A DNA stretch of 44,541 bases from a virus. Under the pieces are notes generated by a model. The model did no database searches, was not told the origin of the DNA, and saw only the letters and a list, made by a program, of their open reading frames with translations. Positions 1-44,541 of the stretch are shown here, piece after piece. Both the position numbers and the translations under genes were made by a program. The first letter of the stretch is position 1. The number at the start of each line of letters is the position of its first letter. The DNA lies in IMG/VR virus record IMGVR_UViG_3300017719_000024, positions 1-44,541 of that record; one strand, given 5' to 3'.

Positions 1-227
1 CAGGTGGCCACTTCATTGGCAGGCACACGGGACACGGTGAGACGGCGGAAACCATAGTCACGCCACTGATCACAAGACTCGTTAACAATACGATCATGCT
101 GCCTCTCCATGCCCTTGTGAGTCGTACACTTGCGACACTTGCGAAAGTATACGACGGGATGCTGTGGCGACTCAGGGAAGTCAATCTCGATTTTGTAGTG
201 AGAGTGATTAGCGATTTGAACTGCCAT
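1..227 (-). CDS. Hypothetical protein, 3' end beyond window
   Basis: An open reading frame starts at ATG 225-227 on the minus strand and runs off the left edge, so only the first 75 residues are seen. The visible part begins MAVQIANHSHYKIEI and contains a CRKC pair followed by a His and a later Cys (TTHKGMERQHD, ESCDQW), which could form a small zinc-binding site; this is inference. The start is supported by a promoter-like element just upstream (241-292). I do not recognise the family. Confidence 0.7.
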   Translation of the reverse strand, partial: MAVQIANHSHYKIEIDFPESPQHPVVYFRKCRKCTTHKGMERQHDRIVNESCDQWRDYGFRRLTVSRVPANEVAT

Positions 228-240
228 GGAGTGACTTTCT

Positions 241-292
241 TTTGACTCTTTAATAATACAGGCGGAGGCGAGGAAATCTACAAAAAGTGGAC
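241..292 (-). promoter_or_regulatory. Repeated phage promoter-like module, copy 1
   Basis: On the minus strand GTCCACT (286-292) is followed after 27 nt by TATTAT inside the 20-mer TGTATTATTAAAGAGTCAAA (241-260). The same 20-mer and upstream heptamer recur before the genes at 1128 and 1778. There is no recognisable -35 TTGACA, so the heptamer may be an activator site. It precedes the gene starting at 227. Confidence 0.6.
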
Positions 293-323
293 GGTTCCCC
301 AACTGGTTTATTTCTCTTTACTT

Positions 324-497
324 TTACAGCAAACTAGGGTTATATTGCTTTACCTCGTCAATCAATTCATCATCAGACAAACTATCCAATTCGGCATTTT
401 GCATGTCCACAAAATACTTTTGCAAATCATCTAGCGTCATTTGACTCAAGTCCCACTGAATAAACTGCTCTTGTAAATCATCACGAATTATAGTCAT
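324..497 (-). CDS. Small acidic hypothetical protein (57 aa)
   Basis: The protein starts MTIIRDDLQEQFIQW. I chose the ATG at 497 because it overlaps the stop of the upstream gene (494-784) in an ATGA junction, implying translational coupling; a longer in-frame extension would run into that gene. It is acidic and predicted helical (LDDLQKYFVDMQNAEL, LSDDELIDEVKQY). It resembles the small accessory proteins of cyanomyoviruses but has no motif that suggests a function. It is the last gene of the 324-1128 cluster. Confidence 0.7.
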   Translation of the reverse strand: MTIIRDDLQEQFIQWDLSQMTLDDLQKYFVDMQNAELDSLSDDELIDEVKQYNPSLL

Positions 498-784
498 TTT
501 ACCTCCACTAATTCTTGTTGATACTGCATCCATTGCTCTTCTGTGATCTCATCCACACTCTCTTGAATCACCTGATAGATGTAATCGTTGTTTCCTACAT
601 CGTCAAAGATACGTGCAATCAACGCAGGATCTTCTACCTGAGCATCATAATCAAACTCACCATTTTCATCCTTTAAATGACAATCATTCTTGGTATAAAT
701 CCATGCGCCACATTCTGCATCTTCTCCCTGTTCTTCAATCATTCGTGATACTCTGTCTTGAAGTTGCTTGAGAGTGTAATTCAT
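494..784 (-). CDS. Conserved cyanophage-type hypothetical protein (96 aa)
   Basis: This acidic protein begins MNYTLKQLQDRVSRMIEEQG and contains the phrases DAECGAWIYTKNDC and DDVGNNDYIYQVIQES, which I recall from hypothetical proteins of T4-like cyanophages. No catalytic motif is visible. It overlaps the 57-residue gene downstream by 4 nt and is separated from the 59-residue gene upstream by 3 nt, so the four genes from 1128 to 324 look like one transcript started at the promoter-like module at 1143-1194. Confidence 0.8.
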   Translation of the reverse strand: MNYTLKQLQDRVSRMIEEQGEDAECGAWIYTKNDCHLKDENGEFDYDAQVEDPALIARIFDDVGNNDYIYQVIQESVDEITEEQWMQYQQELVEVK

Positions 785-787
785 GAT

Positions 788-967
788 TCAATTAGTGGCG
801 TAAGTTTGAGCAATTGCATCGGACTTAAATCGTCTGCATAACTTAAACAAGAGTTTCAAGTCATCTGCAATCACATATCGAAATGAAGATGATTCGATGA
901 TAAACTTATCATCTTCCAACCAAACTTGTGGAAGTTGTTTCTTGTAGATTGGGAAATCAGTTGGCAT
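788..967 (-). CDS. Small hypothetical protein (59 aa)
   Basis: The product begins MPTDFPIYKKQLPQVWL. The ATG at 967 is preferred over an in-frame TTG at 979, because a strong ribosome-binding sequence (GGAGG) lies 12 nt before the ATG, inside the end of the upstream gene. It is a mixed hydrophobic and basic protein with no recognised domain. It forms part of the packed 324-1128 gene cluster. Confidence 0.7.
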   Translation of the reverse strand: MPTDFPIYKKQLPQVWLEDDKFIIESSSFRYVIADDLKLLFKLCRRFKSDAIAQTYATN

Positions 968-975
968 AATGTTAA

Positions 976-1128
976 TCAACCTCCGAACATGTCGTCGAAT
1001 AGTTGTTGTCCAGAGCGCTCATCATTTTCATATTTCTTTGCATATTGTGCCATGCGTTCGAGTGCTTCATCGCGAGAGATTGACTCAGGGAAGAAATACT
1101 CACGGCCTGATGGAGTTGTGTAGCGCAT
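976..1128 (-). CDS. Small hypothetical protein (50 aa)
   Basis: It begins MRYTTPSGREYFFPESIS and ends QQLFDDMFGG. The start at 1128 is chosen because the sequence further upstream (1143-1162) is the repeated promoter-like 20-mer, which would otherwise be coding. The protein has a short helical, charged middle (RDEALERMAQYAKKYEND). It is the first gene of a four-gene unit. I recognise the type from cyanophage genomes but know no function. Confidence 0.7.
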   Translation of the reverse strand: MRYTTPSGREYFFPESISRDEALERMAQYAKKYENDERSGQQLFDDMFGG

Positions 1129-1142
1129 TTGGGTTCGTTTCT

Positions 1143-1194
1143 TTTGACTCTTTAATAATACAGGCAAAGGGGGCGAAATCCACCAAAAGTGGAC
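1143..1194 (-). promoter_or_regulatory. Repeated phage promoter-like module, copy 2
   Basis: GTCCACT at 1188-1194 is followed after 27 nt by TATTAT, within TGTATTATTAAAGAGTCAAA (1143-1162), on the minus strand. It lies 15 nt before the start of the gene at 1128. Spacing is identical to copy 1, while the 25 nt between the two blocks differ partly, which argues for functional constraint on the two blocks. Confidence 0.6.
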
Positions 1195-1214
1195 GGTTCG
1201 CCCACAGGCACACG

Positions 1215-1559
1215 TCAGCGAACGTATAAAAATGAACCGTAAGGATCTACGATCTCAGGGTGATCAGTCAAGAAATCAATATAGAACCGAATGCCTTTCG
1301 CAGGTGCTTTATGTGATGCTGGTTTGTAACATGCACCAGTCTCTTTGTCGATGAACATGAACACACCATTATTTGAAAAACTGTTATCAGCATGAACCCT
1401 GAATTGATTCACCTTGATATATTTTTTGCCTACACTATATTCTAACTTAGAGTATGAACTATGTCCCGATTCAATTGCATTAACTTTCCATCGATTGCTG
1501 ACAACCTCAAGAAAACATTCGGTGAGATATTCTGTTTTGGATTGAGTGATTGTTGTCAT
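1215..1559 (-). CDS. Conserved hypothetical protein (114 aa)
   Basis: The protein starts MTTITQSKTEYLTECFLEVV and has a basic middle (SVGKKYIKVNQFRVHADNS) followed by an ordered-looking stretch (GVFMFIDKETGACYKPASHK) and GIRFYIDFLTDHPEIVDP. The layout resembles small phage proteins of unknown role that I recall from several myoviruses. No enzyme motif is apparent. It lies 30 nt downstream of the 62-residue gene and probably shares its transcript, started at the module at 1792-1842. Confidence 0.75.
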   Translation of the reverse strand: MTTITQSKTEYLTECFLEVVSNRWKVNAIESGHSSYSKLEYSVGKKYIKVNQFRVHADNSFSNNGVFMFIDKETGACYKPASHKAPAKGIRFYIDFLTDHPEIVDPYGSFLYVR

Positions 1560-1589
1560 GATGATAATAAAAAGTTTGTGAAGTTTGAA

Positions 1590-1778
1590 TCAGAAAGGGT
1601 TAGACCATGACTCATACTTTTTCATGGTGATGTAACCTTCCTTACAAAGTTCATCAGTGAAGCAACTCCATGCTTCTGCTTTTGCAATACTATCTGTTGC
1701 CCACTGTGTGCCCATAGTTGAAACTTTCCAGTTGTAACGGAACTGCTCCAGTGCTTGTGCTTTGGTGGTTGATCGCAT
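1590..1778 (-). CDS. Small hypothetical protein (62 aa)
   Basis: The product reads MRSTTKAQALEQFRYNW at the start and ends MKKYESWSNPF. It is predicted helical with several Trp residues. It is the first gene after the promoter-like module at 1792-1842, with an A/G-rich ribosome-binding area (AAAGGAA) before the ATG. It is of a type common in cyanomyoviruses; the function is unknown. Confidence 0.75.
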   Translation of the reverse strand: MRSTTKAQALEQFRYNWKVSTMGTQWATDSIAKAEAWSCFTDELCKEGYITMKKYESWSNPF

Positions 1779-1791
1779 TCGGTTGAATTCC

Positions 1792-1842
1792 TTTGACTCT
1801 TTAATAATACACGATTTTCAGGTCTGTGCGAGTTTAGTGGAC
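1792..1842 (-). promoter_or_regulatory. Repeated phage promoter-like module, copy 3
   Basis: The 20-mer TGTATTATTAAAGAGTCAAA is at 1792-1811 and GTCCACT at 1836-1842, with 26 nt between GTCCACT and TATTAT. The downstream sequence gives AAAGGAATTC before the ATG at 1778. The intervening sequence differs from copies 1 and 2, so the shared blocks are not simply one long duplication. Confidence 0.6.
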
Positions 1843-1946
1843 ACCTTGGCAACTGGTTTGGTTTGGTTGGTGGTACTCTGACATGCCCTCGTTTTCCTAT
1901 CTTGAGAACCCTTGCCACCACTAGACCGAAAACCTGTTTTTTCCAT
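1818..1946 (-). CDS. Possible small ORF (42 aa) carrying a repeated GGKGS segment
   Basis: A minus-strand frame opens at ATG 1944-1946 (MEKTGFRSSGGKGSQ) and ends at TGA 1818-1820. It is basic and polar. Its SGGKGS segment is encoded by a 21-bp sequence (1904-1924) that recurs exactly at 6313-6333 in the same frame of another gene. That supports coding, but the ORF overlaps the GTCCACT element at 1836-1842 and is short. Apart from this ORF I see no gene in 1812-2021. Confidence 0.35.
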   Translation of the reverse strand: MEKTGFRSSGGKGSQDRKTRACQSTTNQTKPVAKVSTKLAQT

Positions 1947-2021
1947 AATTCTATCAGGCACGGGTGTTACGTCATTCGCACCGCTCACGATATCAAAAAA
2001 ACACTAATTAACATTTAACCA

Positions 2022-2330
2022 TCACACGAAGAACTGCTCTAATGGAGTTAAATTAAGTTGCATTGCAGTATATGGAGAAGTTTCATTTATGTTAACTTCA
2101 ACACCTACTTTATTACAATTGACGGGGGCATGGTAAGTGTGCGTACTGCTTCTCTTTGTTCTTTTATGTTTGACGAATCCCCAGATACAACGAGATTCAT
2201 CACCATCATTGTAGAGAAACCTACGATCAGATATAGTCCAGATAGCATCCACATTAGTTTTAAATTGTATCGACTCATAGCGGTATCCTTTGGGTGGTTG
2301 ATGAATAAAATCGGAGGGAAGTTCGATCAT
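2022..2330 (-). CDS. Hypothetical protein (102 aa)
   Basis: The protein begins MIELPSDFIHQPPKGYRYES and continues with beta-rich stretches (FKTNVDAIWTISDRRF, CIWGFVKHKRTKRSS). It overlaps the upstream gene 2327-2623 by 4 nt, so it is coupled to it. No domain is recognised. Confidence 0.7.
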   Translation of the reverse strand: MIELPSDFIHQPPKGYRYESIQFKTNVDAIWTISDRRFLYNDGDESRCIWGFVKHKRTKRSSTHTYHAPVNCNKVGVEVNINETSPYTAMQLNLTPLEQFFV

Positions 2331-2623
2331 AGTTTGCCACTCACAACGGAGGATCCTACGACTCTAGTGTATTGTTCAAGTGTGCCATCTTGAAGACACT
2401 TAAGATGAAATCTTGTCATCTGAGTAACACCATCTTCAGTGGCGCCAGTAAGAAAGTTAGCACCATAAGGTTCTTTTAAGACACTAGTATAAAGTCCAAA
2501 CCGTGTCTTTTTAACGTAAAAGGCATCATCAATCCAGACTTGATCATCAGGAATATTCTTTTCAGTTGTAGGATTAGAACCTAGAGAATCTCTAAGTGTT
2601 GTTTTTGGTTGTTGATCAGTCAT
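2327..2623 (-). CDS. Hypothetical protein (98 aa)
   Basis: It starts MTDQQPKTTLRDSLGSNP and has a disordered, polar N-terminus of about 30 residues followed by an ordered part (VWIDDAFYVKKTRFGLYTSV, GATEDGVTQMTRFHLKCLQD). I recall similar proteins in cyanomyoviruses without a function. It has 4-nt overlaps with both neighbours and belongs to the 3382-2022 unit. Confidence 0.75.
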   Translation of the reverse strand: MTDQQPKTTLRDSLGSNPTTEKNIPDDQVWIDDAFYVKKTRFGLYTSVLKEPYGANFLTGATEDGVTQMTRFHLKCLQDGTLEQYTRVVGSSVVSGKL

Positions 2624-2862
2624 AATGTTGATACTAATTTAGATAGACCAATGACCATGAGGAATCCTAACATTCCCACAACGTCATAAGACTTAGTTCT
2701 GATGAAATATGGCAGTGACATTGTATCCCCAATCAGGTTCATTGTCACCCCAAGATAAACATTCACATGTAAAACAATAAAATAGGCAGCAATCACGAAG
2801 ATGCTACCTAAGATTCTCATGGGAACGTCTAATCTCGGCAAAGAGATTGATCCATTTGACAT
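2620..2862 (-). CDS. Small membrane protein with two or three transmembrane segments (80 aa)
   Basis: After a short polar N-terminus there is a hydrophobic segment at about residues 15-37 (RILGSIFVIAAYFIVLHVNV), a moderately hydrophobic stretch at about 38-54, and a second clear segment at about 59-74 (DVVGMLGFLMVIGLSKL). It resembles small membrane proteins of T4-like cyanophages. It should sit in the host inner membrane; its role is unknown. It is followed by another membrane-anchored protein gene upstream (2829-2969), and the two overlap by 34 nt. Confidence 0.75.
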   Translation of the reverse strand: MSNGSISLPRLDVPMRILGSIFVIAAYFIVLHVNVYLGVTMNLIGDTMSLPYFIRTKSYDVVGMLGFLMVIGLSKLVSTL

Positions 2863-2969
2863 AGTTTTTCGTTCCGTGATTCAATAGTTTTCATCATGTC
2901 TGAGTTTAGCAAACTGACTAGAAGGTTTACACCTAATAGAACAACGATGGCAGAAAGTGCAATCCTCAT
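2829..2969 (-). CDS. Small membrane-anchored protein (46 aa)
   Basis: The frame begins at ATG 2967-2969, overlapping the stop of the upstream gene at 2966 as ATGA, and ends at TAG 2829-2831. The N-terminus MRIALSAIVVLLGVNLLVSLL is a signal-anchor-like hydrophobic segment, followed by a charged tail with two Cys (KLCQMDQSLCRD). The coupling overlap and the neighbouring membrane gene support it as real. The function is unknown. Confidence 0.6.
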   Translation of the reverse strand: MRIALSAIVVLLGVNLLVSLLNSDMMKTIESRNEKLCQMDQSLCRD

Positions 2970-3382
2970 GCTGCTACCTCTTCAGGGATTTCAATGAGTT
3001 GTCCGAAAGAATCGGACCATGTTTTAACATCATAACAGAACCATTCACCTTTGTCAAAAATATAAGCGTATTCTGCACCACAGTTATCACACTGATCGAA
3101 ATACTCAGTGATTGATTCTGCAAGTTTAGGTGCATTCTCTTCGATAGATTCGCCACGACCAGTGTAATACTGAACGTGTTCGGCACACTTCTTACGATCC
3201 CAATCAGTATCTGAAGCAATACATGACATATTGCCACCGTCAATTAGTTCTGAAACATCTTCTTTGGTGGTATACTTTTTGGATAGAGTAACACCCAACC
3301 ACTCAGGATAACCATCCCAGTGATGATAAACACTAACAATACCGCCATTAAGTTGGATGCCGATGCGAGCGTTAGTTGACAT
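2966..3382 (-). CDS. Conserved hypothetical protein with C-terminal Cys pair (138 aa)
   Basis: The start at 3382 (MSTNARIGIQLNGGIVSVYH) is chosen because the upstream in-frame extension is Ser/Phe-rich and unlike the rest, and because homologues I recall begin with a similar RIGI phrase followed by HHWDGYPEWLG. The C-terminal third has CDNCGAEYAYIF and a later Cys (EWFCYD), suggesting a small zinc-binding fold. It is the first gene of the 3382-2022 unit and is preceded by a leader of about 150 nt from the promoter-like module at 3543-3582. Confidence 0.75.
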   Translation of the reverse strand: MSTNARIGIQLNGGIVSVYHHWDGYPEWLGVTLSKKYTTKEDVSELIDGGNMSCIASDTDWDRKKCAEHVQYYTGRGESIEENAPKLAESITEYFDQCDNCGAEYAYIFDKGEWFCYDVKTWSDSFGQLIEIPEEVAA

Positions 3383-3542
3383 AAAGAAAGAATGAAAAAG
3401 AGAGTGAGAGAGAGGCGGTTCCACGTAAGGGAACACATTTAATTTACCTCTCGATTTGTGTGGAGTTTATCACCAGCAGTAGAGTTGCCAACTGACTCAC
3501 TTAGGAGTGATGAATGGGTGTCCTGTTCCCCTCCACTCATCT

Positions 3543-3582
3543 AATATACATGATATGGGTGGTCTGTGGGAGGTTAGTGGAC
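3543..3582 (-). promoter_or_regulatory. Promoter-like module, copy 4 (diverged)
   Basis: GTCCACT at 3576-3582 is followed after 27 nt by TATATT (3543-3548) on the minus strand, the same geometry as the three other copies. The downstream AAAGAGTCAAA block is replaced by AGATGAGTGGAGG. It precedes a leader of about 150 nt and the gene starting at 3382. The stretch 3383-3601 holds this element and the leader but no other gene that I can see. Confidence 0.5.
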
Positions 3583-3601
3583 ACTTTGTGCCACTGTCCA
3601 C

Positions 3602-3835
3602 TCAGTCTCTAATAAAATTATACTTTGCGTCACCTTTTTTCTCTTCTGGCTTATCTTCAGTCAGAACATCTGCGCCGTCAGACTCTTCCAAGTCCATCAT
3701 TTTTGGCTCATCAGCAATCATAACTGGTTCTGGCTCTGGTGCAGCAACTGGTGCGGGTGGCGTTGGTGCTGCTGGTGCTGGTGCTGTGGGTTCAGGTGAG
3801 GATTTTCCACCTAGCAATTCTCCGAATCTTGTCAT
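3602..3835 (-). CDS. Pro/Ala-rich low-complexity protein (77 aa)
   Basis: The start at 3835 (MTRFGELLGGKSSPEP) is chosen because a late-promoter core (3859-3866) lies 24 nt upstream. The middle is a low-complexity run of Pro, Ala and Glu (TAPAPAAPTPPAPVAAPEPE) and the C-terminus is acidic then Lys-rich (EDKPEEKKGDAKYNFIRD). A disordered linker or virion-associated protein is plausible. The late promoter suggests expression with structural genes. I know of no function. Confidence 0.7.
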   Translation of the reverse strand: MTRFGELLGGKSSPEPTAPAPAAPTPPAPVAAPEPEPVMIADEPKMMDLEESDGADVLTEDKPEEKKGDAKYNFIRD

Positions 3836-3858
3836 CGTTGTTAAGGAATAGTACAATT

Positions 3859-3866
3859 TATTTATT
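3859..3866 (-). promoter_or_regulatory. Late promoter, AATAAATA
   Basis: The minus strand reads AATAAATA, close to the T4 late core TATAAATA, 24 nt before the chosen ATG at 3835. It overlaps the stop codon of the upstream ligase-like gene. Confidence 0.55.
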
Positions 3867-4755
3867 ACCAAGTTTTGATTTTGGTAAAGTTGCGATATGA
3901 AAACTCACGACGATTTACAAGTTTATAGGTGCCATACTTATTGGTCACAACGTAACCCTCATGATCACAATCTTCATCATCAAACTGTACCTGAACGTTT
4001 TCATCAGATGTGATCCCTTTCATCATCAATCGTTTGATTTCCATGATAGTTTTATAGAGCAATGTCATGGTCTTACCCATACCTGCATTAGAAATATCAG
4101 TATTCTCACGAATACACTTATTAACCGCTACTTTGAGTTCCTTTCCTCTCTGTTTCTCAGGAAATCTAACAAGATTTGCAACCACAGAAGCAAAATTAAT
4201 AAGGTAGTCAATTCTACGACTACGGGAGGTAAAATGAGCATCAGTGTTCAGATATCGAGTGTTACTGTTATGTTCATATCTATCCCACTTAGCATCAAAG
4301 TTTGCACACATTGTCTTGAGATCTTTACCATGATAACTGGTATGTACTGCTACAACAATACCCTTATCAATCGTCTCGTCAAAGTTATATGTGAGTGTGT
4401 TTGGAGTAAAAGTATCAGTTCCACCAAAACCTATAAAATCACCTTGCCAAACTCCTGGAGTCTTACGCAAACACTCGAAACATGTATGTAAGATAGCAGC
4501 AACCTTAGGAAGATGTCCGTGATTGAGTTCTATATCATGATGACTATAATTGATCTTTACTTTTACCTTATTGAATACACTTTTTGTACCAACAAACCAC
4601 TTTCCTTCATTTGTACCGAATACTATAGCGGGAGCACCGTCCCACTTAACAGTGGCGGTGCTGCTACGATCACGCAAGAACTGGAGCATATTGTTAAAGG
4701 TCTCGCGATTATATAAAATCGCGTCCTCGGGGTGCTCAAGGTGGGTGTTTTTCAT
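3865..4755 (-). CDS. Nucleotidyltransferase / ligase-like protein (296 aa)
   Basis: From the ATG at 4755 the protein has KWDGAPAIVFG at residues 37-47. This is a K-x-D-G motif like the lysine-adenylation site of ATP-dependent DNA/RNA ligases and capping enzymes. Later come WQGDFIGFGG and, near the C-terminus, EGYVVTNKYGTYKLV, which fit the later ligand-binding motifs of that superfamily with a conserved Glu and Lys. So covalent nucleotidyl transfer is likely; whether the substrate is RNA, DNA or a protein cannot be told. Such proteins occur in cyanophages as a conserved unknown family. Upstream lie an AT palindrome (4758-4770) and a long inverted repeat (4808-4867). Confidence 0.6.
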   Translation of the reverse strand: MKNTHLEHPEDAILYNRETFNNMLQFLRDRSSTATVKWDGAPAIVFGTNEGKWFVGTKSVFNKVKVKINYSHHDIELNHGHLPKVAAILHTCFECLRKTPGVWQGDFIGFGGTDTFTPNTLTYNFDETIDKGIVVAVHTSYHGKDLKTMCANFDAKWDRYEHNSNTRYLNTDAHFTSRSRRIDYLINFASVVANLVRFPEKQRGKELKVAVNKCIRENTDISNAGMGKTMTLLYKTIMEIKRLMMKGITSDENVQVQFDDEDCDHEGYVVTNKYGTYKLVNRREFSYRNFTKIKTW

Positions 4756-4807
4756 GAGTTTATAATAAACCATAAAAAACGCCTTGTCTGCCCCCTATGT
4801 GACAGTT

Positions 4808-4867
4808 TTTATATAAGCACACCCCCAAAACGATGATACTGATGTTTTTGGGCGCTTTTTATATAAA
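4808..4867. repeat. Long imperfect inverted repeat
   Basis: TTTATATAAGC...CCCCAAAAC on the left matches, inverted, GTTTTTGGGCGC...TATATAAA on the right, with a loop of about 12 nt (4832-4843). It lies in the gap between the 52-residue gene (4894-5052) and the ligase-like gene. It may be a structured leader or a bidirectional terminator. The gap 4756-4881 contains no gene that I can see. Confidence 0.5.
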
Positions 4868-4881
4868 AGGCAATTTGCCAT

Positions 4882-4907
4882 AAAAAAAGACCCTCACTCG
4901 GAGGGTC
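4882..4907 (-). terminator. Rho-independent terminator
   Basis: On the minus strand GACCCTC-CGAGT-GAGGGTC is followed by TTTTTTTA. The 7-bp G/C-rich stem with a U tract is a classical terminator. The stem includes the last codons and stop of the 52-residue gene 4894-5052. Confidence 0.8.
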
Positions 4908-5052
4908 GTTCTTCTAGTGTATATTTCGATTTCTTAAGTTTATATCTTTTAATATATTTCTCGGCGTGTTCTCGACACACAAAGTGACAAACAGCGTCCT
5001 TAGTCTCCAATCTAAATGGAAATGCCTTCCATGGAAATTTCTCTTTTACCAT
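4894..5052 (-). CDS. Small basic protein with Cys/His (52 aa)
   Basis: The frame starts at ATG 5050-5052 (MVKEKFPWKAFPFRLETKD) and ends at TGA 4894-4896 within the terminator hairpin. It contains CHFVCREHAEKYIKRYKLKK, a Cys-x3-Cys with nearby His that might bind metal, in a strongly basic context. It begins 3 nt after the stop of the oxygenase gene upstream. The terminator immediately after it supports a real gene end. The function is unknown. Confidence 0.65.
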   Translation of the reverse strand: MVKEKFPWKAFPFRLETKDAVCHFVCREHAEKYIKRYKLKKSKYTLEERPSE

Positions 5053-5055
5053 TAA

Positions 5056-5613
5056 TTATCGGATAGGAATATTAAATGACATGATTGTTCTTTGATCATT
5101 ACTTGCATTTGGTTGTGATTCATGACCAATTGCAGCAGGGAAAAGTATAATATCACCCTCCTGAACGTCTGGAAGTTGCATCATTAATACTCTACCATAG
5201 AGAGGATCTAGGTAAGGACATTGAAGCATAGTAGAGGTATGTATCTCGGGATTAAACTCAAGATGGAGAACACCAGATATATTACCAAACCCATGATTAT
5301 GCAAACCATGATAGTCTCCACAGTGATATCTTTGAGTCCATAGTTGAAACTTAGTATAGTCACCATGTCGAGGAAGACCTACTTTTTGCCAAACATCTTC
5401 CAGGGGTTCGCCAATTAATTTCCACCACTTTTCTAGGTATGGATGTGGTGTAACATTGCCAACCTTAAAGAAATCAGTGGTACAAGTATTATTCTTACAT
5501 TCATCACCATCAAGATCAATCATCTCAAGTAATTGAGGTTTCAACTCGTCCCAATTAGGCAGAGAAATCTTATGAACAGGTATTCCGAAGAGATCAAGTG
5601 ATCCGAAAGTCAT
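5056..5613 (-). CDS. 2OG-Fe(II) oxygenase-like protein (185 aa)
   Basis: The C-terminal half has the jelly-roll pattern of phage 2-oxoglutarate/Fe(II) oxygenases: HNHGFGNISGVLHL (H105, H107), then GDIILFPAAIGHESQPN (H164) and RTIMSFNI (R175). In this branch the first ligand motif reads HxH rather than the usual HxD. The family hydroxylates protein or small-molecule substrates using oxygen and 2-oxoglutarate; the substrate here is unknown. The gene lies in a packed unit, overlapping the small gene 5610-5750 by 4 nt. It is one of seven such genes in the window. Confidence 0.75.
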   Translation of the reverse strand: MTFGSLDLFGIPVHKISLPNWDELKPQLLEMIDLDGDECKNNTCTTDFFKVGNVTPHPYLEKWWKLIGEPLEDVWQKVGLPRHGDYTKFQLWTQRYHCGDYHGLHNHGFGNISGVLHLEFNPEIHTSTMLQCPYLDPLYGRVLMMQLPDVQEGDIILFPAAIGHESQPNASNDQRTIMSFNIPIR

Positions 5614-5750
5614 TTGCGTCTTTTGTCCTTTTTGCGAAGTTTAGTGGCTGGTCTCTTTAAATCTTTTCTAAGATTTTGTAGAAACTTAAAGTGTGCTCTT
5701 AGTGGGTCAATCACATGTAGACTGACCCTAATATCTCGATCTTTACTCAA
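5610..5750 (-). CDS. Small basic protein, TTG start likely (46 aa)
   Basis: The frame ends at TGA 5610-5612, overlapping the oxygenase start as ATGA. There is no ATG start; TTG at 5748-5750 overlaps the stop of the upstream gene, and an internal GTG exists at the 13th codon. The product (LSKDRDIRVSLHVIDPLRAH with Met at position 1) has a basic C-terminus (KLRKKDKRRK) that could bind nucleic acid. Tight packing on both sides supports it; the start codon is uncertain. Confidence 0.5.
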   Translation of the reverse strand: MSKDRDIRVSLHVIDPLRAHFKFLQNLRKDLKRPATKLRKKDKRRK

Positions 5751-5979
5751 TTTCAATCCATCGTAAGTTTGGGATATCATCGTCATTATACTGACTCATA
5801 TCGTCCACAAAAGTCCACTCAGAGTCTTCAGATTCGTCATCAACAACCATCTCACTGACGATTGATTTTGCATCATCGTAACGATCCTCACCGACTAATA
5901 CTTCCAAACGAGAAGCATAAGTATTTTCTAGATTGTCGAGACAGTTGTCACGAATTTGTTCGATCATTGTGTTTTGCAT
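5743..5979 (-). CDS. Acidic hypothetical protein (78 aa)
   Basis: It begins MQNTMIEQIRDNCLDNLENT; the second Met at 5967 is an alternative start. The second half is very acidic (EMVVDDESEDSEWTFVDDMS), as in many small phage proteins that act on host proteins or mimic DNA, which here is only speculation. It overlaps the next gene by 8 nt if that gene starts at TTG. No domain is recognised. Confidence 0.7.
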   Translation of the reverse strand: MQNTMIEQIRDNCLDNLENTYASRLEVLVGEDRYDDAKSIVSEMVVDDESEDSEWTFVDDMSQYNDDDIPNLRWIEIE

Positions 5980-6003
5980 GTGATTAGTCTAGTGTAAAAT
6001 TAG

Positions 6004-6222
6004 TTACTTGTCAACTTTCCAATCTTTGTTACCCTTAACAGGCACCCAAAAAAAGTAACATTGATTCAGTGACTTGAGAAACATCCACTGAGAACCATCT
6101 GCCATCTCACGTTCATTTTCAATAGTGCAAGAATGAAAGAGGTCCATCTCATTGGCAAACCTATTCTTTGCCTTCCGAGATAGCGGAGTCACAGTGACTC
6201 GTTTGGTCTTGGTCTTGGTCAT
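6004..6222 (-). CDS. Basic conserved hypothetical protein (72 aa)
   Basis: I prefer the ATG at 6222 (MTKTKTKRVTVTPLSRKAKN) because homologous cyanophage proteins I recall start with this Thr/Lys-rich phrase. An upstream in-frame ATG at 6255 would overlap the neighbour by 14 nt. The body contains KNRFANEMDLFHSCTIEN and SLNQCYFFWVPVKGNKDW, the hallmark of a small family found in T4-like cyanophages. The function is unknown. Confidence 0.75.
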   Translation of the reverse strand: MTKTKTKRVTVTPLSRKAKNRFANEMDLFHSCTIENEREMADGSQWMFLKSLNQCYFFWVPVKGNKDWKVDK

Positions 6223-6241
6223 AGTTGTTTTTTCAACAGTC

Positions 6242-6607
6242 TTATTGTAAGGCATCTAACAGTGGATTGGTGGGTATGGTGTCCAGTTCATTCAACTGTC
6301 CACCCTGTCCCCGAGAACCCTTGCCACCACTAGGGTTCAGTAAATGTTTATTTTGAATTTTCTTTGATTTTCGTTTGACAGGTGTTTTGGTACGTTTCTG
6401 CGATTTAGAATATGTCTTTTGGAGTTTTTCTACTCTACGCATGGCAATATCAAAGGAGGATGATAATCCCATTGGATCACCATTGCAAATTACCATCCAT
6501 TTTTTGCCACAAGGGAGTACAGCAAACAACCCATTAGGTGAGACATAATCTTTTATATACTTACTGTTAAGTATAGTTGAATTGTGGTTATGATACTTGT
6601 CTTTCAT
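6242..6607 (-). CDS. Basic hypothetical protein with repeated SGGKGS segment (121 aa)
   Basis: The first 65 residues look folded (YVSPNGLFAVLPCGKKWMVI, DIAMRRVEKLQKTY). They are followed by a Lys/Arg-rich linker (KSQKRTKTPVKRKSKKIQNK) and a Gly-rich tail (SGGKGSRGQGGQ). The tail is encoded over the 21-bp repeat shared with 1904-1924. It begins directly after the stop of the 66-residue gene upstream. A nucleic-acid-binding role is possible from the charge alone; no family is recognised. Confidence 0.65.
   Translation of the reverse strand: MKDKYHNHNSTILNSKYIKDYVSPNGLFAVLPCGKKWMVICNGDPMGLSSSFDIAMRRVEKLQKTYSKSQKRTKTPVKRKSKKIQNKHLLNPSGGKGSRGQGGQLNELDTIPTNPLLDALQ
6313..6333 (-). repeat. 21-bp exact repeat, copy 2 (copy 1 at 1904-1924)
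   Basis: The minus strand CTAGTGGTGGCAAGGGTTCT plus one C occurs identically at 1904-1924 and 6313-6333. In both places it is read in the same frame as SGGKGS. Flanking sequences differ. Confidence 0.85.
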
Positions 6608-6808
6608 CTATCCATGACACTCCATAAACTCATCGAGTGTGTAACCTTCGCCAGTGTCAGTCTCTTCAATCAATTGTTCGATTGTAAGTTCTTCCATCTC
6701 TTTGCGATATTCTTCTGGTGTTGGATCTTGTGGATCGTAATCGTCATGGCAGAGATATTCCCATTCATGAACAAGTGCGTCCACAAGTTGTTCTTTGGTG
6801 TAGTTCAT
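6608..6808 (-). CDS. Acidic conserved hypothetical protein (66 aa)
   Basis: The protein (MNYTKEQLVDALVHEWEYLC...) has a helical, acidic composition and the phrases CHDDYDPQDPTPEEY and YTLDEFMECHG. I recall similar small proteins from cyanomyovirus genomes. It starts inside the end of the helicase gene (6805-6808, an ATGA overlap), implying coupled translation. No function is known. Confidence 0.75.
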   Translation of the reverse strand: MNYTKEQLVDALVHEWEYLCHDDYDPQDPTPEEYRKEMEELTIEQLIEETDTGEGYTLDEFMECHG

Positions 6809-8010
6809 CGACGAATCTCACTGATAGCGGGTTGACCTTGATTAAACACAACATCAACAACTGCCTGAACTTTCTTGGCAGTGCTGATACCTACTCTGTC
6901 ATAAGTTGGGATGCAAACTAACCCAAACTTCTTCTCACTTCCACCCAGACGGATCACACGACCGATAGACTGACTGATACCGATGTAATCCATGTTACGC
7001 ATGAAGATAACAGCCTCAAGTCCACTGACGTTGATACCCTCAGACAGAATAGAGTGGTGAAGAACAACAAACTTTTTGGTCTTGTCCTTGCCCCAGGTGT
7101 TCAGAGTGTCAAAGAATACATCGCGATTGACTTTCTTGCCATCGATGATTGCACCTGTCTTCGATGTAATAGTCATCCAAGAATAACCACGTTTGCGAAG
7201 TTGTAAACAAAACTTAGAATGAGTGAGAAGATTGATGATCTGTTTTGTTGTGCGAGCACAGATCAAAGTTTTGTTGATTTTGTTGTCATCAATAGTCTCA
7301 AGCAGATTGTCACAATCATCAGCAAACATAACCTTACGACCTTTGATCATAGGCAGTTGCTTGACTACAACTTTAGGGGGGAGAATGTAACCCTGTTCAA
7401 CCAACTCAGGAGCAGGAACATTGCACAGAACCTGACCATAAACAGACCAATTCATGCCTGGTTTAGAAGGCGTGAGAGAATGTTTAGGTGTTGCAGTAAA
7501 GAAGTAACAACGATTTGTGTTCTCTGCAAAATACTCAGTCGCAGGGAAGAAGTTCTTCTGAACACTATTATGTGCTTCATCAAAGTAGATGTTGTCTACC
7601 TCAATGTCTGCTTCCACAACACGATGAAGAGAATGATAAGAGGTAAAGATAATAACATTCTCACCTACTGCACGAGCAGTGTTAGCAAAGACATGAATAT
7701 CGTTTGCTTTGGTTGTAGAATAGTGGTCGGTTTCACCACTATGAACGTGCATCACATGCGTGTGAGTAGTATCAATCAACTCAAGGAATTCAGAGCACAG
7801 TTGTTCTGCCAACAGAATACGTGGAGCAACAACAACAGTCGTCATTCCGTTGTCAATATACTTACAATTCTCCACAACATCCTGAATCATACAGATAGTT
7901 TTGCCACCACCTGTAGGCACGATAACTTGACCCTTGTCATAGGCAAGCATACTATTAAGAATGCGTTTCTGATGTGGACGAAGGGTCAGGGTCATTCGTG
8001 TTCCGTTCAT
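6805..8010 (-). CDS. Superfamily II DEAH-box helicase
   Basis: This 401-residue protein has the SF2 motif set: Walker A PTGGGKT at residues 32-38, Walker B DEAH at 144-147, FTATP (motif III) near 171-175, and a C-terminal RecA-like domain ending in QSIGRVIRLGG (motif VI). It begins with RPHQKRIL, the Q-motif-like part of UvsW/RadD-type helicases. It is shorter than T4 UvsW and may be either a diverged UvsW or the separate phage helicase often seen in cyanophages. Expected roles are branch migration or unwinding in recombination-dependent replication. A sigma70-like promoter (8017-8045) ends only 6 nt before ATG 8010; if transcription starts there, the next in-frame ATG at 7995 may be used. 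Confidence 0.85.
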   Translation of the reverse strand: MNGTRMTLTLRPHQKRILNSMLAYDKGQVIVPTGGGKTICMIQDVVENCKYIDNGMTTVVVAPRILLAEQLCSEFLELIDTTHTHVMHVHSGETDHYSTTKANDIHVFANTARAVGENVIIFTSYHSLHRVVEADIEVDNIYFDEAHNSVQKNFFPATEYFAENTNRCYFFTATPKHSLTPSKPGMNWSVYGQVLCNVPAPELVEQGYILPPKVVVKQLPMIKGRKVMFADDCDNLLETIDDNKINKTLICARTTKQIINLLTHSKFCLQLRKRGYSWMTITSKTGAIIDGKKVNRDVFFDTLNTWGKDKTKKFVVLHHSILSEGINVSGLEAVIFMRNMDYIGISQSIGRVIRLGGSEKKFGLVCIPTYDRVGISTAKKVQAVVDVVFNQGQPAISEIRR

Positions 8011-8016
8011 AGATTA

Positions 8017-8045
8017 ATTATACACAAAAAAACCCCCTTAGGCAA
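8017..8045 (-). promoter_or_regulatory. Sigma70-type promoter for helicase gene
   Basis: On the minus strand TTGCCT (8040-8045), a 17-nt spacer and a perfect TATAAT (8017-8022) are seen. The -35 sits inside the hairpin of the preceding terminator and the U tract lies in the spacer, so terminator and promoter are interleaved. Confidence 0.55.
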
Positions 8046-8051
8046 GGAGGT
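8026..8051 (-). terminator. Rho-independent terminator
   Basis: The minus strand reads ACCTCCTT-GCCT-AAGGGGGT followed by TTTTTT. An 8-bp stem with a 4-nt loop and U tract ends the unit that includes the 49-residue gene (8078-8227). Confidence 0.8.
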
Positions 8052-8077
8052 GGGACAGTATGATAACCGTCACATGA

Positions 8078-8227
8078 CTAGAACTGACGAAGTAGTTTCT
8101 CAGTTTCGGGATCGAATTTCTCTCGGATACCACTATTAGGCATCCAATCTTCAGGACCAGTTTCCATCATACTATCATAGAGTTCATCGAAATCGTTGTA
8201 CTCAAAATCAAATTGGTCGTTGTTCAT
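8078..8227 (-). CDS. Small acidic hypothetical protein (49 aa)
   Basis: The frame runs from ATG 8225-8227 (MNNDQFDFEYNDFDELYD) to TAG 8078-8080 and ends 27 nt before a terminator. It is acidic and aromatic in its first half and ends REKFDPETEKLLRQF. It follows the 91-residue gene by 2 nt, suggesting the same transcript. No function is recognised. Confidence 0.65.
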   Translation of the reverse strand: MNNDQFDFEYNDFDELYDSMMETGPEDWMPNSGIREKFDPETEKLLRQF

Positions 8228-8229
8228 AA

Positions 8230-8505
8230 TCAAGTAGGTTGAGAGTCGCCAGTTAGGAGTTCAGTTGGACCTTCAGAGACAGGTGTTACCATGTCAAACT
8301 TTTCTGTGATTGAAATCTTTTCACGGAATGAACTCAGTTCACTGTGAAGAGCAACAATATCACTTTGAGTTTTATTGAGAGCACCTAGTACGAGTTGCTC
8401 AAGTTCACCCAATCGTCGGTCAAGTTCACCAACTGTTGCCATTGTAGCATTCAGTTGTTTGGTAAGTCTGTCCTGTGTGTGGATAGAAGCGCGTTGATCT
8501 GCCAT
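8230..8505 (-). CDS. Coiled-coil hypothetical protein (91 aa)
   Basis: The protein MADQRASIHTQDRLTKQLNA... contains a heptad-like stretch at about residues 15-65 (LDRRLGELEQLVLGALNKTQ, IVALHSELSSFREKIS), predicting a coiled coil. The tail is Pro/Thr/Ser-rich. Upstream there are both a late promoter (8527-8534) and a TATAAT promoter (8569-8574), so it could be expressed in two phases. The function is unknown; a structural or scaffolding role would fit the late promoter. Confidence 0.7.
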   Translation of the reverse strand: MADQRASIHTQDRLTKQLNATMATVGELDRRLGELEQLVLGALNKTQSDIVALHSELSSFREKISITEKFDMVTPVSEGPTELLTGDSQPT

Positions 8506-8526
8506 AATGAGTTAATCTAGACGTTG

Positions 8527-8534
8527 TATTTATT
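8527..8534 (-). promoter_or_regulatory. Late promoter, AATAAATA
   Basis: AATAAATA on the minus strand lies 22 nt before the ATG at 8505, in the usual position of a T4-type late promoter. Confidence 0.55.
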
Positions 8535-8546
8535 GGTGATTGGCAA

Positions 8547-8587
8547 GGGTCTCTCAGAGGACTCTTTAATTATACTCCATGAGACCC
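8547..8587 (-). promoter_or_regulatory. TATAAT promoter framed by an inverted repeat
   Basis: The minus strand reads AGTATAATTAAAGAGTC, the same downstream block as the GTCCACT-type modules but with a perfect -10. GGGTCTC (8581-8587 on the minus strand) and GAGACCC (8547-8553) form inverted arms on both sides of it, an operator-like arrangement. GTCCACT is absent here. Confidence 0.45.
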
Positions 8588-8622
8588 CCCTAGGAGCGTC
8601 TCTGAGACAGTTTGTAGACTGG

Positions 8623-8781
8623 TTAGTATAAACTCGTTGGATGGATGTTAACAACCTCTCCACCAGTCATAGACTCGCATTGTGCCTTAGCATCAGAGGG
8701 AGAAGGAGAGATAGATTCAAACTCGATAGTTTCGAGTCGATTGTCTCTAGTACGGACTGTAGCAGTGAATGAATTAGTCAT
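8623..8781 (-). CDS. Small conserved hypothetical protein (52 aa)
   Basis: The frame starts at ATG 8779-8781, overlapping the stop of the oxygenase gene as ATGA, and ends at TAA 8623-8625. The sequence MTNSFTATVRTRDNRLETIE...GGEVVNIHP has an alternating beta pattern (strand-helix-strand). I recall this small protein from cyanomyoviruses. No function is known; coupling to an oxygenase gene is noted but may mean nothing. Confidence 0.7.
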   Translation of the reverse strand: MTNSFTATVRTRDNRLETIEFESISPSPSDAKAQCESMTGGEVVNIHPTSLY

Positions 8782-9344
8782 GATGATGAAGTGTAGTGAC
8801 TTGTATTAAAACTAACCATAATTCTATCTTGATCGCTCTCATTTACTCTACTACCATGTTCCAACCAACTTGGAAAGAGATAGAGATGATTCTCTCTTAT
8901 CGGTAGATCAAATTCGTAGGCATTATAGTCGGAGTAATCTTCATGTAACTCGCACATTCTATATGGTTGTAGTGGTGAAACAAAATAAAGATCACCACTA
9001 TTTTGTGGTAGATCTAGATAAAGTGCTCCACTCACTACACTATATTCATGTCGATGTCGTCTTGTATATCCACCAGTAGGTAAAACATTATACCAGGTAT
9101 TGTCAATTTGTACAGGTTTACATCGAAGTTTGTTAACATAATCCTGAAGACAATCTACGAATAATTTACCTACGGGAAGAGATTCTTCAATAGAAAAAGG
9201 ATCCCATCTGCCATGACTAGACTCTCCAGTAACAGATAAATGGTGGAATCCTTTCTGTCCCTGTTCACCAATTATTTGTTTAAATTTAGAGAGAGTAGAC
9301 CCCGAAAGGTCATACTCTTCAACTAGAACAGGGAATAACTTCAC
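8778..9344 (-). CDS. 2OG-Fe(II) oxygenase-like protein (188 aa)
   Basis: Motifs in order are YTRRHRHEYSVVSGALYL with H97 and H99, ENHLYLFPSWLEHGSRVN with H163, and DRIMVSFN with R174 as the likely 2-oxoglutarate-binding Arg. This is the same HxH-type branch as the genes at 5056 and 24737. The N-terminal third (LFPVLVEEYDLSG) resembles the start of phage-encoded members of this family. It starts inside the stop region of the DUF262-HNH gene (overlap 9341-9344). Substrate unknown; protein hydroxylation is an inference. Confidence 0.8.
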   Translation of the reverse strand: MKLFPVLVEEYDLSGSTLSKFKQIIGEQGQKGFHHLSVTGESSHGRWDPFSIEESLPVGKLFVDCLQDYVNKLRCKPVQIDNTWYNVLPTGGYTRRHRHEYSVVSGALYLDLPQNSGDLYFVSPLQPYRMCELHEDYSDYNAYEFDLPIRENHLYLFPSWLEHGSRVNESDQDRIMVSFNTSHYTSSS

Positions 9345-10825
9345 TTATTACTCTTCTCCATGTTTGGACCTGCAAGAGCAAGTTGAGCATTCTCCATGAT
9401 AGTCTGTCCACCTTTTGAGTGTGGGATAATGTGATCGATGTGGACTTTATCACCGTTCTCAACATCAGTGATTGGGATAAGTTCACCAGTCAGAGCACAC
9501 TTACCCTGTTGACGAGACCATAGAATACGACGCCATTCCTGAGGGAAATAACGAGTCTTATCCTTAGTGACAACAATACCACGTTCTTTCAACATGGGGA
9601 TGAACTCATTACGGATAAGTTCCAGACGGTGCTTCATCTTGTAATTGGTGTTAGCACCATATAGATCCTTGAACTTACAGGAAGAACGACCAGTCTCGAA
9701 CCTTGCATCTTCCTCACCCCAATATTTACCAACCAACTCAAGATAACACTCAAGGAAGGATTCATAGTCCAGTTTGTTGTTATCCAGGCGGTGAACTTCA
9801 TCACCCTCGGCATAGATTTCAACCAGAGCACAGTAAAGATCAATCAGACGATTACGAGCACCACCAAGTTTGGTGAAATCACCGACATACTTTACCATCG
9901 GCATGAAAGTAGATTCAAAGAACTTCTTGAAGTCTTTGAAGTTGTTCTCTGCCTCAGAGTTTGAGTTGTAATCAGAGTCAAGAGTCTTGGGTGAGAAGGC
10001 ATCAACCTGACCACGGAAAGTGTAGTAGTTCAGGAGAGATGCAAGATATGCACAGAACTTGTATCGTTCTGCATTAGACTTAAGAACAAAAGTCTTCTTC
10101 TCATTGTCAAGTACAAAGCGATCCTTGTACTTATAGTTCAGTTCACGAATACTTGTGCAGATCTCAGATGTGCTGCAGTTACGAAGTTCCTCAGTGTTGA
10201 GGTTCTCGTTATCATTCAGACGTTCAAACAAATCACGACGTTCTTCACGATTGAGACCAGAATACTCGATCCATGCAATCGTTTGGTTGTCGATAAACTC
10301 AACCAGAGCAGGAAACTCTTCACAACATACTTCATAAGTGAAGTAGTTTGTCTTGTTCAGAGTGTAGCGAACCAGATCACCTTCACCAGTAGGGATCACA
10401 TAGTTTCCAGGTTGAAGAGCAATCTTATTGTCGAACCAATCCATAATGGTATCGGAACGATTGCCACCGTCGATGTGAACCCAGTTGAAATCTTTGGAGA
10501 TGAACAACTTCTGGTGATCAATGAATTGCAGATCTTGAGGAACACCAGATGACAGAGCAATCGGTTCAAGAATCTCTACCGATTTCTCAAGGTTGATGAG
10601 GTGAAAGATGGAAGTATCAGAGTAACCTTGTGCAAGGGCACTCATATACTTAGACTGTTTATCAGGAATGAAACGCCAAACAGACTCACGTTGTACCGTG
10701 CAATCGCGACCAGTTTGTTTGACGATTCTAGAAAAATCTTTGAGTGTAGCGAATTGTGTGACCTTCTGCATCACCTTGCGGGTGGAGAGATCTTTTACTG
10801 CGACTTCTGTAATTTTGCCAGACAT
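9341..10825 (-). CDS. DUF262-like protein with C-terminal HNH nuclease domain (494 aa)
   Basis: The start at 10825 (MSGKITEVAVKDLSTRK) is preferred because AAGGA lies 10 nt before it. An N-terminal ParB-like DUF262 pattern is seen (VQRESVWRF, then VHIDGGNRSDTIMDWF at about 117-132 with the DGxxR motif) and a helical middle. The C-terminal HNH module is GKCALTGELIPI...HIDHIIPHSKGGQ...NAQLALAGPNMEKSN. This architecture resembles GmrSD-type modification-dependent nucleases and related defence proteins, although it is one polypeptide and shorter. In a phage it might attack host or rival DNA. A sigma70-like promoter (10887-10917) suggests early expression. Confidence 0.75.
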   Translation of the reverse strand: MSGKITEVAVKDLSTRKVMQKVTQFATLKDFSRIVKQTGRDCTVQRESVWRFIPDKQSKYMSALAQGYSDTSIFHLINLEKSVEILEPIALSSGVPQDLQFIDHQKLFISKDFNWVHIDGGNRSDTIMDWFDNKIALQPGNYVIPTGEGDLVRYTLNKTNYFTYEVCCEEFPALVEFIDNQTIAWIEYSGLNREERRDLFERLNDNENLNTEELRNCSTSEICTSIRELNYKYKDRFVLDNEKKTFVLKSNAERYKFCAYLASLLNYYTFRGQVDAFSPKTLDSDYNSNSEAENNFKDFKKFFESTFMPMVKYVGDFTKLGGARNRLIDLYCALVEIYAEGDEVHRLDNNKLDYESFLECYLELVGKYWGEEDARFETGRSSCKFKDLYGANTNYKMKHRLELIRNEFIPMLKERGIVVTKDKTRYFPQEWRRILWSRQQGKCALTGELIPITDVENGDKVHIDHIIPHSKGGQTIMENAQLALAGPNMEKSNK

Positions 10826-10886
10826 AATAATAATCCTTGTAGGGACTGTAGTGTGTGTCATCGTGGGGAACCCCCGTCAGACAAAT

Positions 10887-10917
10887 ATAGTATGGCAAAG
10901 ATGATCCATATTGTCAA
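10887..10917 (-). promoter_or_regulatory. Sigma70-type promoter for DUF262-HNH gene
   Basis: A consensus TTGACA (10912-10917) is followed after 19 nt by TACTAT (10887-10892); CATACT at 17 nt is an alternative -10. The leader to the ATG at 10825 is about 55 nt and includes AAGGA. The area 10918-10997 contains a weak hairpin (GGGTCG/CGACCC) and no gene. Confidence 0.55.
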
Positions 10918-10997
10918 GCGTTTTTTCGATAAGAGATTCTAATGGGTCGTTCATTGACAGAGCGACCCCTACAGCAGTATGATAACTCTGCTAAGGT

Positions 10998-11171
10998 TCA
11001 ATCATCATCCTCTGCTTCTTTAGAGTCGTTATCCAATACTTGCAACATTTCCAACGCTCCTTGCAATTTTAGATACTCTTCTCTCTTCGATTCAAAATTC
11101 TTTTGCATTTCTTGAAGTTCTGCTCTGAGATTTTCAGAACGTTCTGTGAGCTCTTTTGAGTAGTTTGCCAT
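10998..11171 (-). CDS. Small coiled-coil protein (57 aa)
   Basis: From ATG 11169-11171 the product is MANYSKELTERSENLRAELQ... ending KEAEDDD. It is almost entirely heptad-like charged helix, so a coiled coil is likely. A late promoter (11193-11200) lies 22 nt upstream. I recall a similar short coiled-coil protein near structural genes in many cyanomyoviruses. A virion assembly or adaptor role is inference. Confidence 0.75.
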   Translation of the reverse strand: MANYSKELTERSENLRAELQEMQKNFESKREEYLKLQGALEMLQVLDNDSKEAEDDD

Positions 11172-11192
11172 AATAAATTTGACTGTTTTTAG

Positions 11193-11200
11193 TATTTATT
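11193..11200 (-). promoter_or_regulatory. Late promoter, AATAAATA, leftward
   Basis: AATAAATAC on the minus strand, 22 nt before the ATG at 11171. It is back to back with the rightward late promoter at 11203-11210. Confidence 0.6.
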
Positions 11201-11202
11201 GC

Positions 11203-11210
11203 TATAAATA
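11203..11210 (+). promoter_or_regulatory. Late promoter, TATAAATA, rightward
   Basis: A perfect T4 late core, TATAAATA, lies 27 nt before the ATG at 11237 of the glycine-rich fibre gene. Only 2 nt separate it from the leftward late box. Confidence 0.75.
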
Positions 11211-11236
11211 AAGTTATAATAGGTCAAGATATAATC

Positions 11237-12889
11237 ATGTCTACTAATCCTACAGATGGAGAGTATAATTATGATCAGGAAGTTCTAGATAAATCAGATG
11301 CCCCTGCGGCATTTCCGATCAAGTATTATACTCACTTATCGGAAAGACATGTATATAAACAACTTTCTAGTGTAGATGATTTTATCTTCTATTCTTATGT
11401 TTGGTTTCAACCAGATCAATATGATGAAGAGAGAGATAATGGTGAATATAAGATTTTAATTAGAGGAACTACATTTCAGCATCAAGCGGGCACAGAAGAT
11501 AGAATTATTGAGAAGTTTGTCTCACATTCTAACACTGTCGTGTTTGTAGACTGTATGTTTAGAGATACTGGTGTCCCATTTAAATCTAATAGAGACCTAA
11601 GAGATTGTGCTAAATGGATTTCCACAATTGCTGGACGATTCAATGGAAATAAGGATCAAATTTATATTGTAAATGCAGACGAAGATACTTTACATCATGT
11701 CAATATTAATGAACAAACACTTGCTCTATCTGTTGACAGTAGAACCGAATCATTAGTATGCAGTTATCCAAAAACTGCAATGATGGATGGTCAACTGCCA
11801 GAAGATCTTCCAGATAATGTTAAAGAATCGATTGCAAGTTCAGAGGGTATAGCAGACTTTGATGTTAGTGGAGGTACAATTTCAAACGCATATAATACTA
11901 ACTTCAATAGTGGAGACATGCGTTTTAGTCAACTCCGAGACAAGTTTGGTGGCACTGATATAAGAGCGTCACAATATACTAGAACTAGAAGGATTGTTGC
12001 TATTCCCGAAAACAATAATGTGCCTCTTCCAAATGAAACTTGGAAATTTTCTAAACTCCGTGGTGCTGTTAATGGAGTTGTTGCTTCTTGTAATGGCAAC
12101 TTTGCTCACTTGAAAGCGAGATGGCAAGTCTTCAACAATGATATGATCTATCAAAATGACAATTTCTCTAAAAAAGTTATTGTAACTGGTCATTGTGGTT
12201 CATTAGATGTTAATCAACCAGCATTTAGGTGGAACGCTACAGGGAAAGGAGCATTACAATTCCGAGTTAATGGAAAAGTATATGGTTATTCTGGTCCAGG
12301 AGGAAACGCAAACTCAGGTAATGGAGGCAATGCAGGATATGCTTTGCACGTTGCTTCTCCCATAGAAGCAAGAAGCAGTGACTGGAATAACAGAATCCGC
12401 GGCGGTGGCGGCGGCGCTGGTGGCGGCGGTAGAGGTGGCAAAGGAGGCGGCGGAGGGAACTCTGGCGTTAAGAGATGTTCAGGTTGGTTCTGTCATGAAA
12501 CCAAAATTAAATGCCGTAAAGATGGAGGCGAGGGCGGCGATGGCGGCAATGGCGGACACGGCGGTCATGGTGCTGGGTATAAATGGACAGGTAACTCTTG
12601 GAACAATCGCTTTAATGGATCCCGTACAAACGGCAGCAGTGGCGGTGGCGGTAGCGACCGTTCAGGCGGTAAAGGTGGAAAAGGTGGTGATGGCGGCAAC
12701 GGCGGCAATTTTGGGGCGAATGGCGCTGGCGGCGGCAACGGTGGTAAAGGATCAAATGGTGGAAAGGACGAGCATGATTGCGGATATCGCGGCAGCCGTG
12801 ATGGAGAAAATGGGGACAAAGGTGGCGGCGGTGGCATTTGCGTTGGTACTTGGACTTCAAGCGGCAATGGCACCATCGGTTTTATCTAA
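11237..12889 (+). CDS. Glycine-rich tail adhesin-like protein (550 aa)
   Basis: Residues 1-220 are mixed alpha/beta without a recognised fold. Residues 225-350 contain the phage-fibre phrase RFSQLRDKFGG...IRASQYTRTRR and beta-rich repeats. From about residue 353 to 535 the sequence is dominated by Gly-Gly-X runs broken by Cys-containing segments (RCSGWFCH, KIKCRKDGG, DEHDCGYRG, GGICVGTW). Such glycine runs form polyglycine-II bundles in the T-even gp38-type adhesins, so a receptor-binding tip is likely. It is the only plus-strand gene between 1 and 38.6 kb, has its own perfect late promoter, and is rich in GGC codons unlike its AT-rich neighbours. It converges with 12886-13929, overlapping by 4 nt. 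Confidence 0.65.
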   Translation: MSTNPTDGEYNYDQEVLDKSDAPAAFPIKYYTHLSERHVYKQLSSVDDFIFYSYVWFQPDQYDEERDNGEYKILIRGTTFQHQAGTEDRIIEKFVSHSNTVVFVDCMFRDTGVPFKSNRDLRDCAKWISTIAGRFNGNKDQIYIVNADEDTLHHVNINEQTLALSVDSRTESLVCSYPKTAMMDGQLPEDLPDNVKESIASSEGIADFDVSGGTISNAYNTNFNSGDMRFSQLRDKFGGTDIRASQYTRTRRIVAIPENNNVPLPNETWKFSKLRGAVNGVVASCNGNFAHLKARWQVFNNDMIYQNDNFSKKVIVTGHCGSLDVNQPAFRWNATGKGALQFRVNGKVYGYSGPGGNANSGNGGNAGYALHVASPIEARSSDWNNRIRGGGGGAGGGGRGGKGGGGGNSGVKRCSGWFCHETKIKCRKDGGEGGDGGNGGHGGHGAGYKWTGNSWNNRFNGSRTNGSSGGGGSDRSGGKGGKGGDGGNGGNFGANGAGGGNGGKGSNGGKDEHDCGYRGSRDGENGDKGGGGGICVGTWTSSGNGTIGFI

Positions 12890-13929
12890 CTGTGAGGTTG
12901 ATTGCCTCCCTTAACTCCACTATATCCATACATGATTTCAGTATTAGTTCCTGATGCTGAAACAGTAAGTACAGTTACACCATAAACAGTTTCTAAGATT
13001 TCATCATCTTCCCAGGTGATGATTTCATCTTTAATATGTTCATCTATCCAACGGTAATTGTTACATTTATATAAACTATCAGATACAAAATTTGAGTGTG
13101 ATGCAGATCTTTGTTGAAATACTTGATAGTTATCCGTAGGTTTTGTACCTGATGGAGCAAGTTTACTATAAGTAGTAGAAATTACAAAAGATGTCTCCTC
13201 ATATAATCCTTCTGGTCCATATTTAATTAGTATTGTAGTTTCATTATCTCCATCCTGAGACAAAAAATCTTCTTCGATGAGTTCAGAAACTGCACGACAA
13301 TTAGTTCTCGCCAAAGAACCTTCTGGTGTTACCTTTTCTATTAATGTAGAGAATGAATTTTCGTTTTCACTCTTTTCTAGTCCAATCTCTACAGTCTGTC
13401 TCTTCCTATTAATACGCAAATAGTTTATTGTATAGTCTAGTTCGGTTAAATCATCTACATTCTTTACCGAATCTAGTGCTCTTTTGAGATCTCCAATCGA
13501 TTGTCTTCCTGTAATCTCAGTAACAAGAGAACATAATGACATGATAGATGGTTCAAATAGGGGAACAGAATCTAAAGAAATATGTTCTTCCTCTGGGCAA
13601 TTGAGATCATCGGCACTGAAGAAATATCCAATAATATTAAACGTATAGTTTAATAGATTATTGCGGATAACATGTCCATCCCATAGTCTATATGTCCCAG
13701 TTCCTAATTGAGATTCAAACCAAAATCCATATAAGGTAGTCCCATCAGATTTTTTTGAAAAGAGTGCTCCAGAATCTCTCCTAGTAGATCTTTTATCAGA
13801 CCAACTATAAGCGAACAGACTCGGGTTTGCTTCAGTAATTTTCTTAACGTTATCAACGTCAGTCGATGTAATTAAGTTTGGATACTTTCCAGATTGTTGT
13901 ACTCTTTCAAGTCTTTCTAATTCTACCAT
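12886..13929 (-). CDS. Unknown protein, possibly fibre-associated (347 aa)
   Basis: The start at 13929 (MVELERLERVQQSGKYPN) lies 2 nt after the stop of the oxygenase gene upstream; a longer in-frame extension overlaps that gene. The protein has a helical N-terminus, then beta-rich stretches (TTLYGFWFESQLGTGTYRLW, FSFSADDL-like region) and a C-terminus ending YGYSGVKGGNQPHS. No family is recognised. Its position between the adhesin and the oxygenases, in the fibre region, suggests a structural or fibre-assembly role, but this is inference. Confidence 0.7.
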   Translation of the reverse strand: MVELERLERVQQSGKYPNLITSTDVDNVKKITEANPSLFAYSWSDKRSTRRDSGALFSKKSDGTTLYGFWFESQLGTGTYRLWDGHVIRNNLLNYTFNIIGYFFSADDLNCPEEEHISLDSVPLFEPSIMSLCSLVTEITGRQSIGDLKRALDSVKNVDDLTELDYTINYLRINRKRQTVEIGLEKSENENSFSTLIEKVTPEGSLARTNCRAVSELIEEDFLSQDGDNETTILIKYGPEGLYEETSFVISTTYSKLAPSGTKPTDNYQVFQQRSASHSNFVSDSLYKCNNYRWIDEHIKDEIITWEDDEILETVYGVTVLTVSASGTNTEIMYGYSGVKGGNQPHS

Positions 13930-13931
13930 TT

Positions 13932-14519
13932 TTAGATTAAACTCCAATCTTGACCTTTTTCGTAACCAAACCAGCAAACTATCGAATAACGTATACCTTT
14001 AGTTACTGGTGTCACTTCATGTGGATATAAAAAATTACTTGGATATATGTGAACAGAGTTAGATTTCTTTTCCAAGTCTATTGTTTTCCAGAACCTAAGT
14101 TCTCCACCCTCATAATCATCATTTATACCATATGAAACTGTAACTGAACCAGCATCACCGTTAAGATCCGCATGATATGTTATTCTTCCAGTTTCGGGAT
14201 ACTTACATAACCAGTATCCGCTATATTTATTATAAAGATCCATTTCTTCAGGCAGAAAATCCTCATAGTCTGAATATACTATGGGAATAGTCTTTAACAT
14301 CACCTTATGGCATAAATTCCACAACTCTTCCTCATCACCAGAACGTGACAGGCATACATGAAATCTACATGTTTCTGTATTTTTCATATTATAAAATTCA
14401 TCTCCGTTTGGTCTATCGATCTTACCAAAATCAAACTGATCACACAAAGTTATAAATCTTTGGTGATCCTTTTCGTTAAGAATATTGTTATGTGTATGGA
14501 TATAATTTTGTAATTTCAT
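13932..14519 (-). CDS. 2OG-Fe(II) oxygenase, prolyl 4-hydroxylase type (195 aa)
   Basis: This matches the prolyl-4-hydroxylase-like pattern: YHADLNGDAGSVTVSYGIND with H116 and D118, GGELRFW after it, then FLYPHEVTPVTKGIRYSIVCWF with H167 and R177. All four expected metal- and co-substrate-binding residues are present. Such enzymes hydroxylate proline or lysine in proteins. It overlaps the upstream oxygenase gene by 4 nt, and both should be transcribed from the late promoter at 15298-15305, i.e. at the time of virion assembly. Confidence 0.85.
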   Translation of the reverse strand: MKLQNYIHTHNNILNEKDHQRFITLCDQFDFGKIDRPNGDEFYNMKNTETCRFHVCLSRSGDEEELWNLCHKVMLKTIPIVYSDYEDFLPEEMDLYNKYSGYWLCKYPETGRITYHADLNGDAGSVTVSYGINDDYEGGELRFWKTIDLEKKSNSVHIYPSNFLYPHEVTPVTKGIRYSIVCWFGYEKGQDWSLI

Positions 14520-15280
14520 TCAGTAAAATACTTGGGGCTAATAAATCCAGATAAACTTATTCGTGGACTCTCTTTATACCAGTCAATTTTCATTAAAGAA
14601 CTGTGAAAAACATATGCTGGATATAGAATTAATCTATTGAATTTCATAGGTTCATAATGATATTCTTCCCAAGCATCATCCATTCCATTAGAGTCGAAAT
14701 TTACATATTCGTCTTTCGTATCCCTCATTTTTTCAAATTGCCATTCTTTATATTTCCAATATTCTGAAGTTCTTTTGAATGATTTATCAACATTTTGTAG
14801 ATTTATTTCTCCTGCGTCAGCATGTCTGTAGAATGCAGTACCGCCGTTTTGTTCATCTTTATTCAAATACAATACAAATGCCATCATTGCTGGATCTACA
14901 TGAGGTTGTAGACATTTTCTTGCACACTGCACACCACCATGCAGTACATTAATCTGATAGTTCCAACGATATTCATCTAATTTATCTTCTGGAATATCAA
15001 AATCCGTATACAAATCTAGCAATTGTGTAGCTGCTGAGTCAATCTCAGGGAATCTATTAGGTACATAACCGAACCATCCAGGCAGTAAAGATTCGGATTC
15101 CATACTATTCAATACCAGGGGAGTGGATTGAATATATTCTGATATTAACCTATCAGGATCCATTAAAAAATCATCAACAACAACTAGAGGGTGATTTTTT
15201 TCCCCTATCTTTTTGTTATTGATGATAGCATCCGCATTGACCCTAATATTTTCGGGTTCTACATAATTTAAATTCATCAT
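14516..15280 (-). CDS. 2OG-Fe(II) oxygenase-like protein (254 aa)
   Basis: Metal-binding candidates are H127 and D129 in QPHVDPAMMAFVLYLN, H226 in YPAYVFHSSLM and R240 in SPRISLSGF. NGGTAFYRH fits the strand after the first motif. The long insertion between the motifs makes it resemble a separate phage hydroxylase group, also represented by 22865-23593. Two Met codons open the frame; the second (15277) is an alternative start. It follows the giant fibre gene and has a late promoter overlapping that gene's stop. Confidence 0.8.
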   Translation of the reverse strand: MMNLNYVEPENIRVNADAIINNKKIGEKNHPLVVVDDFLMDPDRLISEYIQSTPLVLNSMESESLLPGWFGYVPNRFPEIDSAATQLLDLYTDFDIPEDKLDEYRWNYQINVLHGGVQCARKCLQPHVDPAMMAFVLYLNKDEQNGGTAFYRHADAGEINLQNVDKSFKRTSEYWKYKEWQFEKMRDTKDEYVNFDSNGMDDAWEEYHYEPMKFNRLILYPAYVFHSSLMKIDWYKESPRISLSGFISPKYFTE

Positions 15281-15297
15281 AAAATACCCATTTTTAG

Positions 15298-15305
15298 TAT
15301 TTATT
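15298..15305 (-). promoter_or_regulatory. Late promoter, AATAAATA
   Basis: AATAAATAC on the minus strand, 18 nt before the ATG at 15280 and overlapping the stop codon of the fibre gene. Confidence 0.6.
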
Positions 15306-18300
15306 TCAGTTTTTTAATCTCCTCTCTGAGGGAATCAATCTGATCAGATTGTTCCTTAATTGCTTCAATAAGCAAAGGAACAATCTTTTCATACTTAACG
15401 GTTAGGTAACTGTCGTGTGCAGAATCAGTAACTGCTTCAGGTAGAACTTTTTCAACCTCTTGTGCAGAAACACCAACATGGTCAATTGTTGTATCTTTAC
15501 CAAATTCATCAAGAGCACGTTCGTTAAAGTTGAATGTAAAACCATTCAAAGAACGTACTTTTTCTAGAGCATTTGCAATAGTATTTCTATTGGTCTTCAG
15601 TCGATCATCTGATACGAAAGCAACAACGTCTCCTTTTATTCTTAAGTCATTGGAGTTTGAGTCGTAGGATATTCCAGAATCAACTCTCATTCTAGTGTAC
15701 GCACCACCCCCCGCATTGCCTTTCTGTAGAATAAGATAGTGTGGACCAGAGTCATTCCCTAAACCATTGACCAGAACGTCATCGGTTTTACCCGCCTTGC
15801 CAGTTGTATCTTGGTTTAGTGTTGGAACCACTGAAGCATCAAGTGTTCCTCCTACGATATCATCAGCACTGATTTCAGGAACTACACTAGAAGGTAGTGT
15901 TCCTGTTGTGATGTTTGATGCGTTTAGGTTAGTGACCTCGGAACCATTACCAATAAATTTACCCCTGAAATTAGGAGCATAAACTGAACTATTCTCGTAT
16001 TTGAAATTACTGACTACAACAGTTTGGTTTTCACCAACGTTATGTAAAATGCCTTTGAGCTTATCAACACTCTGTGCCTTAGTCGCATTAGAGGCAGTTC
16101 CTGTTAAATTACCAGTAACGTTACCAGTGATTGTACTACTTACGTTGAGTGTGCCACTAAATGATCCATTACTACCACTTATAGTTCCTCCACTGAAACT
16201 ATTTGCGGTAATAATATTACCTTTAAAGTTGCCAGAACTATCTCGGGAAACAATACTAGCACTACTTTGATTAGTAGAAGACGTATTCATTCCATCAAGT
16301 AAGTCTGCATTAAAGTTGGTGACTTTAGTTGTAGATACACACTTGAATGGTGCGTTACCAGTGGCACAAGTAGATTCAAATTGGAATGATTTTACTTTAC
16401 CATTAGTACCACAATTAATATCCAGTTGAGTGACACCATTAGCAGTATATCCATTCAGATATCTGATCTTAGCATCGGCACCTTGGTCACCACTACTATT
16501 ACCAACTTCCAACTTAGGTGTTTTGATAATACCACTGGAAGAAGGTTCCATGGTAAGTTCTTGCGATGTGATATTGTTAATCGTCGCAGAAGAACCACTA
16601 TCAGTACAAGTAATTGTTGATGTTGCAGTAATTGCCGTACAATTAATAGTAAGAGTACTAGCAGTTTTTGGATTTAATGTAGTTGCTTTAACATCATTAA
16701 ATATTGCAGTTGGACCTACAATTTGCTGATCAAATTCAATTTCCCTAATTCTTGCAACAGAAGATCCACCCTGAACTTCTAGATCTCCAGTCAAAGTTAG
16801 ATCTGTACCAGAACCAGTAGTATAATTAAGAGTCTTAATAGTGGCACTAGATCCACCATCAGTAACAGTCAGGTTATTTGTTACCTCAAAGTTAGTTGCA
16901 ATACCAGATTGAATTTTTGGTTGATTTAGATGAGAGACAGAAGGTGCATGGAAGTTGGTAATAACACCAACATTGATATATGCACTAGTAATAGCAACTC
17001 TCGAAACACCTTGATATGTTTCACCACCGCCTTGTACTGGTAGTGCTACACTTCCTCCACCAGTATCATCTGGCATACCAGGACCAGTAAGACTTACAAT
17101 GTTTGCATGGCCATTAAGTGTAGATCCTGATCTATTACCAATTGTCAGAACTCCACCAGGTCCAGTAGTTCCAACATTGAAATCAGTAGCAAAACCAGTT
17201 TGAACTACAAGATCTTCAGCAAAGAACTTACCACTACCATTCAGTGGATCTTGTTCTCTTACAGATATGTTACTACAGGTAATGTCACCCTTGATTGAGT
17301 TAATACCAGTGTAACCAGAAGTAATTTCTCCTAGGAAATCAACCTTACAATTGGATTTGAAGGAAACATAAGTACCAACAACTTCCATATCGTGAAGTCT
17401 GGATGTGCCTCCCTCATGTACTTGAGTATAGTATCCATAAGTTTCCCACTTAATACCCTCATCGGAGAATCCACCAGAGAAATTATAAGCATAGAAGTTT
17501 GCAAGTTGTCTAACAACAATGGAGTCATAAGTAACACCAGAGAATGTCTGATTAGATGCAAATGTAACAATACCAGCAACAAATAGGTGATCTAGTTTAG
17601 TTACACCATTAACTTCTAGAGTATCTCTCCATCGGAAAGTAGAACCATCACTAGCACCAATAGATACTTGATCTACGGTGTAGAAGTTTCTATGCTTCTC
17701 TCTAGAAATAACACCAAATCTTCTCCAATCACCCTCGGCATAAATGTGTCCAACATACCCACCATTATCAGGAATACCAATGAATGAAAGGTCACCTGAT
17801 CTCTTAGCACCTGTTGGAGTTTGAATACCAACTGTCATCAATTTACCCTGAGGTGCATTACCTCTCAGGAAGAAGTTCTTAGTTTCAATGCCGGCATCCG
17901 AACTATTAGCAAGTTTTTCGGTGAAGTTTACAGGACCATAGAATTGGGATGTTCTATTGTTATTATCACCACCCTCAACCGTAATTGATTCCCTAACAAG
18001 TAGTTCATCAAATACACCAGAAACTCTCTTAGTTCCTTCTGCCTCAGCATCATCTCCAGTATATGAGAAGATGGGTGCGCCAACAACTTCTTCTTCACCA
18101 GTAATAGACGATAACCTCTTATATCCAGTATAGAAGTCACCACTGTCATTCATTCCAGTGTATACAACTTTACCACCATCAAGTTCTTTCTTTTGTGCGG
18201 CAAGTGTTTCTATATCTGTTAGAACTCTATCCTGTTTTTGTGGCAGAGATGTTGAGTAGTTACCAGATCCATAACCTAGATATTCAAATGTATGTCCAGA

Positions 18301-21300
18301 CGCACGGAGAATAGATGGTCTACGAAGTTCCATTGGAAGAACTGCAATCTTCTTGATAGTTGATCCAACTGGTGCTGAGGTATTAACTGTACCAAACTGA
18401 CCACGAAGAACACTATTAATATTATCACTGGTGAAACGCATGATTTCTGAACCAATGACAATATAATCTCCTTTACTAAATCCTTCTGTCGAAGTAAGAG
18501 TAAGTACAGTATCAGTAGAAGTGATTGGAGCATCAACAGTGGTGGAAATACCAGCATAGAAATAAGATGCTCTACCTGCAAGATTATTTTCACCAAGACC
18601 TAGAGTCTTAGAGTTTGCACTGATACCAGTACCAAATAGTCTAGTATTAATTGTGTCATATGCAGTTATGAAACCAACAGTATGAACACCAACACTGAAG
18701 TGAATACTCCTTAGTGGATTATCATTGTCAACATCATCAACGATAAAGATGTTATCATCCCAATTACCATTTCCAGTTCCCTGAATAGTAAAACAGTTAC
18801 CAGCAACCAAAGTATGGTTAGCATCTGTTAGAAGTTTTACAGAGCCTTCATCTCTGTCAATAACATCAATGTAAGTTACTCCAACACCAATATTTGCATG
18901 ATGATATGTTGGGAGTCTTCTGTCATCTCTGACAGTGAAGTATGGTCCTAGTCCTCTAGATTGTGGAATTTCTACAGAGATTGACTTAGAACTTGGAATG
19001 TCTACAATTTTAAATGTTCCATTCAGAATAGGATCTGCGAAACCAGATAGGTGCATACCATCATAGATGTTATCAAATACACCAGTAACTTCAACAACAG
19101 CATTAGTTGTAGGAGATCCTGCTGGGAAAGCAGAGATAGTCATGGTATTACCAATACCATAACCAGTACCACCATCAAGAATCTCTACACTTGTTACAGT
19201 ACCAGCGGCAGAAATTTGTACTTTAGCTGATGATTGTTTGCCAGTTAAAGCAACGTTTTCGAGATCTGCAGCATAGATAACAGTCGAAATACCAGAACCG
19301 TTATTATATCCAGAACCAGGCTCGATAATATTAAGACTCTTAATCTGATTGAATCTATGTTCTGAATCCGTGAACATTGTAAGAGTGGTGTTACCCGTAC
19401 CAGTGACAACTGCACCAGTTACAGCATAACCAACTCTCTGACCTTGCATGAAATATGACAGTGCCTCACGAGTCAAAGAGTTCTGTCTATTATTAGAAAT
19501 TACGTTACCAATAACACTTGCATTAGCATGAGTGATAGATGGTTGTGGATCAGATGTATAGTTGTCTCTATCTTGTTGAGGATATAGATTTCTAATATCC
19601 TGCGAGAAGGACTTAGTAGATACACCGAAACCAAGATCCTTATCCAAAGGAATAGAACCACAAACGAGAGTTAGGTTATATACACCATCTTGTCCAGAAG
19701 TTCCAGGAATATGTGGTTTAGACTCTTGCACTCTATACACATATAGAGAGTCCAATGCTTTAGATCTTTCAACTATAGGAAGATCTTCAATTTGTTGTTG
19801 CGTAGTTCTCTCGTTAATTTCATTAAGGAATGCACCAGGATCCGTAGTAATACCAGTAATGGTAAATGCCTTACTAGAAACTACATTATCAATTTCAAAC
19901 TCACCATTAAATCCAACTTTATAGGTATTAAGTGGATTGTTAACGGACTCTACATTTTTAACTTTAACTAAATCACCCTCAATCAATCTGTGAGGAAGTT
20001 CAGTTGTGATCGTAATAGTTGTGCCATTAAAATCAGCACTCTTAATGATCTTAACATTCTTAAGTTGAGTTGGGTTAGAGAGATCCGCAGTTAGGAAAGA
20101 TGCACTACCAATACCAACAGTCTTAGATTCCTGTAGAACAAATCCAGGTTTAGGAGCACGAGCATCAACATGTTCTTTAGGTAGAACATATCTAACACGA
20201 TACAATCTATCGATAAGGGATCTGTTATCTACTCTACGTTTGACGTATGTTGAACCAGTTTCATCACCAATAACACCAGCACCAATAGTTTGAAGTGCTG
20301 GGAAGATCTGGTTAAATGTTTCACTGGGGTGAGCAATAACATACCACTGTGTATTAACATTATCCCATTGAATTGGGTGTCCAGGATCTCCTGGTAATTT
20401 ATCAGTAACTCTAGAAACTACAGTTAGTTCACCACCACCATTAGCCAAACCAGTTAGAGGTCTACGAGCAAGAGCATCATTACGTGTAGATGCTAACTGA
20501 ATTCTATTTGCAGCAAGGTTACCACCAGCAATAGCATAGTAGATCTTATCATTAACAATACCGTTTGGAGTTTCTCCAGTATTAGAGAAGATTCTAATTT
20601 TCTCACCATTATTGAGTTGGTGATTAGTTGTTAGGGTAATAACATTAGAAATAATAGCATTGACACCAGAATTTCTAATAACTTTATAGTCTTTCTCGGA
20701 CTCTACACCAGTTCCTGAAGGAACCTGCATAAGAATTGGAGTCTCATAAGTTTCCTGAACTGCCTGACCAGTGAGAGTATTAACAATACTCAAAAATAGT
20801 TTATCTTCCTTCTTGGCACCAATTCTATAAGAGTCAACCTGTGCAGGTGGAACAATTTCTTCTGTATTATAATTAAAGAGATATAGTCTATCAGTAATAC
20901 CAACACCAACAGTTTTTGGTGTATCAAGTGTCAACCAAGATGCCGTAGTTTCTGCTTTTTGGATTTCTCTTGGGGGTAGAACGTGAGTGATGTATCCTAC
21001 ATCATCACGATTAAACGACTCTGGTCTAAATCCTGATGATTCCAGAGCAGTTTGTCCAAAGTTAGAGTTAGAGTTAGTAATTGAAGCATCACCACCTCTT
21101 TCTGCATGGAAATGACGTGCATATGCAATAGCAAAGATGGAAACTAACTGAACAACAGCATTGTTCCTTACTCTCATGTGAGAGGTTTCAAATGTTGGTT
21201 TATAGATTGCTCTTGAGTTTGAGTGTAGAGGTCTATCTGAATCAGATACACTCAGATCATCATTGAAGATTGCAGTGTCGGGATTGTAGAGAATGAAAGC

Positions 21301-22572
21301 ATCATCATCTTTCTGAATAGAAATACCCGTAAACTGAGCACAAACCATGGACTTAAATCCAGTGGCTTTATCACCATCACAATCAAGTCCATTGAGACCG
21401 TATACTGAACGTAGAGAGCAGTTAAAGACGTAAGGTGATGCAGAACCCACAGTATCGGGTTCGATGATTACAGACGAATTCTGGATCTCCTGAGACGTTG
21501 GCAGTGCTGTGATAGGTACACTGGGAGCAAGATATGTGAACTCAGTATCGCTGATAACTTCCTCAACTAGGAAGGATCCGTTGTATGAGTTAACAGATGT
21601 TGTGATACCAGCAATAAGAACAGGAGTATCCTTGAATAGTCCATGTGCCTTTGTCGTGTCTACAGTGATAATATTATTAGGAGTATTACCGTCACCAGAC
21701 TTAATAGAAGTAATACCAACTGGGTCAGCAGCAAGGTCACCAACAATTCTAAATTCGTCTACACTTGGTTCAAAATCATCGAATGTAGGATAATCGGGAA
21801 CAGGTCTACCAGAAGCATCACCATAAGCTTTTGCTACCTTAAAGTAGAACATATCTAGGTCGGTTAACCCAGAATCCTCTCCATTGATTATTACATTATT
21901 TACACCATCTGCATAGGTAAATGCAGCTAGTTTATGGTGAGAACATGTAGGAACCTTTGTGTTACTATCATAGTCATAGTATGCGGTTCTAGAAATATCT
22001 GCATCAAAGATCGTGAAAGCGGTAAAGTAACAAGTACCAGTAACACGAAGAATACCACTATATAATTGGTTATCATCTAGTGCATCGGGTACATATAATG
22101 GTCTCAGTTTAGTTTTACGAAGATCCAATCCAATGATAGAAGTACCACGGGGGAGAATTGATCCGCCTTCCGTGGAGTTATACTTATAAAGTTCGTTGTT
22201 TGGATCTAGAATATCAAAATTAGTTTCCGAAGTAAACTGAGTCAGATCAGCAGGTTGCCATCCTGCATTTTTCCTAATACTAAATTGAGCAGATCCGAGA
22301 TTACTCGTTACAGTATATCCTGGTCTGTTATCAATGTAGTGAATGCCAGGGAAAACCAGAATGGTCGTTCTATCAATTTTGTCATTATTTTTGCCTGTTT
22401 GATAAGAAAATCTAGCAGCTTCAATTAAAGCTCGTTGAATAGTTTTGAATGGTCTCGTCTGTGAGTTACCACGGTTTTCAATACTATCAGTAGCATCAAA
22501 GTCGCTTGGATTTACATATAAAATATTACCTTCAGCGTTCTTTAGAAAATTTTCTAATCTTGATAGAGGCAT
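15301..22572 (-). CDS. Giant tail fibre protein with C-terminal S74 chaperone (2423 aa)
   Basis: The N-terminus (ILYVNPSDFDATDSIENRGN, then RPFKTIQRALIEAARFSY) is a pectate-lyase-like motif typical of large cyanophage structural proteins. The body is beta-rich, with repeats of the GSGY type (EPGSGYNNGSG, DGGTGYGIGN) and a later region rich in Thr/Ser/Asn with short repeats (residues about 1700-2200) characteristic of fibre shafts. The last 103 residues are an intramolecular chaperone of the endosialidase (peptidase S74) type: SDDRLKTNRN (S2321, K2326), GFTFNFN, HVGVSAQEVEKVLPEAV, and a terminal coiled coil. By analogy it trimerises the fibre and cuts itself off before Ser2321. Late promoter at 22603-22609. 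Confidence 0.85.
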   Translation of the reverse strand: MPLSRLENFLKNAEGNILYVNPSDFDATDSIENRGNSQTRPFKTIQRALIEAARFSYQTGKNNDKIDRTTILVFPGIHYIDNRPGYTVTSNLGSAQFSIRKNAGWQPADLTQFTSETNFDILDPNNELYKYNSTEGGSILPRGTSIIGLDLRKTKLRPLYVPDALDDNQLYSGILRVTGTCYFTAFTIFDADISRTAYYDYDSNTKVPTCSHHKLAAFTYADGVNNVIINGEDSGLTDLDMFYFKVAKAYGDASGRPVPDYPTFDDFEPSVDEFRIVGDLAADPVGITSIKSGDGNTPNNIITVDTTKAHGLFKDTPVLIAGITTSVNSYNGSFLVEEVISDTEFTYLAPSVPITALPTSQEIQNSSVIIEPDTVGSASPYVFNCSLRSVYGLNGLDCDGDKATGFKSMVCAQFTGISIQKDDDAFILYNPDTAIFNDDLSVSDSDRPLHSNSRAIYKPTFETSHMRVRNNAVVQLVSIFAIAYARHFHAERGGDASITNSNSNFGQTALESSGFRPESFNRDDVGYITHVLPPREIQKAETTASWLTLDTPKTVGVGITDRLYLFNYNTEEIVPPAQVDSYRIGAKKEDKLFLSIVNTLTGQAVQETYETPILMQVPSGTGVESEKDYKVIRNSGVNAIISNVITLTTNHQLNNGEKIRIFSNTGETPNGIVNDKIYYAIAGGNLAANRIQLASTRNDALARRPLTGLANGGGELTVVSRVTDKLPGDPGHPIQWDNVNTQWYVIAHPSETFNQIFPALQTIGAGVIGDETGSTYVKRRVDNRSLIDRLYRVRYVLPKEHVDARAPKPGFVLQESKTVGIGSASFLTADLSNPTQLKNVKIIKSADFNGTTITITTELPHRLIEGDLVKVKNVESVNNPLNTYKVGFNGEFEIDNVVSSKAFTITGITTDPGAFLNEINERTTQQQIEDLPIVERSKALDSLYVYRVQESKPHIPGTSGQDGVYNLTLVCGSIPLDKDLGFGVSTKSFSQDIRNLYPQQDRDNYTSDPQPSITHANASVIGNVISNNRQNSLTREALSYFMQGQRVGYAVTGAVVTGTGNTTLTMFTDSEHRFNQIKSLNIIEPGSGYNNGSGISTVIYAADLENVALTGKQSSAKVQISAAGTVTSVEILDGGTGYGIGNTMTISAFPAGSPTTNAVVEVTGVFDNIYDGMHLSGFADPILNGTFKIVDIPSSKSISVEIPQSRGLGPYFTVRDDRRLPTYHHANIGVGVTYIDVIDRDEGSVKLLTDANHTLVAGNCFTIQGTGNGNWDDNIFIVDDVDNDNPLRSIHFSVGVHTVGFITAYDTINTRLFGTGISANSKTLGLGENNLAGRASYFYAGISTTVDAPITSTDTVLTLTSTEGFSKGDYIVIGSEIMRFTSDNINSVLRGQFGTVNTSAPVGSTIKKIAVLPMELRRPSILRASGHTFEYLGYGSGNYSTSLPQKQDRVLTDIETLAAQKKELDGGKVVYTGMNDSGDFYTGYKRLSSITGEEEVVGAPIFSYTGDDAEAEGTKRVSGVFDELLVRESITVEGGDNNNRTSQFYGPVNFTEKLANSSDAGIETKNFFLRGNAPQGKLMTVGIQTPTGAKRSGDLSFIGIPDNGGYVGHIYAEGDWRRFGVISREKHRNFYTVDQVSIGASDGSTFRWRDTLEVNGVTKLDHLFVAGIVTFASNQTFSGVTYDSIVVRQLANFYAYNFSGGFSDEGIKWETYGYYTQVHEGGTSRLHDMEVVGTYVSFKSNCKVDFLGEITSGYTGINSIKGDITCSNISVREQDPLNGSGKFFAEDLVVQTGFATDFNVGTTGPGGVLTIGNRSGSTLNGHANIVSLTGPGMPDDTGGGSVALPVQGGGETYQGVSRVAITSAYINVGVITNFHAPSVSHLNQPKIQSGIATNFEVTNNLTVTDGGSSATIKTLNYTTGSGTDLTLTGDLEVQGGSSVARIREIEFDQQIVGPTAIFNDVKATTLNPKTASTLTINCTAITATSTITCTDSGSSATINNITSQELTMEPSSSGIIKTPKLEVGNSSGDQGADAKIRYLNGYTANGVTQLDINCGTNGKVKSFQFESTCATGNAPFKCVSTTKVTNFNADLLDGMNTSSTNQSSASIVSRDSSGNFKGNIITANSFSGGTISGSNGSFSGTLNVSSTITGNVTGNLTGTASNATKAQSVDKLKGILHNVGENQTVVVSNFKYENSSVYAPNFRGKFIGNGSEVTNLNASNITTGTLPSSVVPEISADDIVGGTLDASVVPTLNQDTTGKAGKTDDVLVNGLGNDSGPHYLILQKGNAGGGAYTRMRVDSGISYDSNSNDLRIKGDVVAFVSDDRLKTNRNTIANALEKVRSLNGFTFNFNERALDEFGKDTTIDHVGVSAQEVEKVLPEAVTDSAHDSYLTVKYEKIVPLLIEAIKEQSDQIDSLREEIKKLK

Positions 22573-22602
22573 TTTATCTGCTCAATATATTATTCCTTTT
22601 TG

Positions 22603-22609
22603 TATTTAG
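22603..22609 (-). promoter_or_regulatory. Late promoter, CTAAATA
   Basis: CTAAATAC on the minus strand, 31 nt before the fibre start at 22572, followed by AAAAAGGAA as ribosome-binding region. Confidence 0.55.
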
Positions 22610-22614
22610 ACAAT

Positions 22615-22648
22615 GAAAAAACCCCTCCAACCCTAAGGTCAGAGAGGT
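22615..22648 (-). terminator. Strong rho-independent terminator
   Basis: A 12-bp stem (ACCTCTCTGACC with GGTTGGAGGGGT, including G-U pairs) and a 4-nt loop are followed by TTTTTT on the minus strand. It separates the 53-residue gene unit from the fibre gene. Confidence 0.85.
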
Positions 22649-22670
22649 CGCACTTCCTTCACACATACTG

Positions 22671-22699
22671 ATTATATCACAAAAATAGTACCTGTGCAA
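22671..22699 (-). promoter_or_regulatory. Possible sigma70 promoter within a direct repeat
   Basis: TTGCAC (22694-22699), 17 nt, TATAAT (22671-22676) on the minus strand. The -35 and spacer come from a 23-bp sequence that also occurs at 22865-22887. Transcripts would run into the terminator at 22615-22648 after about 50 nt. Confidence 0.4.
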
Positions 22700-22706
22700 A
22701 TCATAG

Positions 22707-22868
22707 TTACTCCATTATGTTTTTTGATTCTGTGCAGATAACCCATTTATAACTCTTTTTCATTTCATTTGCAAACCACTTGGCATTAATTTCGTCATCA
22801 AAGTATCTGCTCTGTTGTTGAGGAGAAAGTTTTCCTGGTTCGGACCATCGAACAATGTATTTACTCAC
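22707..22868 (-). CDS. Small hypothetical protein, GTG start (53 aa)
   Basis: The frame starts at GTG 22866-22868, overlapping the stop of the oxygenase gene as GTGA, and ends at TAA 22707-22709. The product is MSKYIVRWSEPGKLSPQQQS... with a strand-helix pattern and KWFANEMKKSYKWVIC. It is flanked by two copies of a 23-bp direct repeat (22677-22699 and 22865-22887), which hints that it was inserted here. The function is unknown. Confidence 0.65.
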   Translation of the reverse strand: MSKYIVRWSEPGKLSPQQQSRYFDDEINAKWFANEMKKSYKWVICTESKNIME

Positions 22869-23593
22869 AAAAATAGTACCTGTGCAATCCTTTCATTATT
22901 TTTGAACCATCCAGGAGCCATACTTGGTGCATGTAGAACATCTACAGGGTAAATAAGCATCCTATTATATCTCATTCCAATCTCTGCCTCAATTTTTAGT
23001 GCAGAAGACATTCGTAACGTATCAAACAAACCCTGGTAAGATTCGGTGCATTTATTATCGGCACTTGTTATCTCAGTAAACTGTTTTTCATATAGTAGAG
23101 ATCTTTCTAGTCCTTGTTTGTCAAGATAACTATAGAAGTTTGTGCCTCCCTGGCATTCCTCAGGAGTATTCAAATAGATTACAACTCCAAATCTAGATGG
23201 CAATTGAAACCTCAAATATGTATCTTGGTGAGGAATCAACCCAAAAGGATTATTGACTAGTGTTTGGTTACTAGTAAAGTTTACTAAAAACTCTGCATTT
23301 CTCCAATTAGTTTCATATGATAACTCATCGTACCAGTTATTCCAGATAGCACGATTTCTAACAAAATCATCAATAACTTCTTTTATATTACGGATATCTT
23401 TGTGTGGAATTGCTAGTCTATCACCAAAGTCGCAGTGTTCATTGATCTTTCCTGCTTCACCTCTACGAGTTAATGCAAATTTTCTAACTTCATCAGGATT
23501 TTGATAAAGATTATCAATTACCATACATGTAACTGCATTTGGTCCAATACCGTCAAGTTGAGCAACTTCTAACGCATTACCGATCTCAAACAT
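22865..23593 (-). CDS. 2OG-Fe(II) oxygenase-like protein (242 aa)
   Basis: Motifs: LIPHQDTYLRFQ with H122 and D124, CQGGTNFYSY after the first strand, YPVDVLHAPSM with H221 and ERIAQVLF with R235. Length and arrangement match 14516-15280 and a group of phage hydroxylases with an insert between the motifs. The last codons (IAQVLFL) lie in a 23-bp sequence repeated downstream of the next gene. It starts 26 nt after tRNA-Met(CAU), with TATAAATT in between, which may be a weak late promoter. Confidence 0.8.
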   Translation of the reverse strand: MFEIGNALEVAQLDGIGPNAVTCMVIDNLYQNPDEVRKFALTRRGEAGKINEHCDFGDRLAIPHKDIRNIKEVIDDFVRNRAIWNNWYDELSYETNWRNAEFLVNFTSNQTLVNNPFGLIPHQDTYLRFQLPSRFGVVIYLNTPEECQGGTNFYSYLDKQGLERSLLYEKQFTEITSADNKCTESYQGLFDTLRMSSALKIEAEIGMRYNRMLIYPVDVLHAPSMAPGWFKNNERIAQVLFL

Positions 23594-23618
23594 ATTTGCA
23601 ACAAATTTATATTATATA

Positions 23619-23691
23619 TGGGAGATGTGGGGATCGAACCCACCTTATCCGAATTATGAGCTCGGTGCATTCACCAGATTGCTAATCTCCC
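23619..23691 (-). tRNA. tRNA with anticodon CAU (elongator Met or Ile2)
   Basis: The 73-nt sequence GGGAGATTAGCAATCTGGTG... folds as a cloverleaf with acceptor stem GGGAGAT/ATCTCCC, discriminator A, T arm GTGGG-TTCGATC-CCCAC, and anticodon loop CTCATAA (anticodon at 23656-23658). A paired G1-C72 excludes the initiator type. CAU could be elongator Met or lysidine-modified Ile; sequence alone does not decide. CCA is not encoded. Confidence 0.9.
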
Positions 23692-23695
23692 TAAA

Positions 23696-23767
23696 CTCCC
23701 CTTCCTGGGATCGAACCAGGGACCAAACGATTAACAGTCGTTCGCTCTACCGCTGAGCTAAAGAGGA
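23696..23767 (-). tRNA. tRNA-Asn (GTT)
   Basis: The 72-nt sequence TCCTCTTTAGCTCAGCGGTA... has acceptor stem TCCTCTT/AAGGGGA, discriminator G (usual for Asn), and anticodon stem-loop ACGACTGTTAATCGT with anticodon GTT at 23733-23735. Only 4 nt separate it from the tRNA-CAU, so the two are co-transcribed. CCA is not encoded. Confidence 0.95.
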
Positions 23768-23949
23768 TTGTCTTTTTTATGCGTCTCTAGAAGATATTCA
23801 ACAGTGTTTGCTACATCATTCATAGCATCACGAAGCATAGGTTGTTGACCAGAAGTTTGTTCTACTTTAGTAGTGCCATTCTTAAACTCCTCGCAAAGAG
23901 TCCAACGCCATTGACCCATACTATTAGAATACCAAAGATTGATCTTCAT
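23758..23949 (-). CDS. Conserved cyanophage-type hypothetical protein (63 aa)
   Basis: The product MKINLWYSNSMGQWRWTLCE... with AMNDVANTVEYLLE belongs to a small protein type I recall from cyanomyoviruses. Its stop (23758-23760) lies inside the 5' part of tRNA-Asn, so gene and tRNA overlap by 10 nt and are presumably separated by RNA processing. It begins about 11 nt after the tmRNA 3' hairpin. The function is unknown. Confidence 0.75.
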   Translation of the reverse strand: MKINLWYSNSMGQWRWTLCEEFKNGTTKVEQTSGQQPMLRDAMNDVANTVEYLLETHKKDNPL

Positions 23950-23960
23950 GGAACCTCTAG

Positions 23961-23985
23961 ATTTAAAGGGGGCATTACACCCCCC
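23961..23985 (-). terminator. Hairpin at the 3' end of the tmRNA coding piece
   Basis: GGGGG-TGTAATG-CCCCC followed by TTTAAAT on the minus strand. It could terminate or define the 3' end of the tmRNA coding piece; the U run is short, so termination would be partial and downstream tRNAs may be read through. Confidence 0.5.
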
Positions 23986-24228
23986 AGAACTACTTGGTTA
24001 ACAAGGCTAGTTTAACCCCGATCTCCCATTTAGGCAGTCGCGAGTTCGCGAGTGCGGGAGAATGCAACGATGTTATTCGCTGCGGTGTCAGATGTTTTTG
24101 CATCTATGGTTTGCTTATCCAAGCAGGTTTCAGTCACATTCCGTGTACCCTGTCGAAACCATGGCACCCCCAAGTAATGGAGGTGAGGGGAATCGAACCC
24201 CTGTCCAGAATGTCGATGATGCAACCTA
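23968..24228 (-). ncRNA. ssrA: Circularly permuted (two-piece) tmRNA
   Basis: Reading leftwards, the acceptor piece comes first: ACATTC (24208-24213), T arm AGGGG-TTCGATT-CCCCT, then CACCTCC and discriminator A (24178). After only TTACTT the coding piece begins at 24171 with GGGGGTG, then the conserved TGGTTTCGAC. GGGGGTG pairs with CACCTCC and contains the G3-U70 pair that alanyl-tRNA synthetase reads. GAATGT (24136-24141) pairs with ACATTC of the acceptor piece. A hairpin AGATG-CAAAAA-CATCT (24090-24105) precedes the resume codon GCG (24078-24080; GCA just before is an alternative). The tag ANNIVAFSRTRELATA ends at TAA 24030-24032. Permuted tmRNA is typical of marine picocyanobacteria. Outer ends are approximate. 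Confidence 0.9.
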
Positions 24229-24244
24229 TTCCACAAAAGTGGAA
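24229..24244 (-). repeat. Short hairpin between tRNA-Thr and tmRNA
   Basis: TTCCAC-TTTT-GTGGAA directly follows the tRNA-Thr 3' end and precedes the tmRNA acceptor piece. It may guide processing of the precursor. Confidence 0.5.
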
Positions 24245-24316
24245 AGCCCACAGTCGGATTTGAACCAACGACCTACGCTTTACAAAAGCGTTGCTCTACC
24301 ACTGAGCTATGTGGGC
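24245..24316 (-). tRNA. tRNA-Thr (TGT)
   Basis: The 72-nt sequence GCCCACATAGCTCAGTGGTA... has acceptor stem GCCCACA/TGTGGGC, anticodon stem-loop ACGCT-TTTGTAA-AGCGT with anticodon TGT at 24283-24285, and T arm loop TTCAAAT. The discriminator is T. CCA is not encoded. It is the first RNA of the operon that leads into the tmRNA. Confidence 0.95.
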
Positions 24317-24322
24317 AGGAAA

Positions 24323-24350
24323 CAGGATGCCACTCTTTTAAAACATCCTG
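24323..24350 (-). repeat. Inverted repeat in the RNA-operon leader
   Basis: CAGGATG and CATCCTG form a 7-bp stem around a 14-nt loop containing TTTTAAAA, just after the predicted transcription start and just before tRNA-Thr. Confidence 0.5.
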
Positions 24351-24358
24351 ATACCAAT

Positions 24359-24387
24359 AATATAGACTAGAAAAGGTTAGATGTCAA
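24359..24387 (-). promoter_or_regulatory. Sigma70-type promoter of the tRNA/tmRNA operon
   Basis: TTGACA (24382-24387), 17 nt, TATATT (24359-24364) on the minus strand. The -35 overlaps the last codons of the 48-residue gene. Start of transcription would be near 24352, 36 nt before tRNA-Thr. Confidence 0.7.
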
Positions 24388-24523
24388 CAGGTCTTGGAGG
24401 AGGACTTTTAAGACCAGAGTTGTGAAGTCTTTTGATTGCTTTGGATAATTCTGGAGTTTCATCCCATTGCCAAATTTCTTCGCGTCCTTTTTTATCTACT
24501 TTTTTGAACTTTTTAGTACTCAT
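24377..24523 (-). CDS. Small basic protein (48 aa)
   Basis: The frame starts at ATG 24521-24523, overlapping the previous stop as ATGA, and ends at TAA 24377-24379. The product MSTKKFKKVDKKGREEIWQW... has a Lys-rich N-terminus, a Trp-containing centre (EEIWQWDETPELSKAIKRLH) and a Pro-rich tail. Coupling supports it. No function is recognised. Confidence 0.65.
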   Translation of the reverse strand: MSTKKFKKVDKKGREEIWQWDETPELSKAIKRLHNSGLKSPPPRPVDI

Positions 24524-24735
24524 TTTCCGTCTCCAATAGTAATGTCAAGTACTCGATCAATTTTAAACTTATTGGAACGTGCATCAACCTCAACGGCATC
24601 CATTCTTTGTTCCAATCTTTTCAGTCTGGTGATAATATCGCCAACTGCTTCACCAATATAGTCAATATTGTCAAGCAAAAGCTCATTACCATACTTTGCA
24701 TTAGGTTCGCTTTTAATTACTTTTTCTTCTTCCAT
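24520..24735 (-). CDS. Small helical protein (71 aa)
   Basis: The start at 24735 (MEEEKVIKSEPNAKYGNE) is chosen because it fits tightly against the upstream stop at 24737. Most of the rest is predicted helix with heptad spacing (VGDIITRLKRLEQRMDAVEV), so a coiled coil is likely. It is translationally packed between an oxygenase gene and the 48-residue gene. The function is unknown. Confidence 0.65.
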   Translation of the reverse strand: MEEEKVIKSEPNAKYGNELLLDNIDYIGEAVGDIITRLKRLEQRMDAVEVDARSNKFKIDRVLDITIGDGK

Positions 24736-24736
24736 G

Positions 24737-25267
24737 TTATCCTCTATAGTCCATGTAGATGTTTCCTGAAATTGTACTGCCAATATTACCACTATTTACG
24801 AAGTGAAGCAACATTGACGGAAAAATAATAATACTTCCTGGTCCTAGATCTGGTTTATAGTCTGGGGGAAAAGTATGGCAATTGAGACCATACTTTTCTT
24901 GAATGATGCCTAGCGAGGGATTTAGAAATGATGTTTTGGATCTTACCGTTTCATAGATGATAAAACTCCATTGACATACTGGATGAATATGTGGATCTTG
25001 ATAATCATTCTCCTTATATACGTTCCTCCACATATGATCAATACGAGGATTCATAGCAATTAGACCCTCGGGACCAAGATTTTTCTCAATTACAGTAACT
25101 AAGTGCTGCATGGCATCATCACTAATATCTAGTTCAGAATTAAATGATGATGGAGTGTTTGAATCCCAAGTTCCTATAACTTCTTCATCTTTGCATGGAG
25201 GAATCTTGAATAGTTCAAGATCAATAGTGTCTTCAAAGATTGGAATAGCAAAGATTTCTTTCTTCAT
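24737..25267 (-). CDS. 2OG-Fe(II) oxygenase-like protein lacking the usual C-terminal Arg (176 aa)
   Basis: The first metal motif is DPHIHPVCQWSFIIY (H93, H95), then GPGSIIIFPSMLLHFVNSG (H155). Where relatives read RI(S/M)xSFN, this protein reads STISGNIYMDY, so the Arg that binds 2-oxoglutarate seems to be missing. It may be inactive, or bind the co-substrate with another residue. It belongs to the HxH branch with 5056-5613 and 8778-9344. It overlaps the next oxygenase gene by 4 nt, so the two are made together. Confidence 0.7.
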   Translation of the reverse strand: MKKEIFAIPIFEDTIDLELFKIPPCKDEEVIGTWDSNTPSSFNSELDISDDAMQHLVTVIEKNLGPEGLIAMNPRIDHMWRNVYKENDYQDPHIHPVCQWSFIIYETVRSKTSFLNPSLGIIQEKYGLNCHTFPPDYKPDLGPGSIIIFPSMLLHFVNSGNIGSTISGNIYMDYRG

Positions 25268-25917
25268 TTTTTAGCAGGTAGGGGATCCTTCCTCATAGTT
25301 TTATATACTAAAGTTGCTCTAAGTCCTCGGTAATATTCTCCATTGGGAGGAGCACCTCTATGTGGAATATTACCTTTGAAGAAACATACTCTTCCTGGTT
25401 TTGGTAGAACTTCTACAGTTTCCCCATTATGTTCAATAATAGTTGGACCACCCCATTCAGGTTCCCATCTCTTATTTACATAATAGATCCAGCTTAATCC
25501 ATTATCACAACTACAATCTTGATGAATAGTTGTATCATGAATATATTGTTGTCCATTGACTAGGACTTCCCCTAATTCAATATCAAAATTAATAGAACCT
25601 ACAACTGCATTATACAACATTTCGTAGGCACTGTCACCTGAAGATTCCGATTTAGGTGGATAGATTGATTGTTTGAAACAAGGAACTTCAAAATCAAAGT
25701 CAGCACCTTTATCATAATCCCAATTTGGCGTGCCGTCTTTGTTATCCTTACGTCCACTACAGAGACCATACTGCCATCCAAATCCATGCAGAATTGTTTT
25801 GTCCATGTGATGAATAAACCACCATGGAAATAGATTATCAATCACGAAGATCTCATCCTTTGACAGATCGTATTGTGAAAAATTTAAAGGTTCTTTAGAG
25901 CAGTCAATATGTATCAT
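25264..25917 (-). CDS. 2OG-Fe(II) oxygenase (217 aa)
   Basis: The motif set is complete: TTIHQDCSCDNGLSWIYYVN with H132 and D134, WGGPTIIEHNGETVEVLPKP, then GNIPHRGAPP with H186 and GLRATLVYKT with R200. This is the standard HxD...H...R arrangement of 2-oxoglutarate oxygenases. The N-terminus (IFVIDNLFPWWFIHHMDKTI) fits the prolyl-hydroxylase-like start. It lies just downstream of two structural genes and is coupled to a second oxygenase gene, so a structural protein is a reasonable but unproved substrate. Confidence 0.85.
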   Translation of the reverse strand: MIHIDCSKEPLNFSQYDLSKDEIFVIDNLFPWWFIHHMDKTILHGFGWQYGLCSGRKDNKDGTPNWDYDKGADFDFEVPCFKQSIYPPKSESSGDSAYEMLYNAVVGSINFDIELGEVLVNGQQYIHDTTIHQDCSCDNGLSWIYYVNKRWEPEWGGPTIIEHNGETVEVLPKPGRVCFFKGNIPHRGAPPNGEYYRGLRATLVYKTMRKDPLPAKK

Positions 25918-25950
25918 TAATAATATGAGAGTATAGTATATATCTGGAGA

Positions 25951-27558
25951 TTAGATCCCCACTTCACTCCAATCAAAGTCCTCAAGAGTCTTTGCTTGGT
26001 TTTTTTGTTTCTCTCTCTTATCATTAACAAAAGCAATACCTTGCAACATACCCCAGGCAGTAGTTTCTTGTTCTCCTCTCAACTCTCTAACAATTCTAGT
26101 TCCATCAAGATATTTGTTAATCTTGGGAGTATTTTCAGAAATTTTAGAAGACATCTCACTTTCTCTACTTGCAATTGCACTGGTAAGACTACCACAACCA
26201 TTAAGACTTGGATTATTTGGACTAACAGCAGTAGTTCCCATAATAGCTGACGGTTCTGTTCCCCCAACTCCAACTGTGAGAGTTTGTCCCTCTACTGCAT
26301 ATGTAGCAGCTGTATACGAGTAAGTGTATGGAATCCCACCGTTGGCTGCATCTCCCCCATCACCAGCCCGATCAACATCTTGGAGTGTTGGCCAAGAGGA
26401 AGCACCTACCCAATACTCAGCAAATCCTGCACCAACTGGAGGTTCGGGTTCTTCTCGAACTTCATGCCATTTTTTTGTTTGCTTTGGATCTCCATTATTA
26501 ATCAAATCGATCTTATGACCTCTACCAACTCTATTTCCATCAGCAATTCCAATTTCTACTGGATCGATGGGGTTTTTAGTAGCTTCAAACTGAAGATCTC
26601 GATTATTAGGTCCCCTAACAATAAGAAAAGAAGCATGAGAAGCACCAATTGAAGTTTGTGTATCTAAAAATACTGCAGGGTAAGCTTCTACCTTACCTAT
26701 GGAAAATATATTAGATGATGTAGTACCTAAAGAAACACTACTCATTACAGCAAAATCAATGTTCACATTATTACTATATCCACCAGCGAGATCGAGATTA
26801 GCAACTGATGTACCAAAAGACTCAATGAAAGTTCCAGCAGCAAAGAAATCCGAAAAGATGATATCTCCTATAGCAAATTGTGACATGAATCCTGATGTGG
26901 CATCGCTATAAACTTTATTGTCTGCACCAGTACAAAATCCACTTACGTTTACTCTTACCTTTGGATAATTTGCCGTTCCTAATCCAGTAACAACTGGAAG
27001 GTTACCTGTTTGAAAAACAACAGGATCTTCCAAATCATCAGTAAGAAGATCACCAACTTTAATAATACCTCCAGTAAAGGCGGTTGCATTAGAATCAAAT
27101 ATAACAAGGACACTTGTTAATGGGTCGATGCTAGAATCTTGAATCTCATCGATTACATTGGAACCGTACTCTTTATTCTTAGGATACCTATAATACTTAC
27201 AACCATAATAATTAATCTGTTGACGTTGAGCTGGGTCCTTTACAACCTCCCAAGTTTGAATGTCTTCATCATCACCCCAGATAGAAACTGTATCTGATTT
27301 TTGAAGTTGCCAAATCAATGGACTTAAACAACCAGCTGCAATTCTTGCATCATATGCATCTTTAACTGCAGTAATAGTAGTATTAATCTCACTAACTAGA
27401 GGAACAGTCTTTTGATCCAAAGCTTCTATTAGTTCATCATACTCATCCGCAATGGCATCAGCAATACTGAGTTGTTCAGTCATTGCCTCTACTTGATCTT
27501 TTGCTTGATTTCGTTGCTGTCGCAACCTTTTAGCCATTTCAGCAGGATTCGCTTTCAT
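25951..27558 (-). CDS. Virion structural protein, N-terminal coiled coil (535 aa)
   Basis: Residues 1-75 form a charged helical region (MAKRLRQQRNQAKDQVEAMT...) consistent with a trimeric coiled coil. Residues 80-420 are beta-rich and contain YKYYRYPKNKEYG-like and Gly/Thr/Ser-rich stretches usual in baseplate or fibre proteins. The C-terminus is helical again (SEMSSKISENTPKINKYLDG, DFDWSEVGI). It directly follows the fibre-domain gene 27558-28439 (stop/start overlap) within the baseplate operon. I recall similar large structural proteins after gp5 in cyanomyoviruses; the exact position in the virion is unknown. Confidence 0.6.
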   Translation of the reverse strand: MKANPAEMAKRLRQQRNQAKDQVEAMTEQLSIADAIADEYDELIEALDQKTVPLVSEINTTITAVKDAYDARIAAGCLSPLIWQLQKSDTVSIWGDDEDIQTWEVVKDPAQRQQINYYGCKYYRYPKNKEYGSNVIDEIQDSSIDPLTSVLVIFDSNATAFTGGIIKVGDLLTDDLEDPVVFQTGNLPVVTGLGTANYPKVRVNVSGFCTGADNKVYSDATSGFMSQFAIGDIIFSDFFAAGTFIESFGTSVANLDLAGGYSNNVNIDFAVMSSVSLGTTSSNIFSIGKVEAYPAVFLDTQTSIGASHASFLIVRGPNNRDLQFEATKNPIDPVEIGIADGNRVGRGHKIDLINNGDPKQTKKWHEVREEPEPPVGAGFAEYWVGASSWPTLQDVDRAGDGGDAANGGIPYTYSYTAATYAVEGQTLTVGVGGTEPSAIMGTTAVSPNNPSLNGCGSLTSAIASRESEMSSKISENTPKINKYLDGTRIVRELRGEQETTAWGMLQGIAFVNDKREKQKNQAKTLEDFDWSEVGI

Positions 27559-28439
27559 TATCCGTTCACTCCTTCTCTGTAATCATAGTTATATCCAACA
27601 ATAGAACGTTGATCCTGTCCAGGATAATCCTCGATCTTTCCTTCATACTCAACGACGATCTTATCAACATCTTTTCTTTCACCAAAAATTGTGTAATAGT
27701 AATTGAAGTAAATTCCCCCACCAATATTAATTACACCGCCATTATAATCAACCGACTCTACGTATAGATTTTGGTTTTCTCCAATAGGAGTTAAATTAAC
27801 AGTGATGGAATCTTCATGTACTAGACCTTTCCAGTATTCTGGTATTGGAATTACATTGGATTCCGATTTACCACGATAATATACCGCAGCCTCTGGTCCT
27901 TCTATACAAATATGTGTCAGTCTCCAACCTTTCTTGGTTGGGTGATGCATATCAAATCCTTTTGGTGGAGATGCCACAGCGATAGCAAGCTTAGCATCTA
28001 ACCATGGGGAATTAATAACACCAGCAACATTGAGTACTCCATTGACATTATCTGCACCATTTTGCACCTTCACCGAATTACCAACTTTCAATGCATTGGC
28101 AATATCAACACCATTTTTAAGACTTAACGCATTCTTAATTGTAGTACCAAGTTTAGTTGTAAGACCAGTAAAGGTACTAACTGCTTGAACATTGAAAATA
28201 CCAATGATATTTGCAATCCCAATTACTTCTAATGATGCTGGAACTGATATGCCCATTGGGGGACCAATCATTACTGTAGCTCGTGGAGCCCCAACGGTTC
28301 CATTTGCACCAAAATATGCTGGTCCATTACAAACTAATGTACCAGGAAATACTCTTGAAGCAGCATCCAGAAAAGAAACGTCTAATGCTCCGATGATAAC
28401 CTTATCACCGAACATTCCTATTGAGCCAGTAACTGCCAT
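27558..28439 (-). CDS. Tail fibre/spike-like structural protein (293 aa)
   Basis: The first 145 residues are repetitive beta structure rich in Gly/Val/Ile/Asn (DVSFLDAASRVFPGTLVCNG, LSLKNGVDIANALKVGNSVK), as in beta-helical shafts. Residues 159-190 hold KGFDMHHPTKKGWRLTHICI then EGPEAAVYYRG, a globular domain that I recall as a C-terminal module of many marine phage fibres. The rest is beta-rich. It follows the needle gene with an overlapping stop/start and probably belongs to the tail tip or short fibres. Confidence 0.65.
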   Translation of the reverse strand: MAVTGSIGMFGDKVIIGALDVSFLDAASRVFPGTLVCNGPAYFGANGTVGAPRATVMIGPPMGISVPASLEVIGIANIIGIFNVQAVSTFTGLTTKLGTTIKNALSLKNGVDIANALKVGNSVKVQNGADNVNGVLNVAGVINSPWLDAKLAIAVASPPKGFDMHHPTKKGWRLTHICIEGPEAAVYYRGKSESNVIPIPEYWKGLVHEDSITVNLTPIGENQNLYVESVDYNGGVINIGGGIYFNYYYTIFGERKDVDKIVVEYEGKIEDYPGQDQRSIVGYNYDYREGVNG

Positions 28440-29008
28440 TAGAAGAAGTCCTTAAATTTATCTAGGAACTTAAGAATACCTCCCAAGAAACTGCCCTGGA
28501 AAATATCTGTCATAGTTCCACCTTCATTTGAAACTGATCCTGTATTTTCGACAAAAGTTGCTCCCAACGATAAATTATTGGATCCAAGGATATTTACATT
28601 GGTCCCTCTAATATGACAAACAGCACCTTTAATATAAACATGTTTACCAGAAACAAGAGTAATTTCACCAGAACCATCCTCAGCAGATAATCGAATATTT
28701 CTACCCTTAAGGATAATATCTCCATCCTGAGCATCAATCAAAATATGACCAGAACCAGCTGTTAAGATCTTAGCATAATCATCTTCTGTGGTTGATTTAT
28801 ACCCACAGAGTTCATATGAGGTTCCATTACATACAGACTTATAATACCCATCTTTATAATATGAGAATCCCTGAGTTTGATCAGTAACAATGGAAAAATC
28901 GGTAGTTTTACCCTTCAACTCACCCGAATCGATCAATACCCCAGATTCCATTCGGAATCCAGGATAATTTCTAAAATATTCTTTAGTAGTTGGTTTTTGT
29001 GTGCTCAT
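28439..29008 (-). CDS. Beta-helical needle protein, gp5 C-terminal-like (189 aa)
   Basis: Residues about 85-150 consist of short alternating strands with Gly/Asp/Asn turns (SGHILIDAQDGDIILKGRNI, SGEITLVSGKHVYIKGAV), like the octad-repeat triple-stranded needle at the C-terminus of T4 gp5. The N-terminus (EYFRNYPGFRMESGVLIDSG) may attach it to the spike base. The tail is Phe/Gly-rich (FLGGILKFLDKFKDFF). It directly follows the gp5-like OB-domain gene with a 1-nt overlap, so base and needle of the cell-puncturing spike appear to be separate polypeptides. Confidence 0.6.
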   Translation of the reverse strand: MSTQKPTTKEYFRNYPGFRMESGVLIDSGELKGKTTDFSIVTDQTQGFSYYKDGYYKSVCNGTSYELCGYKSTTEDDYAKILTAGSGHILIDAQDGDIILKGRNIRLSAEDGSGEITLVSGKHVYIKGAVCHIRGTNVNILGSNNLSLGATFVENTGSVSNEGGTMTDIFQGSFLGGILKFLDKFKDFF

Positions 29009-31773
29009 TAAATACAGTCGATAACTTGAATTACGAGATTTTGGTTTACATCGTCACCTGCGCCAGTATCTTTCGTGGTATTCGGTGAATATGCCAAGAC
29101 AGGTCGTATCTTTCCACCAGTACCAGTACTTGTATTTATTATGATAGGAGGGAGCCTTGTGAATCTATGATCACAGTCTTTCAAATCAACACCAAGAATT
29201 GATCCAGATGGACTTAGTTGTAAATCAAAGGTGCAATCATCTCCCACGTCTATATGATCAGTAGGAGTGTATCCAATTCCAGGTCCTATAATTATGAAAC
29301 CCGTAAAGATTCCCACTGGTGGATCTGAGGGTCCCGAAGATCGTCTAGTAGAGAAATTGTAAGTATTGGTTCCAGCAATACCAGCGAACTTATTACCTGC
29401 AGCATCAGAAACTGATCCCCGATCCATGGTAATAAAATAATCTGTTGCTAACTTCAGATCTTTATCTGGATTAATCTTGACAACATCTATTCCAATGAAT
29501 TCAACCTTATCCATGTCTTCAATTTCAATTTTTTCATGAAGATCATTAGTTGCTAACTCTGAAATTGAAATTGTTCCCTTTCCTCGTACAATTTCCTCAC
29601 TAAATGTTATGACTATATTTGTAGATGAATTAATACCACTAGTGTTATCTGCTGGGGTAGTGAAAACAATATACGGAGCTTGCAAGTCCTTTATGGGAGT
29701 AAACTTATCATCATCGCCATCGCCACCACCGTCGTCATCATCGTTGGGGTCATCGTTAGGATCATCCTCAGGAACCAGAGGATCAAAGTTTGGACAATAA
29801 TATTCTCGACCAGTCTTTTGATCTACCCAGATGAAGCCAGATTCACGCTCCATTCTAGTTTTACCTTTATATTTCTTTTTCCTTAGTCTAGCTACAACTT
29901 TACAATCATTCTTGAATGGATCTGGAAATTCTAGGTTATTGGGATCATCCTCTTCGGGATTGGTATCGGTATCATCATCATTTGGAGGATTAACTGGTCT
30001 TGTTCCACCAGGTGCTGGACAATATCCAGAACCTTCTTCAAGCATGAATATTTGTTTTACTCTACCTTTTGCATCAACGGTACATTCTGCAATTGCTCCC
30101 CCACCATATCTGGTTTTATCGATAATACATATTTTTGGCGGGAATCGATAACCTCTTCCTCTATTTGTTACCTCAATAGAAAGAATACTTCCGTCATCTC
30201 CCGAGATGATAGGAACTGCTTTTGCAGTTTTTGTGCATGTTCCAATAATTTTTACCTTTGGAGGTAAACAATATGTGAATTTACTTCCAGGAGGAATAGT
30301 ATCTGGAATATCATCCTGACTCTTGGGATTGGACGTTGTTTGATTACAATCAAAGAACTGTGATACATTTCCACCCATCAAACTGAGGAATGAAAGACTT
30401 CCATCACCAGCTGCAGCATCTAGATCATCAAGATTAATATCTAACTTATCAGTTTTAATGATCTGGACATTATCCAAAACACTGGAAATTTTACCAGCAG
30501 CTTTTGTAGATAGTCCCCATCCCTGAGACCAATCATCATAATCCTTACATTGTAGGTTATCACATGCAAGGAAACTCATGATCATGTTAATGTATCCACC
30601 TACCTTTCCTAGTAGGCTTCCAATACCACCAAGAGCACCAGTCAACCAATCCAATCCATCCATGATTGGTTCCAAGGCCTCGTCGATCGCATCAGTCATC
30701 TTTGCAATCATTGTTGCAACTGCTTGTTCTACTCCACAAACAGATGCACCAATTGAGTTATTCACTAACTTTCTCAAGAACCCAAAGATATAATCGTAAA
30801 GATTAATTCCTAATTTTTCCAGGACACAGAAGAGAATATCCATGATTCTCTTAAGGGCAGCTGCAACAGGAGATTTTTGTGGTTCTGGTACAATTAGTCC
30901 AACGAAGTCTCTAAATCTTTTTCCTAGGAACTTAAATATTTTATCTCGAAGAGTATTGAGGATCATCTTCATCGCACCAACGATGAGTCTAGATGCTTTA
31001 CCAACAATTCTTCTTATGTCAGCGACAAAGTTTTGTGCAGCGTTAATATAAGTCGATCCAAATTTCTGCAAAGAATTAATAGTTTTAAGAAAACTTCCTA
31101 TTGCATGAGTAACTTTAGAGATAGCATCATTCTCACATGGATTAGACCCACTATGAGGTGCAAGAGACGCATTACCAAAGTATTGACTGGAAGACTGTAC
31201 GACTCTTCTAACACCCTCCACGTCCCCTACATTACCCGCAGTAGGAGATTTCCTGGCAGTCTTACCATTCTCTTGTGGAGTCGCTACAGTAGTGTCTCCT
31301 TGCACTGGTAGGTTGGTAGGACCAAAAGGTGCTCCCATAGATGTACCCGAGAATACACCAAACCCAGCAGATTTCTCCTCATCAATTGATTCTTTAGTGA
31401 TCGTATTCTTAACTTCTTTTAGATTCCTTTGCAGAGCTCCAAAAATAACAGGTTGTTGTGCTTCTTCTCCATCCAGAAAGAAACCGAAAACAGTTTCTCC
31501 GCCTACCATGGAACTACTCTCACCAAGGCCACCTTGTCCTCCACCCATATAGGGTGAGGCCATTACATGAGCCCAAGGCAAATCTTTTTCTGCAAGAGTA
31601 TCACCATCAAATGGATGATATCCAATTATTCTTACTCTACACCTATACGACCATCCTTCTTCGGGATCTGTAGATAAATCACGCCAAACCCGTGGATCAG
31701 CAACACGGCCGATCCACCAAATAAAACCGTCTCTGCCGGCATATTCAGTTTTTAGTAAAGAATGGTCGATCAT
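29008..31773 (-). CDS. 5: Baseplate spike/hub protein, gp5-like OB domain (921 aa)
   Basis: Residues 10-116 match the gp5 N-terminal OB fold (FIWWIGRVADPRVWRDLSTD, PWAHVMASPYMGGGQGGLGE, ETVFGFFLDGEEAQQPVIFG), which binds the gp27 hub. No lysozyme domain follows. Instead there is a long helical middle with hydrophobic segments (about 210-390), two GxGY beta repeats (TNRGRGYRFPPKICII), an acidic linker (about 670-692) and a bacterial Ig-like domain at about 700-808 (APYIVFTTPADNTSGINSST). It is much longer than T4 gp5 (575 residues). It sits between gp27 and the needle gene. Confidence 0.8.
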   Translation of the reverse strand: MIDHSLLKTEYAGRDGFIWWIGRVADPRVWRDLSTDPEEGWSYRCRVRIIGYHPFDGDTLAEKDLPWAHVMASPYMGGGQGGLGESSSMVGGETVFGFFLDGEEAQQPVIFGALQRNLKEVKNTITKESIDEEKSAGFGVFSGTSMGAPFGPTNLPVQGDTTVATPQENGKTARKSPTAGNVGDVEGVRRVVQSSSQYFGNASLAPHSGSNPCENDAISKVTHAIGSFLKTINSLQKFGSTYINAAQNFVADIRRIVGKASRLIVGAMKMILNTLRDKIFKFLGKRFRDFVGLIVPEPQKSPVAAALKRIMDILFCVLEKLGINLYDYIFGFLRKLVNNSIGASVCGVEQAVATMIAKMTDAIDEALEPIMDGLDWLTGALGGIGSLLGKVGGYINMIMSFLACDNLQCKDYDDWSQGWGLSTKAAGKISSVLDNVQIIKTDKLDINLDDLDAAAGDGSLSFLSLMGGNVSQFFDCNQTTSNPKSQDDIPDTIPPGSKFTYCLPPKVKIIGTCTKTAKAVPIISGDDGSILSIEVTNRGRGYRFPPKICIIDKTRYGGGAIAECTVDAKGRVKQIFMLEEGSGYCPAPGGTRPVNPPNDDDTDTNPEEDDPNNLEFPDPFKNDCKVVARLRKKKYKGKTRMERESGFIWVDQKTGREYYCPNFDPLVPEDDPNDDPNDDDDGGGDGDDDKFTPIKDLQAPYIVFTTPADNTSGINSSTNIVITFSEEIVRGKGTISISELATNDLHEKIEIEDMDKVEFIGIDVVKINPDKDLKLATDYFITMDRGSVSDAAGNKFAGIAGTNTYNFSTRRSSGPSDPPVGIFTGFIIIGPGIGYTPTDHIDVGDDCTFDLQLSPSGSILGVDLKDCDHRFTRLPPIIINTSTGTGGKIRPVLAYSPNTTKDTGAGDDVNQNLVIQVIDCI

Positions 31774-31776
31774 TCA

Positions 31777-32004
31777 TCAGTCCTCATAAACAAGACATTC
31801 TGGTTCTGATGGGTTTGTATCGCAATACAATTCTAAAGGTGTTGGATCGTGATGATCACCCGCTTCAATCTCCGACTTATGATGTTCCACATAGTCTTCT
31901 AATTCGTGCAGTTCGCCTTCGATATGACGACGTTGTTGTGGAGAGATAGATGCATTGTCTAAAATCTCCTTGTCTTTTTCGATGTGCTTTTCGATACTTT
32001 CCAT
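31777..32004 (-). CDS. Small acidic helical protein between gp27 and gp5 (75 aa)
   Basis: The protein (MESIEKHIEKDKEILDNASI... ending PSEPECLVYED) has two charged helices and a C-terminal part with two Cys (LYCDTNPSEPEC). It is conserved in this position in cyanomyoviruses as far as I recall. Its place between hub and spike genes suggests a tail-assembly role. No motif gives a function. Confidence 0.75.
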   Translation of the reverse strand: MESIEKHIEKDKEILDNASISPQQRRHIEGELHELEDYVEHHKSEIEAGDHHDPTPLELYCDTNPSEPECLVYED

Positions 32005-32025
32005 AGTTTGTGTGATGCGGAATAC

Positions 32026-33333
32026 TTATATTCTATATGAATCTCGGACCAAATTCAATGATGTTGTGTTTTGACCACCTGCAACATCAAAGTGATGTCT
32101 TAAGCTGCGAATTAAATAATTACCACTCGATTCTTTATCCACAGATTTCTCTTCAGGAGACGATGATGGTCCGACTGTTGGAAAGATAACTTTCATCAAT
32201 TCCCCAACTTTTAAATTCACATTACATGGTACTACAATATTTAGTGACTGTGTAAACAACAAGTTATATCTAGAAAATGATTTAGCCATATCGGAATCAT
32301 CCCTACCACTATTTTCAGCAAAAGCCCCAGACTCCATACCTGTATCACCTATCCTAACAAGAATTCTACTTGCAGTGTCTATAATACCGCCTCCTGGTAG
32401 TCCCATATTTTTCCCCAACTCTGGGGTATGGTTATCTTTAATTTTATAACTAATGGCACTGAAATTCCAATCTATCGGATTATAGAAATAAGTTAAGTTT
32501 GAATATAAACCAACTCTTAAATTTCTAATTATATCCGTATTTTTATCCAAATATGAATGAATAACCTTGAATGTAGAATCTCCTTGACTTATAACACCAG
32601 TAGAAGTATATGTTGGGATATCTTTAGTGTCGGCGGATGTCACACTGATTGTATCCTTACACATCGTGTCAATAGACTTAAAATGAAATCCATCTTGATT
32701 CTCAAAGAAAAAGAATCCAGATGTTCCAACACCTTCTGCATTAGTTCCAGAACCAGATGTACCTGTAGCCTGAGCAGTGCTTGAAAACGGAATTGATTTT
32801 GGTGCCAACCACGTACAAGTATGAAAGGGTTTTTTCTGATTACCCATAAATCCATAAGCGTTTGCAGTAGTTTCTACAAAAATTCTATCGGAAGTAATAG
32901 ATAATATGTTTTTTAAAATATTTTCTACATGGGTAGAAATGGGAGCTTTCTTAAATCTAGTCCGACATCTTGTAGCTTCATTATCAAAAACTGTTTTCGT
33001 TGCACAAGACAGTGTAAAGGTTTCCGTCCCATCCTTTGTAATCAAATCATTGACAGCAGTTACATATAAAGGATTATCCTTATTATATTCCAATACTCCA
33101 AGTGCCGTTTGGATTTTCAAATCCAATCGATCATATCCCCTAATAGGCAACTTATGATATAGATTATCAGTGTCAGCACACTTAATATAACATGTAACCG
33201 AAGGACTCAGTAAATCCTCAAAGTAATCAATACTTGAAATAGCTCTATTAAAACTATAAGCCTTTTCATTATCTTCACCAGAAGAAGTCAGATATGCTTC
33301 GGAAATGTTGATGTTTGCGAGGGAAGAACTCAT
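32026..33333 (-). CDS. 27: Baseplate hub subunit gp27
   Basis: The 435-residue protein has the beta-rich plan of gp27/VgrG-type hub proteins: an N-terminal domain (FEDLLSPSVTCYIKCADTDN, LPIRGYDRLDLKIQTALG), a central TEVENLKNIL-like helix area (ISTHVENILKNILSI), and a C-terminal strand pair (VNLKVGELMKVIFPTVG, SGNYLIRSLRHHFDVAGGQN). T4 gp27 has 391 residues. It forms the trimeric ring that carries the spike. The gene overlaps the M23 protein gene by 4 nt and precedes gp5. Confidence 0.8.
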   Translation of the reverse strand: MSSSLANINISEAYLTSSGEDNEKAYSFNRAISSIDYFEDLLSPSVTCYIKCADTDNLYHKLPIRGYDRLDLKIQTALGVLEYNKDNPLYVTAVNDLITKDGTETFTLSCATKTVFDNEATRCRTRFKKAPISTHVENILKNILSITSDRIFVETTANAYGFMGNQKKPFHTCTWLAPKSIPFSSTAQATGTSGSGTNAEGVGTSGFFFFENQDGFHFKSIDTMCKDTISVTSADTKDIPTYTSTGVISQGDSTFKVIHSYLDKNTDIIRNLRVGLYSNLTYFYNPIDWNFSAISYKIKDNHTPELGKNMGLPGGGIIDTASRILVRIGDTGMESGAFAENSGRDDSDMAKSFSRYNLLFTQSLNIVVPCNVNLKVGELMKVIFPTVGPSSSPEEKSVDKESSGNYLIRSLRHHFDVAGGQNTTSLNLVRDSYRI

Positions 33334-35219
33334 GATCCTGATAACTGAGTGAGTAAGATTGATTGTGAAATTGAAATAATATCACCACCACCACCATTGA
33401 TAATACCATTCCCGCCACCGTTGCCGTTAGACATGACATTAGGCATAGATTTATGTCTTTGTGGTAACTGATTGGCAGTGATAATAGTATTATTTACTTT
33501 ATTTGGTCTATTATACGATGGGTATTGGTTTACTGGAGGTTGTTCACGTTTAGTTGTATCTATTGTTGATGGGGGAATTTGATTCTGATTGGGTTGAGAA
33601 GAATTTGCAGTGGAAGAAGGTGCTGGAACTACAGTTGTTTTTGGAGCTGCAGGTTCTGCAGTTGATTGTTCTTCTAGTTTTTTTGCATATGTTACTAATT
33701 TACTTTCAAATTCATCTCTAGTAATTCGTTCTCCATTGGGATTGAAGTATTTGTCTTCTTGGGTTCCTAGAATATTTCTACCAAAAACATATGTACCAAC
33801 TTCAGGAATACGTACTTTTTCATCAACTTTAGAAATATCATGAGATGATTTTAGTTCTTCAATCTGTGTTGCTAACTCTCTTAGTTTCTTTTTAGATTCT
33901 ACTGCTTGTTCTTGGGTTTTACTATTTTGTGGTATTACCTGTGTTTTTGGAGTAACAGCAGATGGGGGTTCTGCTGAAGGAACTGTTGGGATAGTATTTG
34001 TAGGTTGGATAGATGTTGCACTATTTACTTCTGCAAATGGAACTTTATGTAAACCACCTAAGAATTTACTAGACTGAGCAGCATCGTATCGTTCATAAGT
34101 TCCTTGTTTATATAATTCCAGATGCAAGTGTGTATCTTTATATTGAGTTTCTTCTCCACCTAGAGGAACGAGAGTACCAATAATTTGACCTCTATCAATT
34201 TTATCTCCAGGTTGCACACTTGGATTCATATGCAAGTATCTTGCATCAACATCAAGATCTGGATGATTAATCATTACACCAGCAAGATATGCATCCTTAC
34301 TAGGATTATATTTCTCATCAATAACTACACCATCCGACATTGCAATAATTGGAGTTCTAGGATTTTTCCTATATGGAGTAGTTTCTGCTATATCAGTTCC
34401 ATCATGCATTTGACCATTTCGCATTCCAACAGGAGAAGAAACATAATTTCCACCTGGGAATGGGTGCAATCCACCAGATCCATAGTTAGCAGTATTGACT
34501 TTACCTGATGTTGGGGTCGAAACTGAAGGTGGAGTTTGGGATGGTGTTGTTCGGCTTGCTAATACTGGAAGTCCTTGAGTAAAAACACCTGCACTAGCAA
34601 GAGATCCAAACAGTGTAATAGTCGAAGCAAATTTGGTTACATTTAATTTTTTATTTTCTGTCCATTTACCAGGACCAAAATCATCTGGAGTTCTTGGCGT
34701 AAGATTTTTTCCATATGATCTAGTTTGACCCGTCTCTAAAAAATAAATTTGTTCATCTACTTCTTGTGCAACTCCAGTGATCCAATCCCACCACCTTAAA
34801 TTCTTTTTTTGTTCATACAGGAGTCTAAGTTTTTCTTCCCTAGTTCCAGGAGCCTTTGCTGTTTTCCTTTCATTGGTATTAATTAATTCAGGAACAAGAG
34901 CAGGTAACCATGCCCCTGCGGTGCCGAGAATAGTTACAATAGATGCACCTTGCAGCATACGACCAAGCAATGCATTAGTTGCCATACCAAATGGAGACGG
35001 CAAACTTAACGCAAATCCGCCCTTACTATTCTTACCTATAACAGACAAATCAATTGTCTTAAGGTATTTCATTCTATTTTTGGAGGGAAACTTAAAGTTC
35101 CTCAGTTTAGTGTCGTTACGTCTAATAAACTTACTAAACCGTACAATTGCTTTTTCCGTATCCGCGACAGGACGCCTTACACCTTCCGCTACTGCTCTAA
35201 TGTTAATTGGTTTAGCCAT
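33330..35219 (-). CDS. Tail protein with M23 endopeptidase domain (629 aa)
   Basis: Residues 1-215 are basic and helical with hydrophobic stretches at about 84-112 and 196-215. Residues about 247-375 form an M23 (lysostaphin-like) zinc peptidase: MHDGTDIAE (H272, D276), DARYLHMNPS (H330), DTHLHLELY (H364, H366), with PGDKIDRGQIIGTL between. All the expected catalytic residues are present, so peptide cross-link cleavage in peptidoglycan is likely. The C-terminus is low-complexity Pro/Gln/Asn and a Gly/Asn run. Together with the neighbouring lysozyme-domain protein it probably opens the wall during injection; it may also serve as tape measure. Confidence 0.8.
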   Translation of the reverse strand: MAKPINIRAVAEGVRRPVADTEKAIVRFSKFIRRNDTKLRNFKFPSKNRMKYLKTIDLSVIGKNSKGGFALSLPSPFGMATNALLGRMLQGASIVTILGTAGAWLPALVPELINTNERKTAKAPGTREEKLRLLYEQKKNLRWWDWITGVAQEVDEQIYFLETGQTRSYGKNLTPRTPDDFGPGKWTENKKLNVTKFASTITLFGSLASAGVFTQGLPVLASRTTPSQTPPSVSTPTSGKVNTANYGSGGLHPFPGGNYVSSPVGMRNGQMHDGTDIAETTPYRKNPRTPIIAMSDGVVIDEKYNPSKDAYLAGVMINHPDLDVDARYLHMNPSVQPGDKIDRGQIIGTLVPLGGEETQYKDTHLHLELYKQGTYERYDAAQSSKFLGGLHKVPFAEVNSATSIQPTNTIPTVPSAEPPSAVTPKTQVIPQNSKTQEQAVESKKKLRELATQIEELKSSHDISKVDEKVRIPEVGTYVFGRNILGTQEDKYFNPNGERITRDEFESKLVTYAKKLEEQSTAEPAAPKTTVVPAPSSTANSSQPNQNQIPPSTIDTTKREQPPVNQYPSYNRPNKVNNTIITANQLPQRHKSMPNVMSNGNGGGNGIINGGGGDIISISQSILLTQLSGS

Positions 35220-36889
35220 TATCCGTCAACGATGTTATATACGATTCTTGAATACATGGTGTGGATGTTTCCAACATCAAATGGAACCAGGAAAGGAACT
35301 TTGGCTCCTTCAAGATCGGGTTTAATATCATGATCTTGTTGCTGGCTCTGTTGGGTATTGCCCGTATTTAGTGGAATAATATTAGTTTGAACATCATCTT
35401 CAGTGATAATTTGTTCTGGAGACTGAGCAATAGTTTTAGAAGCTTCCGATCTTAATTCCGACCCATCAAGAGATGGATTCAATCCAGTTGCACTCGCATA
35501 GTTACTATATGATGCGTTATACGTAGCCATGAAATTGGCAGTATTTACGTTTGGTTGACTTCCTCCAGGTAAGGAAGGCCATCCCATATCTACAGAGAGT
35601 TTTGGAACAACATCTGACATTAGGTTACCATCCCTAATAGACTGAATCATTCCTTGTTCACCACCTTTTCCACCTTGAATACCATACACTTTGGTCATGT
35701 ATGATCTCATCATTCTGTCTTGATTTGACTTGGTAAATTTATCCTTATTCAGATCAAGTCCAGCGTCTATTGCAGTTTGTCTATGGAAATCTGGGTGGAA
35801 TTGATATGCACCAATTGCACCCGTCGTGGTATTACCCTGTCCTTGCATACTCTCACCAGCTTGGAAAGCTTGTTCAATAGTTAGTCCTTCAAGATTGACA
35901 CCATGATCAATCTGACCTTGAATCGCATTTGCATCACCTTCTCCAGCAGAAACTGCATCCATTAAAGCAAGCATTTCTGGCGCAGCATTTGGAAGAGAAA
36001 TACCACTACCAGAAGCAGTTCCCATAGGTGTGCTCGTAGGTTGAGCACTGGATTCTGGTTTTAAATTGGTTCCTCCAGAACCTTTAGAGTTGTTGGGATC
36101 TGGTATAGTGTTCCCACCTCTAATTCCCTCTAGAATAGAAGAAAATTCCTCAACAGTGGAGTTGAATAACGCAACATCCATATTAGACATTCCAGTCAAT
36201 GACTGTTGTTGTTCAACTGCTCCTCCAGCACCAGGAGGAGCTCCACTAATTTGTCCACCTTGTGGAGGCGGACCTTCTTTTTCTGCTTTTTGCATCTGAT
36301 CATATGTGATCTTTGCAGCAAAAGCAGCAGTAACTGCAAGAGCAAGAGTTTTTAATCCACCCAATCCCATCCCAGGAGATTTTGCGGAACCCAAATTCTT
36401 AGCAGCACCAGCTAGTTGAGTAATTAACTTTAATATAATATCTCTGGATTGGAATATAAAGTCGAATGTCCTCTGTAGAGGTTGCATTAAACTCATCAAA
36501 TTCTGTTGGAATCTTTGGAGTTCGTCTAGTCCACCCCTAAAGATTCGGGCCAACAGTTCGTTTGGATCAAACGAATTTACCTGTCTTTCTACTCTTTCCG
36601 AGATTGTGGGAACAAGTCTGTTAACTTTATTCTCTACAATCTGATTAATTCTGGTTACATTGATTCCATCAGACTCTTCCTGTGGTTGCAGAGACTGTGA
36701 AATATTCTCTACTGCGCCTACAAGTGGAGATCTAGCAGGTTGTACTCTCGAAGATCCCGCAACTCCTGATTTTTGCCTACCTAGGAAATTCCCAGCAACA
36801 CTAGAATTTTGCCTACCACGACGAAAAAATGCCCCAGGGTTAACCCCAGACATTCTCGGCATTATTCGTGGTGTAATAGGACTACGCAT
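35219..36889 (-). CDS. Tail protein with lysozyme-like domain (556 aa)
   Basis: Residues 1-160 are basic then helical (RINQIVENKVNRLVPTISER), followed by an Ala-rich hydrophobic segment at about 176-195 and a Gly/Pro/Gln-rich linker. Residues about 303-445 have the lambda-R/GH104-like pattern: LALMDAVSAGEGD with candidate catalytic Glu317, LTIEQAF, GAIGAYQFHP, FTKSNQDRMMRSYM, and WPSLPGG. This predicts cleavage of glycan strands. It lies where T4 keeps gp29/gp28 and may combine tape-measure-like and lytic functions. It starts in the end of the gp51-like gene. Confidence 0.75.
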   Translation of the reverse strand: MRSPITPRIMPRMSGVNPGAFFRRGRQNSSVAGNFLGRQKSGVAGSSRVQPARSPLVGAVENISQSLQPQEESDGINVTRINQIVENKVNRLVPTISERVERQVNSFDPNELLARIFRGGLDELQRFQQNLMSLMQPLQRTFDFIFQSRDIILKLITQLAGAAKNLGSAKSPGMGLGGLKTLALAVTAAFAAKITYDQMQKAEKEGPPPQGGQISGAPPGAGGAVEQQQSLTGMSNMDVALFNSTVEEFSSILEGIRGGNTIPDPNNSKGSGGTNLKPESSAQPTSTPMGTASGSGISLPNAAPEMLALMDAVSAGEGDANAIQGQIDHGVNLEGLTIEQAFQAGESMQGQGNTTTGAIGAYQFHPDFHRQTAIDAGLDLNKDKFTKSNQDRMMRSYMTKVYGIQGGKGGEQGMIQSIRDGNLMSDVVPKLSVDMGWPSLPGGSQPNVNTANFMATYNASYSNYASATGLNPSLDGSELRSEASKTIAQSPEQIITEDDVQTNIIPLNTGNTQQSQQQDHDIKPDLEGAKVPFLVPFDVGNIHTMYSRIVYNIVDG

Positions 36890-37073
36890 TACGTTTCGAT
36901 GATTCTATTTGCTTACGTTTCAAATTCTCTTCTTCAATATGCGCTCTTAAGAGACCAACATAAATATCTCTCTCCCAGGAAACCATGTTTTCAATTTCGG
37001 TCAAAGAATATTTATGGAACTGCATCAAAGCGAAGTTGATTCTGTAATATGCCTCAAGATCAATATGAGACAT
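36882..37073 (-). CDS. Baseplate hub assembly protein, gp51-like (63 aa)
   Basis: The sequence MSHIDLEAYYRINFALMQFH... with KYSLTEIENMVSWERDIYVG and a Lys/Glu-rich tail is a short form often annotated gp51 (hub assembly catalyst) in cyanomyoviruses next to gp26. T4 gp51 is much longer, so the name is by position and recollection only. It follows gp26 by 2 nt and overlaps the lysozyme-domain gene by 8 nt. Confidence 0.5.
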   Translation of the reverse strand: MSHIDLEAYYRINFALMQFHKYSLTEIENMVSWERDIYVGLLRAHIEEENLKRKQIESSKRNA

Positions 37074-37075
37074 TA

Positions 37076-37798
37076 TTAGGCGAAAAAACTCGATAAACCC
37101 TCCAAAACGACTGTATTCTCTTTTTTAGTATTGGGATTCATGACTTTGATTTCATGACGAAGTTTAGGCATAGTTTCAAAGAACTTTTCAATTTTTTTGA
37201 ATTGTTCGGAAGTCAAACTTTCTACCCAATCCCTAAGTTCTTTTTTGGAACATTCGGAAGCAGTCCACATATCCTCTTCAGTATAAACTTGTTCAATACA
37301 AGAACAGATAATATCAAAAGATCTTTCCACTTCACTATCATCTCCAGACCTAACACTAAAGTTAGTATCAATGAATTGACCCATAGTTGGATACTTCATT
37401 CTAAGAACATACCCCTGACCAAGTTCTAGATCTCGGTTATGATCTGGATGCTTTTCAACTTCAACTTTATCGATTGGGATCGATACATTAATTTTAGTTT
37501 CTCCGTCATCACCACAAGTAACGACAATATCTATAGACTCACCTACCGACTTACCACGAATATTCAAGAACAAATATTCAATATCAAAACTAGGTAGATC
37601 TTCAATCTTAACTCTGCCGATAACGCATTCTTTTAGAACTTGTTTAACCGCTGTACTAATTTGATTGGTATCCTCACTTTCAAGTGCTAAGATAAGAATC
37701 TTTTCTTCTCTTACCAAAAATGGTCTATATTTAATTTTTTTGCCACTTGAGGGCAATACCAATTCGTATTGGGATGTCGTAATCTTTGGTAAAGGCAT
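37076..37798 (-). CDS. 26: Baseplate hub subunit gp26
   Basis: The protein starts MPLPKITTSQYELVLPSSGK and has KYRPFLVREEKILILALES, the characteristic beginning of T4 baseplate hub gp26-type proteins, followed by FDIEYLFLNIRGKSVGE and a helical C-terminus (ELRDWVESLTSEQFKKIEKF). Length (240) is close to the family. It is involved in hub assembly. A late promoter (37823-37830) lies 25 nt upstream, starting the long tail operon running to about 25.9 kb. Confidence 0.8.
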   Translation of the reverse strand: MPLPKITTSQYELVLPSSGKKIKYRPFLVREEKILILALESEDTNQISTAVKQVLKECVIGRVKIEDLPSFDIEYLFLNIRGKSVGESIDIVVTCGDDGETKINVSIPIDKVEVEKHPDHNRDLELGQGYVLRMKYPTMGQFIDTNFSVRSGDDSEVERSFDIICSCIEQVYTEEDMWTASECSKKELRDWVESLTSEQFKKIEKFFETMPKLRHEIKVMNPNTKKENTVVLEGLSSFFA

Positions 37799-37822
37799 GA
37801 CTATTATTTCAGTTCATAAAGG

Positions 37823-37830
37823 TATTTATT
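37823..37830 (-). promoter_or_regulatory. Late promoter, AATAAATA
   Basis: AATAAATACC on the minus strand, 25 nt before the gp26 start at 37798, in the gap after the gp54-like gene. Confidence 0.6.
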
Positions 37831-37844
37831 AGGTTATTGGAAAC

Positions 37845-38660
37845 CTATGGTTGTATTGTTGATGTTGTAGTTTCGATTTGCCCGTTTCTTAACCATTGTT
37901 GAGTTAAGGTATTTGGACCACTCTGAAACTCTCCAACTAACATTGAATTTTCTTGGTTATTAATAGTTCGTCGTCCTGATTGAATAATTACCTTTCTATC
38001 GTATCTCATAGTAATTGATACTTTAAGTAATTGTGCAGCATCATACGAAAGTGGAATACTTTCAATATTTGTTGGGAAAGCATTCACAAAAGCATAGATG
38101 ATATTATCACGATAATCTCTCTCAAATTTTGTGAGAGAAATCATTCGTTTATATTGTTGTGGATATCTAAATCTATACACTGGTATTTGATCTATTAGTC
38201 CTTCATATCCACCAGGACTCCCAGACGTAAGTTTATCAGGAGCATAGATTGGATTCATAAAATTAATCCACTCTTCAAATAATCGAAGCGTCTGATACTC
38301 AGAAGAAACATAAAACGTAAATGCAACTTCCATATCTCTTCTAGGACCAGAAAAAGACTCATACATTCCCTGACGATCCCCAAAAACTTCAAAGGGAGCT
38401 ACATTTGTTCCAGGAATAAATGTTTCCGAACATAAAAAATCAAATCTTTCTGGATTATCTTTTCCAAATACACCTGCGCTGGACAGCCAACCACTTAGAT
38501 CGGTATCAGCATCTGCTCCACCAGTTTCTGCTAAGTGAAGTGATACTTTATAGTTATTAGTAGTTGCGGGAGATTGTAGTTGTGCAGCAAACGTCCCATC
38601 ATTTGTTCTTGATTTTCCTGCTTCACCAAGAATACCTTGGAGTTGCTGTATAATTCCCAT
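37845..38660 (-). CDS. Baseplate tail-tube initiator, gp54-like (271 aa)
   Basis: The pattern is that of tube-fold proteins (gp19/gp54): FLCSETFIPGTNVAPFEVFG, RRDMEVAFTFYVSSEYQTLR, LFEEWINFMNPIY, and IYAFVNAFPTNIESIPLSYD followed by KVSITMRYDRKVI. This order fits T4 gp54, which polymerises on gp48 and starts the tail tube. The neighbouring gene for gp48 is close by but on the other strand. An alternative is another tube-like baseplate protein. It starts back to back with gp4 across a 33-bp gap. Confidence 0.6.
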   Translation of the reverse strand: MGIIQQLQGILGEAGKSRTNDGTFAAQLQSPATTNNYKVSLHLAETGGADADTDLSGWLSSAGVFGKDNPERFDFLCSETFIPGTNVAPFEVFGDRQGMYESFSGPRRDMEVAFTFYVSSEYQTLRLFEEWINFMNPIYAPDKLTSGSPGGYEGLIDQIPVYRFRYPQQYKRMISLTKFERDYRDNIIYAFVNAFPTNIESIPLSYDAAQLLKVSITMRYDRKVIIQSGRRTINNQENSMLVGEFQSGPNTLTQQWLRNGQIETTTSTIQP

Positions 38661-38668
38661 CTAAATAA
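38661..38668 (+). promoter_or_regulatory. Late promoter, CTAAATAA, rightward
   Basis: CTAAATAAA lies immediately before the gp4 gene on the plus strand; a transcript would begin near 38680, which favours the gp4 start at 38694 over the upstream ATG at 38673. Confidence 0.5.
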
Positions 38669-38693
38669 ATTTATGGTTTTATATACTATGTAT

Positions 38694-39131
38694 ATGTCTT
38701 ATAAGGGAAAATATAAACCAGAACATCCCAAAAAATACAAAGGAGACCCAACTAACATCATTTACAGGTCTCTTTGGGAACGAAAGTTTATGAGATATTG
38801 TGATTTAAATGAAAGTGTTTATCAATGGCAATCTGAAGAAATTATTATCCCATACAAGTCCCCTATGGATAATCGTATCCATAGGTATTTTCCAGACTTC
38901 TTCATAAAATATACTGATAGGAATGGAAAGAGAAGATCTGTTGTGATTGAGGTTAAACCAAAAAGACAACTAAAGATGCCTGAAAAAAATCCAAAAAGAA
39001 GAACAAAATCCTGGGCACATGATGTTCATAATTGGATAATTAATCAAGCAAAGTGGAAAGCTGCAGAAGAATATTGTGCAGATCGTCAGTATGAATTTAG
39101 AATCATGACTGAAGATGATTTAGGGGTATGA
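38694..39131 (+). CDS. 4: Head completion protein gp4
   Basis: From ATG 38694 the protein MSYKGKYKPEHPKKYKGD... aligns by eye with T4 gp4 (head completion, also called gp50): IIYRSLWERKFMRYCD, HRYFPDFFIKY, VVIEVKPKRQ and NQAKWKAAEEYCADR. These contain the Glu, Asp and Glu-x-Lys of a TnsA-like PD-(D/E)xK nuclease, which may trim or protect DNA ends when heads are completed. Length 145 matches T4. Upstream ATGs at 38673 and 38688 are possible, but the T4 homologue and the late promoter favour 38694. It overlaps the next gene by 4 nt. Confidence 0.9.
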   Translation: MSYKGKYKPEHPKKYKGDPTNIIYRSLWERKFMRYCDLNESVYQWQSEEIIIPYKSPMDNRIHRYFPDFFIKYTDRNGKRRSVVIEVKPKRQLKMPEKNPKRRTKSWAHDVHNWIINQAKWKAAEEYCADRQYEFRIMTEDDLGV

Positions 39132-39622
39132 TTGCACAAAGTATCACAGAACAAGCAGGAAAGAAAAGACGCAGTGGAGACTGGTACGTTAATGCATTAG
39201 AGCAGGCGTTATCATCAATACAAGATCCCGATATCAGTGAAAGTGATACTGGTGGAGTTGCTGTTGGAGATCTTATATTTTTTCAATATGGTGCAAAATA
39301 TCCAGAAAAATATGAGTTTTGGGATTTGCAACCACTCTCATATGTTATCGAATTCTATCCCGATGGATTTTTGGGAGCAAATCTACACTACATAAATCCA
39401 GATTATAGAGACGCAGTTGCAAGAAGCTTGATAAATAGTAAAGGCGGTGTAACTGTACCCAAAAACTCCATACATAGATATTTGTTTTCTGGTATAGGCA
39501 GTTTATACAAAATTCCAAAGAGTGAAGATTGGGGTGATATAGCGCTTCTACCAACAGAAAAGTTTATTGACAATCGTGGTATGAAGTATCCCAAGCATAG
39601 AGCATACTCTTGGAGTAAGTAA
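39128..39622 (+). CDS. Conserved hypothetical protein in gp4-gp48 unit (164 aa)
   Basis: The sequence MIAQSITEQAGKKRRSGDWY... contains GDLIFFQYGAKYPEKYEFWD, FYPDGFLGANLHYINPDYRD and IHRYLFSGIGSLYKIP. It is beta-rich with a cluster of Tyr/Phe. It is found between gp4 and gp48, coupled to both by short overlaps, and I recall it as a conserved protein of T4-like cyanophages. A virion assembly role is likely from position; no specific function can be given. Confidence 0.8.
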   Translation: MIAQSITEQAGKKRRSGDWYVNALEQALSSIQDPDISESDTGGVAVGDLIFFQYGAKYPEKYEFWDLQPLSYVIEFYPDGFLGANLHYINPDYRDAVARSLINSKGGVTVPKNSIHRYLFSGIGSLYKIPKSEDWGDIALLPTEKFIDNRGMKYPKHRAYSWSK

Positions 39623-41196
39623 TGGCAGAACAGAAACTAAAAGTAGATCCCCCAATTACCCAAGTTGTAGATGGAGTAACAGTAGGATACGAAGTTGTTG
39701 TAACAACAAGTTCTAGTGGTGCTTTCGGGAATAAAAAAGTAATTTCTGATGTAAGGGCATATCCAGTTGATGACAATAATCAAAGATTAAAAGGCGCTAA
39801 ACAATTATATAGAAATGGTATTTGGTCAAAAAATCAAATTACTACACTTTCGACAGAACAACAATCCGATTTCCATAAACGTATACAAAGACAAACCCTA
39901 AAGTTTGCAAGTAATACGAACACTACTAGTCCCCAGTGGGCTAGAATTGAGGGGTCAAATACAAATACTCCGCCTACAGCAACTGCAACAGAAACAGGTA
40001 AAGCTTCTGGACAAAATACAACTGTGAATGGCGCAAAGAATATCGTAAGCAATGTGATTGGAGGCATTGAGGGTATTAGCCAGCTCGCTAGCGAGATTCA
40101 AAAGGGCGGACTGTATTCTCAAATAGATAAATTTAGTATGAGTAGTGGATCATTTGACACTAACTCTGATACGCTTATATTGAAGGATTATTCTGGATAT
40201 TTGAGATATCCACTGGGTGCAAATAGGAATCAAGATACATTAAAAATGACTTGTTTTCGATATAGATCTCCGTATCGTGATGCTATTGAAAGTGGTAGTA
40301 TCGGAAATATCAAGAGGAACAGTCCATTCAGAGAAAGATTGGGAACTATTGAATTACCTATGCCAAATTCTATAGTGGATACTACTTCTGCTGGATGGGA
40401 AGTTGATTATATGAATGATATAACAATGTCGGCTGCTAACAAGATTCAAGAAAGCGCCATTCAGTATGGTGCTGCAGCAGGGCTTCAGGGACTTGGTGTA
40501 CCTGGCGCTGGTACAATATCTAAACTTGCACTCATCGGAAGCATGTATTCGGGAGCAGCGAAGGATTCTGGATTAGGAGGATTATTGGGAGCAAATGTTG
40601 TTAGTATGTTAGGGTCAAATTTGGGATTTGATATTCCTGCAGACCAAATCCTCTCTAGGGGTGGTGGAATTGTAAGTAATAGTAATGCAGAATTATTGTT
40701 TAGGGGAGTAAGACTAAGGAGATTTTCATTTAATTATAGTTTAGTTGCTCGAAGTGACCAAGAAACTAGAAGTATTACACATTTAATTCGAGCATTCAAA
40801 CAATGGAGTGCTCCAAGAAAGTTAACTGGGGATGTTGCAGAAGGTTCACAGGTGCAAGCTGGTGGATCCTCACTATTCTTGGGTACTCCAAATATATTTC
40901 AATTGTCATATATGACAACGGAAAATGGACAACGTTTAGTAAACAAACACGTACATAAGTTTAAAGCTTGTGCATTAACGAAGTTCTCCGTTAACTATTC
41001 GCCAAATCAGCAATGGTTATCTTATGAAGGCGGTGCTCCTGTAATTTTTAATTTACTCTTTGAATTTGCAGAACTTGAACCTATATACAATACAGACTAT
41101 ACAAATAATATTCCAGGAGGCCGTCAAGCGGATCCGTTAGGTGGCACTGGTTCTGGAGATTTGATGCCCATCCAAATTTACGACGTAGGTTACTAA
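39622..41196 (+). CDS. 48: Baseplate tail-tube cap protein gp48
   Basis: The C-terminal half has the gp48 pattern: LRYPLGANRNQDTLKMTCFR, ERLGTIELPMPNSIVDTTSA, then SNAELLFRGVRLRRFSFNYS, VARSDQETRSITHLIRAFKQ and WLSYEGGAPVIFNLLFEFAE. The 524-residue length exceeds T4 gp48 (364), with an extra Thr/Asn-rich N-terminal region (residues about 1-170) as in other cyanophages. gp48 caps the baseplate and, with gp54, starts the tube. Stop and start overlap with both neighbours. Confidence 0.8.
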   Translation: MAEQKLKVDPPITQVVDGVTVGYEVVVTTSSSGAFGNKKVISDVRAYPVDDNNQRLKGAKQLYRNGIWSKNQITTLSTEQQSDFHKRIQRQTLKFASNTNTTSPQWARIEGSNTNTPPTATATETGKASGQNTTVNGAKNIVSNVIGGIEGISQLASEIQKGGLYSQIDKFSMSSGSFDTNSDTLILKDYSGYLRYPLGANRNQDTLKMTCFRYRSPYRDAIESGSIGNIKRNSPFRERLGTIELPMPNSIVDTTSAGWEVDYMNDITMSAANKIQESAIQYGAAAGLQGLGVPGAGTISKLALIGSMYSGAAKDSGLGGLLGANVVSMLGSNLGFDIPADQILSRGGGIVSNSNAELLFRGVRLRRFSFNYSLVARSDQETRSITHLIRAFKQWSAPRKLTGDVAEGSQVQAGGSSLFLGTPNIFQLSYMTTENGQRLVNKHVHKFKACALTKFSVNYSPNQQWLSYEGGAPVIFNLLFEFAELEPIYNTDYTNNIPGGRQADPLGGTGSGDLMPIQIYDVGY

Positions 41197-41954
41197 TGGC
41201 AGGTTATTTTTCATATCTACCAAATATTAGATACTTATCAAGATCTTTAGATAGAAATTCTATAGATGAAACTAGTGATGTAAAAAATCTTTTCAGAAGA
41301 GCTCGTATACGAGAAGACCAATCAAATGTAGTATATGCATTTAATGAATACTATATTCCTGGAAATATACGACCAGATCAACTGGCCGAACAGGTTTATA
41401 ACAATTCCAATTACGATTGGATTATCTTAATGGCAAATAATATTATCGATATTCGTAATGAATGGCCTATGGATGATGTGACTTTCCAAAAATATTTACT
41501 TGCAAAGTATAAAAAACAATCGGAAATTGCATCTGTTCATCATTATGAAACTACTGAGCAATTAGATGACTTCTCAAGAGTTGTTGTTCCTGCTGGATTA
41601 ATAGTAGATTCTAATTTTGATATGTCATATTTGGAAAGAAACTTAGATAGACAAATAGAAATTAGTTATAGTAATATAAATTCGGGAGTTCCTGAAGCAA
41701 CTACAGTAGATGATAATGGATCTGCGAGAGATAGTAACGGAAACATCATTGAAAATTTGAGAGTAAAAGCCATTACCAATTATGAGTATGAGACTAATGT
41801 CAATGATCTTAAAAGAAATATTATACTTCCCAAGAAAGAATACATAGCAACTTTCATCTCAGACCTTGATAAGATAATGACTTACGATACAAGATCTTCA
41901 GAAACTATTGATTCTAGAACAAAATCCGTATCTAATTCTAGACTTACTGGATAA
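41196..41954 (+). CDS. 53: Baseplate wedge protein gp53
   Basis: The N-terminal half carries the gp53 signature: YAFNEYYIPGNIRPDQLAEQ, VYNNSNYDWIILMANNIIDI, NEWPMDDVTFQKYLLAKYKK, matching the T4 protein that joins wedges to the hub. T4 gp53 has 196 residues; this one has 252. The C-terminal part (LKRNIILPKKEYIATFISDL) fits the end of the family. It is the last gene of the plus-strand unit and converges with the metalloprotease-like gene, overlapping it by 11 nt. Confidence 0.85.
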   Translation: MAGYFSYLPNIRYLSRSLDRNSIDETSDVKNLFRRARIREDQSNVVYAFNEYYIPGNIRPDQLAEQVYNNSNYDWIILMANNIIDIRNEWPMDDVTFQKYLLAKYKKQSEIASVHHYETTEQLDDFSRVVVPAGLIVDSNFDMSYLERNLDRQIEISYSNINSGVPEATTVDDNGSARDSNGNIIENLRVKAITNYEYETNVNDLKRNIILPKKEYIATFISDLDKIMTYDTRSSETIDSRTKSVSNSRLTG

Positions 41955-42627
41955 AATTATTTTCCTCTAACCATTGAAGAGTCATTGGAGTGGGGTCATA
42001 GTCGGACCACATAGTACCTGCAGCACAAGATTGAAGTGCTTTAAGAGTCATGCCTTCAGTTTTACCTGCCCAGGTTGCTTCCTTCTCCCAAGGAATAGCA
42101 GCGGGTTGTAATACATATGCTCTACGTGCCATCTCTTGCCACATCTCAGGAACAGAATCCTCAGGCATAATGATTGCAATCATACTGTTATCAATGGTGC
42201 CGGCCATGCAGTCTTGTGCAGCGTGCCATCCTTCATGACGCATTACACTCATCAATACATGAGGACGATGCATAAATGTTTTATTCAGAAAGAAATTATT
42301 ACTGACAGTATGATAGACACCACGATGTCCTACTGGAAAATACTTCTCATCCGCTAGAAACACATTGACTCCGACCTGATTGAGAGAAACGAGCATGTTG
42401 TTGAACTCGTTTGCAACAGGATAAAAATCGTCAGTATTAGGATACTCACTAGAAACATCCAAAAGACTGAAGACCTCTTTAACTTCATCCTTACACTCTC
42501 TGAGTAACATACATCCCATCGAATGATTGGTATAGTAATCATTCTCGGTAATAGGATCGGCCTTGGTGGGAAGTGTTGTTACTTGTGCAGCTCCAAGTAG
42601 AATCCCTGCAATAATATAATTCCACAT
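41944..42627 (-). CDS. Exported HExxH metalloprotease-like protein (227 aa)
   Basis: The start at 42627 (MWNYIIAGILLGAAQVTTLP) is chosen because it begins a signal-peptide-like segment with a cleavable-looking site near Ala23. The mature part has RHEGWHAAQDCMAG at about residues 130-143: H131-E132-x2-H135 is a zinc-protease motif. Several Cys residues (HSMGCMLLRECKD, LQSCAAG) would suit an exported, disulphide-bonded protein. I recall a conserved cyanophage protein of this kind without assigned function. A near-consensus sigma70 promoter (42653-42681) suggests early expression. A third zinc ligand (E or H) is not obvious. Confidence 0.6.
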   Translation of the reverse strand: MWNYIIAGILLGAAQVTTLPTKADPITENDYYTNHSMGCMLLRECKDEVKEVFSLLDVSSEYPNTDDFYPVANEFNNMLVSLNQVGVNVFLADEKYFPVGHRGVYHTVSNNFFLNKTFMHRPHVLMSVMRHEGWHAAQDCMAGTIDNSMIAIIMPEDSVPEMWQEMARRAYVLQPAAIPWEKEATWAGKTEGMTLKALQSCAAGTMWSDYDPTPMTLQWLEENNFIQ

Positions 42628-42649
42628 AAAAAAGGGATCATAAGACCCC
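42628..42649 (-). terminator. Terminator directly before the metalloprotease start
   Basis: GGGGTC-TTAT-GATCCC followed by TTTTTT on the minus strand, ending next to the ATG at 42627. Transcripts from the promoter at 42653-42681 would start inside the first arm, so it would mainly stop readthrough from upstream. Confidence 0.6.
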
Positions 42650-42652
42650 CTC

Positions 42653-42681
42653 AGTATATCACTTTTAAATTTTACTGTCAA
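42653..42681 (-). promoter_or_regulatory. Near-consensus sigma70 promoter
   Basis: TTGACA (42676-42681), 17 nt, TATACT (42653-42658) on the minus strand, about 20 nt before the start of the exported metalloprotease-like gene. Confidence 0.75.
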
Positions 42682-42704
42682 TAAGGTTTACGATACCGTA
42701 ATAG

Positions 42705-42712
42705 TATAAATA
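42705..42712 (+). promoter_or_regulatory. Late promoter, TATAAATA, rightward
   Basis: A perfect T4 late core 22 nt before the ATG at 42734 on the plus strand, divergent from the sigma70 promoter at 42653-42681. Confidence 0.75.
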
Positions 42713-42733
42713 ATTGAAAATTGTCTTTGAACT

Positions 42734-43306
42734 ATGGACACTAAGGAATATATTCTCTTTTCAGAGGCATATGCTGGCATATACACTGAAAATCAAATTG
42801 AACCTGAAGGTGAGGTAATTTCTGAAATGCCAGAAATGAAGCATGTCAGAACTGCATCTGATGGACAAAAGAGATACTCAACAAAAGATGATGGTCGTCA
42901 TCAACGTGGTGTAAGTCCAGATGGAAAACCTGGTGGTGTTAACGTTGCAAAAACAACTGGACCTGCTGGTGCAGCAATTTATAATACTGTTAGAAAAGTA
43001 AAAAATAAAATCTTCGGTGAGGATGTTGATCTATTTGAACTTATCAAGGATTTCCTGACGAGTGAAGGGTATGCTAACGATGAGAAATCAGCACTCGCTA
43101 TCATGTCTAACATGAGTGAAGAGTGGAGAAACGATATCATCGAAAGCATTGAGAATGATCTATCCGTCGTAGAACAAAAAGCAACTGCTACTGATGGTCA
43201 CGGTAATACATACCGCGATTACAACAATGATGGACTGTCTGACAGACAAAAAAGAATGAAAGAATTTGGTGCCAAGCGTGCTGCTATGTTAGTTAAAGGA
43301 GTCTAA
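42734..43306 (+). CDS. Late-expressed conserved hypothetical protein (190 aa)
   Basis: The protein starts MDTKEYILFSEAYAGIYTEN, has a polar disordered middle (RYSTKDDGRHQRGVSPDGKP), then a helical module DLFELIKDFLTSEGYANDEK...ALAIMSNMSEEWRNDIIES. I recall that module from several virion-associated proteins of marine T4-like phages. The end is basic (DRQKRMKEFGAKRAAML). A perfect late promoter suggests a structural or assembly role. It converges with the 62-residue gene, overlapping by 4 nt. Confidence 0.75.
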   Translation: MDTKEYILFSEAYAGIYTENQIEPEGEVISEMPEMKHVRTASDGQKRYSTKDDGRHQRGVSPDGKPGGVNVAKTTGPAGAAIYNTVRKVKNKIFGEDVDLFELIKDFLTSEGYANDEKSALAIMSNMSEEWRNDIIESIENDLSVVEQKATATDGHGNTYRDYNNDGLSDRQKRMKEFGAKRAAMLVKGV

Positions 43307-43491
43307 GAAGACTTATTCTTCCATTCACGCATTCCTTTGACCTCTACTCCACGATTGATCATTGACATCATGGATTCTTGTGCGGAAATCATATCGAAGT
43401 AAGTAGCAACTCTGTTGTTACCCCATAGAACATAATCAACGCACCAAAATCCATGAATCAATGGATCAAGTACCCTAAGGGTGCGGTTCAT
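43303..43491 (-). CDS. Small hypothetical protein (62 aa)
   Basis: The ATG at 43491 (MNRTLRVLDPLIHGFWCVDY) overlaps the end of the upstream gene by 17 nt; the longer in-frame extension (to 43590) overlaps it much more and looks unlike coding sequence. The protein has an aromatic N-terminal half and a basic tail (VEVKGMREWKNKSS). It lies downstream of gp32 where T4 has gp59 and gp33, but I see no similarity to either. Confidence 0.6.
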   Translation of the reverse strand: MNRTLRVLDPLIHGFWCVDYVLWGNNRVATYFDMISAQESMMSMINRGVEVKGMREWKNKSS

Positions 43492-43705
43492 GAGTCCTGA
43501 AATAGTTCTCAATTGCTTCAATGCGTTCTTCATTGTGTGCAATGATATCAAGTTGCTCTTGAATTGCAGCAAGTACATCAGGATGTTCACCGATACCCAC
43601 AGGATTGTGGAGGTAAACTTCTACGTTTGCTTTTGCCTTTTTGATACTACCCTCAGCGTCGGCGCGAAGGGCATCAAGAATATTGTTTCTAAGATCGCAA
43701 GACAT
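43475..43705 (-). CDS. Small conserved protein downstream of gp32 (76 aa)
   Basis: The sequence MSCDLRNNILDALRADAEGS...IKKAKANVEVYLHNP and EQLDIIAHNEERIEAIENYF is helical, in two predicted amphipathic helices. It is found immediately after gp32 in cyanomyoviruses as far as I recall. It is separated from gp32 by 3 nt, so the two are one transcript and it may act in replication. No specific function is known. Confidence 0.8.
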   Translation of the reverse strand: MSCDLRNNILDALRADAEGSIKKAKANVEVYLHNPVGIGEHPDVLAAIQEQLDIIAHNEERIEAIENYFRTHEPHP

Positions 43706-43708
43706 TTA

Positions 43709-44541
43709 TCAATCCTCAGCAAGTTTTTGGAAGTATGAAAGTGCATCATCTGCATCTTCATCTGTTTCTTCAGTTGAAGCAACTGCTGCACGACCTTCAC
43801 TAAGATCTTCAAGAGTTTCTTCTTCTACTACTTCGGGATCAGGAGCACGAAGTTGTTGTTTGCGTCCAAGAACGGCATCTAGACGTTTCTTCAGAGCATC
43901 ATAAGTTTTGAACTTATCATCAGAAGTAAATTCACTGAGATCAACAACTTGATTGTAGATAACTTCTAGTTCAGTATCATCCTCAAGGAGAGGTTCTACA
44001 CGACCAAACTCAGAAGAATCATAGTTCCAATAACCAGCAACCTGTTTGATCTTCAACTTAAAGTTAGCACCCTTCCAGAAATCAAATGGATTGATGGGCT
44101 CTTCATCTTCAAACTCGGGTTGCATTGATGCGGTGATCTTATCAAAGATCTTCTTACCGAATTTATAGAGGAAGACTTTACCTTCGTTGTCGGGATTTGA
44201 TGCATCCTTTACTACATACACGTTAGCATAGTAGGACAGTTTACGCTTCTGTTTACGTGCAATTTCTTTGTCTGATTCATTGCCACTATTCCAGAGACTA
44301 CGATTCAGTTCTCCAACAGGATCATCTTTACCAACGGTAGTCAAGGAGTTTTCAATATACCAACCACCAGGACCTTGGAAGGCATGAGACCAGACCTGAT
44401 TCCAGGGAAGTTCGCAATTAGTGTGTGCAGGCAAGAATCGGATCACGGCATAACCGTTACCAGCTTTATCTACAGATGGTTTCCAAAGACGATCATCACC
44501 GCCACTACCCTTTTCGTTGAGTTTCTCCACCTTTTTCATCA
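43709..44541 (-). CDS. 32: Single-stranded DNA-binding protein gp32, 5' end beyond window
   Basis: The protein aligns with T4 gp32: VDKAGNGYAVIRFLPAHTN, GGWYIENSLTTVGKDDP, YYANVYVVKDASNPDNEGKV, FLYKFGKKIFDKI, WKGANFKLKIKQVAGYWNYD, and an acidic C-terminal tail (EETDEDADDALSYFQKLAED) used for protein contacts. The basic cooperativity segment at the extreme N-terminus is missing, because the gene continues past 44541. The T4 zinc ligands Cys77, Cys87 and Cys90 have no counterparts; the only Cys seen is in TNCELP. gp32 protects single strands in replication and recombination. Confidence 0.9.
   Translation of the reverse strand, partial: MKKVEKLNEKGSGGDDRLWKPSVDKAGNGYAVIRFLPAHTNCELPWNQVWSHAFQGPGGWYIENSLTTVGKDDPVGELNRSLWNSGNESDKEIARKQKRKLSYYANVYVVKDASNPDNEGKVFLYKFGKKIFDKITASMQPEFEDEEPINPFDFWKGANFKLKIKQVAGYWNYDSSEFGRVEPLLEDDTELEVIYNQVVDLSEFTSDDKFKTYDALKKRLDAVLGRKQQLRAPDPEVVEEETLEDLSEGRAAVASTEETDEDADDALSYFQKLAED

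Follow-up and report, generated by a model that had tools for sequence, protein, structure and literature searches.

A permuted two-piece tmRNA gene in a T4-like cyanophage, with a probable 23-residue tag that differs from those of picocyanobacteria

The closest described relatives of the gene analysed here are the permuted tmRNAs of picocyanobacteria (RF01851, RF04321), with which it shares the gene order, a seven-pair acceptor stem with G3-U70, the T arm, the sequence TGGTTTCGAC, a joining helix, an A at position -4 before the resume codon, the ANNIV core of the tag and a 3' hairpin. It differs from them in having about half the host bit score, in its separate position in the tree, in carrying an insert and a hairpin around the resume codon, and in a tag that ends in ELATA and not in APVAA. 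The one-piece tmRNAs of other cyanobacteria (RF00023 matches) resemble it in their ANNIV core and, in one of 29 recognised tags, in a VLATA end, but these recognised tags have 14-17 amino acids and start at ANNIV. Phage-borne two-piece tmRNAs have already been published (PMC9004378), and the present gene is a further member of this described class. A survey of 18,146 phage genomes reports 53 two-piece tmRNAs, 50 of them marine or aquatic, lists AG-345-P14 as one of the tmRNA-encoding phages and describes a cyanobacterial tmRNA branch common to hosts and phages (PMC9004378); 79 phage tmRNA sequences are counted in PMC11915505, and phage entries are included in its tmRNA database. The two-piece tmRNAs of Melnitz and other marine phages are likewise phage-encoded and permuted, although that of Melnitz is reported to be of alphaproteobacterial type and to lie under a glutamine riboswitch (PMC9004378), an element of which an Rfam scan found none in the DNA analysed here. 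Phage-borne ssrA genes are also described in the mycobacteriophages Bxz1, Wildcat and others (PMC4131195).

Our window, i.e. the whole stretch of 44,541 bases that was analysed, is an IMG/VR virus record with genes for a T4-like baseplate hub, tail tube and tube cap. A permuted tmRNA of marine-cyanobacterial type had been proposed in it from the sequence, and such a gene is indeed present at 23968-24261 on the minus strand, to which all features below belong. A covariance model search (cmscan) matched RF01851 at 23969-24261 with 141.6 bits (gathering score 70; E 1.1e-38; model positions 1-288), the permuted tmRNA model RF04321 scored 87.2 bits against a gathering score of 47, and ARAGORN independently called a tmRNA at the same site. 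The RF01851 score and the ARAGORN call exclude a chance origin of the match.

The gene is read as an acceptor piece (24226-24178; its limits, of which the 5' end is approximate, are drawn from the sequence, RF01851 and covariation), a 6-nt intervening sequence TTACTT (24177-24172), presumably removed in the mature two-piece RNA, and a coding piece (24171-23968), which, according to RF01851 and the sequence, starts at G1 of the acceptor stem, presumably where RNase P cuts, and runs through the 3' terminal hairpin. Ahead of the acceptor piece, a 5' hairpin UUCCAC-UUUU-GUGGAA (24229-24244) is seen in the RF01851 alignment and in the fold. The acceptor piece contains one strand of the joining helix, the T arm AGGGG-TTCGATT-CCCCT (24202-24186), the acceptor 3' strand CACCTCC (24179-24185) and the discriminator A73 (24178); CCA is not encoded after the acceptor strand. 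The coding piece starts with GGGGGTG at 24171, has TGGTTTCGAC near its start, and closes with the hairpin GGGGGG-TGTAAT-GCCCCC (23968-23985; RF01851 and sequence). The acceptor stem comprises seven pairs, among them G3-U70. In all of this, namely the order of the pieces with the 6-nt spacer, the acceptor stem with G3-U70 and A73, the T arm and TGGTTTCGAC, the original prediction was correct.

Comparison with related loci shows that the gene is present, how it is ordered, which stems are conserved, that its tag core is under selection and that it differs from the genes of the hosts. A usable core and tag were found in 86 of the 186 IMG/VR loci, and not in the other 100. Among 95 loci retrieved with a pattern for the acceptor piece, 31 were dropped: 11 cut by an end, 18 with other sequence after the motif, and 2 cyano-type genes missed because another frame was picked. 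By eye, these two, L229 and L306, appear to have the insert and an ELALA end, and to lack the insert and end in PSLV, respectively. In several virus contigs retrieved with the acceptor pattern (L258, L259, L261, L263, L265 and others), TTTCGAC is followed by a different sequence that looks permuted and lacks an ANNIV tag. Tags were recognised with the filter [NK]I[VI]xFxR. The resulting 95 usable viral rows include a second copy of the window (L001), left out where n=94, and also near copies, e.g. L189 beside S-CAM3, so that counts are not independent events. At least 120 host loci were found, of which 112 were used.

Across 47 distinct phage genes of the extended form (defined below), the joining stem in the register of Rfam and the T, acceptor and resume stems are paired in 98.0% of 1081 cells. 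Double changes occur in 8 pairs of these four stems, in 83 cells compared with 18.9 in shuffles, and pairing falls to 43-56% when the partner is shifted by one to three columns; the count of further pair types, 14, is not above that in the shuffles (mean 15.9), which ignore relatedness. The coding piece opens with GGGG in 95/95 usable phage genes, which places G3 opposite U70; here the search pattern required U70 and A73 of the relatives but left G3 free. The two pieces had been predicted to be joined by the pairing of GAATGT with ACATTC. The window sequence does permit this helix, with eight pairs and two further ones on the inner side, but as the joining helix it is not borne out by the 47 relatives, where pairing holds in 70.5% of its cells, three of its eight pairs fail in 25 to 34 sequences and one pair has double changes. 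With the same 5' strand, the Rfam register is paired in 99.3% of cells and has two pairs with double changes; comparison of the relatives thus indicates that it is probably this helix that joins the two pieces.

The gene order on the minus strand is tRNA-Thr, tmRNA, a 63-codon open frame, and then tRNA-Asn and tRNA-Met. The tRNA-Thr (TGT; 24245-24316), called by ARAGORN directly upstream of the tmRNA, is absent from the Rfam tRNA matches of the window at gathering score. Upstream of this tRNA-Thr/tmRNA cassette lies a putative sigma-70-like promoter, TTGACA-17-TATATT (24359-24387), with 11/12 consensus bases and with hexamers identical in the relatives L021 and L010; five such sites occur in the region, compared with 2.1 in shuffles. 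This site is the sole hint about timing, and the proposal that the tmRNA is used late in infection is unsupported. The best match of the window tmRNA in the phage collection is that of Synechococcus phage Sf-FS3 (host WH8102), with 87.4% identity over the tmRNA. The 63-codon frame (window 23758-23949) lies between the tmRNA and tRNA-Asn, where Sf-FS3 has the hypothetical protein gene SfFS3_24.

Genes for SmpB and ClpP were found in none of 16 phage records, ten of which are IMG/VR records that may be fragments, whereas the same searches were positive in 10 and 12, respectively, of 14 control genomes. The function of the phage tmRNA would therefore depend on the host. As to its expression, processing, charging and use of SmpB, we infer the following course. 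The precursor is probably co-transcribed with tRNA-Thr and would be cut by host tRNA-processing enzymes into the acceptor piece and the coding piece, which the acceptor stem and the joining helix would keep together. After addition of CCA, the host AlaRS would charge the acceptor piece with alanine, and host SmpB together with the phage tmRNA would release stalled ribosomes.

The original prediction also held that the gene was taken from a host. A match to RF01851 above the cut-off is present in 84 of 101 host-family genomes; scores on this model are 277-326 bits for the main host copies and 76-159 bits for the 13 phage loci examined. In a tree where the identical L021 stands for the window gene, a branch with 100/100 support separates 90 host rows from 64 phage rows; this tree has no outgroup and its bootstrap is not fully settled. 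Moreover, the window gene has no 16-residue APVAA-like tag and does not group with the hosts. Because the phage scores lie far below those of the hosts and because of the 100/100 branch, the phage genes do not appear to be recent host copies; an origin from hosts is nevertheless plausible. The low scores could also be those of a passively carried or decaying copy, left e.g. at an old integration site and with a tag changed by drift, and some host genomes do have second, lower-scoring tmRNA copies (168.5, 94.3 and 65.9 bits). Such decay is difficult to reconcile with the compensatory changes in the paired stems, with the A at -4 found in 95/95 usable genes, and with the deep separation from the hosts. 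Further, lower-scoring tmRNA-like copies in host-family genomes (L376 3488-3782, L377 1030-1266 and L378 966-1112) were possibly left by mobile elements integrating at the tmRNA gene.

In Escherichia coli the A at -4 (A86) is reported to be what chiefly sets the frame; A86C and A86U mutants had no measurable activity in a kanamycin assay, while in another assay of the same paper A86C still tags, in the +1 frame (PMC2481249). In picocyanobacterial genes a short run with the -4 A is followed by GCN AAC AAn AT. This layout is altered in 69 of the 95 usable phage genes, in which 21 nt separate the -4 A run from the ANNIV codons, compared with 0/112 picocyanobacterial genes among the matches listed. 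In all 69 of these extended genes the insert is 21 nt long and open in frame, as the definition of the form, which required this length and no stop, in part dictates. In the window it consists of seven codons, GCA AAA ACA TCT GAC ACC GCA (24081-24101), absent from the sampled host tmRNAs.

The resume codon is probably the GCA at 24101, 21 nt upstream of the GCG at 24080 implied earlier, because the -4 A precedes the first of these codons in 69/69 extended phage genes and the second in 1/69; L288 has an A at -4 ahead of both sites. The corresponding counts in the acceptor-pattern subset are 64/64 and 1/49. The -4 A is also present in 112/112 hosts among the matches listed and in 26/26 non-extended phages, and it is kept in all 95 usable phage genes, from which genes without a recognisable tag had been removed beforehand; no locus found solely by the search pattern that imposed the -4 A is in the gene set. 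We therefore infer that translation would probably resume at GCA 24101, appending after the tmRNA-borne alanine the 23-residue peptide AKTSDTAANNIVAFSRTRELATA, which is also the tag predicted by ARAGORN; the corresponding frame of 23 codons and a stop, placed by ARAGORN and the -4 A test, occupies 24030-24101.

This codon lies in a hairpin, AGAUG-CAAAAA-CAUCU (24090-24105), which includes the -4 A and the first base of the GCA. The hairpin folds at -4.2 kcal/mol in the window, with 0/200 shuffles as good; the fold of the relative L005 has -4.8 kcal/mol. Hairpins over the first codon with stems of at least 4 pairs occur in 29/29 distinct segments from the extended form (13.6% with the downstream side shuffled), in 0/20 distinct host segments and in 2/12 non-extended phage segments, and two double changes separate the classes AGATG/CATCT and ATCTG/CAGAT. 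A hairpin ending 9 nt before the resume codon had been noticed earlier: the hairpin is real and ends 9 nt before GCG 24080, but this GCG is probably not the resume codon.

The same tmRNA might nevertheless resume at GCG 24080 and append a tag of 16 amino acids, ANNIVAFSRTRELATA, with the upstream hairpin serving as a structural spacer. ANNIV would then open the tag as in the hosts, double changes at two pairs preserve the hairpin, and constraint at the protein level is weaker on the insert (pN/pS 0.68-0.72, compared with about 1.6 out of frame) than on the core. Pairing of the -4 A within a hairpin might, in addition, hinder its recognition, which counts against the GCA start; a helix around the resume codon has been suggested to block use of the A86C mutant in E. 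coli (PMC2481249). However, the -4 A is missing at the second site in 68/69 genes and kept at the first, as in the hosts, the 21-nt insert stays open in frame, and ARAGORN picks the first site; among 31 matches from broader cyanobacteria, two have G at -4 and two are not tag-like. We regard the start at GCG as unlikely, and the tag is described below as resuming at GCA 24101.

Tags with the insert recur in the phages Sf-FS3, S-SSM7, S-CAM1 and S-CAM3 and in the single-cell record AG-345-P14, and the pattern of the AGATG-class insert is absent from 400 host-family genomes, the ATCTG class lying outside that pattern. In three relatives (L188, L191 and L228) the insert reads ANNIDTA ahead of ANNIV, which suggests that the start of the tag was duplicated in these relatives. 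On the tree, the extended label requires four changes, two of them forced by starred branches. Since the extended form does not occupy one side of a branch, a single insertion is not the simplest reading of this tree, and the insert has probably been gained, lost or recombined on more than one occasion.

The tag core ANNIVAFSR is under protein-level purifying selection, judged from its pN/pS of 0.18 (26 distinct sequences of the acceptor-pattern subset), compared with 1.5 and 2.6 when the two alternative frames are read; over the codons not fixed by the tag filter the value is 0.30. The subset was used here in place of the full set, whose value of 0.17 is biased, one search pattern having required the tag core. 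Such selection bears on two other explanations of the gene. The phage RNA could be a decoy or inhibitor that titrates SmpB or competes with the host tmRNA, a role put forward for the short DS6A phage form; this form, or a similar molecule, is reported to inhibit tmRNA (PMC4131195, PMC11915505). A decoy would need neither the full coding piece, which is kept, nor a tag core selected as protein, and we consider this role very unlikely. Decay of a passively carried copy agrees with the last four tag codons being weakly constrained (pN/pS 0.71; 28 distinct sequences) but not with the selection on the core, and we give it hardly any credence.

The C-terminal part of the tag differs from that of the hosts. 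Among the matches listed, 112/112 host tags have 16 amino acids and end in AA, 108 of them in APVAA, and 30 further host loci, which may overlap with these, all end in AA. The window tag, in contrast, has 23 amino acids and ends in ELATA. The phage tags (n=94), 14 to 31 residues in length, end in AA (30), TA (25), AV (16), LV (12), TV (10) or PA (1), so that 64/94 have ends other than AA, compared with 0/112 picocyanobacterial tags among the matches listed; AA ends are found in 22/64 tags of the acceptor-pattern subset. A C-terminal valine, present in 38/94 phage tags, has no counterpart among the sampled hosts. Another class of phages has a 14-residue tag ending in TAVAV, without the seven-codon insert (L016, L019, L271, L275, L292 and L295), and the tag of S-CBWM1 (L145), which lies outside the core pattern and is non-extended, reads ANKIVAFHRQAVSCA by eye.

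Since the last four codons are weakly constrained, drift fits these differences as well as diversification does. The codons for the C-terminal part of the tag also form an H5-like hairpin within the tag frame, TCGCG-AACT-CGCGA in the window (24038-24051). Its arms change together in several lineages, not in all (TCGCG/CGCGA, TGACG/CGTCA, TCGCC/GGCGA, TCGCT/AGCGA), and part of the amino-acid change is therefore tied to RNA structure.

Compared with those of the hosts, the phage tags thus appear to be rewritten, many being longer through the insert and many being differently ended, and this may change the fate of the tagged proteins. The idea that they are plain dead degrons is tempered by the AA ends kept in 30/94 phage tags and by the broader cyanobacteria, whose 29 recognised tags end in VA (16), AA (12) and, in one case, VLATA; given this last tag, LATA may be an ordinary degron. 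In E. coli circuits, not in cyanobacteria, an AAV end is reported to be degraded more slowly than LAA (PMC9382460). It is tempting to speculate that trans-translation in cyanophages keeps the release of ribosomes and changes the proteolysis signal, i.e. that a lengthened tag whose first codon lies in a structured region and which ends in ATA, VTA, ATV, VAV or ALV is read more slowly by the host Clp proteases or sends the tagged proteins elsewhere. We put this forward tentatively and hold it to be rather doubtful. If it were true, the phage would free ribosomes stalled on degraded mRNAs and at the same time spare its partial proteins the usual degradation route of the host.

In our opinion, the window most likely contains a working two-piece tmRNA gene of a T4-like cyanophage that resumes at GCA 24101 and comes from phage lineages which diverged from the picocyanobacterial tmRNA and whose tag was rewritten; these lineages would have gained the seven-codon insert and a new C-terminus. 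The sampled host tags are almost fixed, and phage tmRNAs keep the parts for ribosome release and vary the tag, which makes them a natural experiment that separates rescue from degradation. Should the phage tags prove to be poor ClpXP substrates, it would mean that phages want ribosome rescue and not protein degradation. In the openly available papers searched, we found no comparison of cyanophage and host tags, no rewritten tag and no resume hairpin, and none of six tag strings searched for occurred in the papers covered.

These genes also bear on phage annotation. Within the stretch compared, a tmRNA is labelled in none of the seven annotated phage records examined (an eighth carries no annotation). 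Four of these seven have a hypothetical protein gene annotated over the tmRNA: S-SSM7 (L003 3004-3222), S-CAM1 (KU686193; L004 2974-3099) and two S-CAM3 records (L006 2959-3099 and L146 959-1099). Other RNA elements were seen in the same collection. In a 92 kb virus contig the tmRNA lies inside an array of 19 Rfam tRNA matches (L160 3640-7232), with an Rfam match to the abiF RNA at 3640-3676, and S-CAM1 has a wcaG RNA motif (L004 5566-5662; 83.5 bits) near tRNA-Gly.
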